64,000 nucleotides of DNA from Malus domestica (Eukaryota; Streptophyta; Magnoliopsida; Rosales; Rosaceae): contig NC_091672.1 in the NCBI RefSeq assembly GCF_042453785.1, positions 3,440,001 to 3,504,000 of the forward strand. Direction: 5' to 3'. This document shows positions 1 to 64,000 of this stretch, one piece after another; position 1 is the first letter of the stretch, and each line of letters starts with the position of its first letter. Below the pieces are notes generated by a model. That model did no database searches. It saw only the letters and a program-made list of their open reading frames with translations, and was not told where the DNA came from. The position numbers were made by a program, and so were the translations under genes.

Positions 1-331
1 ATAATATTGAATTGCAAATGCAATTTCCAAGATTAGACGATCACATACACAAACAATCCCACATTAACAAAGAAACTAACGTCCTTGCCAAATCAAGTAA
101 AAGGCAAAACCGATCAAGATACCTTCCAACAACGTATACAGATTGATTGAAGAAAGGGTCTTTGAACATACATATATATAGTGATCACATCTACAAAGTG
201 GGAAAGGCTACGTTCCTTTCCCGTTCGCATGCATTATCACACTTCTTGCAATTGTTTAACTTATATTACATCAATGGTGACCGCAACAATTACCAGTCAG
301 TAGATAAGAACCTAGGCTTTTCGAGTGCTAA

Positions 332-3300
332 TCACCACTCATCTTCGAGACTAGCACGGTGGAAACACATGACAGTACAGATAAATATGAAGAATGAAAA
401 GAATTCAATCCACATTGCAGGTGTCTCAATCATATGAGCGTGCCTAAGAATGATAGGAATGGCTATGCTCCCAACAGTGGATGCCCCAGTCAAGAATTTA
501 GCAGCATTTATCCACCTGCAATACAAAGAAAACAAGAAACAAACAAATATGATAAATAACTTAAGATTATCACCCAAAAATAAAGAGAAAAACAAGGAGG
601 GTAGAGATTCTTTCTAAGGGCAGTTTACCAGTGACACAAGTTACATGGGCTATTGGTTATAGCTTACTTGGAGGGTAAACATCACTACTTACATTAATAA
701 TTACTTACTGCTGTGTTAAAAGGACAGTTAAGGTGGTTTGGACATGTGAAATGAAGACCTACAAATGCTCCGATTAGAAAATGTGATTATGAACCTACAA
801 ATGCTTCGGTTAGAAAATGTGATTATGAGACAAATGCACGGGGGAAAAAGGTAAAGGAAGACCTAGGAAGACATGAATAGAGACTTTAAGAAAAGACACG
901 GAGTACTTGGAGCTAACAGAAGACTTGGCGCAAAACTAAGCACAACGGCATTCTAGGACTCATGCAACCGACCACACTTAGTGGGATAAGGCTTTGTTGT
1001 TGTGGTGGTGGTGTGTTAAAAGGATTGATCTTTTTAAATTGGCCCTCCCTTTCAGCAATATTTCAATGTGTACTTTTATGCTTTGTTCTACTCTATCTAT
1101 AAACCCAATTTCTAGAATGAACTATATTTCCCTCAGATTTCTAGAATGAGCTATCCTTGCCTTTATCTTCATGAATCATCCACACATGGCAATAGGTCGT
1201 ACCCAGTGCACAAGGCTCCCGCTTTACGCAGGGTCTGGGAGAGGAGAATGTCGGCTAGCCTTACCTGGTTCGATCTAGTTGTGAGTTCCACCACACAGGC
1301 ACACAAATAAATTGGTCCACGACACACTAGTATCATGGCACACAAGTATCATGGCACAACTAGTATAATGGCACACAAGTATCATGGCATTATAAAAATA
1401 CCATGCACTATCTATAAGTTAAACAATGTTATAAATACAGGGTATATTAGATATGAGGGTTACATTAAGGAAGAAACTTTTGTTACGTAAGATCTCAAAA
1501 AGACTCACCCATCGCTTTCCCTAGTAAGCAAAAACTGAGTAGAACCGCCACCAAAGAATAAGCAAGGCATGGGTACCACGACGTACATCAGAGCTACAAA
1601 AATAATCAAAATTCACATCACTTGATACTCAAAGAAACATAACTACCAAGTAGAATAAACAGCTTATATTACTTATATTACTCTCACCAGATAAACTCCG
1701 CCTATGTCTTACATGGCCGGTCCCAAGCCCGGATAAAGGAGGAGGGGGAGGGCGTCAGGTAGTATCTTGCAAAAGAACGGAGAATTAGATGGAGATCTCA
1801 ACCATAGAATACAAGCTGGATGGATGAAGTGGAAGAGTGCATCCGGCGTGTTGTGTGACCGCCGTATGCCATTGAAGCTCAAGGGAAAATTTTATAGGAC
1901 GGCAATAAGGCCGGCGATGCTGTATGGCACAGAATGTTGGGCGGTGAAACATCAACACGTACACAAAATGGGTGTAGCGGAGATGAGGATGCTTCGTTGG
2001 ATGTGTGGGCACACGAGAAAGGATAAGATTAGGAATGAGGATATCCGGGGTAAAGTAGGAGTAGCCGAAATTGAAGGAAAGATGAGAGAAAATCGGTTAC
2101 GGTGGTTTGGACATGTGCAAAGAAGGCCTACTGACGCTCCGATTAGAAGATGCGACTATGGGACAGAGGTTCAGGGCCGAAGGGGTAGAGGAAGACCTAG
2201 GAAAACTTTGGAAGAGACTCTAAGAAAAGACTTAGAGTACTTGGATCTAACGAAGGACATGACACAGGATCGAGCAAAATGGCGTTCTAAGATTCATATA
2301 GCCGATCCCACTCAGTGACTTGGATTTTCCAAGTCTCTAACCGAGAAGTTTTCCTCACTCGGGAAATTAAGGGAACACTACCCCAACCTACATGCTCCAC
2401 TCAGAAAGCTTCAACATACAAGCTTCAACAAAAGAAAATTCAAAGAACTTAGCGAAGAAGGCTTTGGTGTATTTAACACAATACGTTGAAATGAAGGAAA
2501 GCTTATTTATTGATATCCCCGATCAGCTACAAATATGTACATATACATGAGTCAAAATAAACACACAAGACGGAGCCTTCACAAAGGTTGCTTAGGAGAA
2601 GTCTCAGCAGTCGGTAGAGCCCCAGAAAGAGAAGGCACCGGAGGGGGATCATTTAGAGCCTCAGTACTGGACAAAACCCTAGAAGGAGGAGGCATCAGAG
2701 GTTGATCATTCGGAGCTTCATTACGCGGTACAGCCCCAGAAGACGAAGGCAATAAATGCCTTTGGAACAAACCCACAAATCTCTGATGATCAAGTAAAAC
2801 CTGACCATCAGTTTCCTTCATCTGGTCAAGCTTCCTCTTCATGTTTGTAGCATAGTCATGTGCGAGCCGGTGCAACTGTTTATTCTCATGCTTGAGCCCT
2901 CTAATCTCCTGTTTGAGACTCATCACTTCAGCCGCCAAGGATTCAACTTGGCGGGTTCGAGCAAATAGGCGTTGGGCCATATTAGACACAGAACCTGCAC
3001 ACTGAACACTGAGAGCCAGCGAATCCTTAACAGCTAACTCATCAGACCGTTTGGAAAGTAGTCTGTTATCTTTGGGAGTGAGAAGGTTCCTGGCCACCAC
3101 CGCAGCGGTCATATCATTCTTCATCACGGAATCCCCAACAGTAAGAGGACCAGTAGGGGAGACGAAGGATGGGCGCCATATGTTGTCTGGAGAAGGCGGG
3201 GCTGCCTCTTCAACAAGGTTCAAGTCAAAACGACGGTCGGAGGGGCCAGACATTTTCAAAGGTGTTGAAGAGAGAAGAGGTCGGACAAATCAAGATCTTA

Positions 3301-6300
3301 GAAGTGCAAGAATGAAGCTTCTACTGGTGGAGATTCAAGTGTGCTTTGGAACTTAATGTCAGCCTCTATAAAAATCTGCACTCGACGGAGCTTCAGAAAT
3401 CGAAGAGGCGCCTGCTCAGAAATCGAAGAGGCGTTTGCTTTCTCAAAAGCTGGGCTGCTTAGAGATCACGAGGGTTGATCTCAGAAATCGAAGAGGCATT
3501 TGCTTTCTCAAAAGTTGGGCTGCTCAAAGACCACGAAGGCCGATCTCAGAAATCGAAGAGGCGCTCGCTTTCTCAAAAGTTGGGCTCCCTAGAGACCACG
3601 AGGGCCGATCTCAGAAATCGAAGAGGCACCTACTTTTCCAGCCTTGTCAGCACCCGTCACACGCACACTCAGCTTTGCAGAAATTATGGGCATTCTGTCG
3701 AAGACTTCTGGGGAAGTAGAAAACACATGAATCTTACTGTTCAATCACCCACTTCCCACACGCAACAATAGCTCATGGGTACCACAGATAACTTTGCCAA
3801 AGTTCTCTGCCAAAGTTGAGCACGTGAAGCTTGCAGCTCCCACTACATCGCTCTGACCAAGAAGGGTAAAAGAATAGCAAAGAAACAGCACTAACAAAGT
3901 TTAGACCCATAAATTTTGAAGGTCTAGCTACCATATTATTACCCACAAGGGTAAAGGAACAGTACCACTGCTGGATAATTGGAAAGTCCCTGTGTGTCAA
4001 CCTCTGTGCTTCGTGGCAAGGTAGACTAGCAAACATGCCCAACCTTTACTCACATTCGAGAAAACACTCCCAATAAGATTGCTTGCTCCAAAATCGAAGA
4101 GGCACCGTCCTCCGAATCTCGAGAGCCAGACTCCCAACATGACTACTTTCTTAAAAATCGAAGAGAGGGTAAAGGAACAGTACCATTGCTGGATAATTGG
4201 AAAGTCTCTGTGTGTCAACCTTTGTGCTTCGTGGCAAGGTAGACTAGCAAACATGCCCAACCTTTACTCACATTCGAGAAAACACTCCCAACAAGATTGC
4301 TTGCTCCAAAATCGAAGAGGCACCGCCCTTCGAATCTCGAGAGCCAGACTCCCAACGTGATTACTTTCTCAAAAATCGAAGAGACACTGCTCCTCGAATC
4401 TTCGAAAGCCAGACCCCCAGCATGATTGCTTTCTCAAAAATCGATGAGGCATCGTTCTCCGAATCAATCGAAGAGGCGCTCGCTTTCTCAAAAGCTGGGC
4501 TGCTCAGAGACCACGAGGGCCGATCTCAGAAATCGAAGAGGCACCTACTTTTCTAGCCTTGTCAGCACCTGTCACACGCACACTCAGCTTTGCAGAAATT
4601 ATGGGCATTCTGTCGAAGACTTCTGGTGAAGTAGAAAGCACATGAATCTTACTGTTCAATCACCCACTTCCCACACGCAACAATAGCTCATGGGTACCAC
4701 AGATAACTTTGCCAAAGTTCTCTGCCAAAGTTGAGCACGTGAAGCTTGCAGCTCCCACTACATCGCTCTGACCAAGAAAGGTAAAAGAATAGCAAAGAAA
4801 CAGCACTAACAAAGTTTAGACACATAAATGTTGAAGGTCTAGCTACCATATTATTACCCACAAGGGTAAAGGAACAGTACCACTGCTGGATAATTGGAAA
4901 GTCCTTGTGTGTCAACCTCTGTGCTTCGTGGCAAGGTAGACTAGCAAACATGCCCAACCTTTACTCACTTTCGAGAAAACACTCCCAACAAGATTGCTTG
5001 CTCCAAAATCGAAGAGGCACCGTCCTCTGAATCTCGAGAGCCAGACTCCCAACATGACTACTTTCTCAAAAGCGAAGAGAGGGTAAAGGAACAGTACCAT
5101 TGCAACTGGCAGCTCCCACTACCGTGCTATGACCAAGCAGGGTAAAGGAATAGCATTACTACTTGTTGTTAGGGAGACTCCTATATATGTCGACCTCCAT
5201 CCCCAACGGACAGGCAGACCTGCAAAAATGCTCAACCCTTCATCATATCTGAGAGGGCACTCCCAACGAAGCCTTTCGAAATATTCAGCTTTCTTTCCCC
5301 CCGATAATACCTCTGCAAACAAGCTATACTAGAGCAAGAATATCTCATATCATCAGGGTTAAAAGCAAGAGTATCTCATATCATGCTTTTTCCCTGTCTT
5401 TTCCTTTGGCCTTGTTTTTACCTGCAAGACAAGGAGAAAGAGAGCAATCAGTCAGCACTTGGAATCAAGCTTCCAGCCAGGAACTGACTGCCTGGAACCC
5501 CTTACCTGATTACTTACCTGGCATTGCTCTCGAGTACTCATCTTCAACATCTTATGTTTCCAGGGAAGATTCTGCATCTGCTTGAGGAACAGATAGGGCA
5601 AGTGCGAAGGATACAAGGAAGCATGTGGAGACAAGCGTAACAGCACACGTGCCGATACACCCATTACTCTGTCAAAAGCAAAAGTATCCCATATCAGTAG
5701 GGTGGAACGTACTCTAGATTTGATGGACTTGTTTTGACCCTCAAATTCTTCAGTCGGCCTTATACTCTGGAGGAAACCAGAAAACCCTCCAGCTCAGTTC
5801 AAGAATAAGCCTGTGGAAAGTTACTTCTTCAAAAGCAAAAGTATCTCATATCATCTCTTCTCATTTTTCTTCTCTTTATCCTTCATGCTGCTGCAAGATG
5901 GGGAGAAGGTGAACAATCAGTCGGAGCTCTGATTGCTTACCTTGTCTGTCACCTCTTTCAGCAGACCCCCTAGCTCGGCGACTTGGGGGACTCCTACTAC
6001 ATGGTTTGTATCGCGCTTGACCAAGCCTGAGACTACAAGTAAGCTTCAAGTGAAATTGATACATTACCTTGTGCATCTCCACCAGTTAAAGATACCACCC
6101 CTGGATGGAGGAAGAGTACTTTCAGAGAAGATGCCACATCTACCTATGAGACAGATAAGGCAAGTCAAGACGACACCACACTCCGATACTTAGAAGTTTC
6201 GTGATTACGAGATCATTCTCCCACAATATTTCCTAATGTCATTTGTACAAAATCATTCACTTGTACTCACTAAAGGAGAGCTTGAACCTATGTACTTGTG

Positions 6301-8023
6301 TAAACCCTTCACAATTAATGAGAACTCTTCTATTCTGTGGACGTAGCCAATCTGGGTGAACCACGTACATCTTGTGTTTGCTTTCCTATCTCTATCCATT
6401 TATATACTTATCCACACTAATGACCGGAGCAATCTAGCGAAGATCACAAAAAGCGACCGTTTTCGCTACCTAGGATCTATCTTGCAAGAGAACGGAGAAT
6501 TAGATGGAGATCTCAACCATAGAATACGAGCTGGATGGATGAAGTGTAAGAGTGCATCCGGCGTGTTGTGTGACCGTCGTAGGCCACTGAAGCTCAAGGG
6601 AAAATTTTATAGGACGGCAATAAGGCCAGCGATGTTGTATGGCACAGAATGTTGGGCGGTGAAGCATCAACACGTACACAAAATGGGTGTAGCGGAGATG
6701 AGGATGCTTCGTGGGATGTGTGGGCACACGAGAAAGGATAAGATTGGGAATGAGGATATCCGAGGTAAAGTAGGAGTAGCCGAAATTGTAGGAAAGATGA
6801 GAGAAAATCGGCTCCGATGATTTGGACATGTGCAAAGAAAGCCGACTGACGCTCCGGTTCGAAGATGTGACTACGGGACAGAGGTTCAGGGCCAAAGGGG
6901 TAGAGGAAGACCTAGGAAAACTTTGGAAGAGACTCTAAGAAAAGACTTAGAGTACTTGGATCTAACGGAGGACATGACACAAAACCGAGCGCAATGGCGT
7001 TCTAGGATTCATATAGCCGACCCCACTTAGTGGGAAAAGGCTTTGTTGTTGTTGTTGTTGTTGTTGTACTCTCACCAGATAACATAGGCCACCAATTGTT
7101 GTACAATGCACAAGCCTGCCACACATTAAAGGAAATAATCATAATAACAAACAGTAAATGAGTAAGCATATAATACACTTGAGATCCAATTGGCAGTTAA
7201 ATTCAAAACCTTTCCCTCCCTTAATCTGGTGATATATCACCATTATTGTCGGTAGAGCAAGTGATACAATAGCCCTTTTCAGAAGGAAGGGCAACTTCAA
7301 CAACACCGTGCCACTAGGGTTCTATAACTTTTTCATGGTAACAAGCTACATGGCCATCTATATCAACAAAAGAAGAGAAAGAAAATCTAATCCACACAAG
7401 AATTATTGATTGCTGTAATAAAACATCAATGCACAAATGGCCTCTTACTACTTCAACATCAGTAAACAAACCGAGGAACCAATCTACAAAATCCTTCCAA
7501 CTCCAATGTGAGCAGGTAACATGAAGAATACTCATCAATCTGCTTTCTGTTCCTAACTTTCTTCCAGGGAATTATTCCAGATTCTAGCTTAACTTTTCTT
7601 CGAAAGAGGGTTACTAAAAAATGTGAACAGTGATATGCCAACTGCTTAATGACCCACATTAGAAGAGAAGTTGAGCTAAGAAAAAGCACACCGCTACTGA
7701 ATTCAAAAAGTATGATGATTGATGAAGATAAAAGCGTGCGTGTGTGAGTGTGGGCCTTATTCTTGATACAAACAGCATATTTTTAAGGGAGAGTATGCAT
7801 GACATAATAGAATACTAGGTTATAACTGCAATTGGACAGACACATATACCTGTAGGCCTTGGAGTACAAGGCAAACACCTCTCAAGATAATTTAGAGCAT
7901 TTAACAACCACAAGCTCACAACCAGTCAAGCCATTAAAAAATAAATAAAAATATAAATAAAAGAAAAATACCAGGATTTGTAACAAGATGCTTGCTGAAA
8001 ACATAAAAGCAAGTCCTGCAAGC
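332..8023 (-). CDS. VPS55: VPS55-like endosomal membrane protein (four 3' coding exons; first coding exon not found)
   Basis: Four exons on the minus strand join in phase: 8023-7972, 7115-7076, 1593-1509 and 515-332. They encode [30 protein letters not shown], then a segment with [10 protein letters not shown], then [20 protein letters not shown] and the C-terminus, about 120 residues. This matches the VPS55/OB-RGRP family (plant members about 140 aa, four membrane spans), which acts in late-endosome to vacuole sorting with VPS68. The [11 protein letters not shown] and [11 protein letters not shown] blocks are nearly diagnostic. All four joins use GT-AG and agree in phase. The expected first exon (about 16 codons, ending two bases into a codon) was not located between 8024 and about 8960, so the gene may be incomplete or have a diverged N-terminus. 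Intron 3 carries a 5.4-kb insertion, and the last intron carries LINE and SINE fragments. The C-terminal tail HRASLEDEW is not one I know from the family. Confidence 0.82.
725..1011 (+). mobile_element. Truncated RTE-type LINE 3' fragment
   Basis: A degenerate copy of the LINE 3' region, related to 1767-2318 and 6417-7066: it retains the stretch for LRWFGHV, the Arg/Gly-rich segment, and the end cacttagtgggataaggctt followed by a degenerate TTG/TGG tail. It is flanked by 13-bp direct repeats tgtgttaaaagga (712-724 and 1012-1024), which mark its target site. It lies inside the last intron of the VPS55-like gene. It is badly decayed and 5' truncated. Confidence 0.8.
1196..1270 (-). mobile_element. 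3' fragment of an Au-like SINE
   Basis: Read on the minus strand, the segment has the order seen at the 3' end of plant Au SINEs: GCCGACATTC, CTCTCCCAGACCCTGCG, GCGGGAGCCTTGTGCACTGG, then GGGTACGACC. The tRNA-like 5' half with A and B boxes is missing, so this is a truncated copy. Family assignment is from memory. Confidence 0.6.
1308..1402. repeat. Short degenerate tandem repeat
   Basis: Four to five degenerate copies of a unit of about 16 to 20 bp around atcatggcacacaagt. It lies in the last intron of the VPS55-like gene and shows no coding content. Confidence 0.6.
1695..2316 (+). mobile_element. RTE LINE, internally deleted copy (5' leader joined to RT C-terminus)
   Basis: The LINE 5' leader (1695 to about 1758) is followed directly by the C-terminal part of the reverse transcriptase ORF (1767-2318, 183 aa, open). 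The protein has the family landmarks [13 protein letters not shown]-like at its start, [35 protein letters not shown] and [11 protein letters not shown], ending IHIADPTQ. The endonuclease and catalytic RT core are absent. It stops near the LINE stop codon, where the LTR-type derivative starts. Confidence 0.8.
2579..3259 (-). CDS. Antisense ORF in LTR-type derivative, 226-aa coiled-coil protein of unknown function
   Basis: An open frame of 226 codons on the strand opposite to the LTR-like right end. The N-terminus has [18 protein letters not shown], with FDLNL resembling an EAR-type motif by inspection only. Residues about 100 to 150 ([18 protein letters not shown] through [19 protein letters not shown]) have heptad spacing typical of a coiled coil. 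The last 70 residues are a Pro/Ser-rich tail with a unit repeated about three times around [11 protein letters not shown] recall closely similar hypothetical proteins as multi-copy entries in Rosaceae proteomes, but no function. It could be a captured host gene or an accessory ORF of the element. Nothing in it resembles gag or pol. Confidence 0.5.
   Translation of the reverse strand: MKMSGPSDRRFDLNLVEEAAPPSPDNIWRPSFVSPTGPLTVGDSVMKNDMTAAVVARNLLTPKDNRLLSKRSDELAVKDSLALSVQCAGSVSNMAQRLFARTRQVESLAAEVMSLKQEIRGLKHENKQLHRLAHDYATNMKRKLDQMKETDGQVLLDHQRFVGLFQRHLLPSSSGAVPRNEAPNDQPLMPPPSRVLSSTEALNDPPPVPSLSGALPTAETSPKQPL
3392..3676. repeat. 65-bp tandem repeat
   Basis: Units beginning tcagaaatcgaagaggc recur at 3416, 3481, 3546 and 3611, a 65-bp period, with a shorter first copy at 3392. 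A further copy of the unit is seen near 4460-4530 inside the second copy of the 915-bp repeat. Confidence 0.85.
3540..5100. repeat. 915-bp direct repeat with an internal 218-bp repeat
   Basis: The block with gctcatgggtaccacagata (3773) recurs at 4688, an offset of 915 bp, and similarity extends over most of the period. Within it, the block with aacatgcccaacctttactc is found near 4032, 4250 and 4947; the first two are offset by 218 bp. Apparent ORFs of about 67 to 98 codons on either strand here are repeat copies in different frames and not genes. Confidence 0.8.
6417..7066 (+). mobile_element. RTE LINE 3' half with (TTG)n tail
   Basis: Encodes the RT C-terminal region starting around [15 protein letters not shown]. 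It runs to HIADPT and the stop at about 7028, followed by cacttagtgggaaaaggctt and a TTG microsatellite (about 7044-7066) that is the LINE tail. The ORF is split by an in-frame stop near 6818 (RLR then stop, where the other copy has RLRWFGHV). It abuts the 16-bp target repeat at 7067. Confidence 0.85.
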
Positions 8024-8773
8024 CTGTACACCAAGAAATTTACTTCAGAAATGTGTTTACTAGCTTCATTAACAAAGATAAATTCACATAACTAGATTCC
8101 TACTTACACTGCAAAGAACACGAACCATCAGCAATACGGGGAGGAACAATGCCCAAAACAGAAAAGTGTTAGGACTCAATCCCATCAAAGCATGACTGAA
8201 AACTGAACCAAAAACACAATTGCACGACACATATACTCGAAGGACATCATGCTCGTAGCATATGAGAAGTCGAGCAACGCACCGCTTCAAATTTTGTCAA
8301 CTAAATCCCCTAATTTTCATATGGTGATCATGATCGAAATCCAAGCTCCCCAGTTAACGCTTCCACATTAATAAGTTAAAGCAAAATTCTAATCGATACT
8401 AGTAACCACTTCTGATAAGATATCAAATATTCAAGTGAGAAAAATTCACGGAATTGAAGAATCTTAACAATCATAAAACGTCTAATTAAAAAGAGAGGAA
8501 CTCAAAATTTGGTGTTTTCGGATCATAAAATGTGATCAAATATATGAAACCCTAATTAATTCGAGCACAATTCCAGAATGCTCAGCTCCAGCCCACTCGA
8601 TTACAGTTCTCCAAATTTTAGGGGGAATTGGATTGGACCAATAAAAAGAAATAAAGAAGTAAAATTTCAACATTATTCAACGAAATTGTGCATAACTGTC
8701 GTCGTCCAGCCAAAAACAAAATTATTGTAAATAATCGTGGAAAAAAAAAATTAACAGAGTGGGCTAAGAACCG

Positions 8774-8965
8774 TACCCTCAATGGTCATCGCCATCGAAG
8801 AGATGAGGGGTTAGTGACGGAAGAAGCTTCGTGTTCGTGAATCGCAACCAAAGAAGCAAAACGATGAGCTCGACAATTTGCAGAGTTGAAGGCTCGGTCT
8901 TCAATTGGTCTGCGGTTTCAGGCCCAAAAATACAATAAAAATTAGGGTGTAATATCCACGCACCC
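8774..8965 (-). other. Possible 5' exon/promoter-proximal region on the minus strand
   Basis: On the minus strand a less AT-rich stretch reads into atggcgatgaccattgagg followed by a gtacgg donor, which looks like a leader plus short first exon. It is the best candidate for the 5' end of the VPS55-like gene, but its phase does not join to the exon at 8023, and a middle exon would be needed. Nothing in it matches the usual VPS55 N-terminus. Confidence 0.25.
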
Positions 8966-9099
8966 ATTTTTACTTCTCTCACACAATTTTAATTTTCGGT
9001 CGTCGGATCAAATGAATTAAAGAAAATCAAATTATAGAAATTAACAAGGGGTGTGAGAGAAGTAAAAAAGAGTGTGTGGATAGCATACCCCTAAAAATT
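8938..9099. mobile_element. Foldback MITE, family A
   Basis: The ends are inverted copies of each other: left atatccacgcacccattttt and acttctctcacac, right gtgtgagagaagt and gtgtgtggatagcatacccc. The middle holds the text ggtcgtcggatcaaatgaat shared with the copy near 22480. No coding capacity. Confidence 0.7.
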
Positions 9100-9601
9100 A
9101 AAGAAATGGAATCTTTGTACCTTTTGCCGGGTAAAGTTTAGCGGCAGTAAGATCCATTGACAATGTAGAATAGCACAAAGGATGGATAGTTATTCAGATG
9201 CCAAACTTAAATATCAAGGATTAAAATTACGTCTTAATTAAAAATATGTTGTCTGATTAAATATTACAAGGCTTAAAATAAAATGTCGTATAAATATCAT
9301 TTATCTCATTTACAACTTGGTTAATAATTTTAATATCGGTGGATGGTATGGTTTGTGAAATTTTACTTTTTATTTTTTGTTTTTTTTGTTCCCAGGATCT
9401 CACTTTTGAATAGTTTTCACTTTTATTTCAATTTTTTTTTTTCAATCATTCATCTCATTCCACATCTCTTAATTCTTTACTCAACTTTTTTAATTTTAAC
9501 ACATAAATAACATGTAACATCATTCTAGTTTATATATAATTTAAGAAATATATTTTAATTCAATATACTTCAAGCATCATTTTGTTGCATACACCTAGAA
9601 C

Positions 9602-10323
9602 TAGACCTGGCATTTTACACTCGACCTATTAACCCGACCTGTTAAAATTAGTATTCGGGTGAGTATTTAACGGGTCAACCCGTTAAGTAACAGGTCATTT
9701 TGGGTCAACCCGCGAAACCCGTTAGTACCCGTTAATACACATTATTGAGGGCTTTTGTGTAATTTCAATAGTTATAATAAGAAGCCCTCAAATTCAAAGC
9801 CTATCTTTGCCACTTCAAGGAGGTCGCCGATATGCTCCAGGACTACATTCTCGGCTCAAAATGGCAACAGACGACTCTTCCTACTCCTCCGGTGGTTCTG
9901 ACACTTCGTATCAGCCGCTTTCTCGAGAGCAAGTCAAGCTTCTCTCCTCCAACAACAGCAACCCGTCCTCTGGCTTGTCAGATCGGGATCCTTCCTTCAA
10001 GTGCTTCTCTGTCTCGGATTTGAAGAAGAAGGTCATGGCACACCTTTGTCAAACGACAAAAAGGATGGATAATGGAGGTAACTGTCAAAATGGATTGATT
10101 CCATTGGTTTTGCATATTAGCATTATGTGCTGGATTTTTGAAATGGATGGATATTTGAATTGGAATGAAAAATTAAACAAAAAAAAAAAAATTGTTAATG
10201 GGTGTTAAGGGGTGAAACGGGTGATCAATGAGTTTAACAAGTTGGGTTCGGATGACCCGTTAACTTAACGGATTGGGTAAAATTCGACTCAAACCCAATA
10301 AACCTGACTCGTTTACAAGTCTA
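9602..10323. mobile_element. 722-bp non-autonomous hAT element
   Basis: Flanked by an 8-bp target duplication cctagaac (9594-9601 and 10324-10331). Terminal inverted repeats are tagacctggcattttacact on the left and, read inward from the right, tagacttgtaaacgagtcag. Subterminal regions are rich in acgggtcaacccgtt-type motifs, as in many plant hAT elements. There is no transposase. The middle is less AT-rich and holds an ORF at 9807-10208. Confidence 0.8.
9807..10208 (+). CDS. ORF carried inside the hAT element, possible captured gene fragment
   Basis: 133 codons from ATG. The first half has a coding-like composition (MATDDSSYSSGGSDTSYQPL, then REQVKLLSSNNSN, then DPSFKCFSVSDLKKKV), while the last third runs into AT-rich element DNA. 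Ser/Asn-rich and soluble; I do not recognise the parent gene. A gtcatg donor-like site follows LKKK, consistent with capture of a single exon. A real product is doubtful. Confidence 0.3.
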   Translation: MPLQGGRRYAPGLHSRLKMATDDSSYSSGGSDTSYQPLSREQVKLLSSNNSNPSSGLSDRDPSFKCFSVSDLKKKVMAHLCQTTKRMDNGGNCQNGLIPLVLHISIMCWIFEMDGYLNWNEKLNKKKKIVNGC

Positions 10324-10331
10324 CCTAGAAC

Positions 10332-11048
10332 ATTCTTTAACGATCAACAATACCATCTAGTGATCGGCTATGATGTCCATTAATTTCCTGATTGTGTTGC
10401 TGAACTCAAGTGTTCCTACATATAAAGTTACTACAATCATGTATTGCAATTGCACTTATATATCTCTATAAACATTTATTATAATTGTAAACTCTTAACA
10501 CTTTTATATCATAATACATACTACATATTTTAACACACTTAAATAATTTATCAACAATATTAAATTTTGATAAATAATAATCAAATGTCACACATGAGAG
10601 TTACACTTGTGAATTACTATTGCATATGATGCAATACCATTCAATTTTGTTTCCTAAATACCATTCAATTTTTTTTTATAACTATTTTGGGGGATTTGAG
10701 TCTTGTAATTATTATTGTTTTTAAGTGTTGAACACAGTATATATATGCAAAGTATGCATGAGATGATAAATTTAATAATAGGTGTTAGTGGTCTTTGTTT
10801 TGGTCAAGTACAACTTTATGATGATTTTGTCCTTATAAGCTCAAGTGATTACTTGGGATGTTTGTGTTTCAAGTTGAATCTATAAACCTAAAATCTCAGA
10901 AAAAATTAATACAAAGTTTGTGCTCATATGTTGTCTATTTGACATCAATGAGGGGTTTATAAGTTATTAAACTAAAAATTGTTTATCAATGCCAAGCTGA
11001 TCCAAAGTCCAGGTGAATATCGTCTAGTGCCTTGAGTTTTTTTTTTAA
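10332..11048. other. AT-rich intergenic DNA
   Basis: No ORF, RNA gene or clear repeat boundary was seen. Confidence 0.6.
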
Positions 11049-11193
11049 GGAAAACTAATGAAAAGAGTTTGAAAACTTTAAGTTTTAACGATAAAGACAA
11101 AGTAAAGTAAATAATACCATGATTGACTTTTTAGTGTAAAAATGTGATTTTTCGTTAAAGTTAACAGTACCAAGAGCTTTTCGTTAAAGTTCC
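11049..11193. mobile_element. MITE, family B copy 1
   Basis: About 145 bp with inverted ends ggaaaactaatgaaaag and, from the right, ggaactttaacgaaaagc. The interior (gataaagacaaagtaaa, then agtgtaaaaatgtg) matches the second copy at 19946-20094. Confidence 0.7.
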
Positions 11194-11684
11194 ATTTTTC
11201 TTAATACCTGATGAATTAATAATCTCAATTAACTAATCTTTTTTCATCAATCCTGATTTGAAATTAACAATTAATAAAATTATAAGATAATACATTACAA
11301 AAAATTCATATAAATCTCACGTAATATATAAATTAATAATTTCCTATTACTATGGCTTTTTTTTTATTTAAATAGTGTTTTGTTTGATTAAATGATAGTA
11401 CATTCAACAACGTACTATCTATTTTTGGAAAAAAAATAAGTGGATTCAAGAATTTTATTAAGTTAAGCAGATACATGAAATTGCAAGTTCGCAAAATGAA
11501 AAATTAAATACAATGTACAATATTAAGAAAATAAGGAATGCCATGATAAATTAATCATAAATTAATAATTGTTAATAAATTATTATTTTATCGACTATTT
11601 AATATTCGCTAAATTAATTTTTCTTGTCTCAATGCTATTAATTTATAGAGATTCAATTGTATGTCATATGCAGTACTATGATTT

Positions 11685-11842
11685 AGTGATATTCTTTTTC
11701 ACTGATAAGTGAGAAGTTTTAGATTCGATTATTGCCAAATACGAATTTGAACCATATTATTGCTAACTCATTGTGAGTCTTAGCCTACTCCCCCCACCTT
11801 TTAATGTATATAATATCGTTTATTCAAACAAAAAAATGTATG
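11685..11842 (+). mobile_element. tRNA-derived SINE copy 1
   Basis: The unit has a B-box-like stretch ttagattcgattattgcc, then ctactccccccacctttta, and an A-rich 3' end (caaacaaaaaaa). The same order is found at 52650-52795. A known-looking plant SINE layout; the family name is not known to me. Confidence 0.6.
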
Positions 11843-12073
11843 TCATACAATATGAGAAAATATATTTTTATTCTTACAATACTCATCTCAGAATGACATG
11901 ATCACGTATATATGCCGGTAACACGACAAATATACTCGTAGTCATGACACTTACATTTGGGATTCATCGTCCAGTCAACTCCCTAATCCCTTTTCTCTTA
12001 ATTACAAAACTCTACATCTAGCACATGGAATTGCAAGTGATACCCTAAATATTAATTTCCATAAATATTCTAA

Positions 12074-13339
12074 TTAAACCTTCAAGAGCTGGAACTTGTT
12101 CAAAAAGCCAATACCGATCCCGTTCAACTCTACAGCAGACCAACGCACTTGATTAATCTGAGCCGTCGTTCCATACCACATCTCCGGCTCCATATCGCCG
12201 CCACTGTCCGATTGAAATCCAGGCCTCACCACATCCCAAATCATAGCCCTTGAATCATCACTTACTGAACAAATCTGGTGTCCCTTCCCTGGAGACCATG
12301 AAATTGCATTCACACTGGCACCATGTTTTTTGAGCTCCATTAGAGGTGATGTGGGAAATCTGATGTCCACTATTACCACTTTGTTGCTGTCCATTCCAAC
12401 TGTGGCAATGAATCTTGGGTCATGCTTGTTCCATTCTACCCTCAACAAAGATCTGTCTTGAGTAGGGTTTTCATAAACTATGGTAGACCTGTTGAAAAAT
12501 TTGTGATCTATATTAATGTTTAAAAAATAATTAATACAACTAAGTTTAATGCAAATATAAATTAAGAAAATATGCCTTGGGTCACAAGACACATGAAGCA
12601 CAAGTATGTTACCAAATGCTAGAGGATTGTATGATGGCTAGCTAGTAATTATGGATGATTGTACGCTTTTGAAGTGTCAATTGCAGCTCTAATAAGAAGT
12701 TGCATTAAAAAAAAAAGAAATTAAAAAGTGAATTAACTCATACCTCTCTTTGTTTCTCAAATCAAACACCCTGACAGTGCCATCACCAGAAGCTGAAGCA
12801 AACACATTGAAGCCACCCCAAGAAATGTCATACACTTCTTTATCATGAGCCACCAGTTGAGTATCCACAGCTTCCCTCTCAATGTCCCAAATTGTGCAGG
12901 TAGTGTCCACACTAGAAGTAGCCACACGCCTAGTGTCACACTCTACCCAATCAAAAGATGTTATAGCCGAATTAAACTCACTACTCCTGTTGCTATTCAG
13001 CAAAGACTTGAGCTCAATCCTATCATCATGGATCTCCCACAACCTTAAGTAGTCGCCGGACGTGGCGATTAGATCAGGATTCGTGGTGTCCTCGGAGGGG
13101 AAGAACATGAGGTTGGTTGGTGCGTAAGGGTGGTCGAAAGTGAGGCGGTTATCGGTGGCGAAATCGGATGTGTCTTGGTTGAACTGGACTAATTCAACCT
13201 TGTTGCCGTAGTCCTCAATGAAGCTGCCTATGGCTAGGCGTGAAGGCTTGTCATGGCGGACTGACCATGCTAAGGAGTAGATTGGCCATTGGCTTATGTA
13301 GGTGTGGACGCCTGCTTTTTTCTCTGCTGGTCTTTGCAT
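12074..13339 (-). CDS. LWD/TTG1-family WD40 repeat protein
   Basis: Two exons, 13339-12744 and 12488-12074, joined by a GT-AG intron (phase 2), give 336 aa with no break; LWD1 and TTG1 are about 340 aa. WD40 blades are visible at LIATSGDYLRLWEI, TSSVDTTCTIWDIEREAVDT, AHDKEVYDISWGG to GTVRVFDLR, KVVIVDIRFP, and HGASVNAISWSPG to DSRAMIWDVV. EREAVDTQLVAHDKEV is closest to LWD1/LWD2, while IGSFIEDYGNKVELVQF shares features with TTG1. LWD proteins act in the circadian clock; TTG1 is the scaffold of MYB-bHLH-WD40 complexes for anthocyanin, trichome and seed-coat traits. Blade 5 lacks part of the usual text, so this is likely a diverged paralog, and its pathway cannot be assigned from sequence. Confidence 0.85.
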
Positions 13340-14955
13340 GCTTGGAATTGAAATTTGTTTTTTATTTCTCTATAGCTGCATGGGAAGTAAATCTAAATTT
13401 TAGAGGGTCAATTAAAGTCGAATATTGAACAACTTTTTAATTTATTTGAAGCCCTCAATGCATTTTAAAGTTTTGGATTATTGTCACGCTCTTGCTTGAC
13501 AAAGCCAAGAAAGCTGCCAATTTGCCAATGTCTAGTTTTACTTCTAAATGATCCAACTTTAACCTAGTATAGTAGAAGCAGACTAAATTAATATTCTCAA
13601 TGCTCTTAGATTTAATACTACTTTCTATTAATGTGTTATTATGCTCACCCCATAGTCTTATTTATGTACGGATTTTATATTTTCACCCACATAAAAAGTT
13701 AAAAAAAATCAAACACTCTTCCCCACCCACTTATATTCCTAAAATATCCTTAACAACTTTAAGTTCTAACTAAAATAAATATAAAGAATGATTGAATCTT
13801 CAAATTTTTAGGAAAATGGAATAGCAACATTCCTGCCCAACCCAACTGAAAGCAACCACAACCAGGCACCACCTATGACGGATGCATCTCCTTTTCTCTT
13901 TGTCGCTGAAAAAGTTACCTTCCTTTGTTTTTCTTCTCCTCTCTGTCTCCTTCTTTCTCCCCCTACTAGAGCTCAATTTAAGATTCATACTCATATTTAT
14001 TCCCGAATTTAAATTCAGAATTAAGGGTTGAAAAAAAGTAGGGAAAAAAGAAGAGAGAGAATTTGGAGTGGGTGAGGTGGACGGAAGAGTTAGAAAGGAG
14101 AGAGGGATAAAGAGACAAAAGGGGAGGTTCGATTCGTTTCTCATTTTAAGTTGTTTAACATTTTTCTTTTGACTACAAAGAATATATAAAAATATTACAT
14201 TTTAACAGTGCTTTTGAAGTTATTTTATATAATGTTAAATTTAGTATTAAAATTTTCATTAGAAAATGGGTGAAAAAATAAGATTATGGTGGAAAAATAA
14301 GATAATTTGGTATAAAATTATTTTACTTGAACAACTTGGTTCCGCATAAAAGCATGATTGGTGGTATATTCTAAACAAATGGGCATTTGCTTGGTAATAA
14401 ATCCAAACATAAATCAACTAATATTTAGTCAAAAAGGTATCAAAACTTTTATTGTGATAGGCGTCAAACTTAATATTTAATCTAATTTTTCCCTAAGATA
14501 AATCTTAATAAATTTTTTTTTTCTATAACCAAAGAGTTAATACTATTACTACTTAATAAAATTTGACATGATGCGGGGGGCGTATGGACTTCGATTACAA
14601 CTAACTATATATATATATGCTCGCTCATGAGTGAGTCTGAATTTATGTTGAATAACTAGTATTACTTGTAGATACATGAACTAGTCATAAAAAAATAAAC
14701 ACACATACATATTGGTAGACATGAACTAGCAAAAAAAATAAACTGTTGCTAAGTCTTATGTCTAGTATAACCAGGGGGTGGGCTTCTCTCCCTAAAACAA
14801 AAATGGAAGGTTAGGCATAAATCAACATATTCTCTCTACCTAATCAACAAGTTGAGTATAAAAATCTCTAAATCCTAAATTATATATTAAGCTAATTTGC
14901 TGGCTTCAACTAACCTTTCTTTTCTGGGTAGCTTAATGTACTTACTGGATGAACT
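13340..14955. other. Intergenic DNA, 5' side of the WD40 gene
   Basis: Probably holds the promoter of the minus-strand WD40 gene just above 13340. The rest is AT-rich. A minus-strand ORF at 13800-14144 is low-complexity (Ser/Pro/Lys/Arg-rich) and not convincing. Confidence 0.5.
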
Positions 14956-15461
14956 CACTGTTCTAAAAATCTCCGTTTAGCGCAGCCTAGGTCCCACCTA
15001 GGCGCTAGGCGGCTGGTTACCTTCTCGATTAATATCTTGGCATTTCAAAATTAAGAAATGACGCCTAGACCTACTGAGGCGTCCGCGTCTAGGCACCCAC
15101 CTAGCCCACTAAGACCCACCTAGGCACTTGCCTAGGTTGCGACTCACTTAGACAAAAAATAGATAACTTTCATTTTGCATTTTATTTTTTTAATAAATTG
15201 TAAGAGACTTGTTGAATACTTAAATGAACACACATTATATGCTTGTTTCCCATGTTTTCATTATATTCCAATAGCTCATAATATATGTCATTTTATTTTG
15301 TAGTTTATGATGAAATTATATATATTTTAAGTATAAATAGACATTTATTTACACGAAATATAATAGATTTAATTAAATCCATCTAGTCCGCCTAAACCCC
15401 GTTGCCTAGGCTCTAGGCCCCAACCCGCCGCCCGACTAGCACCTAGCGTATTTTAGAACCT
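14956..15461. mobile_element. MITE with gttctaaaa ends
   Basis: About 0.5 kb. Inverted ends gttctaaaa (14960) and ttttagaac (15451-15459) are followed inward by cctaggcgctaggcgg-type GC-rich palindromic text on both sides (left about 14988-15135, right about 15385-15445). Ten-base direct repeats tggatgaact flank it (14946-14955 and 15462-15471), compatible with hAT or Mutator-type insertion. No coding capacity. Confidence 0.7.
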
Positions 15462-15603
15462 TGGATGAACTAATTAATCATTAACTACAACACTTAGCAA
15501 CAATATTGTACCAAAACATGCGGAGTCGTATAAGCACTCTTTGACTCCAAATGAAATCCCCTACGTACCATGCATGAGAATTAATTCTTCCTGTTCATAA
15601 TAT

Positions 15604-15690
15604 TGGGGGGGGGGAGAGAGAGAGAGAGAGAGACTTACATTGCTCGATCGATCGAGAGAGAGAGAGACTTACATTGCTCGATCGAGACAA
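15604..15690. repeat. GA microsatellite with duplicated flank
   Basis: Two (GA)n runs, each followed by gacttacattgctcgatcga, so the run and its 3' flank have been locally duplicated. Confidence 0.85.
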
Positions 15691-15699
15691 GTTTCGGTG

Positions 15700-17250
15700 G
15701 CGGTTATGGGGAGCTGCTTAATGTCCAGAGCAAGATATGTACATATAAGAGAGGAAGTTAGACGGGGGATAGAGCTGTACGGGGTTTTTATATATATATA
15801 TTTACAAATTTGGGAAACAGTTCCTTAAGTCGGGGGAGATAGATAGATAGCACGCAGTAGACAAAACAGAAGAAGGGAAGGTGAGAGCGTGAAGGTAAAG
15901 CTAATAGTCAGTCTGCACGACTACATAAGAATAGAAGGTTGGTTTTCATTTACTCTTTCTAATTAACCTTTTAATATAGCATATGTTTAATATATATGTG
16001 TGTGTGTGTGTACTGCCCCAACTACTTAAATTCTGACTCTTTCAAGCACATTCGTTATATATATATATTCTAAACCGTATATTCTTTTTTTCACCTTCTA
16101 AAGATCACCTCTAGAAAACTTTATTCAATATGGCAACCGTTTCGTCATTCATATAAAGCAAACAAGTTTGTGGTTAATCATAAAAATACTACTTGGTACC
16201 ATAATTGTTTATTTGTTTGAGATATATGTAAGATTAAACATTCTTCAAATTAAAAAGATTTTTTTTAGAAATTATCATTAGATGATAAAAAAAGAATGAA
16301 CAATTCGAACTATGACATTTATACAGTAAAATGATGGTATCACGTCTTCATGTAAGAAGTAATAACTCCTTATATGTGATCCTTTAAAATTTAGTAGCTT
16401 GTAATAATAAAAGACTATTGTTGCTTTACCCCCATTGCCTATTAATACAATAAATCACTTTTGTTAGGTGCACAGAACGACGATAGTCATATGCTTCAGT
16501 CAAAAGTCATATAAATTTTTTGAAGAAGACACTTTTAGGTTGCCCTAATTGTTTGTATATGCTTAGACTTTTAGAGAGCCACGTTGTTTGAAGCTAGTGT
16601 TTTGTGTTTCACTAACGGTTTTTTCTTTGGAATCCTTAGTACTAGACACACAAAAAGGAAAACGACTAATGCTTAGATTTGTTTTGAGGTGACAGAATGC
16701 CAGATACACCAATGTTTATGAAAAAGGATCCGGCCTTTATAGAAAAGGTTCCTCATCGGATCATTTTCTTAAGAATCCCGTGTTCGTGATTGTTCATTGT
16801 ATATCATGCGGTCATAAATTATTACAAAATTTAAAATTTAAAATTAAATATAAATAGTACCTAACGAAAATTGACATGTATGATGAAAAATCACAATCAT
16901 AAAATCCTTAATATCCATAGAAAAAGGATTCCACGAGGATCCTTTTCCAATGTGTATTGCAATTTGCAAATGCTCCATGATCATTTTGGTCCACACATGA
17001 AGTAGTGACACTGGCACCAGTTTTATATATATATATATAAAAGAGTTTAAAATTATCGCATGAACAACAATTTGTTGTTAAAGAAAAAAAAAAACTGAAA
17101 TAAAGCATTTGCTATATGAAGTAATTTTTTTTCACGATTATGGTGCATAATAATGTGAAAAGTTCCACATCGATTCTCTTATCAACTAGATGACGACCTA
17201 TATTAAATTGTTTCACGTTCAAGTGTTGAAGTTTTTTGTGATAAAATTAA
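15700..17250. other. AT-rich intergenic DNA with small microsatellites
   Basis: Contains (TA)n and (TG)n tracts near 15788, 15994, 16057 and 17025. No gene was recognised. Confidence 0.55.
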
Positions 17251-17252
17251 GA

Positions 17253-17400
17253 TGGTGGTATTCACACATTTTTTTTTTTTACTTCTCACACGCTTTTATT
17301 AATATTTTTTCATTGATATTCTTCCATTCTTTTAATTTGATGGCTAAAAATGAAAAAGGTGTGTAAGAGATAAAAATATATATGTGAATAGTACCACCCT
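17253..17400. mobile_element. Foldback MITE, family A
   Basis: Left arm ggtggtattcacacattt then acttctcacacgc; right arm ggtgtgtaagagataaaaat then gtgaatagtaccaccc. It resembles the copy at 8938-9099 in arm sequence and order. Confidence 0.65.
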
Positions 17401-17818
17401 ATAATTGTTCCATGAGATTGTGCTAAGTAATCTAAGCCGTTAGATTTTCCTACTCACAAGTCAACGTATGAAAGGTTTTTTTTTTTTGGTTAAGGGGGCA
17501 ACGAGTAGCAAGCCATGATTATTTACCATTTTCGGAATCAACAAATGCAGTTTTATGTTTTCAAAGATGAAGTTAGTTAGGCATATTGTTATGGTACTGC
17601 TGGTTGGTTAGTGAGATATTTCTATCTCTGTTACACATATCACTACCAAAATAGTGAGCAGTAGGGGAGAAATAGTGGGATCTCCTCTATTAGTACCAAT
17701 TTGGTATTGCTTAAATTTAAAAAGAAACGGATATTAGAAGTTATTTGCTTAAATTTAAAAAGAAATGATTATCAAAAAAAAGCTTCCTGTTTTTTTGTGT
17801 TCGATAGATATTCAAAAT

Positions 17819-17939
17819 CAGCTTTTTCACGTGTAGGTGAAAAAAGCCAAAAAACCAAAGTACCAAAAGCTGAAAAACAGCTTTTTCACGTGTAGGTGAA
17901 AAAAGCCAAAAAACCAAAGTACCAAAAGCTGAAAAACCA
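17819..17939. repeat. 59-bp tandem duplication
   Basis: Two near-identical copies of cagctttttcacgtgtaggt through accaaaagctgaaaaa, with a third partial cagctttttg at 17938. Each unit is itself a weak inverted repeat (agcttttt with aaaaagct). Confidence 0.9.
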
Positions 17940-18040
17940 GCTTTTTGGTGCTTCTATAACTTGCAAACTTAATTTCCAAGTGGTGCTGAGGTCTTTAATG
18001 AATTTTCAAATAGCCAAAATGACTGCAAATAATTTACACA

Positions 18041-18289
18041 TCATACCAACGAGAAGACGTCGTCGCTGACCCCGCCGCGACGTCGTTCAGTATCCCCAGC
18101 TTCAACGATCACCGTTGTTGGCCCTTGATTCCATACCATACGCCGTTGTTTCTGCCTCTGTCCTTCCTCCCATCTCTCATCCATCCTCTCTAACTCCCAC
18201 GCCAACAAAACCACACCGAGAAACACCATCATCTTTTCCTGTGAGACCAGATTAGGATTCAGATTCAATTTTGTATCCTGCAATTGCAC
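18041..18289 (-). CDS. Unrecognised 82-codon ORF, possible gene fragment
   Basis: MQLQDTKLNLNPNLVSQEKM, then a short hydrophobic stretch VFLGVVLLAW, then a charged tail with ERMDERWEEGQRQKQRR. I do not recognise it. Composition is more gene-like than the flanks and the ORF sits between the inverted ends described at 17699 and 18826, so capture by the element is possible. No intron or promoter evidence. Confidence 0.2.
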   Translation of the reverse strand: MQLQDTKLNLNPNLVSQEKMMVFLGVVLLAWELERMDERWEEGQRQKQRRMVWNQGPTTVIVEAGDTERRRGGVSDDVFSLV

Positions 18290-18855
18290 ATTGAGCTGCC
18301 AACAGACGGTCTTCTATACATCCAATTCCGCCCCCAAATTCGAAGCTTCGACCATCTGGGTCCTCTTAAAAGTGCTCTGCTTCTTCGTATTTGTACAAAT
18401 TTTAAGAGCTTAGGTCACTAATCCGATCCTTGTCCTTTTCTTCTTACTGAACTAGTCTTCCAGAATTCCCAACCTTTCAAACTGCAGGTTGCTCCTTTTT
18501 CTCTCCTTCACTGAAAACGAGGGAAAAGATATGTCAGACGGAAAGAGAAAAAGAGTCTGATCGACACTAGAAATTCTAGAAGGATTATAAATAAAAAAAG
18601 GTTAAAAATAAAAAATTATGTTACATTAAATATCATTACTCTTTTTAGTCATTTAACACAATTACAGTTTAATATAAAAATTTACCAAACATTCGAACAC
18701 TCTTTTTTTGTTGAAAACACATTTATAAAATAGTTTATCAAACACTTGACTATTTTATTTTATCGCTGTTTATTCTTACAACACAACATAAGTAGTTTTT
18801 TAAAAAGTATAACAATACCAAACTAGTCTTTAAATGTACTAAAATCCCAACCCAC

Positions 18856-19304
18856 CAAGGGCGGAGCCAAGTACAAGGCTCCCCTAAGCTATAGCATAGG
18901 GAGAATTTGGTTCTTCAAGCTTAAAAATATTTGTTTTTGAGTTAGTTTATGATTTTTAATTGTTATATTTCACTTAAGAAATGAAATTTTTTTATTAGTA
19001 AGGTTGTTTTTAAGAATAATAAGAGCTAATAGATGTTAAATAAATTCATCACTTTAACCAATATTATATTTAATAGTAATAAATTAAAACTTCCATACCT
19101 CAAATGGTTCCTTATTTTATTCACTTGAAAGCTTTGAAGGCTAGAAACCTAGAAAACATAGCGTAAAATTCTTGCTTCAAATTACCACATTCAAGTTTTT
19201 ACTATTATATAACTTTACGTAGGCAAAATTTCATTAAAAATTTCATTTCATACTAATAATTTTAGCTTAGCCCATCCACCGAATAATTTATGGCTACGCC
19301 ATTG
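18856..19304. mobile_element. 449-bp hAT-type MITE
   Basis: Eight-base target duplication caacccac (18848-18855 and 19305-19312). Inverted ends caagggcggagccaa on the left and, inward from the right, caatggcgtagccataa. AT-rich interior without ORF. Confidence 0.8.
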
Positions 19305-19755
19305 CAACCCACGTAACACCGGCAACCACCCACCAAAGTCAACAACAACTCTACTTCCCGTTCTCACTGCCAACACCACTTCTCACAGCTTCTCTCTCAC
19401 TTCTTTTCTTCCATTTCTTCCTCCATGCTTTCTTCATCCTTCTGTTTCATCTTAGAGGCTTAGGCAGGTAAGAATATTCCTTCTTATTTGTTTTATCACG
19501 GAAAACAAGGCACAAAAGTAACAACCTTATTGTTTGACTTATAGGAAGGGCGGAACAAAATTAAGAATGGATAATGATAGTGAAACCAACTATTTAGATT
19601 AAATTTTATAGATCATAAGACGTGATTGTTGATAATTGAATTATTATTTAAATATGTATTAGCATGTTTATTTTTTATTGATGACACATTATATGAATTA
19701 ACAAATTAGTTTAAAAAATTGATCTACTTAGCATTACGCATTAAGAATTAATTAA

Positions 19756-19877
19756 GGGAAGTGTTATTGGCACTCCAAAAATTTCATTCTACACTCCTCA
19801 CAGTGTATTTTTCTTTCCAAATACAGAAAGTTTGGAGTGTAGAATGAGATTTTTGGAATGTCAATAACAATTCCCTT
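19756..19877. mobile_element. Short foldback MITE
   Basis: Nearly perfect hairpin: gggaagtgttattggcactc and tcattctacactcc on the left are mirrored by ggagtgtagaatgaga and gtcaataacaattccc on the right. Flanked by ttaattaa on both sides, either target duplication or insertion into a palindromic site. Confidence 0.75.
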
Positions 19878-19945
19878 AATTAATTGTCAATCAGCAAGCT
19901 GACGTGCCTTGAGTAATTTTAGGGCAGTGTAAGGTTTCTTCTATA

Positions 19946-20094
19946 GGAAAACTAATGAAAATGACTTGAAAACTTTGATTTTTAAGATAAGGACAAATAA
20001 TGGGTAAAGTGAATAACACCACGATTAACTTCTTAGTGTAAAAATGTGGTTTTTAGTTAAAGTTAACAATACCACAGACTTTTCGTTAAAATCC
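19946..20094. mobile_element. MITE, family B copy 2
   Basis: Same order and ends as 11049-11193 (ggaaaactaatgaaaa at left, ttttcgttaaaatcc at right), diverged by point changes and small indels. Confidence 0.7.
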
Positions 20095-22217
20095 CCTTTC
20101 TCCATCCCTAATCAGCATTTATGACGCAATTTGAAGGGGCAAAAATATCATCCGCCCCTCATACTTCTAGAGGTTCTTATAGCTAATTTTCCACCACCAA
20201 TTGAAGTTTTAGGGGCAAATTTAATTGCCACTAATGCTTCTTATCTTAGTAGTGTGTTCATGTAATATGAATAGTATACTCATGAAATCATTCGTTATTG
20301 AATAATCTGATAAATTCACTACAAACAAAATTCTTTACAGCACCTATTAGATTGTAAAAGTGGTTAAGTTGGGAAACTGAATTTTTTTAAATGTTTGAGC
20401 AAATACATAGACATTTATAAAGTTTTTGGGTGAAATTTGAAAATTATTTATCCATTAGACTTAATTTTGGACTGTCAGGTCTACTTTTGCCTTTAAATTT
20501 GATTTCATTTCATCACAACCTTGGATTATAAGTAAAAATAAAAAGAGAAGTTAAAACATGATCATTGGATCAACCAACAATCATATTATTTCAACCGTTG
20601 GATAAACCCCCCAACCCCAGCTCACAAAGAGCCGTTGGCATGTGGCCGACGAGCCTATTCGCATAGGACCCGCCGTGCTTCTATCTGGCTTGTGGTGAAC
20701 TGTTTGGGGCCTTAGGCTTCAGTCGCGCATGCATTACGGATGGTTTGGTGTGTTCATACGGAATTAACCCTTGTTAATTCTTTAGGGAATCTAGTCCAAA
20801 AAATTATTTTCAATCCAAAGCTTATTTTAGCCCAATTAGAGATGGTTTAGGGATGTCTAAAGCTTAATTTTGAGATTTATCCCAACCATTGGTGATGGTC
20901 TTAGACAATATATACATGGATAATGCTTGTATCCACCCTGGACTTACTTGTCACCCCACTTACGATTAATGAACTTTTACCATCCGAACATTATAATTAT
21001 AACCTTTCATTCTTTTTATCATCATCTGAATATCATATGTGCAAAAAATTATTCAATTTGGATATCTTTTAGCCATTCATATGCATAAAACAAATGGACA
21101 GTTCATCATGGGATGTTATTTGTTATCGATTGGTTAATTTGATTTAACACGTATAGATGACTAAACAATCTCCAAATTGAATTATTTTTTGCTTACATGA
21201 TATGTAGCTCATGATAAAGAGAATGAACAATTCCTTATTCAGACAATAAAGATTTGTTAATTGTAAGTAGATAGACAAGTAAGTTCCCCCAAAAGGACAC
21301 AGGCACCATCCTATATACAAGTTCTTTTTGCTCATGCAAAGTATCCAAGGAACATAGGATGCAAGGTTATGACGACATAAAATAACAGTCTGTATGCCTC
21401 TCAGACCCAATTTGGTAGTCTATTTTGTTTGGGCTTTTTGACCCCCTCTTCACCCATCATGGCATAATGTGAGCCTATTGGTTCTTCTATGAATCCACAA
21501 ATTTCAAATGCTTGGAACATACGGAGAAGTACACTTATTTATAATTGTTTTTAAAATGACTAAAAGCGTTTTTAGTGAAAATATTTTTGGGTTCTAAAAG
21601 CACTTAATGTTCATTTTGGAAGAAACACCACTTGTTTGTTTGAAAGTGCTATTTATTTAACAATGTGTTTCTTGCTGGAAATACTTCATGTTTTTCCAAG
21701 ATTCGCTTTCATTTTTATTAACGATTAATTTCAAAAACACTTTTATCATTTAACGGCACTTCCAAACTAGTATTTCTAAGTGACCCTTTCATTTTTTTTT
21801 ATTTTTTATTTTATAACTTAGCTAGTGAATTGACTTTGAAAATTATTTTGGTTAATGAGTTTAATTTAGTATCTCCAAGAACATTGACTATTTTAATAAA
21901 TTTTGAATATTTTATTAATTTTAAGGAAAGAATTATAAAAATCAATAATAGTAAGAGCTATTTTTTTGTGTTTTATATTAAATACTCTCCCCTCTGTGCT
22001 AGATTAGCCAGTGACTATTTTTTGTTAGCTACTCATGAAGAATCTCTTTGTTCCGTATTGGGCTAAAATAGCTATTAATATTAGTCCAAAAAAAAAAAGC
22101 TATTAATAACATTTTTTCCAGTCATTGGATTAATCAAATTAAAGGAGAATTAAAGAATAAAACTAAGAGAAAATGTGCCGGAAATGAAAAATTAATGTGC
22201 ATAAAAAATTTTCTTTA
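20095..22217. other. AT-rich intergenic DNA
   Basis: No gene recognised. A GC-richer patch at about 20580-20730 (gccgttggcatgtggccgac) may be the end of a degraded element. Text at 21500-21790 (aaaagcgtttttagtgaaaa) resembles a common plant MITE interior, without clear ends. Confidence 0.45.
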
Positions 22218-22372
22218 AAAATGGGACAACTGGTGGCAAACCACGGTTATTCACCAATTCCAGAAAGACTCAAAGAGACATTTCAGCCTCCCCTGACATA
22301 AGTCTAGCTTACACACCAGTAGCAGGTTTCGAACCCGAAACCTCAAGTTTTTTAGTTTTAAGGAAGCCTCGT
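22218..22372 (-). mobile_element. tRNA-derived SINE, minus strand
   Basis: Read on the minus strand it has a good B-box-like stretch gggttcgaaacctg near its 5' end, then gtgtgtaagctagactta, and ends in ggtttgccaccagttgtccc. A shorter relative of the 3' end (gcaacgagtagcaagccatg, plus strand) lies near 17500. Confidence 0.55.
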
Positions 22373-22449
22373 AATGTGCATAAATCATTATTCTTTTTAT
22401 AAATCAAAAGAATTAAACAGTTCTTTTGCAAAATGATGCCCTATTTTTT

Positions 22450-22556
22450 GTTAGGGTGATGTTATTCACGCACACCTTACAAATTTTGATCGTTAGATCA
22501 AACGAATTGAAGATGATCAAAAGGCAAATATAAACAAGGGGTGAGAGTTGTCATAA
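22450..22556. mobile_element. Foldback MITE family A, partial copy
   Basis: Left arm ttattcacgcacacctt and middle gatcgttagatcaaacgaat match the 8938-9099 copy. The right arm is reduced to aacaaggggtgagagtt. Confidence 0.5.
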
Positions 22557-22609
22557 TTTAGTGAACGATGAAAGTTAAAAAAAAAAAAGACTAATTCAAA
22601 TCACACTTG

Positions 22610-23118
22610 TGGAGCCAAAAAAAAAAAAAATCAAGAGGCGACACGTGGATTTTTAGGTGAATAGGACAAAATTACCCTCGAGACACACCGGGTTTCCTAC
22701 ACGCGAGCAACGGAGAATCATCCATCAATCGAGTCAAAAGTGTCCAAAATAGGTAACAAGTTCAAATTTATCTCATCCATCCCTACTTCATATCCTCTAC
22801 AAGGAAATCATTCCATAACCTTCAAAACCTTCCATATAAATTAAATTAATTAGGCTAATTAATCACCATTACACCCCAATGCTCTATAAATAGGACTCCA
22901 TTTTCTTTGAAAGACTAAGTTCCATACTCTTGCAAAACTCCCAAAAACTCTCCAAATACTTTTCTCTCTAAATTCTAACTTTGGCATCGGAGGTTCTTCG
23001 GCCAAAGCCCCCCCAATTCATCGTGGGCGTGTGAGGCTCTTGGCCTTGACCTAAGGTGTTAATTGTTTTGTAGGTGCAATTTTGTCCAAGATCAAAGAGG
23101 AAGAAATTTGCATCCACA
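22610..23118 (+). repeat. 5' LTR of TR-GAG element
   Basis: Pairs with 26682-27214. Contains the TATA-like ctataaatagg and ends tttgcatccaca, followed by aattggtgctttcattgaga. Confidence 0.85.
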
Positions 23119-25667
23119 AATTGGTGCTTTCATTGAGAGTTGAAATTCATACTCATAGAAGACTCTCGCATAAAAAAGTTTTTCTCTATTTTCTAGTCAA
23201 TTTGAATATTTTTCATACATTCTTATTATTAGAATTTTTTATTTGCAAAGGTTCTTTGATAAAACCTATAAGAAAAATATAATGGCTAGAAATTTAGAAA
23301 ATTCCATAAGTGAAAATTCTAATACTCAAGAAATGGGATCGCGGAGATCCATGAGGCAAAATGCGGTTGTAAGCAGAGTGGCACCACCACTACAACGTTC
23401 CATCATGGCCCAAGCCATGCCATCCAAGCTTGCATGGGCTCAAGCCCAAGCCTCGCATTCGCATGCACCGCGCATTGAGCAGCCTGCTTCCGCCACCCAG
23501 CATGTTCCTTTGACCCAGCTTGCTCCCATAGCCCAGCTAGCTCCTGCGGCCCTGCCTATTCCCGCGGCCCAACCTGCCCCCGTCGAGCAGCTTACTCCCG
23601 TGGCCCAACCTGCTCTCGTGATCCAGCTTACTCATGCGGCCCAGCCTATTCCTACGACCCAGCCTGCCCCCGTGGCCTCCTAAGCAGCCCAAGTCGGTCC
23701 AAGACTATCTCAACCATCCGGACCTACCATCAAGCTGGGGGCATTTTCACCACATTTCTTCGCGGATTTGACATTTCCCAACTCAAATCTTGCGCTCAGA
23801 GCCTACCACACTTCCACTGCTTAATGAGGTACATTCATTCCAAGCTCTTCCAATCTAAATGGCGAACAACACTTGTCTCGACAAGTTATAGAGTTGACGA
23901 GCGTCCTTGTACAACAGACAACCTTAATGAATCAACTCTTGCAACGCACCGAGATCCAGCGTGCCTCGGACGAGGTGTCTCGAAGCAGGACAAGGGCAGA
24001 AGAACCTCTCTACTAGTGTCCCGACAAGCAGCTCATCAACCAGCCACGATCCGAGCGTTCTGGCAGTTTACGCTCCCGCTTGGATCCTTAGGATAGCGTA
24101 TACTCTTGTCTCAGAGTGCGAATGAGCGTGCATTCCCAATCAAGCCCATAGACGAGCATACGATCACGGTTGAAGTCACACTCCGATTATCAATATGGAC
24201 AACCTTCTAGGCAAAATGTTCATTCACAACTAGGCTCATAAGAAGTATTTTTCACCTCACATTGGAATAGACAGCACGGTAGATGGAGAGAAGCAATCAC
24301 TTAATCCGACTCAAGTTCAACCGACAGCCTGCGAGCAGCCTATTTGCCTGTTAGGAACATGCCACATGCATTGCAGCTGTGACATAGACGAGTCGATCAT
24401 AGGGAAGAGTGGCCCAAACCTATAAGTCACGACCAGGGGTAGCCGAAAATTCCACTGCCCTAGCAGAGGTAAATTCAAGAAAAAGTTGAGAGGCTCATAA
24501 CTGAACGATTATGCAATTTACAATGTAACCAGCTTGCTGATGATACGCTTTGACGATACATGACCAACATAAGCGTGTCACCATTCATGAATGAGATCGA
24601 GCAAACATATCCACTTCGCGGGTTCACTATGCCTCACTTCACTCCGTACAAGGGAGACGAAGATCCGGATCGACATCTCAAGCACTACTGCAGTACTATG
24701 GTCCTTTACAGGAACAACGACGCGCTTATGTACAAAATTTTTGCCACAACTCTACAAGGCGAAGCGCAAGATTGGTTTCACACTCTACCGCCATAATCGA
24801 TCCGGAGTTTCAACGAACTTTCCTTTGTTTTCATTAAGGAGTATTCATCTAACCGCTTAATCAAAAGGACATTCGACCACCTATTCAGCATCGCAAAAGA
24901 CCTTTGGGAGACAATTCGCGACTATGTTAAGAGGTTCAAAGCGGAGAAGGCCAAGATTGTTGGCTGCAACGAGGACATAGCAATGGCAGCATTCAGAAAT
25001 AGGCTTCCCACCGAATATCCTTTATTCGGAAAACTGATCATGGGAGAATAACTGACCCTAGCTGCTTCGTATGCTTTGGCAGAAAAGCATGCATTATGGG
25101 ACGAGGCCAAGCAGTCTAATACAAACGAGTCGGAAAAGAAGCACATGGAACGTGTCCCGACCAAAGAAGACTCAGCGCCTGAAGTGTTCACCAAGTTTGC
25201 AGTTCCAATTGGTCAAATTCTCCGCAAGCTCAAGAACGAACCTTGGTTCGAACTGCCGCCACCCATGAAAGGCGATCTTACCAGACTGGATCATACAAAG
25301 TATTGCGCATTCCATCAAGGACCAGGCCACATTACCAACGGCTGCCTGAAGTGAAAGCAGTGCCTTAATAAGTTGACAAATGAGGGCCGATGCGATAAGT
25401 ATCTTCACAGGTTAACGAAACGGCCTACATAAGCAGGGGAAGTCTTTGTCACCCCATGAACCCTGTTTGGGCTTTTCCAAATAAGTTCGAAGTCTCAAGC
25501 AGCTCGACGAATAAGGCCTCGCAGGCCAAAGATTATCCAGTTTGTTATGCAGTTTCTACCTTCCAACACAATTGATTTATTTCTTTATTCTCAATGAATA
25601 TTCAAGAAGTTACTCATAAGCTTGGCTCAACTGCTGTCCACAACAACTACTCAAAACCCTTTTTGGG

Positions 25668-25908
25668 TCTGCTATCCAATGCGAGAGGATAAACTAATTG
25701 TTCTCTAGTGCGAGAGGGTAAACCAATTCCCCGACACCTATATGGGTTTGCTCTCCAGTGCGAGAGGATAAACTAATTGCTCTCTAGCACGAGAGTGTAA
25801 ACTAATTGCTCTCCAGGGCGAGAAGGTAAACTAATTGCTCTCCAGTGTAAGATGGTAAACTAATTCCTCGACACCCATCTAGGTAAGCTCTCCAGTGTGA
25901 GAAGGCCA
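25668..25908. repeat. About 33-bp tandem repeat in TR-GAG element
   Basis: Roughly seven or eight degenerate units of the form gctctccagtgcgagagg then ataaactaatt, with the longer insert ccgacacctatatgggt in some copies. Located in the non-coding part between gag and the 3' LTR. Confidence 0.85.
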
Positions 25909-26681
25909 CATAGCTTAAAAGATCGAATGCTTGAAGATCAACTAGGCAGCAAATGGTCATGGGCAGCAGCCACTTTTGCACTTAACAGTTCACTCATCCG
26001 ACACTTTATCTTCAGCAGCTTCAATCGTGACAGCTTTATCCTTGACTGCTCCATCTATGGCAGCTGAGAAATCAAACTCAAATAGTTTCCTCATTTTTGG
26101 CAAGCAGCCCAGACATGGCAGCCTAAACTGTTGCCCATGCCACACCACTTCCTCGTCCAATGCCGAGCTAATCCTTGGCTTCAATTAAGCCGAGCAGCAC
26201 AAGCAATGGCCCCTGCCACATCACCTCCTTGGCCCATAACAAGCCGACTCCTGGCCCCTGCCAGCTGACATGCCGCACCCTGACGGCTGCCCTGTGGTAG
26301 CACCTCCCAAGAAGAAAACAAGGAGAATTAAGTTTTCCTTACATTGGTGCGGCGCGGAGAAGACGAAGAAAGCAATGAAAAATGGTCATTTGCACAAGCA
26401 AGTGTAGAAGATTGCTAGGGGAGGGGGAACAAATATCCTCTAAGCTTTCTCTCTTGTAGGGTAGAATAAATCGCTCTCGAAAGTTGATTTAACAACCCAC
26501 TTAAGGTGGACTTAAATAGGCTTTGAGAGAAATTTATTTCCCTTTCCTAGAATGATCTAATTTCATATTAAAGAGGGAATTTACATCAAAATAGGAAGCA
26601 ATCCTAAGTTTCCTACAGCAAGAAGATCTCTACACCTGCTGCCCTTTCATACGAGCAGCCCAGCAAGTGTGGGGGCATTTA

Positions 26682-27214
26682 TGGAGCCAAAAAATAATCA
26701 AGATGCGACATGTGGATTTTTAGGTGAAGAGGACAAAATTACCCTGGAGACACACCGGGTTTCCTACACGCGAGTAGTGGAGAATCATCCATCAACCGAG
26801 TCAAAAGTGCCCAAAATAGGTAACAAGTTCAAATTTATCTCATCCATCCTTACTTCATATCCTCTACAAGGAAATCATTCCATAACCTTCAAAACTTTCC
26901 ATATAAATTAAATTAATTAGGCTAATTAATGGATTAATCCATTAATCACCAAATTAATCATCATTACACCCCAATGCTCTATAAATAGGACTCCATTTTC
27001 TTTGAAATACTAAGTTCCATACTCTTGCAAAACTCCAAAAAACTCTCCAAATATTTTTCTCTCTAAATTCTAACTTTGGCATCGGAGGTTCTTCTGCCAA
27101 AGCCCCCCCAATTCATCGTGGGCGCGTGAGGCTCTTGGTCTTGACCGAAGGTGTTAATTGTTTTGTAGGTGCAATTTTGTCCAAGATCAAGGAGGAAGAA
27201 AATTTGCATTCACA
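26682..27214 (+). repeat. 3' LTR of TR-GAG element
   Basis: Pairs with 22610-23118 and follows the purine-rich tract. Carries an extra palindromic stretch around ggattaatccattaat that the 5' LTR lacks. Confidence 0.85.
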
Positions 27215-27219
27215 ACACT

Positions 27220-28046
27220 TGCATCACTGGCTGGGAGTTGCCCACTATTTTGAGAAATGATAAAAAACAATCCTAACACAACTCTTATTATTTAATCTCT
27301 CATCTTCCCGTTGAATGGCATCCTTTTCTTCTCTCTCTTCTTTTTGGGGTGTGTCTCTATTATATCATTTTCCTACTCCTCAAATCAAATGGTTCCATAC
27401 AACATGCCCAATGATGTGAAAACACAATGGTGAGGAGAACCTGGTGGGTCCCGAGAAGGACATTCATGCATGTTTTCTTTTCCTCAGCACCCAACTTTCA
27501 ACATTAAGATTGATTGAATTTGCTTGCTGATGACCACTGTTTGATATTGAGACACACATTGACATTGCACGACCCTACAACATATTGGCAATCATCCACC
27601 TTGATCTGATTTTCAATGTTTTATATTCCGAAGCGTTTGTAAAATATCGAATAACGATCTAACAATTCAATCATTTTGACGAAGTTTTAAATGTGAAATC
27701 AAACACATACACAACGAATTAGGCACATGCTTACATTAAATGACAAAATTTTGAAGAGTTGTACTAGTGATAGCCGCCAACACACGTTTAACATTTCTAA
27801 ACCCGTAGTGGTCACAATCCATCGAGATGACAATATCGATATATTAGGCTTGAGTCTAGTCGAAAGGTATGTAATTTGTAGATAACATCATCACATGATT
27901 TCCATTTTACCAAAGGTCACTTCCTCCGCTATCAATTCTATCACCGCAAAGGATATTGATCAGGAGAAACATAGCGACTGAACAGTATAGTTTCATGTGA
28001 AACATTTAGAAGATTTGTTTCTTTCATTTTGTTTACCAATAATACC
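27220..28046. other. Intergenic DNA
   Basis: No gene or clear repeat was recognised. Confidence 0.5.
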
Positions 28047-28056
28047 ATTCAACGTT

Positions 28057-29768
28057 GGGAAATTTGGAAAAATAACCAAATTTTAGATCTCATATAGAAT
28101 TATAACCACTATTTTAATTTTAGGGTTCTTTAGATATAAACTCATGCAACACTTATTTTCTTAACAAAAACCCATCTCGTTTTAAACATTCAAATAAAAC
28201 CCAAATTTGAAATAAATTGCCATGTAAACAAATAAATACCTATTATTTTCAAAATATATACAATTGTGCCACAACACCCTAATTATGTTGATGAATTTAA
28301 TTACCACCATAATTATAGCAAATAAGTGCTTTATTATTACAAAATTATCTACTTTATACTTGTCTTACCATCATCTGTTCCGTTTCTTTTATTTGTTTGA
28401 CAATCATTGTAGGTAAATTATTTTGCATGTATACGTTAGGCACATTTTGTTGTTATTATATCTGTGTGAAATAAATTACCTATATTTTTAAGTAGAATAA
28501 GGGTAATTAATTAACTTTGAATCAATTGGCTAAAAACATTATTTTATTTTGTAGGTAAATAATTTTGCATGTATTATTACATATACTAGGCACATTTGTT
28601 GTTATTATGTGTTGTTTGCAATCAATCAACATTCATTTATTTTGTAGGTAAATTATTTTGCATGTATTATTACATAAGTTAGGCACATTTTGATATTATT
28701 ATATATATGTGTATGCAAATAGCTTAAATAACTTTTGAATCAAATAGTATTTATTTATTTATTACGTAGGTAAATTATTTTGCATGTATTATTTTACCTG
28801 GAACTTATATTGTTATTTTATATATGTAATATATTGGTAATTTTGAATAAAATAACATTTTTATATTTGTAAAAAAATGCTAATTTACTTGTTACAATTA
28901 TTTGAAAAGGAAAAAAATGCTCATTTTTACATAAATATGAACACAACTATATAAGGAAACAAAACTTTAATGTCATGTAATTTTTGTTATTAATATGCAT
29001 TGAAATCATGACACTCAAAATTTTCTTTTCCAAATCTGCATAAACATTTCAAAACGTTTAATTGAATGAAATAATATAAAATAAATGTAGATAATAAGTA
29101 ATAAACCCAAAGTCAATAATATTAGGGGTAATTTAGACATTCAAAAATACCAATTTTGCCAAGTGATACTTAATTATGGATATTGCTTAGTTGGAGCCTA
29201 GTCATTGGGTTTTTATCAGAAAATTTTACAATTGGGGGTTTTAGTTAATGATAATTATAACCAAAACTTGATGTAAAAGTATTAATATACCCTTAATACT
29301 AGGGTTTCTCATAACAACCACAACACAACCTTTAAACTACCTTAAAATGTTGAGGATTACTGCAGATTGAGGCCACTGAATTAACTTTCTCTTTAATTAG
29401 CAAGACAACCTATGAGAATGTTCTTCAGAAGGTACTAATTCCATAGCTAATTATTATTTTTGTAATTAGATACTTCGATTTAGTGTTTCACTGACTAAAT
29501 TGCATACATTCCAATATATTTTTCCAGTGGATGAAGAAAAAATACGAAATTGCATATGCAAAGTGAATAGTGAAAACAAAAAAGTGATGAAGATTAATTT
29601 CTCATTTTAGGATAGTTTAAAGGTTTGTTTTGGTTGTTGTGAGAAACTCTAATAATAAGGGTATATTAGTACTTTTACATCAAGTTTTGGTTATAATTAT
29701 CATAAAATTAATATGGTGGCTATAATTCTATATGGGATCTAAAATTTGGTTATTTTTCCAAATTTCCC
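28057..29768. mobile_element. 1.7-kb non-autonomous Mutator-like element
   Basis: Nine-base target duplication ttcaacgtt (28048-28056 and 29769-29777). Terminal inverted repeats of at least 53 bp with about two mismatches: left gggaaatttggaaaaataac then ccaaattttagatctcatat; the right end mirrors this. AT-rich interior with no ORF of note. Four iterations of gtaggtaaattattttgcat lie near 28411, 28550, 28645 and 28766. A second, inner inverted repeat lies near the right end. Confidence 0.88.
29245..29706. repeat. Inner inverted repeat nested in the Mutator-like element
   Basis: Arms of about 100 bp: left atgataattataaccaaaac then ttgatgtaaaagtatt, right acttttacatcaagttttgg then ttataattatcat. 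It could be a nested MITE inserted in the larger element, although a target duplication was not resolved. Confidence 0.7.
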
Positions 29769-29777
29769 TTCAACGTT

Positions 29778-30037
29778 TACTCGTACATGACATTATGAAT
29801 CAAGTTACTAGTATGCACGCATACCACGCTTCTGTTAAAATGATTTAATGTCTCGTACACAAACATGATATGCATACGTTACTGTTTCATTTCATCTGAT
29901 TTCGTTTATTTAAAGATAAATATATGTTTAACAATCTACGTCACTTACCGTTTCTTTCAAGCACACATAACGCTTGTCTTCTTTATTCACTTAGATTTCT
30001 TTCTTTCTTTCTTTCTTTATGATAATATTTGGTGGAG
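29778..30037. other. Intergenic DNA with TTTC microsatellite
   Basis: A (TTTC)n tract at about 29998-30019. Otherwise featureless. Confidence 0.7.
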
Positions 30038-30040
30038 TAA

Positions 30041-30324
30041 GGGTGCGTTTGGTACGCAGACGGAACGGGACGGAACGGGACGGGATGGGACGGAACGAAG
30101 GTGTAATTTTTGAAAAAGACATGGGGTATATTTGTCTTAAAATGGTAAAACATTGTGTTCCACAGACGTGGAACAAACCCGTTCCAGGGGGGGAGGTGGA
30201 ACGCAAAAACACCCAAAATCTGTCCCGTGGAACAACCCGTTCCACCCATTTTTGGCGCACCAAACGTGGGACGGAACGCCTCGTCCCGTTCCGTCCCGTC
30301 CCGTCCCACGTACCAAACGCTCCC
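30041..30324. mobile_element. 284-bp Tourist/Harbinger-type MITE
   Basis: Three-base TAA target duplication (30038-30040 and 30325-30327). Inverted ends gggtgcgtttggtacgc and, inward from the right, gggagcgtttggtacgt. Subterminal tandem gggacggaac blocks are mirrored as cgttccgtcccgtcccgtc. The ORFs that cross it are low-complexity products of these repeats. Confidence 0.85.
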
Positions 30325-30659
30325 TAAAGGGGAAAATACCAATTGGCAATTATACCCCTACACCCGGAGCACATTGCCCACAATGGACTAGAGTAGTCAA
30401 GCACTCAAGCTCACCCAATCTTACCTTAATAAGATTTTGAAGAATTTTTTGATTTTTTTTTTCAAACAAAACCATTATGATCCTGATTTGTGCATTACGT
30501 TACTAATCACGTTGCTAATACATGCGAGTGTCGATTGTTTGATACATTGTTTAAATGAATTTTACTTATTTTTAAAACAGATATATCTCGTAACGTAACT
30601 TTTTTTTGTTTTATTTATTCGCTCATGTTTCCTTTTTCTTTATAAATACTTTATCAGAA

Positions 30660-31735
30660 TTAATGTGTCAAACACCAAATATCCCGTGTAGAGCCAGATC
30701 ACATTGGCCACAATGGTAGAAAGGCAAAGATGTCATTCCGTCTAGGGGCTTTTTGGGGCTCGCCGACAATGACACTGCCCGTAATTCACACGCCGAGTCG
30801 CCTTGCGTTTTGCGCGGTACAAAGACTCACTTTTAGCGCAGTGGCATAAATGCAAATACCGATCACAAACAGGGTTAACGACAAAGACACTCACAAACGT
30901 CGTGATTAACGGGACACACTCTCTCTCCCCCCTCTCCCTCCGCCTCCTCCTGGGTTTTCTGAGACACAGTCAATTCGACCTCTGTGTCTGAAGAGAGCCC
31001 GAGAGGCCGGCGCAGGGTTTCTCTACTGTTTACCGTAAAACAGTAAAACCCCACTCTCTTTCTCTCTCTCGTCTCTCTCGTCTCTCTCTCTCTCTAGCTA
31101 CAAGTGGCCATTTACCAAGGAGCTCTGAGTTGGCTCCGGCGGACGCCATAGCCGTGGCCTAATCTCAGCCGTTGATCCCTCGCCATTTCCCGCTCTATTT
31201 CGGCACAGCAGGGAGCACCTCCGGCTCCAACTGTACGCTTCAAATTTCCCAGTTTTCCATTTGTTTATTTTTCCCTCTCGTTTTACTTCTTCCTTAATGC
31301 CGTCTTTTCAGTTTAATATCGTGTTTATGTTCTAAAAGACCATGTCTTTTTATCGGTACGTGATCCCGGTGTATTGGGGTTTGGTTGCTTACTCAATGAT
31401 CGGTTGGTTTCAGTGGAGTGGCTGACTGTGATCGCCCTAATTCAATTAGGGTTTGGAATTGTGGTTAATGGGGGTGTTTAGAATAGGTAATTAGGTTTTG
31501 CAGGGACTTGTTTTGATAGTAATGCTGCTACATGGCTACCTAACTTAGTTTGAGAGTCGATTTCTCGAGCCTTTGTCCAAGTCAGGATTGTACTGAATTT
31601 TCAATGTCTTGGGTTTTTGATTGGCTTATGTGAAATTTTGAATTTCAAGTTCGCTGTTAGAACCGAATGTTTATGTCGAATTTGTATGTAGGTTGGTTTT
31701 GTTCCAAAAAAAAGGGAGCTTTTATCGATACGCAA
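30660..31735 (+). promoter_or_regulatory. SPY promoter, leader and probable leader intron
   Basis: The region rises in GC after about 30700 and has CT-rich leader tracts (about 31048-31096) typical of plant 5' UTRs. A donor-like ct|gtacgc near 31230 and an acceptor-like gtatgtag near 31691 suggest one leader intron of about 460 bp before the ATG at 31736. The transcription start is not defined. Confidence 0.5.
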
Positions 31736-34700
31736 ATGGCATGGACGGAGAAAGATGTTGGTAATGTGAGAAATGGAGAGCCGGCCGGAGAGAATGGATT
31801 CTTGGATGGTTCGCAGCCTTCTCCTAGTACCAGTGGTTCTATAGTTGTTGGAGTTCCGGCAGGGAAGGTGTTTGAAGTGAAAGATGCTCTTTCTTATGCC
31901 AACATTCTTCGTTCGAGGAACAAGTTTTCTGATGCTCTAAGTCTTTACGAGACTCTGTTGGAGAAAGATCCCGGAAACGTGGAGGCTCATATTGGAAAAG
32001 GAATATGCTTGCAGATGAAGAATATGGGAAGGCTTGCTTTTGACAGTTTCGCAGAAGCCATCAGGTTGGACCCACAGAATGCGTGCGCTCACACACATTG
32101 TGGAATTTTGTACAAAGACGAGGGTCGTCTAAGGGAAGCTGCCGAGGCATGATCCTGTTACTTAACTTTCTATTTTTATGGAAAAGAAAAGAAACAGTAT
32201 TTCTCTTGATCTGTTTTCTACTACTTTTTTGTGCTTTGATGATTGATTATTTATGATTGAAGTTATGAAATTTTACCAGTTACTATTCAATTTTTCTTGG
32301 AACAGTCTTATCAAAAAGCTCTAAAAGCAGATCAATCCTACAAACCTGCTGCGGAATGCCTAGCCATTGTATTAACCGATCTTGGAACAAGCTTAAAGCT
32401 TGCCGGAAATACTCAAGAGGGACTGCAGAAGTATTATGAAGCTTTGAAGACAGATCCGCACTATGCTGTAATTTAATATTCTCCTTCCCCCTTTTAACCT
32501 TTATTTTTCTTGTTTACTGTTCTTACAAATTTGTATTCTTACCTCACTCTGGAAATGCAGCCTGCATATTATAACCTTGGTGTTGTCTACTCCGAAATGA
32601 TGCAATTTGACATGGCCCTTACTTGCTATGAGAAGGCTGCATTGGAGAGGCCGATGTATGCTGAAGCATATTGCAACATGGGTGTCATTTACAAGAATCG
32701 TGGTGACTTGGAGTCTGCTATTGCTTGCTACGAGAGGTAGTCTACTGTTTGCGTTCCTCTTGTCATTCTAAGTTGGGGCTTGCATATATATAACTGTAAA
32801 TCTGTTTGATGATCTATGCTGATGCGTTTCTTGGTTGGTTGCTATGCTTTACCAGGTGTCTTGCTGTTTCGCCAAACTTTGAGATTGCAAAGAATAATAT
32901 GGCAATAGCATTGACAGATTTAGGAACAAAGGTGATATTTCGTTATTTTTTTTCATTTTGGATTCTTCCCTTATTGATATTTTGGTTTGTTGTAATCGAC
33001 TACATTACTCTTACGTGTTTTCCTATAAAACTTACATTTTGGTTTTGCTACCTAATTTTTACTCTCTGTTCATCATTGTTTTGTCGGGTTTATTGACTAA
33101 TGATTGGTTTGGTGAAGAAGTGGACGATTTTGTTTATTGTGCTTTGGTCCGAAGAGAATTTGTGTCCTAGAGGCAGTGTCGAATTCATTGCACTTTCCAT
33201 GTCACTAGGTGCTCCCTGACATTTTTGTGCTAAGATTACACCAAAAGAAATGTGCACTGAAATGAATTTAATCAATCCTCAATGATAAATCCGTTCGGTA
33301 AGACAAATTAGGTTTGCCAATCCCAAGATATGCTCACACCATGGACATAGGTTGTAAACTTTTAACTATGCATATTGTTTTCTCGATGAGCACTAATTAT
33401 CCGTATTTGACATAGATAAAAGAGATATTAAATGGTGAAAATCATTGAAGCATTTTGTACAGAGTGTATAGTCCTAACTTTTTAGTGTTTCTATTTAAAG
33501 AGAATACTGTTTAAAATGCAGAAATGCTTTATTTGTTGCTCATAAATTTCATTTATCCATATTTGTGGTTGCTTAAATTTCCACAACTGAAAAGGGTGGC
33601 TAGACTCTGGTGATCTCATTATATAATTCCTTAAACATTTTTAATTGACTATTTTTTTACTAAATTAACTTAATCAGTAACATCCATGAAGAAATATTAG
33701 TGGTCAAACCTGAGTTGGATTTACTTTGTGTGAGATAAACATGATGTGCTAAGTATTAGCTGCAATGAACCCAAATGTTTTTGTTCTCTAGAATCTTTCG
33801 TCATCTGTTCGGTCTATCTATTTTTGTTTTGTGAAGATGATAACACCACTAGCTTATTTTCTTGAAATTTTTATATTTCTATTTTCTCATTATGAATTTC
33901 CAATTTTCTACATCTGATTTTGGATTCAGCAACATGTCTATTTAGGTTAAATTGGAAGGAGACATTGATCAAGGCATATCCTATTACAAGAAGGCTTTGT
34001 ATTATAACTGGCATTATGCTGATGCTATGTACAATCTTGGGGTTGCTTATGGTGAAATGCTTAAATTTGACATGGTAAATGTTTTTCTGTAAGGGGGAAC
34101 TCTTATTTGGATGTGTTTTCTTTATGGTTTAGTCAGTTCTACATCGTTTGGGTAATCAATTTCTGTTTATGCAGGCAATTGTGTTCTATGAACTTGCTTT
34201 CCACTTCAATCCCCATTGTGCAGAAGCATGCAATAATTTGGGAGTAATATACAAAGATCGAGACAACCTTGATAAAGCAGTAGAGTGTTATCAGGCAATT
34301 TTTGATACTTGTACAAAAACATTCTTTCTTTTATCCCTTCTAAAATACTGAATGAATGACATTACCATCATCCCATTTGTTATCAATTTGCAGTTGGCTT
34401 TGTCAATCAAACCAAACTTCTCACAATCGTTGAACAATCTTGGTGTTGTCTACACTGTTCAGGTTGAATTTTAAACCCTTTAATGTGTCAGACTCTAGAA
34501 TGTCTATACATCAAACAGTTGCTGACTGCCCTTTTTGCTATTGGCAGGGTAAAATGGATGCTGCTGCAAACATGATTGACAAAGCTATAATTGCAAATCC
34601 CACATATGCAGAAGCATACAACAACTTAGGTCGCTCTCTTTTTCTTTCTTACTGTTGTCTTTGGACCTTATGTTTTGAAGTGATTGATGGAATTCAAGTA

Positions 34701-37700
34701 CATCTTAATATAAAATTCGAATAAATACTATATTTATTTATTTTGTTAAAGAGCACGAGATCTTTCAAAAGGTGCAGTCTATTAAAGTAAGAATTCTTAT
34801 GATAATGCCAAATTCCTATTTTGAGAGAGCCCCATATTGAAATCAATGTTTCCTACTCGCCTAATTTAAGGAAATGGGGAAAGGTCCTGTGACTGCGAGT
34901 GATATTTCATAAACAGCATCTAGAACTTCTATACTTGTTCCCTTGTGGTGGATTATGTTTCATTTTGCTATAATTATTTTTTATTTGAATTTTTTTCTAT
35001 ATTAATTTTTCTTTATCATTTAAGTACAGGGGTACTCTACCGAGATGCTGGAAATATTACTCTCGCTATTGGTGCATATGAGGAATGCCTCAAAATAGAT
35101 CCTGATTCCCGAAACGCAGGCCAGGTATTAATACTCTAGACTCTCATGGGATTTACTCACAAGAGTGCAAAGTTTTTTTTTTTTCATGCTGTTGTAGGTT
35201 ATACCTGTAACATCTAGCATGTTGATTTTTTTTTTCTTTATAACGACTGTTGGTGCCTTAACTTGATAGCTTGGCTAATATATTTCCTGTAGCTAAGTTG
35301 GGTTTGTATTTGTTAGAGCTGCTAGTTGGTGAATTTGAAACCTTAGCTCTTGTTCATCACTTGATATTTGACATATCTTTTATGATTATTAATTTATTAG
35401 AACTTGCATGAGTACCACGTGTGGAAAGTTGTTCTTATCTTAAGATTTTCATTGAACATGTTACTTTTTCTTGCCAATTCCTTGAAGGTTATGGTATATT
35501 GATTTTCCCCTGAGCTCCTGCACCTTCATTTCTTCTTCCATGGTTTCTTCCAAGAACTTTCTTTTTAGATTGATCATCAATGAAATTCTAAGATATCTTG
35601 GTTGTAGTTTGAGGAAGCAGCTAAATGAGTGTTTATTTTTTAATTGTAGCTGCTTCCTGATGTCTCCTACTGAAGAAGGTCTTTGCAAGTATTGGTTTTA
35701 ATCTCTACATGCCTGACCATTTTTTTGCAGAATCGATTGCTTGCAATGAACTACATAAATGAAGGACTTGATGATAAACTTTTTGTCGCTCACAGGTCTC
35801 AACTAATCCCTCTTTAACTTTACATGATTACTTTCCCTCCTCTCTTATTCAGTGAATGTAATAAGCTTCATATAAAAAGAAAAGAAATTGACTATAAATA
35901 AAAACATTGGTACATTTTGAAGCTATAGCCTAGTCTCATAGTTATATAGCTATTTAAAAAAAAAAAAAATTAACATTACCTTTATAATAAAGTTACTTTA
36001 TAAATGTTTTGTCTAGTGTTAGGACAATTGTAGTCTTCTTATTGGTGTTTATATATTCTTTTTTATGTTCTTGCCAATTTCACAGCAGTGTTTAACCTTT
36101 AAATCGCGAGTTGTAGATTTGTTGATGCTCAGTTGAATTTATTTACATGCAGGGACTGGGGTAGGCGCTTTATGAGGTTATATCCACAGTACACTTCATG
36201 GGACAATCCAAAAGATCCAGAACGACCCCTTGTGATTGGATACGTGTCTCCTGATTATTTTACGCATTCTGTTTCATATTTCATAGAAGCTCCGCTTGCC
36301 CACCATGAATACACAAAGTACAAGGTGGTTGTGTATTCTGCAGTAGTGAAGGTATTGATCTTCTTCATTTTATTTTTACATTCATCCATGTTAGTTGTCC
36401 ATTTTATGTTTAAAGTTGAGCTTCCTGTAGACCGTGTCTTAACTTTTTCATTTGCAGCTTTTGCCAGAATTATACTCTGTGCTTTCAGTTCTCGTTATAA
36501 CACATTTTCTAAAACCATATGTTTAATGAGAACTTGTCATCATACCATATACTTATTTTTGTTTTCCTCATCTCCTGTCTTCATTTCTTCCCTGTCCGGC
36601 TGTCCCCTAACCAAATAGACCTACTATCCTAGGATTTGTCAAAAATTGCTTAGTTAATTCTCAGTTGGTCGTAAGTCACATGTTCTCTTGAAAGTATCAT
36701 TTAATTTTTTTATATATTTAATTTCATGCTGTTATAAAGTTAATAACTTTTGGTTGTCTATAAGATCAAATACTGTATGAGATATTTTATCCCACACACA
36801 ATTCGGAATTGACTTTTATATAATGTCACAGGCAGACGCCAAGACTATTAGGTTTCGGGAGAAAGTCTTGAAAAAGGGTGGGATTTGGAGAGATATATAT
36901 GGGATTGATGAAAAGAAGGTTGCAAGCATTATTAGAGAAGATAAGGTTGATATCCTGGTGGAACTTACTGGCCATACAGCAAACAATAAATTGGGAACAA
37001 TGGCATGCAGGCCCTCACCTGTTCAGGTATGTTGAAAGGTGTTCTATCCGTTCTCAGGCAGTTGGCTTTAAACGTGTTCTTGTTTTCTGTGTATCTTTCT
37101 TTGTTGACTTTTATCTTATAGACTTACAGTATAATATACAACGTATTTTATAATTGTTGCAAATCTAGATTTTTTTTTCCTTTTGGCCTCAGCAAATCTG
37201 AAAGTTGAGGAAGTTCAAGATAAATCTTTATCCTAGAACAGGCGGTTGTGGTTTTCCTTTTTATTGGGCAACTTTCAAAGCATTGTGAGATGCTTTATAT
37301 ATTGAAGCCTAATATATTCCTTTTCAGTCCGAAAATGACGCCTCCCGTTAAATTTGTTCCTTTCATTTTCATGTGCCTCACTCAGTTTACGGGATTGTTT
37401 TCTTTAAGTAGCTAACCTTCTATTGCTGGATTTACAGGTGACCTGGATTGGCTACCCAAACACAACTGGTTTGCCGGCAATTGATTATAGAATCACAGAT
37501 TCTCTGGCCGATCCTCCTGATTCAAAGCAGAAGTAAGTCTAGTACCATTTACTCCTATGATAATTACTCTTTTTCTTCTGGATTCAAGGATGAGTATCTG
37601 ATAGAGAGTAGGTAGTACTGGTACATTTTTAGTAACCGTCTGTTTTTTTGGTCAGGCATGTTGAGGAGTTGGTTCGATTACCCGATTGCTTTCTTTGTTA

Positions 37701-40099
37701 CACACCTTCCCCTGAGGCAGGGCCTGTTATGCCCACTCCTGCTCTTTCCAATGGCTTTGTTACTTTTGGTAGCTTTAATAATCTGGCGAAGGTATTATTT
37801 AGGTTTCTTTTTTTCTCTTGGTAATCAAGCATATAGCTGCAGCCATAAGCAATCTTATCACGTATTATATTATAAAACTCTTGTTTCTTACCGGAAAAAG
37901 GATTACATTTGTATAATGTTTTTTTCTCACTACTCTTTTCTCCCCTCTTATTAGATCACTCCAAAAGTGCTACAAGTTTGGGCAAGAATTCTTTCTGCAA
38001 TTCCGAATTCTCGCCTTGTGGTGAAGTGTAAGCCTTTTAGTTGTGATAGTGTGAGAGAGAGATTTCTTTCAACATTGGAGCAGCTGGGGTTGGAACCTCT
38101 ACGTGTTGATCTTCTGCCTCTAATTTTACTCAACTACGATCATATGCAAGCCTATTCTCTCATGGACATTAGGTAAATTGGAGATATTTTTTCTTACATT
38201 TGGAAGGACAATAGTGTTACTAGTGTCAAAGTTTGTTTATATTTCTTGTCTATTTATCTCGCTTGGATGGTCAAGGGGAGCAATTTTCCCATGTGTGGGC
38301 TCATTTCCTCTGGATTCTTTAATTATTGTGCAGTCAAACAAAAATGAGCGTATGAAGTAATTTTTACTCAGGCAAACAGGAGACTTGATCTTGACTAGTA
38401 AAGATCAATTAATCTAGTTTTTAGAGTCACTCTGAAAATAAGTTAAAGAAGGAACAAAAAACAATTAAGTTGACCTGACAATAATGTGAATAGAGCAACT
38501 TGCGATGCTTTGTAGAAATTAGAGAACCATTCCAGAACTTCTGATGTGCATGCAATAAAGTTTTACTGGATTCTGACCTGCTGGCGGCACATTTTAGGAA
38601 GGGTTTCACTTGTTACTGTTGGATCTTGTTTGGAGGTTCTAACCGAATTTATCTTCTCTATATGTAGTTTGGATACTTTTCCATATGCTGGAACAACCAC
38701 AACATGTGAATCCTTATACATGGGAGTCCCGTGTGTTACTATGGCTGGTTCAGTACATGCACACAACGTTGGTGTTAGTATTCTCAGCAAAGTTGGTAAG
38801 TGTTTCTTTTCCTCCTTTTTTAATCAATGTCTTTCTGGTGTACCAAGTACCATGCATGGTTGCTCTGAAGAGACCTATTTCTTTATTTGCCTTATTGTTG
38901 GTTGCATATTTTGGTTTATATCTCCCATATGGTTAAGAAGAGAGAATATGTGTCACAAGCTCTAGGACACCTGAGATCAATTCTCACTGTGACAGGCACA
39001 AACTTCGTAAACATTCTCCAAACTTGACTAGGTAAAGAGACGCACCAGTTTAAAAATAAATTCCTTCAATATTGAACTTTTGATGGATGTGCACATGGGC
39101 GGATCCACCTTGGGGCAAGGTGGGTCAGCTGACCCCCACAAGCTCAGAAATCCTCTATGGAAGAGCTGGGCGCTGCCCTTTGAACCTTGAAAGCTGCCCT
39201 CCAACTGCGCTTCGAATTGTCTTTATGGGCCTTGGGCAGGGTAGCTGCTATCGTCGTGCCTTTTGTATGCGTTGCTATGGGCATCTGTCAATAGGCTAAC
39301 TTCGCATTTGTTGGCACTTGTTGGCGTATGTCGGCATGCTCGCTCAAAAGCTATTGACATTAGTCGACAAGCTCTTGGCATTTGTTGGCACTTGTCGGCA
39401 TCTATCGGCATGCTCGCTCAAAAGCTATTGACATCAGTCAACATGCTCGGAAGTTGTTGGCATCTATTGACAGGCATGCAATATGAGGCAAATGACGTTA
39501 GGCCTACTAAAGCTCGATGAAATGCCAATTTGCATGCTATTCAGTTCAAAAAAATTTGCACGCTGTTCGCTATTCTTGCTGACTCCCAATAATATTTCCT
39601 GGATGTGCACGTCTTACTGTCATTCTGCATGTGTGTTCTTGTTAATGATTGATCATTGTTTTACCGCTGATAGAACCTAACCGATTAAAGTGAACTAAAT
39701 ACAGGGTTGGGAAATCTGATTGCTAAAAGTGAGGATGAATATGTCCAGTTGGCAGTGCAGCTGGCCTCTGACATCACAGCGCTTTCGAATTTGAGAATGG
39801 GTCTCCGGGACCTTATGGCCAGGTCACCTGTCTGTGATGGACCAAAGTTTACCTTTGGGCTGGAGTCTGCATACAGGAGCATGTGGCACAGTTACTGCAA
39901 AGGTGATGTGCCATCACAACGGCAAATGGAAATGCTACAAGAGGAAGTAATCGCTGAAGATCCAGCTGCTGGAGTCTCTGATCCAACAAGTATTACAACA
40001 CCAAGAGAAGGCCCTCCTGGATCTATTAAGACTAATGGATTTGGTCCTCTTCCACAGCCTGTGCTTAACCCCTCTACTTGTGAAGAGAATGGAGTCTGA
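31736..40099 (+). CDS. SPY: SPINDLY, nucleocytoplasmic protein O-fucosyltransferase
   Basis: Seventeen coding exons: 31736-32146, 32306-32467, 32561-32736, 32856-32931, 33946-34074, 34175-34294, 34394-34462, 34548-34629, 35030-35124, 35731-35795, 36153-36351, 36832-37026, 37438-37532, 37656-37791, 37955-38172, 38668-38795 and 39705-40099. All phases agree and the sum is 2751 bases, 916 aa; Arabidopsis SPY is 914. The N-terminal half is a TPR array (e.g. [40 protein letters not shown]). The C-terminal half is the GT41-type catalytic domain ([52 protein letters not shown]). SPY transfers fucose from GDP-fucose to Ser/Thr of nuclear and cytosolic targets such as DELLA repressors of gibberellin signalling. 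ATG 31736 is chosen because MAWTEKDVG leads into the conserved [12 protein letters not shown] segment. Exons 1 and 6 end at apparent GC donors (gag|gcatga, cag|gcaatt). Confidence 0.97.
39095..39480. repeat. Repetitive insertion in the last SPY intron
   Basis: Starts with gggcggatccaccttggggc then aggtgggtcagctgaccccc, text typical of plant hAT-type MITE ends. It continues into degenerate repeats of ttgttggcacttgtcggcat and gctcgctcaaaagctattga (two copies of the latter near 39340 and 39414). The other end and target duplication were not found. Confidence 0.45.
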
Positions 40100-41325
40100 T
40101 GGGTACATACCTGAGGCGTTGGTACGGAGTACAAAGCCATATTGCTGTTCTGGGTGATTTGATCTGCCTATAGTGGAATTGAGTCTGGTTGTAACGATGG
40201 AAGCACTATGTTTACCTGCCCAGGATCACATTTTTTTGGGAAACAACTGCTGGCAGCACTCGGAGTGGATATTATTATGCGCAAGAAATACGTCTTTCTA
40301 TGCTTGACCCATGAAAGAAAGAGGTGATGCTATGAGCTTATATCTTAGTTAGCTGTCTGCAATTTTTCCCGACTATATAATTGTGGTTTGTAAATTGTAA
40401 GAGAGCCTTTTTTTCTAATTTTGTAGCTTTTGCGTGTATGATTTTTAAACAGCATAGTTGGTATGTCAGATTACCTACTCATTTCCTGGTTTGGTTAACA
40501 GTTAAATCCCGCCTTCTCTCTCATAGTTCTACGATTTAATCAACCTGTTTGCAGATGGATTTTGTGTGTAAAGTTTAGCGTGTCTCGACGCTATGATTCG
40601 CGGAATGTTTGTTCTTCGTGTAATAAGATTTACCCGCTCTTCCGATACTAGTATAATCTTCTGAAAGGCCTGCACTGCCTGTGTGTGTCACAAATGAAGG
40701 ATGTTAACGCTTACATTTCTGCTTTCTCCTTCTCCATTCATCCTCTTGTTTATGTTCCTTGATTCTCATTTTATTATTCCGTTCGAAGGCTAGAAAAAAA
40801 GGACTGCAAGGCTGAAAAGGGAAGCGAGAAAATCACTTCTCCAAATCAATGCAATTGCCGTAAGGATTGGTAATTACATTTCGAGCATGGGTTGGAAGAA
40901 GGTGATTCATTTTCATCAGTGCGGGAATCGAAGACACGAAATTTTGGAACATCTTTCAACATTGAGAAGAGAAAAATGCTAGTTGGTAAAGACGATGTTT
41001 ATTTGAGCGTTCCCGCCTCGTACAAGTCGGGGGAGAGAATTCTTAAAAGTGTAGAACTATTAATCAAATTGTGTTAGGTGCCAAATATAAAGGTTCAGTC
41101 TAGTGAACAATCACTCCCCCTTTTCACCATTAGTATCCCTGTATGACTGAAATACACCCACCAGCCAACATTGTTATCCGTCGATACAAAATATCCAACT
41201 TGTTGAAGCTTTATCCAATTAACTTGTTGAAGCTCTATCGCTTTATCGTTAACAGAAGCTTTGCAATTTGATCACTCTGGTGGATCAAGGCACGTCTTCA
41301 TCAAGCTCTCGAACAAAGAAGATGT
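40100..41325. other. SPY 3' UTR and convergent intergenic space
   Basis: SPY (plus) and CYP18-2 (minus) converge here. SPY 3' UTR probably runs to about 40450-40700, with aataaga-like signal text near 40622. No other gene is supported; the ORF at 40892-41077 shows no family match. Confidence 0.55.
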
Positions 41326-43734
41326 CTAATCTTTGACAGATGTTCGTAGTATCTTCACATCATGCACCGGCCTGTATTAAGAACAAAATCATGTCAGATC
41401 GAGTTTTGAACAAATCATGCAAACTAAAGTCTTCTAAAGAAGTGTATTACAAAGGCACAATGATTAGAAATAAAACTTACAGGCCGGTGATCATAGGCGA
41501 TTAATTGCAAAAGTTACAAATCTAAGTATGACAAGGTGCTATAATCACTTACAAAACTAAACCTAAAATCTCTTAATATATTAGATCACATTCGGGAAGA
41601 CAGTTAAGTTTCTAACTAATCACTTATTTACCACTTCTCCACAACATTTTTCTAAGTGAAAACGACAGACTCTTACAATTGGTACTGTTAAAAATTGACA
41701 ATATTCAATAATTTATCATCATTTCCAAACTATTTGGAGAATTGAGACAATCAATTAAAACTGTTGGACATATCTTCCTATGATTGCCTATATCCAAAAT
41801 CACAACCAGATTTACCACTTGCTCCTATGACTGAAAACATAGTATAACAAATTTGAGTCCACATTTATGTATCCGAAAAAGAAAATAGTCAACGGCTTAA
41901 CTTGCTCAAACATAAGACATCATTGCTTGACATCTCTTTTTCTTCCTTCAGTTCTAAAAGAAGTTTAACTCATACCATAAGAGATTCCTCTCGCAGATTT
42001 TATGAGACATTGTAGCTTAGCTTACTATGTCACATGAGCCGGAAACATTTATAAAAAAAATATTGAAATTCACATCAGAAGATAATCTTAGGACGTCATC
42101 ATGATAATTTGCTCCTCCAAGACCAAAATAGTTACCAAGTTACATTCTGAAGTTTCAAACTCAGAATCTTAATTTTTTCGGTTTGGTGCAGTGAACCACA
42201 ACAGACTGAGAAACTTAAGAGGATCCGGCAGTGTGACCAACCATTTGCAGGAAAACTGCAAACAGTAGAAGGCCATTTATCTGTGTCAAATATCAAGAAA
42301 TACAACTGAGAGAAGGCATACCTATCAGTATTATCAGTTTGGACACTGCCAAGTCTTTTGATGAACTCCATTCCTGTGCAGATCCTTCCAAATATTGTGT
42401 GCTTTCCTGAATAAAAGCAGAAACGTCAGGCAAATTACTATCAGTGGAAGGCAAATTTTCACTGCATGAAATTGTACTGATGAAAGAGAACCTTCCCTGC
42501 TCTCACACTGGTCATTAAGTTTTGTTAAAGATAACTCAACGGGAACAAACAAATAAATCCAAGTAAACAGCATTTAGGCTAAAAGGATGGAATACTGTCA
42601 TAAAGAGGTCAATTTATAGCTCCAACAGAATCCTAACAGTGATGGTATAGATTATCAAGGTCATCTATAGCTTAAAGGTTCCTGTACACAAAAACAGCCC
42701 AATACACATAACTATCTCCAGATTGCGTGTGCATGTCAGATCGTAAAATGCTCATAGAAAAATCACAAAGAAATAATATTATGGCAAGAACTGTTTTCAG
42801 TCTCCAGACATTTCCATAGGTCACAGAGCAATGAACTGAAATCTTGTTTCTTATCCCACTTACATGTGCACCTAATGACATTGTATGCAAAGATATGTAC
42901 CCATGAGAACGCCAAAAACGTTTACTGCTAAGGATCAGTTTTATGCAGATTAAGTAAAATGAAAGGCCAAATACTGCATAGATAGTACATATTAAGAAAA
43001 AAGGATTCCAACTAGTTTGATAAATCATAAAACAGTCTAAACATTATGAGTAAAAATTATATTACCGTCCAGTGACGGGCACGGTGCCAATGTGATAAAG
43101 AACTGGCTTCCATTTGTATTTGGACCAGCATTCGCCATCGATAAGATGCCAGCTCCAGTATGCTTCAACTCTTGTTTTATCTCATCCTCAAACTTTCCCC
43201 TGAAACCCATCATACAAAACAGGTTCTTCACTATGTTTCTCAAATATAATTAAAATTGGGAGGTTTTTAAGGGGAAATTTTTTTACCCATAAATGGATTC
43301 TCCACCCCTTCCTGTCCCAGTGGGATCACCACCTTGCACTATGAAATCCTACACCAATTCCAATTCAACCATCACTAAAATCTATAAATATATATAAACA
43401 ATATTTATATAAAATACAAAGCAGAAAATATGAAACCTTGATGATTCTGTGGAATTTGACATTGTCGTAATACCCCCTGCGAGCGAGCTCGATGAAGTTC
43501 CTGCAAGTCCTCGGCGCGTGCTTGTAGTAAAGCTACGATTTTCAACGATTAGAAAACAAAATTAATGTCAAAGATGCAAACTTTATGGATTGAATTATCT
43601 GTTTGGTTACTGAGAAAGTGAAAGAAAGTTGAAGGGAAAGTTTGGGAAGAAAGAGAATTTACCTCGACGGTGAAGTTGCCAATGGTGGTTTCTAGAGTGA
43701 CCTCCGGCGGCCCTCCTTCTTTGCTTGCCCACAT
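41326..43734 (-). CDS. CYP18-2: Cyclophilin-type peptidyl-prolyl isomerase, CYP18-2/PPIL1
   Basis: Six exons, 43734-43663, 43532-43437, 43348-43287, 43199-43066, 42406-42322 and 41371-41326, join in phase to 495 bases, 164 aa, the same length as Arabidopsis CYP18-2. All introns are GT-AG. Landmarks: [76 protein letters not shown], ending [15 protein letters not shown]. The active-site Arg (FHRIIKDF), the QGGD and GSQFFIT motifs are present; the Trp of human CypA is replaced by His in DGKHTIFG, as usual for this subgroup. PPIL1 orthologs bind SKIP/SNW1 in the spliceosome. The start [12 protein letters not shown] is short and in a good context, with about 340 bp to the copia element on the other side. 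Confidence 0.95.
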
Positions 43735-44070
43735 CTTTCGTACTCGAAGATTCTCAGGGACTCAGAGCGGAAGGCTTCAACTAGTAAAACGGTTTAAAGA
43801 CCTAAACCCCATTGGGAAATCAAGCGGATTAGATCCTCTGCCAGATATTTCCTATGCAAAACTTTTGACCGTCACCGTTCAAAAACATCAATGGTTCAGA
43901 TTCTGCCACATTTCTACATTAAATTGCCCATTTTGCCCTTTTACATACACGGCGTCGTACTTTTCGAATTTGTGGTTTAAGCCTTGGGTTTCTGTTCTTG
44001 TTTAATTTTAATCAAAGTTTCAATCTTTTCATGAAAATTTGAAAAAGCTGTTGATATTGGTACTGGGTTT
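43735..44070. promoter_or_regulatory. CYP18-2 upstream region
   Basis: Short intergenic stretch with the likely minus-strand promoter of CYP18-2. Contains two near copies of gggtttctgtt (43987 and 44066); the second lies at the copia target site. No N-terminal exon of the ELM1-like gene was found here. Confidence 0.5.
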
Positions 44071-44075
44071 CTGTT

Positions 44076-44357
44076 TGATAAGTTTGATTGTCCTTTTCGT
44101 TGTAGGACTCTATTACTTAGGATTGTTTTGTTTTCAATAAGTTCCTATTATGTAGGAAGACTTGTTCTACGTAGACTATTTCCTCGTGCACGTTACCACT
44201 TTCCGTTAGTGTGGATCGTTGGCTGTTTTTTAGGGTTTCGTTAACTATGTAAGGCTATATAATAGCCAACGTTTCTATTCAATAAACAAGTTATTCTCCC
44301 AGTTTGCTTGAGTCAGTTGCAGTATTGCTCTTGGTATTTTTGTTCTGGTTCCCAACA
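44076..44357 (+). repeat. 5' LTR of copia element
   Basis: 282 bp. Contains the TATA-like ctatataatag near 44252. Equal in length to the 3' LTR. Confidence 0.95.
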
Positions 44358-47300
44358 AACTGGTATCTGAGCCCCTTACTGGGGCCTGAGAACCGGAAAG
44401 CTGCAGCTTTTGAGTGACTTCAAACACAAGAGAGAAAGAGAGGAAAAATGACTTCTGAAGGAAGCTTCGTACAACCTTCCATTCCACGTTTTGATGGTCA
44501 TTATGACCATTGGAGCATGCTCATGGAAATTTTCCTTCGCAGCAAGGAGTATTGGAGTTTGATTGAAACTGGTTATGAAGAACCAGCAAAGGGGGCGCAA
44601 CCTATATCAGAAGCACGACAGAAAGAGGTTGATGCAGTGAAACTCAAGGATCTTAAACCAAAAAACTATCTTTTCCAGGCAATCGATAGGAGCATCCTAA
44701 AGACGATGTTGGAAAAGGACACCTCCAAGAAGATCTAGGATTCCATGAAGACGAAATATGAAGGGAATGCACGAGTGAAGCGCTCAACTCTTCAAGCCCT
44801 ACAGAGAGACTTTGAGACACTTGAGATGAAGGTTAGTGAAACAATCACTAACTATTTTGCTAGAGTGATGACAGTAGCAAACAAGATGAGAGTGTATGGG
44901 GAGCCTATGACTGACGTCACGATCTGTGAAAAAATCCTGCGATCTCTCACGGACAAATTTAATTATATAGTTTGTTCGATTGAGGAATCTAGGGACTTGG
45001 ATGCAATTACCGTTGATGAGCTTCAAAGCTCGCTCACTGTACATGAGCAAAAATTTCACAGAAGCAGCGGTGTGGAGCAAGCTCTGAAGGCAACAACTGA
45101 TGCCAAAACTGAGGGAGGTTTCAGCAATCATAGAGGACGAGGGTGTGGAAGAAGTAACTATAGAGGACGAGGACGTGGAAGAGGAGGCCAAGAGGTGTTC
45201 AACAAAGATACGGTGGAATGCTACAAGTGTCATAATCTTGGGCACTTCCAGTATGAATGTCCTAAATGGGATAAGGAGGCTAATTATGCAGAAGTGAATG
45301 AAGAAGATATGTTGTTGATGTCATATGTGGAGGTACATGAACGGACTGATGCTTGGTTTCTTGACTCTGGATGTTCCAACCATATGTGTGGCAATCGGGA
45401 TATCTTCACAAACCTAGATGAAAGCTTTGTTCATTCAGTTAAATTGGGGAACAACAGTAGGATGAATGTGGTTGGCAAGGGCATGCTGTTTTTAAATGGA
45501 ATCAATCATGTTGTCAATGAGGTGTACTATGTTACAGAGCTCAAAAACAATCTCTTGAGCATAAGACAACTTCAAGAAAAGGGCTTGGCTATATTAATTA
45601 AAGAAGGAGCATGCAAAATATATCATCCGACTAAGGGTCTGATTATTCAGACTAAGATGAGTAAGAACAGGATGTTTATACTGCTAGCTCAGACTCCAGT
45701 CTCTACAAGTGCTCCACCAGAAAGGTGTCTTCACACAAGCTCGCAGGATCTTTTTTATCTTTGGCATCAAAGATATGGTCACCTAAGCTACAAGGGATTG
45801 AGAACGTTGCAACAGAAGAGGATGGTTTGTGGACTTCCTCGGCTTCAAACCTCAAATATCACATGCACAGACTGCATTCAAGGTAAACAACATCGTAATG
45901 ACATGCCAACAAGAAGTACGTGGAGAGCAAGTCAGCCTTTGGAGCTCATTCATGCAGACATATGTGGGCCCATCTCTCCCATATCAAATAGTGGAAGGAG
46001 GTATACTTTATGCTTTATTAATGATTTTAGTCGTAAAACATGGGTGTACTTGTTGACAACAAAGAGTGAGGCACTGCATTGCTTCTAGTTTTTCAAAAGA
46101 ATGGTGGAAAAGGAGAAAGGGCTAAGTGTCAAGTGTCTACGGACAGATAGAGGGGGTGAATTCACCTCAATTGAATTCACTAATTTTTGCAAAGAAAATG
46201 GAATCAAGAGGCAGTTAACCACTGCCTACACGCCGCAACAAAACGGGGTGGCTGAAAGGAAAAATCGAACTGTCATGAATATGGTTCGTTCTATGTTGTC
46301 TGATAAGAAGCTCCCAAAAATGTTCTGGCCAGAGGCGGTGAACTGGACTATCTATGTTCTGAATAGATGTCCCATATTATCAGTGAAGGATATCACTCCA
46401 CAAGAGGCTTGGAGTGGAGTAAAACCCTCAGTCGAGCACTTCCGTGTCTTTGGAAGCCTAGCACATGTCCATGTTCCAGATGTCAAGCAAGGTAAATTAG
46501 ATGATAAAAGTTTTCCTTGTATTTTATTGGGAGTTAGTGAGGAGTCCAAAGGATATAGATTGTTTGATCCTATAGCCAAGAAAATTGTTGTGAGCATGGA
46601 TGTTATTTTTTAGGAAGAAAAACAGTGGGATTGGGATGTTAGTTATGAGGGACATATCATGTTAGATTTAGAATGGGGAGAAAATGAAGAAAACATTGAG
46701 GGAGAAGAAAGGGTGAGTGAAAATGAAGATGAAAATGGCAGTGGGGCTAGAGAAGAAAGAAATGTGGGTGAGAGCAGTGAAGACACACAGGGTTGTGAAG
46801 AGAGAAGTTCTAATGAACTTGGCGAGGATGAAGGGAGGGTTTATGAAGGAAGAGTTAGACGTCCTCCTTCTCACTTAAGTGATTATGTCATTGGAGAAGG
46901 GCTAAGTGACGACGAGGTACACATGGTTCAAATCGTGCCAACCGAAGATCCTCTCTATTTTGAAGAAGCAGTGAAAGAAAAGAAATGGAAGCAAGCTATG
47001 GACAGTGAGATCAGCGCCATAGAGAAGAATAAAACATGGTCTTTAAGCGAGTTGCCGACTGGAGCAAATAAGATTGGCATCAAATGGGTCTACAAGACCA
47101 AGTACAACGAACATGGAAAGATTGACAAGCACAAAGCACGTCTAGTAGCCAAAGGCTACTCACAGAAGCATGGCATAGACTACACAGAGGTCTTCGCACC
47201 AGTGGCAAGAATGGACACGGTGAGGATGATTATCGCCTTAGCAGCACAAAAGGGTTGGAGGATTTTCCAGCTAGATGTCAAGTCAGCATTTCTTCATGGA

Positions 47301-48520
47301 GAGCTGAGTGAAGAGGTCTATATTGAGCAACCAAAGGGTTACGAGAAGGAAGGAAGGGAGCACTTGGTCTACAAACTACACAAAGCATTGTATGGATTAA
47401 AACAAGCTCCACGAGCTTGGTTTAGTCGGATCGAGGCGCACTTTATCAAGGAAGGTTTTCAGAAGTGTGACAGTGAGCAAACTTTGTTCACAAAGAAGAA
47501 TGAAGCAAGAAAGATCATCATTGTAAGTATTTACGTTGATGATTTAATTTTTACTGGTAATGACAAAGACATGATGTGTGAATTCAAAAAGTCCATGTTG
47601 AGAGAATTTGATATGACTGATTTGGGAAGCATGAGATTTTTTCTTGGCATTGAAGTACTTCAAAGAACAGATGGTATTTTCATATATAAAAAAAAATATG
47701 CCCTGGAGGTCCTAAAGAGATTTGGAATGTTGGAAAGTAATGAAGTAAGCAACTCGATTGTCCCAGGTTTTAAGATCAGTAAGGATGAGAATGGAATTAC
47801 TGTGGATGAGACATACTTCAAGCAATTGGTGGGAAGCTTAATGTATCTCACTGCCATAAGACCAGACATGATGTTTGTCATCAGTCTCTTAAGTAGATTT
47901 ATGGCAAGACCAACTGAGCTTTATCTACAAGCTGCAAAGAGAGCTCTTCGATATTTAAAGGGGACGTTGAATTATGGTATTCAGTACAAGAAAGGTGGAG
48001 ATGATGGACTGTTTGCTTTCACAGATAGTGATTATGCAGGAGATGTGGAGGATAGGAAGAGCACCAGTGGTTATGTGTTCTTGCTAAGTTCGGGTGCTGT
48101 GACATGGAGTTCAAAGAAGCAGCCTATTGTTACACTGTCTACTACAGAAGCAGAATTTGTAGCAGCTGCAGTGTGTGCATGTCAAGCAATATGGATGGAG
48201 AGGGTGCTGAAGGAGCTTGAGTACAACAATGAGGCGTGTACTCTAATTAGATGTGATAACAGTTCAACCATTAAGCTGTCAAAGAATTTGGTGATGCATG
48301 GTCGCAGTAAACATATTGACGTGAGATATCACTTTTTGAGGAATCTCACCAAGGAGGGTTCGATTGCTTTAATTCACTATGGGAGCGAGGATCAGGTGGT
48401 AGACATAATGACCAAGCCGTTAAAGGTTGATGTTTTCCAAAGACTTCGAAATATGCTGGGGGTTTGTGAGATTGTTAGTATAAACTAACTCTTTGATGAG
48501 AGTAAGTTTAAGGGAGGGAT

Positions 48521-48802
48521 TGATAAGTTTGATTGTCCTTTTCATTGTAGGACTCTATTACTTAGGATTGTTTTGTTTTCAATAAGTTCCTATTATGTAG
48601 GAAGACTTGTTCTACGTAGACTGTTTCCTCATGCACGTTACCACTTTCCATTAGTGTGGAACGTGGGCTGTTTTTTAGGGTTTCGTTAACTATGTAAGGC
48701 TATATAATAGCCAACGTTTCTATTCAATAAACAAGTTATTCTCCCAGTTTGCTTGAGTCAGTTGCAGTATTGCTCTTGGTATTTTTGTTCTGGTTCCCAA
48801 CA
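48521..48802 (+). repeat. 3' LTR of copia element
   Basis: 282 bp, about 98 percent identical to the 5' LTR. Half of the differences are C/T or G/A changes at CG sites, as expected for methylated copies. Confidence 0.95.
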
Positions 48803-48898
48803 CTGTTCTTGTTTAATTTAAATCTGGTTTTGAGCATATTAATTGAGGATTTTTTGGTTGGTTTTTAATTTAATGGTTGATTAATGATGATTATGCAG

Positions 48899-51800
48899 CG
48901 TGTTAGTCGGCCAAAAAGAGGAATTAACGAGTGGCTTCACCGGCTTCCACTTCCTCTCCATAAAAAGTTGATGCCTTTGCTTCTTTCTGCTGGAAAAATA
49001 GGTACTTGATTATTCTCCTTCATGCTGCACCTGCAATGTTAATTCTGCTAATCAATTCTTCCTGTAAATTTCGCAAGAGTTGTTATTAACTTTTATAAGG
49101 AATAATTTGTGTCTTGAGGAGTGCAGGATTACATTTTTCGGGTACTGATAGCAGTTCCCAATTTCATTTCTACTGTAATTTCTGTCATGCATGGTGGGGT
49201 ACTAGTGGATTTCATGTAAGCCCCACATGCATTGATCAGTTGAAGGAAAAATGGTTGAACTGTTGGCTGTTTCTTCTGAAAATGGTGCTAACTCAGGCCT
49301 CTCATCTGATATTCCGGAAGCTGATGCAAAGTAGATTGCTGAAACGGCTCGTCGAACATTCGACAAGTATGTGTGTGGCTACTTCTTTTCCGGGTTTTCG
49401 TAATTGAATCTAGAAATTTGAACTTTTTGTCAAGTTCTATTAGTTGGATAGGTGGTACGTTGCTTGTGCTTCATCATCCTCACAAGCTCATACAACATGT
49501 ATGATATTATTTCAAATGTAGGGTAATTTTTAGTTTTGTTCAGTAATTTCTTTATTAGTAAAAGATTTATATGCCTGCTTTATTGTCTGTCCAGAGATGG
49601 CCCGTTGCTGGTGGTTGCATCTGGTGGGAATACCATTCCTGTTTCAAGCGCCATAAAACAGTTAGCTCCAGAAAATATGTTTCTTGTACAGGTTAAGGTT
49701 CAATCTCCCTTAAGAAAGAGATGCATATGATAATATGACTGGTAAAAAACAAAGTGAGGCACTGCACCAGTTCAACATTTGGTTTTATTTTCCTTCACGG
49801 ACTAGTGAACCCTTCGCGATGTTCTGGTATCATTATTGCCTAATCACCCTTCTCTTTGTTCCTTCCAAAAGGAAAAATCCTCTTTTACTTTGGATGTCTA
49901 TGTTTGCAACATGTTATACTTCTGATCAGAACATGAAGATTAGCCTCTTATTTATTTGGATTTAAATTATTCTGGAAATACATGTACTTTGGAGAAATGC
50001 AATTAACTTTTTTCTTCAATAAAATGGTACATTAGGGTATTGCATAAATTTTACTAGCCACGCGGTAACCTATCTTCTACTTAATAACATATCTTTTCTT
50101 TTTTTATTTTATGTTTTGGGGTATGTCATAGTTTCTTCAAATGTTCACTCTTATGGCAGGTTTACGAATCCGTAATCAGAATGAAAATAAGGAGTCCGGT
50201 TCCGATTATGGATCACTCTTCTGTTTACTGAAATTGAGAGGAATCAATAGTGTGTGGGACTTACACGAAAAATGGAATTCAATTCCTGAAAACGGAGGAA
50301 TTGGACTCCCTCCATGGATGAGGTAATTGAATTCCCGGAGGGTGAGGGAATCAGGAATGCATTTTGCATTCCTAGTATGCCCTCTTATCAATCTGCCATC
50401 AAGAGATCGCATACGAGATCTCGTCTTCGTCGTTCTGGATTGTCGTCGTTCAGGAGGCGATGGACCAGAGGCTTTGACACCGCCAACACACACCGTCGTT
50501 CAGGAGGCGATGGCTCATCGTTGTGCGACGTCGCTTTGACGATTGCGACCTTGGCGATGTCGATGCTCGTGTGGTCTTGACGGCTGGGAGCCGTTCTGGG
50601 TTTTTTCTTCTACGGGATAAGAAGATGGATGTGGCTTTGCCGCTTTGTTTACGGCTTTTAATTAGATTATAATTTAATTTATACACAATTAATTAATAAT
50701 GGACATTTTAACTCTTTACTTTGACTAAATAAATAAAAGTAACTAATTAAAATGCATTTAAACATAAATATAGAATAAAATATTTGATTTGGGACAAGGG
50801 TATTTTAGTAATCATACTGGTTTATATTCCGATTCTGATGAATTAGTAAACAGCTTTATAGAATTCTATTTCGATTCCAGACAGTTTTAGTAAACAACTT
50901 CAACAAGAATCTGATTCTGATTCCACTTTATTTCAATTCCTCCTCAATCCAATTCCTCTCAATTTGATTACGGATTAGTAAATGCGCCATTAATGTTAAT
51001 GACAATTTTTTTCTTCTATTTAAATTTTTGTTTAGCTCACTTTGTAACATGGTTCTAATGAAATGACGCATGCAATACTACAGTCCAAGGTTGCATCTGA
51101 TTCTATTTGTCTCTCTTTGATGACTTGTTCCAGATTCAACATCCAAGGTCGCATGTGGATAGGTTTGATTTGGTGATAGCTCCTCGCCATGATTATTACC
51201 CATTGACCCCCCATGCACAGAAGCAAATCCTTGATTTCTTCGGAGGTGGATCACTCCACGTGAACCACCGGGCAAAAGTGTTGTGAGTATCTGCCATCTG
51301 GGTGGATTAATACTTGTGCTGGTGTACAAATGTGTTTATAGAATAATTTTGTTGACAGGTTCTCTATTATGAGTTTCAGCTTCTCACTGTTGGAGCTCTT
51401 CATCAGGCTGATTTTGCTGCACTTATGAGTGCTGCTTCTGTCTGGCATGCTGAATTGGCACCACTTCCCAAACCTTTGCTTGTGGTTAATACCGGAGGCC
51501 CTTAAACTAAGTTTTTCCAGCTAAAAAACTGTTATGATTTAATATTGTCGTTTTTATGATGAAATGCTTTCGATGGATTTCTGTCATTTTCATTATTGTT
51601 GATGCAGGAATCGATAATCATAAATCCTGACATTGTAGACTTATAAGATGCTGGTTTTGCTATGTCATTATCCTTTACTGTGTTCTATTACATGCCAGAG
51701 TTAATTTGTTTGTTGGAATTACATATTGGTCCCCTCTTCTTTTGCATTGTTCAAAGTTGTTTCTCCCTTCATGTTTTGCATTGAGGAGATAATCAAATAG

Positions 51801-52621
51801 TCCTGCATCCATACTCTTTTCATAGGAAACTGTTCATATGATGCAGATCTTGCTAAACATTTAGTAGCTATGCTGCAGAATGTTCTTTGGAGCTGTGGAA
51901 GTGTGAGAATATCTTTCTCTGGGAGAACTACCGAACAGGTGTCCAGAGTTTTGAGGAAAGAATTCAGTACTAATCCCAAAGTCTACATTTGGGATGGTGA
52001 AGGTAGTTAGTTATCATATTCTTTGGATATTATGCACCTATAAATGCTCGAAAGTGAAACGTTATGTTATATGTAATACTGCTAGGTCGCAATCCACATA
52101 TGGGCCATCTAGCCTGCACCGATGCTTTTGTCATTACCGCTGATTCAGTCAGTATGTTGAGGGAGGCTTGTATTACCGGTATGTTATGAGTATGATGAAT
52201 GACGAGGGCCAACTTAATTATTCATAGCTGTGTAATAAATAATTCCTGTAGTCAATTCATGTGTTCTAAGAGTTTGTCATGTTCGCTTCAGCAAACCTGT
52301 TTATGTGATTGGTGGGGAACACTGTACATGGAAATTCGCAGACTTCCAGAACTCTCTGCAGGAACGAGGAGCTGTTCGACCATTCACCGGTAAAGAAGAT
52401 GTAAGTCACCAAACATCAGTTCCTTACTTTTTTCATTTAGTAAATGAGAAAAGAAGGGATCTAAGCAGCTGTCTAATATGAGGTTTTCGAACTTCCTCTT
52501 CTTTTTTTTTGAGTAGATGTCCCAGCGTTGGAGATATACACCACTCAATGACACTGCCGATGCTGCGAGGCGGGTGAACAAGACACTTGCTGAGCGTGGA
52601 TGGAGTATACAACTAAACTAA
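48899..52621 (+). pseudogene. ELM1-like (DUF1022) gene remnant
   Basis: Exon-like blocks match plant mitochondrial fission protein ELM1 and its paralogs: 48899-49001 (RVSRPKRGINEWLHRLPLPL), about 49268-49370, 49595-49691 (DGPLLVVASGGNTIPVSSAI), about 51134-51282 (IQHPRSHVDRFDLVIAPRHD), 51380 to about 51505, 51826-52002, 52086-52178, 52292 to about 52400 and 52519-52621 (ending in a stop). ELM1 recruits the dynamin DRP3A to mitochondria. The gene looks dead: the expected N-terminal exon is absent, an in-frame TAG lies at 49332-49334 in a conserved block, phases disagree at the joins near 51283/51380 and 52178/52292, and the donor after NTGGP near 51505 is lost. A MITE sits in its third intron and a copia element just upstream. 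Confidence 0.8.
50154..50989. mobile_element. 836-bp Harbinger-type MITE
   Basis: TTA target duplication (50151-50153 and 50990-50992). Inverted ends tggcaggtttacgaatccgt and, inward from the right, tggcgcatttactaatccgt. Interior has two copies of cgtcgttcaggaggcgatgg (50445-50510) in a GC-richer stretch. Located in an intron of the ELM1-like remnant. Confidence 0.8.
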
Positions 52622-52649
52622 CCTAAATGAGCTTTGCCAAGCCACTTAA

Positions 52650-52795
52650 TACTACGGTCCAATGATATTCTTCTTCATTTGTAAGTGAGAGGTCTTAGAT
52701 ACGATTATCGCCAAAGAAGAATTCAAGATTTAGCTCACTCCCCCCACTCCTTAGTGTAGATAACATTGAATGTATTAACATAAAAAAGAGCTTTG
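52650..52795 (+). mobile_element. tRNA-derived SINE copy 2
   Basis: Same order as 11685-11842: gtaagtgagaggtcttagat, then a B-box-like acgattatcgcc, then ctcactccccccactcctta and an A-rich end. Confidence 0.6.
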
Positions 52796-52799
52796 CCAA

Positions 52800-53650
52800 A
52801 TGTCAAACCCATTGAAATGGAGTAATTTAGTTTTTAGTTACAACATATAGCAGCGTGTGATTGACTTGGTCTACTGCCAGATTTCCATGTTTATAGAAGT
52901 TTTTCGTCTGCACTCTATCCAATTTTGCGTAATTTATCTTTACCAACTAAAGAATTGTACACATTTCTTATTATATTTGGCTGTTTCATTCCCTAGTGAC
53001 ACCCGAGTTGTTAAGGGAAGGCACTTCCCTTCGTATCGCTTCATCTCCTTCAATGTAGAATGAAAAAATTGAAAGAAGAAAGATCATGGACACTTGCATT
53101 ACCAAGATATTAAAGTTTGATACAGTTATTTCAACACTATTCATGTCAATGTGACAATTTTTTAGTAACTTACTCTACATGCCAATCCACATATCGCTTT
53201 TACAGAAATTTCTCTCCATTATCCTAGCCATTAAAGTCAACCTTAAAGTGATGCAAATAATAATGTGGTCTTACACTGAACAATTGCAGAAACCGTACGT
53301 TACATTGTTGGGTTAGGGAGGGCTAGCTGTGGTTTAGTTGAGTGAATAAAGAGAATAAAACTTGCTTAGTTAGCTGATTGCCCTTTTGACTATAATTATA
53401 CTAATCTTAAATAAAATCCAACTTCCTTCTTCTGCATAATATTCATCAAAGGATAAAAGTGCATAAAGTCTCCTATCCACTCCTCCTGAACAACGTATTA
53501 TTTATATAATATTATATTCCTTGAAGTGGTTACACCTTGATCCATTTGGCAGGTAAAATCTCTTCCCCTGCTCTTCTATCAAAAAAAAAAAAAAAAAAAA
53601 ATTGTAATTGAAAATTGAAATTGACTAATTTTAATTAATAAACTAATTAA
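52800..53650. other. Intergenic DNA upstream of CASP copy 1
   Basis: The part from about 53390 on (ataaaatccaacttccttct, then ttgaagtggttacaccttga) is shared with 62385-62640 upstream of the second CASP gene, so the duplicated unit includes the promoter. Confidence 0.65.
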
Positions 53651-53670
53651 ACTCTTATTATTTGGTGCAC

Positions 53671-53679
53671 TATATAAAG
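53671..53679 (+). promoter_or_regulatory. TATA box of CASP copy 1
   Basis: gcactatataaagc, 124 bp before the ATG; the same box in the same context is present at copy 2. Confidence 0.75.
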
Positions 53680-53794
53680 CTTATCATGTGTGAACCATTT
53701 TCATCACAAGCTTTTGAGTCTCTTCTCCTCAACAATTCCCATTTCCAAAGCTTCAGTGTTCTGTTTTATCATCTCTATCTCTCTCTCTGTGAAA

Positions 53795-54834
53795 ATGAAG
53801 AGTGGCGGCGACTCGACCACCATTGATGTTGAGGCAAGAAGTCCTTCCAAAGGAAAAGGGCCTGTTCTGGCAGTTCATCATGTGAAGGAAGAAAAGGGAG
53901 GAATGAAGAGAGGGATGGCCATAATCGACTTGGTATTGAGGATTGGTGCTATAGTGGCTGCTCTTGCTGCTGCTGCCACCATGGGAACCAGTGATCAAAA
54001 CCTTCCTTTCTTCACCCAGTTCTTCCAATTTGAAGCTAGCTATGATGACATGCCTAGCTTTCAGTATGTTCCCATTTTCCTTCCGCTTCTTTTTCCATTT
54101 GGTGATAATTTCACAAAAGAAAATGTTTTATGATATTATGATATTCTGGTATGTTACATTGTCAAATCATTAATCTAGATTATTGAACAAATGAACTATT
54201 ATGTCTTGTTTTTGGTTAATAGTCTAACATGTTACGTTGTCAGACTGTCAATCTGAATCGTTAATAAGATGATGGTAACAGAATGATAATTTAACAACGT
54301 AACATTTTGGATGTTTGAAAAGGACAACATTACCCTTGCGTACTGTACGGTACATTGATCTAATATCCATGCATGCATGCAGGTTTTTCCTAATAGCAAT
54401 GTCAATTGTAGCTGGCTACTTGGTGCTCTCACTTCCCTTCTCCATCGTCTCCATCGTTCGCCCCCATGCAAGTGGACCAAGGCTCTTGCTCCTCATCCTT
54501 GACCTTGTAATTACATTCCTAACCTCTCTATGATTCATGATTAGCTCGTAATAGTCATACATTGTTAATCTGATTATAATTAACTTGATTGAAATTGTGA
54601 TATATATCATGACAGGTGGCACTGACTCTAGCCACTTCTGCTGCTGGGGCTGCAACATCCATAGTCTACCTAGCCCACAATGGCAATGCAAGCTCCAACT
54701 GGCTAGCCATCTGCAACCAGTTTGGTGATTTCTGCCGGAACGTGAGTGGGGCTGTGGTGGCTTCCTTCGTTACTGTCGTCACCTTCATGTTCTTGATTCT
54801 GCTCTCTGCTTTGGCTCTCCGAAAGCATCACTGA
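53795..54834 (+). CDS. CASP: Casparian strip membrane domain protein (CASP), copy 1
   Basis: Exons 53795-54063, 54383-54506 and 54616-54834 (GT-AG) give 203 aa. The N-terminus has the STTIDV motif and a charged cytosolic segment, then four membrane spans near [54 protein letters not shown] and [20 protein letters not shown]. The first extracellular loop carries the CASP signature [17 protein letters not shown]; the second has the conserved Cys pair ([12 protein letters not shown]). The Arg in span 1 and Asp in span 3 typical of the family are present. CASPs form the endodermal membrane scaffold that directs peroxidase-dependent lignin deposition in the Casparian strip; root endodermal expression under MYB36 is expected from the family. 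The start at MKSGGDS follows a CT-rich leader. Confidence 0.93.
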
Positions 54835-55600
54835 CAAGAAGAAGAAGATGGAAGGGATTAATTAAAGATATCTTCCAATTTGTTATTGTTAACGCTGTTT
54901 GTGATTTTGTTTTGGTGTTTTCTGCAAAACTACTCCTTTAATTGTTGCGCGAATTTGGTTATAGTTCATGTAACCCATGGAAAATTTCGTAATGAAATTT
55001 ATTGCTATTATAATTTCTTACTCTAGTTTACCTTAACCTTCCTCTCCTCGGAACACATGTATGCAGAATGACTTTTTTTGAAAAGTGTCGATAACAATTT
55101 TCAAAGTTTTTTCATTTTTTTGGATGACAATCTTTACACAACATGAAATAAAACTCGAACTTAACATGAACGAGTGGATTAGGTAAGTTGATTAGATACG
55201 GTACTTAGACTCATACCCATAAGTAACATGACCTATAAATACTAATACATGAATTATTCGATTTTGACATGACCCATTTAACCACCTTTTTTGTTATGAC
55301 TGTTAATTTGATTTAGAAATATAATGACAACTTGTCATAAGTTCTTAATTAACTAAAACATACTACGGGAAACATAAGCTTATAGCTCAAGTGACAAAGG
55401 CCCGTTTCCAAATGTTTTATTAAAAACAACTTAGGCTTAGAAGCATTTTTATTCCTCTATAAGAAACATATAAAAAATTAAATCACTTTTAAGTTTTTGT
55501 CACCAAACATGATCGGAAACGCTTTTAATTATTTTAAAAGTAGTTTTAAAATGGGCCAAAGAGCACTCATGCATTTGAAGAACATTTATCTTTTTACTTA
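54835..55600. other. 3' region of CASP copy 1 and intergenic DNA
   Basis: Likely 3' UTR with aatgaaat signal near 54991. After this AT-rich DNA without a gene; 55380-55560 resembles degraded MITE text. Confidence 0.5.
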
Positions 55601-55602
55601 GG

Positions 55603-55700
55603 CTTAATTGTACCAATGGTCTCTAAACTTTATCGTAATTTTTAGTTTAGTCCATGAACTTCTATATTAGTTGTTTCAATCCTCCAAATTAACCATCTAT
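55603..55700 (+). repeat. Dispersed repeat arm, inverted partner at 62140-62380
   Basis: ttaggcttaattgtaccaat then ggtctctaaactttatcgta then tagtttagtccatgaacttc. The same text, diverged, lies in inverse orientation near 62140-62210 plus 62365-62380. Confidence 0.55.
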
Positions 55701-56399
55701 TGCGCCATTAGTTATTTTCACTAACACAGTCTATTTTTCCATAAATCTAGAGTTCAATTAGGAATTTCAACTTAGGAGTTTAAAAAAATAAATAAAACAA
55801 TATAAAAGTAACAGTCCCATTTCTGAGGAATATTTGAGAGATCATGGGTAGGGCCCGCCCCATATCTTCCCTTATAGATTTTTTTCTACAAAATCATTCA
55901 AATCCGAAATCATTTTACCGTTGGATTAAATGATAGTCATATTAGGGTTTCTTTAAACAACTGTATTCATTTATTTTTTTTCACTAAAACTAAATGTATT
56001 AATGGTTCTGAATTGTCTATTTTTTCAATGATGATATATGAATAATGTATAAAAATACAGACGATTTGAATTGTTGAAAAAAATTACAGAACAAGGACCG
56101 CAAAATGTCGCTCAAATAAATATTATTTGAGGATCCCTCAACAGAAGAGGACTCTAGAACATTAACAAACAAAATGAAAATTAAAACAACATGAAAAATG
56201 GACCATAAGAGCAACTTCAGTGTAGGAGCCCTCCTCCCAGGCTATTCACTAGTTAATCCATCCAATGAATAGTAACTGCCCTTAATAAACAGTAATTTCC
56301 GTGACAATTGCCTTTTGCATCTCCACCCCTGCACTGAATAGCCTTGGAAATTGGTAATAAAATATTATTATTATTATTTTTATTTATAAAATAATACAT

Positions 56400-56800
56400 A
56401 ATAATTTTATTTGTAATTTCAGATAAGATTTTTAATCGTTCTCGTTGCGTCACGTGTCATTTTCTAAAAAGCCAATAGCAATAAAATATTTGTATTTTTT
56501 TATTTATAAAATAATTCAAAATAATTTTATTTGTAATTTCGGATAAGATTTTTAATCGTTCTCGTTGCGCCATGTGTCATTATCCGCAAAGACAATTATT
56601 GGTGATGGATTTCCGATAAGATTTTTAATCGTTGTCGTTGCGCCACGTGTCATTATCTGAAAAGACAATTATTGGTGATGGATTTCCGATAATATTTTTA
56701 ACCAATCACGTCGTGCCACGTGTTATAATCTGATTACAATCTTTGAGGCTAGATTTCCACCAGATTTTTAACGAATGACAGCATGCCACGTGGCATTATC
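56400..56800. repeat. Subterminal repeats of the Harbinger element
   Basis: About five degenerate units containing gataagatttttaatcgttc, then cgttgcgccacgtgtcatta, with periods near 70 to 115 bp. Such arrays are often transposase-binding regions. Confidence 0.8.
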
Positions 56801-56913
56801 TACAACCTAATCCTTTCTGAATCCTCCATATAATCCACCATCCATCCTCAGAAATCTCACACCAATTTCTCAAGAGCTCTATCATTATTCATAGTTTTTG
56901 CTTCCTTCTTACA

Positions 56914-58326
56914 ATGTCTTCTTCTTCTACAAAGATGATGTGGGAAATTGATCAAGAAGAGGAAGAATTATTTAACCAATCAGATGGAATGTTCAATGCC
57001 GATGATTGGGCCCAAAATGAGATGGAAGAGGATGACGAGCATAGACGGAGAGATGACGAATCAAGAATGGCAGGAGCTTCACACTCCTGTCGAGTCATCC
57101 AAGCTGCGGCTCATATCTGCAGGCCCAACCGTGCTGTAAACATTGATAGAAACAAGCGACGACGAGGTGAGGAGCTCTTGGACGATTATTTTGTCCGTAA
57201 AAGTGCATTCCCTGATACGTACTTCCGACGTCGTTTTAGAATGGAACGACATTTGTTCAACAAAATCATGGGCGTTGTTTGCAACCATGATTCTTACTTT
57301 GTGCAAAAGCTGGATGCTTTTGGTGCTATGGGTCTTTTGCCTGAGCAAAAAATTACTGATGCCTTGAGGATACTTGCATATAGAGTATCTGCAGACCAAG
57401 TGGATGAGATAATGAGGATGGGAAAAATAACCATTCTTGAGTCCCTGATGAGGTTTTGCTCGGCAATTGAATCTATCTACACCACAGAGTACCTCCGGAG
57501 ACCTACTCATATGGACTTGGAAAGGCTTCTGAAGAAGGGCGAGATGCGAGGTTTTCCAGGGATGATTGGAAGCATTGATTGTATACACTGGACTTGGAAA
57601 AACTGTCCAAGTGTATGGCAAGGCGCTTATGGGGATAGAAAATGATAAAAAAGTATCATTTTGGAGGCGGTGGCATCTTTTGATACATGGATTTGGCACG
57701 CCTTTTTCGGGGTTTCGGGAGCTCAAAATGATCTCAATGTCCTTACCCAATCCCCAGTGTTCAACGAAGTCCTACAAGGAAAGGCACAAAAAGTCACATA
57801 CTGGGTCAATGGACATAAGTACGACGGGCCATACTACCTAGCAGACGGCATTTACCCAAGGTGGGAATCGTTTGTCAAAATAGTGCCACGTCCAAGAAGT
57901 GCAAAGGAAAAATACTTTGCAAGCTGTCAAGAAGGATGCAGGAAAGATGTGGAGCGTTGTTTTGGTATACTCCAAGCTCGCTGGGCTATTGTTAGGGGTG
58001 CTGCCAGAATGTTTGATATAGAGTCGCTTCGATCCATCATGATGATGTGCATCATTCTTCACAACATGATTGTGGAAGATGAGTACGATTATGATGCCGT
58101 TGATAAATATGAGTCAGACACGATGAACAATTCTAGAACACAAATATATTGTGCTCATGATGCCACCGAAGAACCCGCGCAACACGAGCCATTACAAAGG
58201 GATAGATGTTGCAATGATAGGGTCATTCAACGATATACTGCTCTTCAAAGGCCATATATGCACAATGCCTGCCAAATTGACTTGATAGAGCACCAGTGGG
58301 AATTAAAGGGTGCTGAAGATACTTAA
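56914..58326 (+). CDS. PIF/Harbinger DDE transposase with two adjacent in-frame stops
   Basis: One frame runs from 56914 to 58326 (about 470 codons), interrupted only by TGA TAA at 57643-57648, just after WQGAYGDRK. The N-terminal part has the helix-turn-helix-like region FRRRFRMERHLFNKIMGVV and TDALRILAYRVSADQVDEIM. DDE motifs: first Asp in GSIDCIHWTW (residue about 222), second Asp in YYLADGIYP, Glu in RKDVERCFGILQARWAI. HNMIVEDE follows, as in DDE_Tnp_4 family proteins. The start MSSSSTKMMWEIDQEEEEL is acidic. A short intron at the interruption is not supported, since the frame is the same on both sides and no GT-AG pair is obvious. Confidence 0.9.
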
Positions 58327-58329
58327 GTT

Positions 58330-58760
58330 CATTAGTGTGTTGTTTTTATTTGATGTGTTTATTTTATTTTATGTGGTGTGTTTTTTTAGTTCATTTAGTG
58401 AGTTGAAATGTAATTTTGGTATGTTGATGTAATTTTATTTGGTGTGTTTTTTTGGTGTCTTGATGTAATTTATTTGGTGTCTTGATGTAATTTTATTTGG
58501 TGTTTGTTTTTATTTGGTGTGTTTTTTTGGTGTGTTGATGTTATTTTATTTGCAGTGTTTAAATGTGTTTTGAATAAAGTACTAAATTAAATAAATTGGA
58601 AACAACATAAAGTACTAAATTCAATAAATAACCAAATTAAATAAATACACTCTTAGTTTAAATAAAGTACTAAATTCAATAAATTGGAAACAACATAAAG
58701 TACTCTATTCAATGAATAAGAAATTACAACCCGAATAAGAAATTACAACCCGAATTGATT
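58330..58760. repeat. Tandem repeats between transposase and ORF1
   Basis: Degenerate tgatgtaattttatttggtg units (58410-58560), then two copies of a block with ttcaataaattggaaacaac and ataaagtacta (58600-58710). Likely the shared 3' region of the two convergent genes. Confidence 0.75.
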
Positions 58761-58766
58761 GGAAAA

Positions 58767-59993
58767 TTATGGGTTCGTGAATGGATAATCATCACCTAAC
58801 CAATTTGTCGTGCTAGGAAGATCTTCTTTTGTCGTGCTAGGATGATCTTCTGTTGTCGTGCTAGGACCATCTCCTCTTAATCTCACTTCTCTTGCACGCC
58901 TCATTCGCATCACGTCCGCTTTCTCCGACTTCCAAAAATATTTAGAGTTTGGAAACTTCCCTTCTAAAGGCTCCTTCATAATGTTACGATCTTGTTCAGC
59001 CATTCTTTTTTCTCTTCTATGTTCCCTTTCTGCTGAAATAGTTCTCTTTCTCTCTCATCAGCTTCAAATTTTTTCTCAAAAGCTGTAGCTTTTGCATCCT
59101 CTCTAGCCTTATCAACCTCAAATTTTGCCATTTCCCGGGCCAAAGTCAATTCACCTTGGTGGGCAAGGTCTTCCATATACTTTGCATAATCTTTCTTGGA
59201 ACCATTACCTTTTCTTTTTTAAGCCTTCTTACCTTGAGGCCTAATTGGAAAACGGGTCAACCCCGATGCTTGTTCAACGGGGGGCGTTTCAGACACTTCT
59301 TCTGCATCATCTTCATCATGATCATGCGAGGCATGATCGGGTGTAGAGTGTACTGTTCATGAAAACTTATGGACCGACAGACACAATTCTGAATTTAAGA
59401 CAATCTTTGACAATATTCCAACATTCAAACCGGGTGAATGTTTTGTTTTTGCTTTTGGTTTTGGCACCATACTAAGCTTGTGCTTGAAGTTCCTACACAA
59501 TGCGGAGGATAAATAATTATAATGATAATAGGTAACAAATAAATAATACAAACAAATAATTATAATGAAAGTAGCTAACAAATAAATAATACAAACAAAT
59601 AATTATAATTATAATGAAAGTAGCTAACAAATAAATAATACAAACAAATAATTATAATGAAAGTAGCTAACAATTAAATAATACAAACAAATAAATAATA
59701 TATTGTTACCTGATTCGCTAAATTTTCCCCACTTCAAAGATTACCACTAGCTTGTGCCAAGGCGTCTCTCCACGTACTAAACGCTTGGCTAAGTAATTTC
59801 CAACGACCGGACATCGATTTTTTAGTTCTTAGCCCACCCATTTTCTCAAGACAATTGGTATGAATAAGACTCCACATTTCTCACAACTGCATCTCGTTAC
59901 CCGTAAGCGAATCACGAGTAACTTGAACCCAGCTAGTACACAACGCAACATCTTTAAGAAGCGTTCAATTCGTACCTGCTTGAGTAGTCATTT
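58767..59993 (-). pseudogene. Harbinger ORF1 (trihelix/SANT-like DNA-binding protein), decayed
   Basis: Minus strand. First exon about 59993-59710: MTTQAGTN, then LLKDVALCTSWVQVTRDSLT, EMWSLIHTNCLEKMGG, MSGRWKLLSQAFSTWRDA, the trihelix/Myb-like domain of PIF ORF1. A gtaaca donor and an acceptor near 59494 bound an intron filled with tandem repeats. Second part: TFTRFECWNIVKDCLKF, later a Lys/Glu-rich coiled coil (LAREMAKFEVDKAREDAKAT) and a C-terminus PLEGKFPNSKYFWKSEKADV. In-frame stops replace conserved residues at several sites (for example TN then stop in the first exon and after RPQGKKA), and a frameshift splits the coiled coil near 59020. Confidence 0.75.
59498..59700. repeat. About 50-bp AT-rich tandem repeat
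   Basis: Four units of ataattataatgaaagtagc then taacaaataaataatacaaa. It lies inside the ORF1 intron. Confidence 0.85.
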
Positions 59994-61018
59994 TGTTGGA
60001 AAAAAAAATTGGATTCAAACTTTGAGAGAAAGATAGGAATGTGGTTGAAAGTAATTGAGAAAATATGAAATTGTGGTGTAAGGTAGAAGATAATGAGAAG
60101 GTATTTATAGAAAAGTAAAATCAAATTTTTTTATAATTTTTCATAATTGTTTTTTCGGATTTTAAAGAATTTTTTACATTTTAAAAAAAAAATTATTCAC
60201 CTAATTAATCTCTGCCATTGGATTTATAAAAAAAAATTGAATTTCAACACTCCAAATTGTGCCATGTGGCACAACGGTAACATTTTAGAATTTTTAACTT
60301 TTTTTTTTTAATTTACAAAGCCTAATAACGTGGACCGTTGATCTTAGATCAAACGGATGAAATTAAATGACAATTTTTAAATGTTTTTTACCGTTGGAAA
60401 TCCAACGGTCCATAAAATAAGGCCGTTGCAATCGAATGAACATGGGGAAGCCACGTGGCTTCCCCAACGGTAACTTTTCAAAACAGGCGTTGTGGGCCCC
60501 ATCGTTGTTTTTTTGTCGGAAGACACGCGCCTGACGCAGCCCGAGAGCCTGTAGGCTGGCAATCCACGCCGGGCCTGCTCCTCGGGCCTCGCCTGTCACT
60601 CGAGCTTCCCAACGCTGGAGCCTATCCCCCTAGCAATTTGCTCCTATTTGAAAGCCTGGCCCCCGAGCAACCTCCCCCACTAGAGTTGCTCTAAGAAAAC
60701 AAAATAAAATGGTTGGACTTTTGCAACATTAAAATACTATGCAACGAACTTTGAAGTTGGTATGAGATCGAATTGAGGTTAGACTTTAGCAACTAACAAA
60801 CCACAATTCTAATCTTTAGTGTTTAGGGTTTAGCAACTAACAAACTCCTAGATTAACAACATAATATGTTTATTTCATGGTTTATACAAAAAAAATTTCG
60901 TTGTGTTTTGTCCAACAATATGAATTTTTTTTTTCTTTGCATAAAATATAAGTTTGTGAAAGATGTTCCGTACACATTTTTTGTAGGGGTTGAGATGAAA
61001 TTCTAATTTTCATACAGG

Positions 61019-61990
61019 GAGACCTGACATTCGTGTCGTATTTTTTATGTTCGTGTTGTTTTTGTGACATACCCGATATCTTAACGGGTTGTATCGTATA
61101 ATACCCGTTAAAGTAAACGGGTAATATGATCCAACCCGAAATCGACCCATTAACATTATCAGGTAATATGACTCAACCCGTTACTTGTTAAAGAAAATAA
61201 ATTTTAAATCAATAAATAATGAAAATGAAAAACATAATTTGGCAAAAAAAAAAATAATAGAAAAGATAATACTAAATTAATATATGCATACCAAATTGTC
61301 ACATAAATATTATTCCAAAACATAAAAAAAAACATTTATTTGTCAAGTATTACGTACTCCAAAATAAGAGTCTAATGAAAAAATATTAGTATATTACTAC
61401 AAAACACCAAATGTTAAGGATATACAAAATGAAGAGAGTTGTGTTTCAAGGTTGAGGAACCTTGCACGTTTATATATGCTTTCATATTAAACTTGTACAT
61501 TAATGATTATTAATTTTATTTATTTTGAACTCCCTTAAAAACACTATTCATGAGCCTTTGCATATTTTTTCACATTTTTTGCACTTGTAAAATAATTATT
61601 ATAATTTTTTTAATGTGCTTTGTATTTTTAAATTACTTGATATTTTTATTTTTAATGTGTTTTATAGTTTTTTTTAATTACACTCTTTGCTTATAGCATA
61701 CTATAAAAATAAATAAACAAAACTTTAATTTTTTAAATATGTACAAAATAATAATACAATAATACATATAGTCAGTTTTTTTAGTAGTTTAAAAAATTAA
61801 AATAATCAAAATAATTTTTTTCATATCGTGTCGTAACGGGTTTCCGCGTGTTATCTTTGTGTATACCTGTTAATGACGCGTTATTAATGGGTTCTTATTG
61901 TGTGACCTGATAACGGTCCGATTAGTTATCATGTTGATCCAAAACCCGATATTTTCGTGTTGTTTATATGTCGTGTTAACGGATCGCGTA
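61019..61990. mobile_element. hAT-like element, degraded
   Basis: The left end gagacctgacattcgtgtcg resembles the end of the hAT element at 9602 (tagacctggcatt). Both flanks are rich in aacgggt/acccgtt motifs (61080-61190 and 61815-61985). The interior is very AT-rich with no ORF. The right boundary and target duplication were not resolved. Confidence 0.45.
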
Positions 61991-62139
61991 AGAAATTATC
62001 AGCTTAAATATATACTTAATTTCGGCCTTTTACGTTTTATCATACATTTTTCATCATACATTTTTCAGGCTTTGTATATTGGTCCACCCACAGGTGAGAT
62101 CTTGGTTCCGACCCTGAGTATAAGACATAATTAAATTAA

Positions 62140-62385
62140 CTAATAAAGCAATTAATATAGGAGTTCAGGACTAAAATTACACTCGAAGTAGAATTCAAAG
62201 ACCATTGGTGGTGCAAGGGGATACACCACGTGTTTTTATGTAAGTGATAGGAAACTTTATTATTTAAGTTATTAATTTTTTAACACACATATCCTATCAT
62301 TGTATAATGACACGTGGTATACCACCCTGTGTTTCAATCACATCGAAAAATCTAGCCATTGGTGCAATTAAACCTTTGACCTGAA
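62140..62385 (-). repeat. Dispersed repeat arm, inverted partner of 55603-55700
   Basis: Minus-strand text ggtttaattgcaccaatgg, then tctttgaattctacttcg and agtcctgaactcctatatta, split by the MITE at 62211-62355. Confidence 0.5.
62211..62355. mobile_element. 145-bp Mutator-type MITE
   Basis: Nine-base target duplication ccattggtg (62202-62210 and 62356-62364). Inverted stretches caaggggatacaccacgtgt and cacgtggtataccaccctg lie at or near the ends. Confidence 0.65.
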
Positions 62386-62765
62386 TTATAATAATCTTTG
62401 ATAAAATCCAACTTCTCTCTTCTGCATTATATCTTGAAAAGCTAAAGTGCCCTATGATATAATAAAAACGACCAAGTAAACCACTCCATTACACCCATTT
62501 GATCTTTCATGGAATGCCACAAAGTTTCCTATAATCCGTCCTCCTTAATTAAAACCATATTATTTAGAACTTTATGTGTACGTAGTTTGCATATAATATT
62601 GAAGTGGTTACTACTTGATCCATTTGCCAGATAAAACCTCGTCATTTGCTCTATAGAAAAAGTCTAACATTAGCAACTCTTCTTGCTTCCCATTAACCGA
62701 TTAATTTACAATTAAAATTTGTTCCATGACAAGTTTAAATAAACTATCTTCTTATTTGCTGCACT

Positions 62766-62774
62766 ATATAAAGG
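62766..62774 (+). promoter_or_regulatory. TATA box of CASP copy 2
   Basis: gcactatataaagg, 139 bp before the ATG, in the same context as copy 1. Confidence 0.75.
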
Positions 62775-62904
62775 TTCTCATATTTAACCATTTTCATCAC
62801 AAGCTTTTGAATCTCTTCTCTTCAGCAATTTCTACTCACCTAGCTACAAAGCTTTAGTTTTCCTCCTCATTCCTCTTTAATTCTCTCTCTCTCTCTGTAC
62901 GAAA

Positions 62905-63935
62905 ATGAAGAGCAGCGGCGACTCGACCACCATTGATGTTGTTGCTCACGAGGGAAGTGGTACATCCAAAGGGAAAGGGCCCATTCTGATGGTTCCTGTA
63001 AAGGAAGGAAAAGGTGGAATGAAGAGAGGGATGGCCATAATTGACTTGGTTTTGAGGAGTGGTGCTATAGTGTCTGCTCTTGCTGCTGCTGCGACCATGG
63101 GAACCAGTGATCAAAACCTTCCCTTCTTCACCCAGTTCTTCCAGTTTGAAGCTAGCTATGATGACATGCCTAGTTTTCAGTATGTTTCAATCCTCCTTTC
63201 AATATTTGGTATGTTACATTGTTAGAATGTCTCTAGATCATCGAATAACTGAACTATTGTATATAGTGTAAGACTGGCAATTTGACATATTATGTTGTCA
63301 AACTGTCAATTTGAATAATTGATCAGAAGAGATGAAGCCAGATTAACAATTTAATTACGTAAAAATTCCAAATGTCTGAGAAAGACGACACTACCCTTGT
63401 ATATTGTACGAAACGTTGATACAAATATCCATGCATGCAGGTTTTTCCTGATAGCAATGTCACTTGTAGCGGGATACTTGGTGCTCTCAATTCCCTTTGC
63501 CATAGTCTCCATTGTTCGCCCCCATGCAAGTGGACCAAGGCTCTTGCTCCTCATCCTTGACGTTGTAATTATAATTCTACCCTCTCTAACTTCATTAATT
63601 TAAAGCTTATATGGTAACCATTTCGTTTTATTATTATTATTTTTTTTTTTTTTTGAAAACTCACAAAAGTGGCTTTCCTAATCCGCGCATAATACTTGTA
63701 TATATGATCACGACAGGTGGCACTGACTCTAGCCACTTCTGCTGCTGGGGCTGCAACATCCATAGTCTACCTAGCCCACAATGGCAATGCAAGCTCCAAC
63801 TGGCTAGCCATCTGCAACCAGTTTGGTGATTTCTGCCGGAACGTGAGTGGGGCTGTGGTGGCTTCCTTCGTTACTGTCGTCACCTTCATGTTCTTGATTC
63901 TGCTCTCTGCTTTGGCTCTCCGAAAGCATCACTGA
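62905..63935 (+). CDS. CASP: Casparian strip membrane domain protein (CASP), copy 2
   Basis: Exons 62905-63179, 63441-63564 and 63717-63935 (GT-AG, same phases as copy 1) give 205 aa. The structure and all CASP landmarks are those of copy 1: STTIDV, span-1 Arg ([18 protein letters not shown]), loop 1 [17 protein letters not shown], span-3 Asp, loop-2 Cys pair. Differences sit in the N-terminal cytosolic part ([23 protein letters not shown]) and in exon 2 (about 10 of 124 bases). Exon 3 is identical to copy 1 over all 219 bases and about 20 bases beyond. The 3' UTR is cut by the window end. Confidence 0.93.
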
Positions 63936-64000
63936 CAAGAAGAAGAAGATGGAAGAGAATAATTAAAGCTCTTCAAACAATTAATTGCAAACGTTGTTGT

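Follow-up and report, generated by a model that had tools for sequence, protein, structure and literature searches.

An exon-sized block of identity in a tandem pair of CASP genes points to recent interlocus gene conversion

How can two neighbouring genes share a last exon that is the same at every base when the DNA on either side of that exon has diverged deeply? The question is raised by two genes of the CASP type, the root-barrier proteins of plants, that lie in tandem on the + strand of a 64,000-nucleotide stretch of DNA, here called the window (positions 3440001-3504000 of contig C12, in an assembly of 651 Mb and 19 contigs). Both genes, referred to below as copies a and b, are complete and consist of three exons, the limits of which were set by hand from the reading frame and the splice sites (Table 1). 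Matched against the PF04535 profile, for which the Pfam cut-off is 26.2, the whole proteins score 161.3 bits (1.8e-47) for copy a and 155 bits (1.6e-45) for copy b, and as regards the distinction between true CASP and CASP-like proteins, which turns on a signature in the extracellular loop and on localisation to the endodermal strip, we take their loop, by its look, to be of the CASP type.

Table 1. Coordinates, in the window, of the two CASP genes, the block that they share and the flanks of copy a
Feature	Position	Strand	Details
Copy a, whole gene	53795-54834	+	203 residues
Copy a, exon 1	53795-54063	+	269 bp; reading frame, GT/AG splice sites
Copy a, exon 2	54383-54506	+	124 bases; reading frame and splice sites
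Copy a, exon 3	54616-54834	+	219 bases; inside putative conversion tract
Copy a, putative conversion tract	54611-54854	+	244 bp, same as in b; Ks 0 (exons 1+2: 0.255)
Copy a, 5' flank, putative part of old duplicated unit	53385-53794	+	aligned with 62375-62904; p_ab 0.287, 373 columns; repeat families D8-D11
Copy a, 3' flank past the tract, putative part of old duplicated unit	54855-55250	+	aligned from 54835, 378 columns
Copy b, whole gene	62905-63935	+	205 residues
Copy b, exon 1	62905-63179	+	275 bp; reading frame and splice sites
Copy b, exon 2	63441-63564	+	reading frame and splice sites
Copy b, exon 3	63717-63935	+	inside putative conversion tract
Copy b, putative conversion tract	63712-63955	+	244 bp, identical to a

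A sequence-only reading of the window had described exon 3 as the same in the two genes at every base, with identity ending about 20 bp past the stop codon, and the alignment bears this out: all 219 of 219 exon bases are equal, and the exact run takes in 5 bp of intron 2, the exon and 20 bp beyond the stop. Its description of the remainder of the genes, with about 10 differences among the 124 bases of exon 2 (mostly in the first two thirds), indels in exon 1, and difficulty in aligning intron 2 and most of the 3' UTR, was also accurate. We count 10 of 124 differences in exon 2, nine of them within the first 73 bases, the first exons differ in length and contain coding indels, and the a-b distance (p_ab) is 0.378 in intron 2 (98 gap-free columns) and 0.267 in the 3' flank (378 columns, a figure that takes in the end of the tract); gap columns were excluded from every site count. 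In sliding windows of 60 gap-free columns, p_ab runs from 0.28 to 0.50 in intron 2, drops to 0.00 in exon 3 and returns to 0.20-0.33 in the first windows past the tract. Synonymous divergence between a and b (Ks, Nei-Gojobori) is 0.283 in exon 1, 0.208 in exon 2 and 0 in exon 3, or 0.255 for exons 1 and 2 together as compared to 0 over the 56.7 synonymous sites of exon 3. Elsewhere in the alignment, a and b agree over at most 48 columns in succession (gap columns skipped), and among the five matches to exon 3 found across the assembly, a and b stand at 100% and the next, on contig C14, at 95%. A sharply bounded stretch over which paralogs are unusually alike is one of the marks by which interlocus gene conversion is recognised, and the locus presents such a stretch.

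Chance is rejected as the cause of this identity. At the synonymous rate of exons 1 and 2, the probability of zero changes in exon 3 is ~1e-6, and Fisher P values of 3e-5 and 5.7e-4 accompany the fall in a-b Ks to 0 and the divergence of exon 3 from the C14 copy described below. When the 276 polymorphic columns were shuffled 100,000 times, no shuffle gave the 13 successive a=b columns that are observed, and with coding columns only, 56 in number, one shuffle in 100,000 matched the observed run of 11.

A control on the silent sites is provided by copy c, the single copy found on C14 (L008 4472-5505), which lies outside the window, within a segment collinear with C12. Of the 219 sites in its exon 3, 11 differ from a and the same 11 from b, and 10 of these differences are synonymous (56.3 sites), giving an exon-3 Ks of 0.203 for both a-c and b-c; the corresponding Ka, 0.006 for a-c, indicates a strongly conserved protein. 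The sequence-only reading had judged it unlikely that selection had fixed the synonymous sites, and had named invariance of these sites in related species as an observation that would count against conversion. The C14 homoeolog can stand in for a second species, and in it the silent sites are seen to vary; because c carries synonymous differences in exon 3, silent sites there can change and constraint fails to explain the identity of a and b. Silent sites in the tract that have been free to diverge in a relative are a second mark of interlocus gene conversion. Selection that acts at the level of DNA or RNA and holds exon 3 invariant down to its synonymous sites would be in keeping with the strong conservation of the exon 3 protein, but it has to contend both with the changes in c and with an a/b identity that extends beyond the coding sequence into the intron and the 3' UTR; this explanation is contradicted by the C14 copy, was rejected, and appears to us improbable in the extreme. 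As a separate observation, 48 bases late in exon 2 (window 54456-54503 and the counterpart in b) are the same in a, b and c, a length that is too short for a second tract to be called.

It might also be supposed that the block was created in the computer, the exon 3 copies having been collapsed or made alike by short-read polishing, and a length of 244 bp is indeed about that of a short read. Against such an artefact, the two copies differ in the bases adjoining the block, and strongly so in the flanks, which ties each of them to surroundings of its own; moreover, about 12 synonymous differences would be expected in exon 3 at the rate of exons 1 and 2 and, if kept, would make the mixing of reads unlikely. 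We consider an assembly artefact very improbable.

The age of the pair relative to that of the block bears on a third mark of conversion, namely paralogs that are older than the tract between them. On the non-coding 5' side (707 columns from the 5' flank and the two introns) p_ab is 0.297, p_ac 0.157 and p_bc 0.281, and on the non-coding 3' side (378 columns) the same distances are 0.267, 0.296 and 0.201, the last of these being above the other homoeolog figures. For these comparisons the far 3' flank, which an insertion in b had caused to be misplaced in the first global alignment, was realigned without the insertion and the "down" rows were dropped. Collinear C12/C14 DNA outside the duplicated unit differs by 0.101 over 13,721 aligned bases in 12 blocks (range 0.069-0.145; hits were kept by a coordinate filter, and those outside it, e.g., 69447-70922, are uncounted), and the figures for three further CASP pairs on other contigs, presumed to be homoeologous, are 0.114-0.135, both sets being mixtures of coding and non-coding DNA. 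Because the non-coding divergence of a and b around the block (27-30%) exceeds that between homoeologs (10-20%), the split between a and b most likely predates the chromosome duplication. The paralogs, with a non-coding p_ab of 0.27-0.30 and the exon 1+2 Ks given above, are older than the tract: zero changes at ~82 silent sites (the synonymous sites of exon 3 plus 25 of intron or UTR) put the upper 95% limit of divergence at d = 0.036, and since this lies below the 0.11-0.23 seen between homoeologs, the homogenisation would be much younger than the duplication. Judged from these distances, the most likely history is that of a pair already in place before the chromosome duplication, with the homogenisation of exon 3 as a later event.

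A history without conversion would require a young tandem duplication followed by very unequal evolution outside exon 3. In a first outgroup tree of exons 1 and 2, which included badly aligned N-terminal columns, a and b did group together at 84% of 200 bootstraps, a result that speaks against both a split before the duplication and the hybrid reading of copy c that is taken up below; in addition, the outgroup comparison places most lineage-specific coding changes on b, and part of the a-b distance may thus reflect a faster rate in that copy. With exon 1 trimmed (first 133 alignment columns dropped), the AU values are 0.17 for a+b, 0.49 for a+c and 0.67 for b+c, none of which is rejected. The outgroups in both trees were three distant loci of little weight, one on C3 and two copies on C10 that look broken. 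A young duplication would, however, need a fast b on the 5' side and a fast a on the 3' side, with neither fast in exon 3. In relative-rate comparisons of three sequences only (a, b and c), with a root that rests on the clock, equal rates are rejected under a young duplication (5' P 7e-11, 3' P 1.5e-4) but not when the pair is older than the chromosome duplication (P 0.23 and 0.17). On these tests the young duplication with unequal rates was rejected, and we hold it very unlikely to be correct. The two C10 copies (L009 and L010, at ~1.400 and 1.443 Mb) are CASP genes ~42 kb apart, apparently broken by a stop or indels within exons, and they match each other in two blocks that are 83% and 91% alike.

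An old tandem pair that underwent recent interlocus gene conversion across exon 3 is the explanation that we consider highly probable on the sequence comparisons at hand. It is also the one proposed by the sequence-only reading, and it fits the sharp edges of the block, its deeply diverged flanks and the silent sites that vary in c. One copy would have suffered a break within or close to exon 3, and its repair from the other copy, with or without a crossover, would have replaced a tract of ~244 bp or more; a single tract, rather than several, would have made the block. We infer this repair mechanism, the single tract and the recency of the event from the pattern of identity. Exon 3 is a plausible site, since the longest stretch over which the copies stay nearly alike is to be expected in its conserved coding sequence. 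As to the direction of the transfer, the exon-3 Ks to c of both copies is nearer to the exon 1+2 value for b-c (0.212) than to that for a-c (0.081), a weak hint that b may have been the donor, with too few sites to make a claim.

Unequal crossing over between tandem repeats makes hybrid genes, and copy c has the appearance of such a gene: it is a-like as far as intron 2 and b-like past the stop. Sites at which a=c or b=c divide 166:54 to the left of the break and 25:62 to its right. In a one-break model with 307 informative columns, the best break falls at 54876/54879 (2-lnL interval 54599-54880), and its likelihood ratio of 57.5 was reached in 0 of 2000 shuffles (columns treated as independent); the break can be placed no more finely than this interval because exon 3 now has no a/b differences. 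The C14 gene is flanked by a's flank upstream and b's flank downstream, collinear C12/C14 blocks are present on both sides, and window positions 55236-62521 match nothing in the 27 kb of C14 that was compared. An affinity switch inside a gene, together with absence of the intervening DNA, is the expected signature of a hybrid, and it suggests that a separate unequal crossover at about exon 3 fused two copies into c and removed the DNA between them, an event of which we are less sure than of the conversion. A single such crossover would jointly explain the single C14 gene, the switch and the flanks. The likeness to known hybrid genes extends to the one gene with an a-like 5' part, a b-like 3' part and unmatched intervening DNA; the difference is that the parental arrangement on C14 is only surmised. 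It is possible, and we put it forward tentatively, that exon 3 is a recurrent recombination site, having served after the genome duplication as the crossover point on one homoeolog and, independently, as the site of the conversion tract on the other.

Conversion between tandem genes is well known in plants. A survey that covers plant tandem duplicates (PMC6383267) reports conversion in 20.6% of tandem pairs in Arabidopsis and 23.0% in rice, the most often converted class, and there, as probably here, a tandem pair is homogenised by non-reciprocal exchange; the present case differs in having one exon-sized tract against strongly diverged flanks, with the homoeolog as an internal control. In pear, a related kind of genome if the present plant is apple-like, 56 tandem pairs are reported as converted in PMC5816897, a study that used whole genes in quartets with apple and could miss a one-exon tract. 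It also lists Chr 3/11 and 5/10 as syntenic pairs; the related CASP loci on C3 and C11 and the collinearity of C12 with C14 are in keeping with a genome of the apple or pear kind, presumably Malus. Literature searches, at the level of titles and abstract openings, turned up no report on this CASP pair. A common process is here illustrated by a clear new example, and nothing about it is unusual apart from what may be a second event in exon 3 on the homoeolog. A date taken from exon 3 by itself would make the pair brand new, whereas the other parts of the gene speak for a split before the chromosome duplication, and this serves as a warning that plant tandem duplicates should not be dated from a single exon. 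If the hybrid reading of copy c is true, the two homoeologs offer for comparison different outcomes of recombination at a single exon.

Other CASP clusters in the assembly were compared at the level of blocks and give no gauge of the frequency of one-exon tracts. Self blastn of a tandem pair on C11 (L042, C11 29978001-29984000; two PF04535 matches) yields a 1.9-kb block at 91%, that of a pair on C13 yields matches over ~0.6 kb and 43 bp, and that of a cluster on C16 yields no direct repeat. The DNA between the two CASP genes of the window contains a repeat (56204 to about 58300) that is found on many contigs, including elsewhere on C14, with at least 47 matches counting itself (40 of 2348 candidates scored). 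Two transposase-like ORFs in it match Plant_tran, one of them also DDE_Tnp_4, and the repeat is presumably Harbinger-like; a search of window positions 56000-59800 for terminal inverted repeats of 20 nt or more found none. Near the start of the window, positions 1763-2302 and 6447-7017 both match C14 3091464-3092031 (94% and 93%) out of collinear order, and these stretches are probably a repeat. Finally, the 3' flank of b just past the window contains an element of ~350 bp (L007 3207-3560, C12 3504207-3504560) that resembles a miniature transposon: its terminal inverted repeats, 51 nt in length, are imperfect (71% complementary), and it has at least 39 other matches at 93-96% (40 of 2248 candidates scored).
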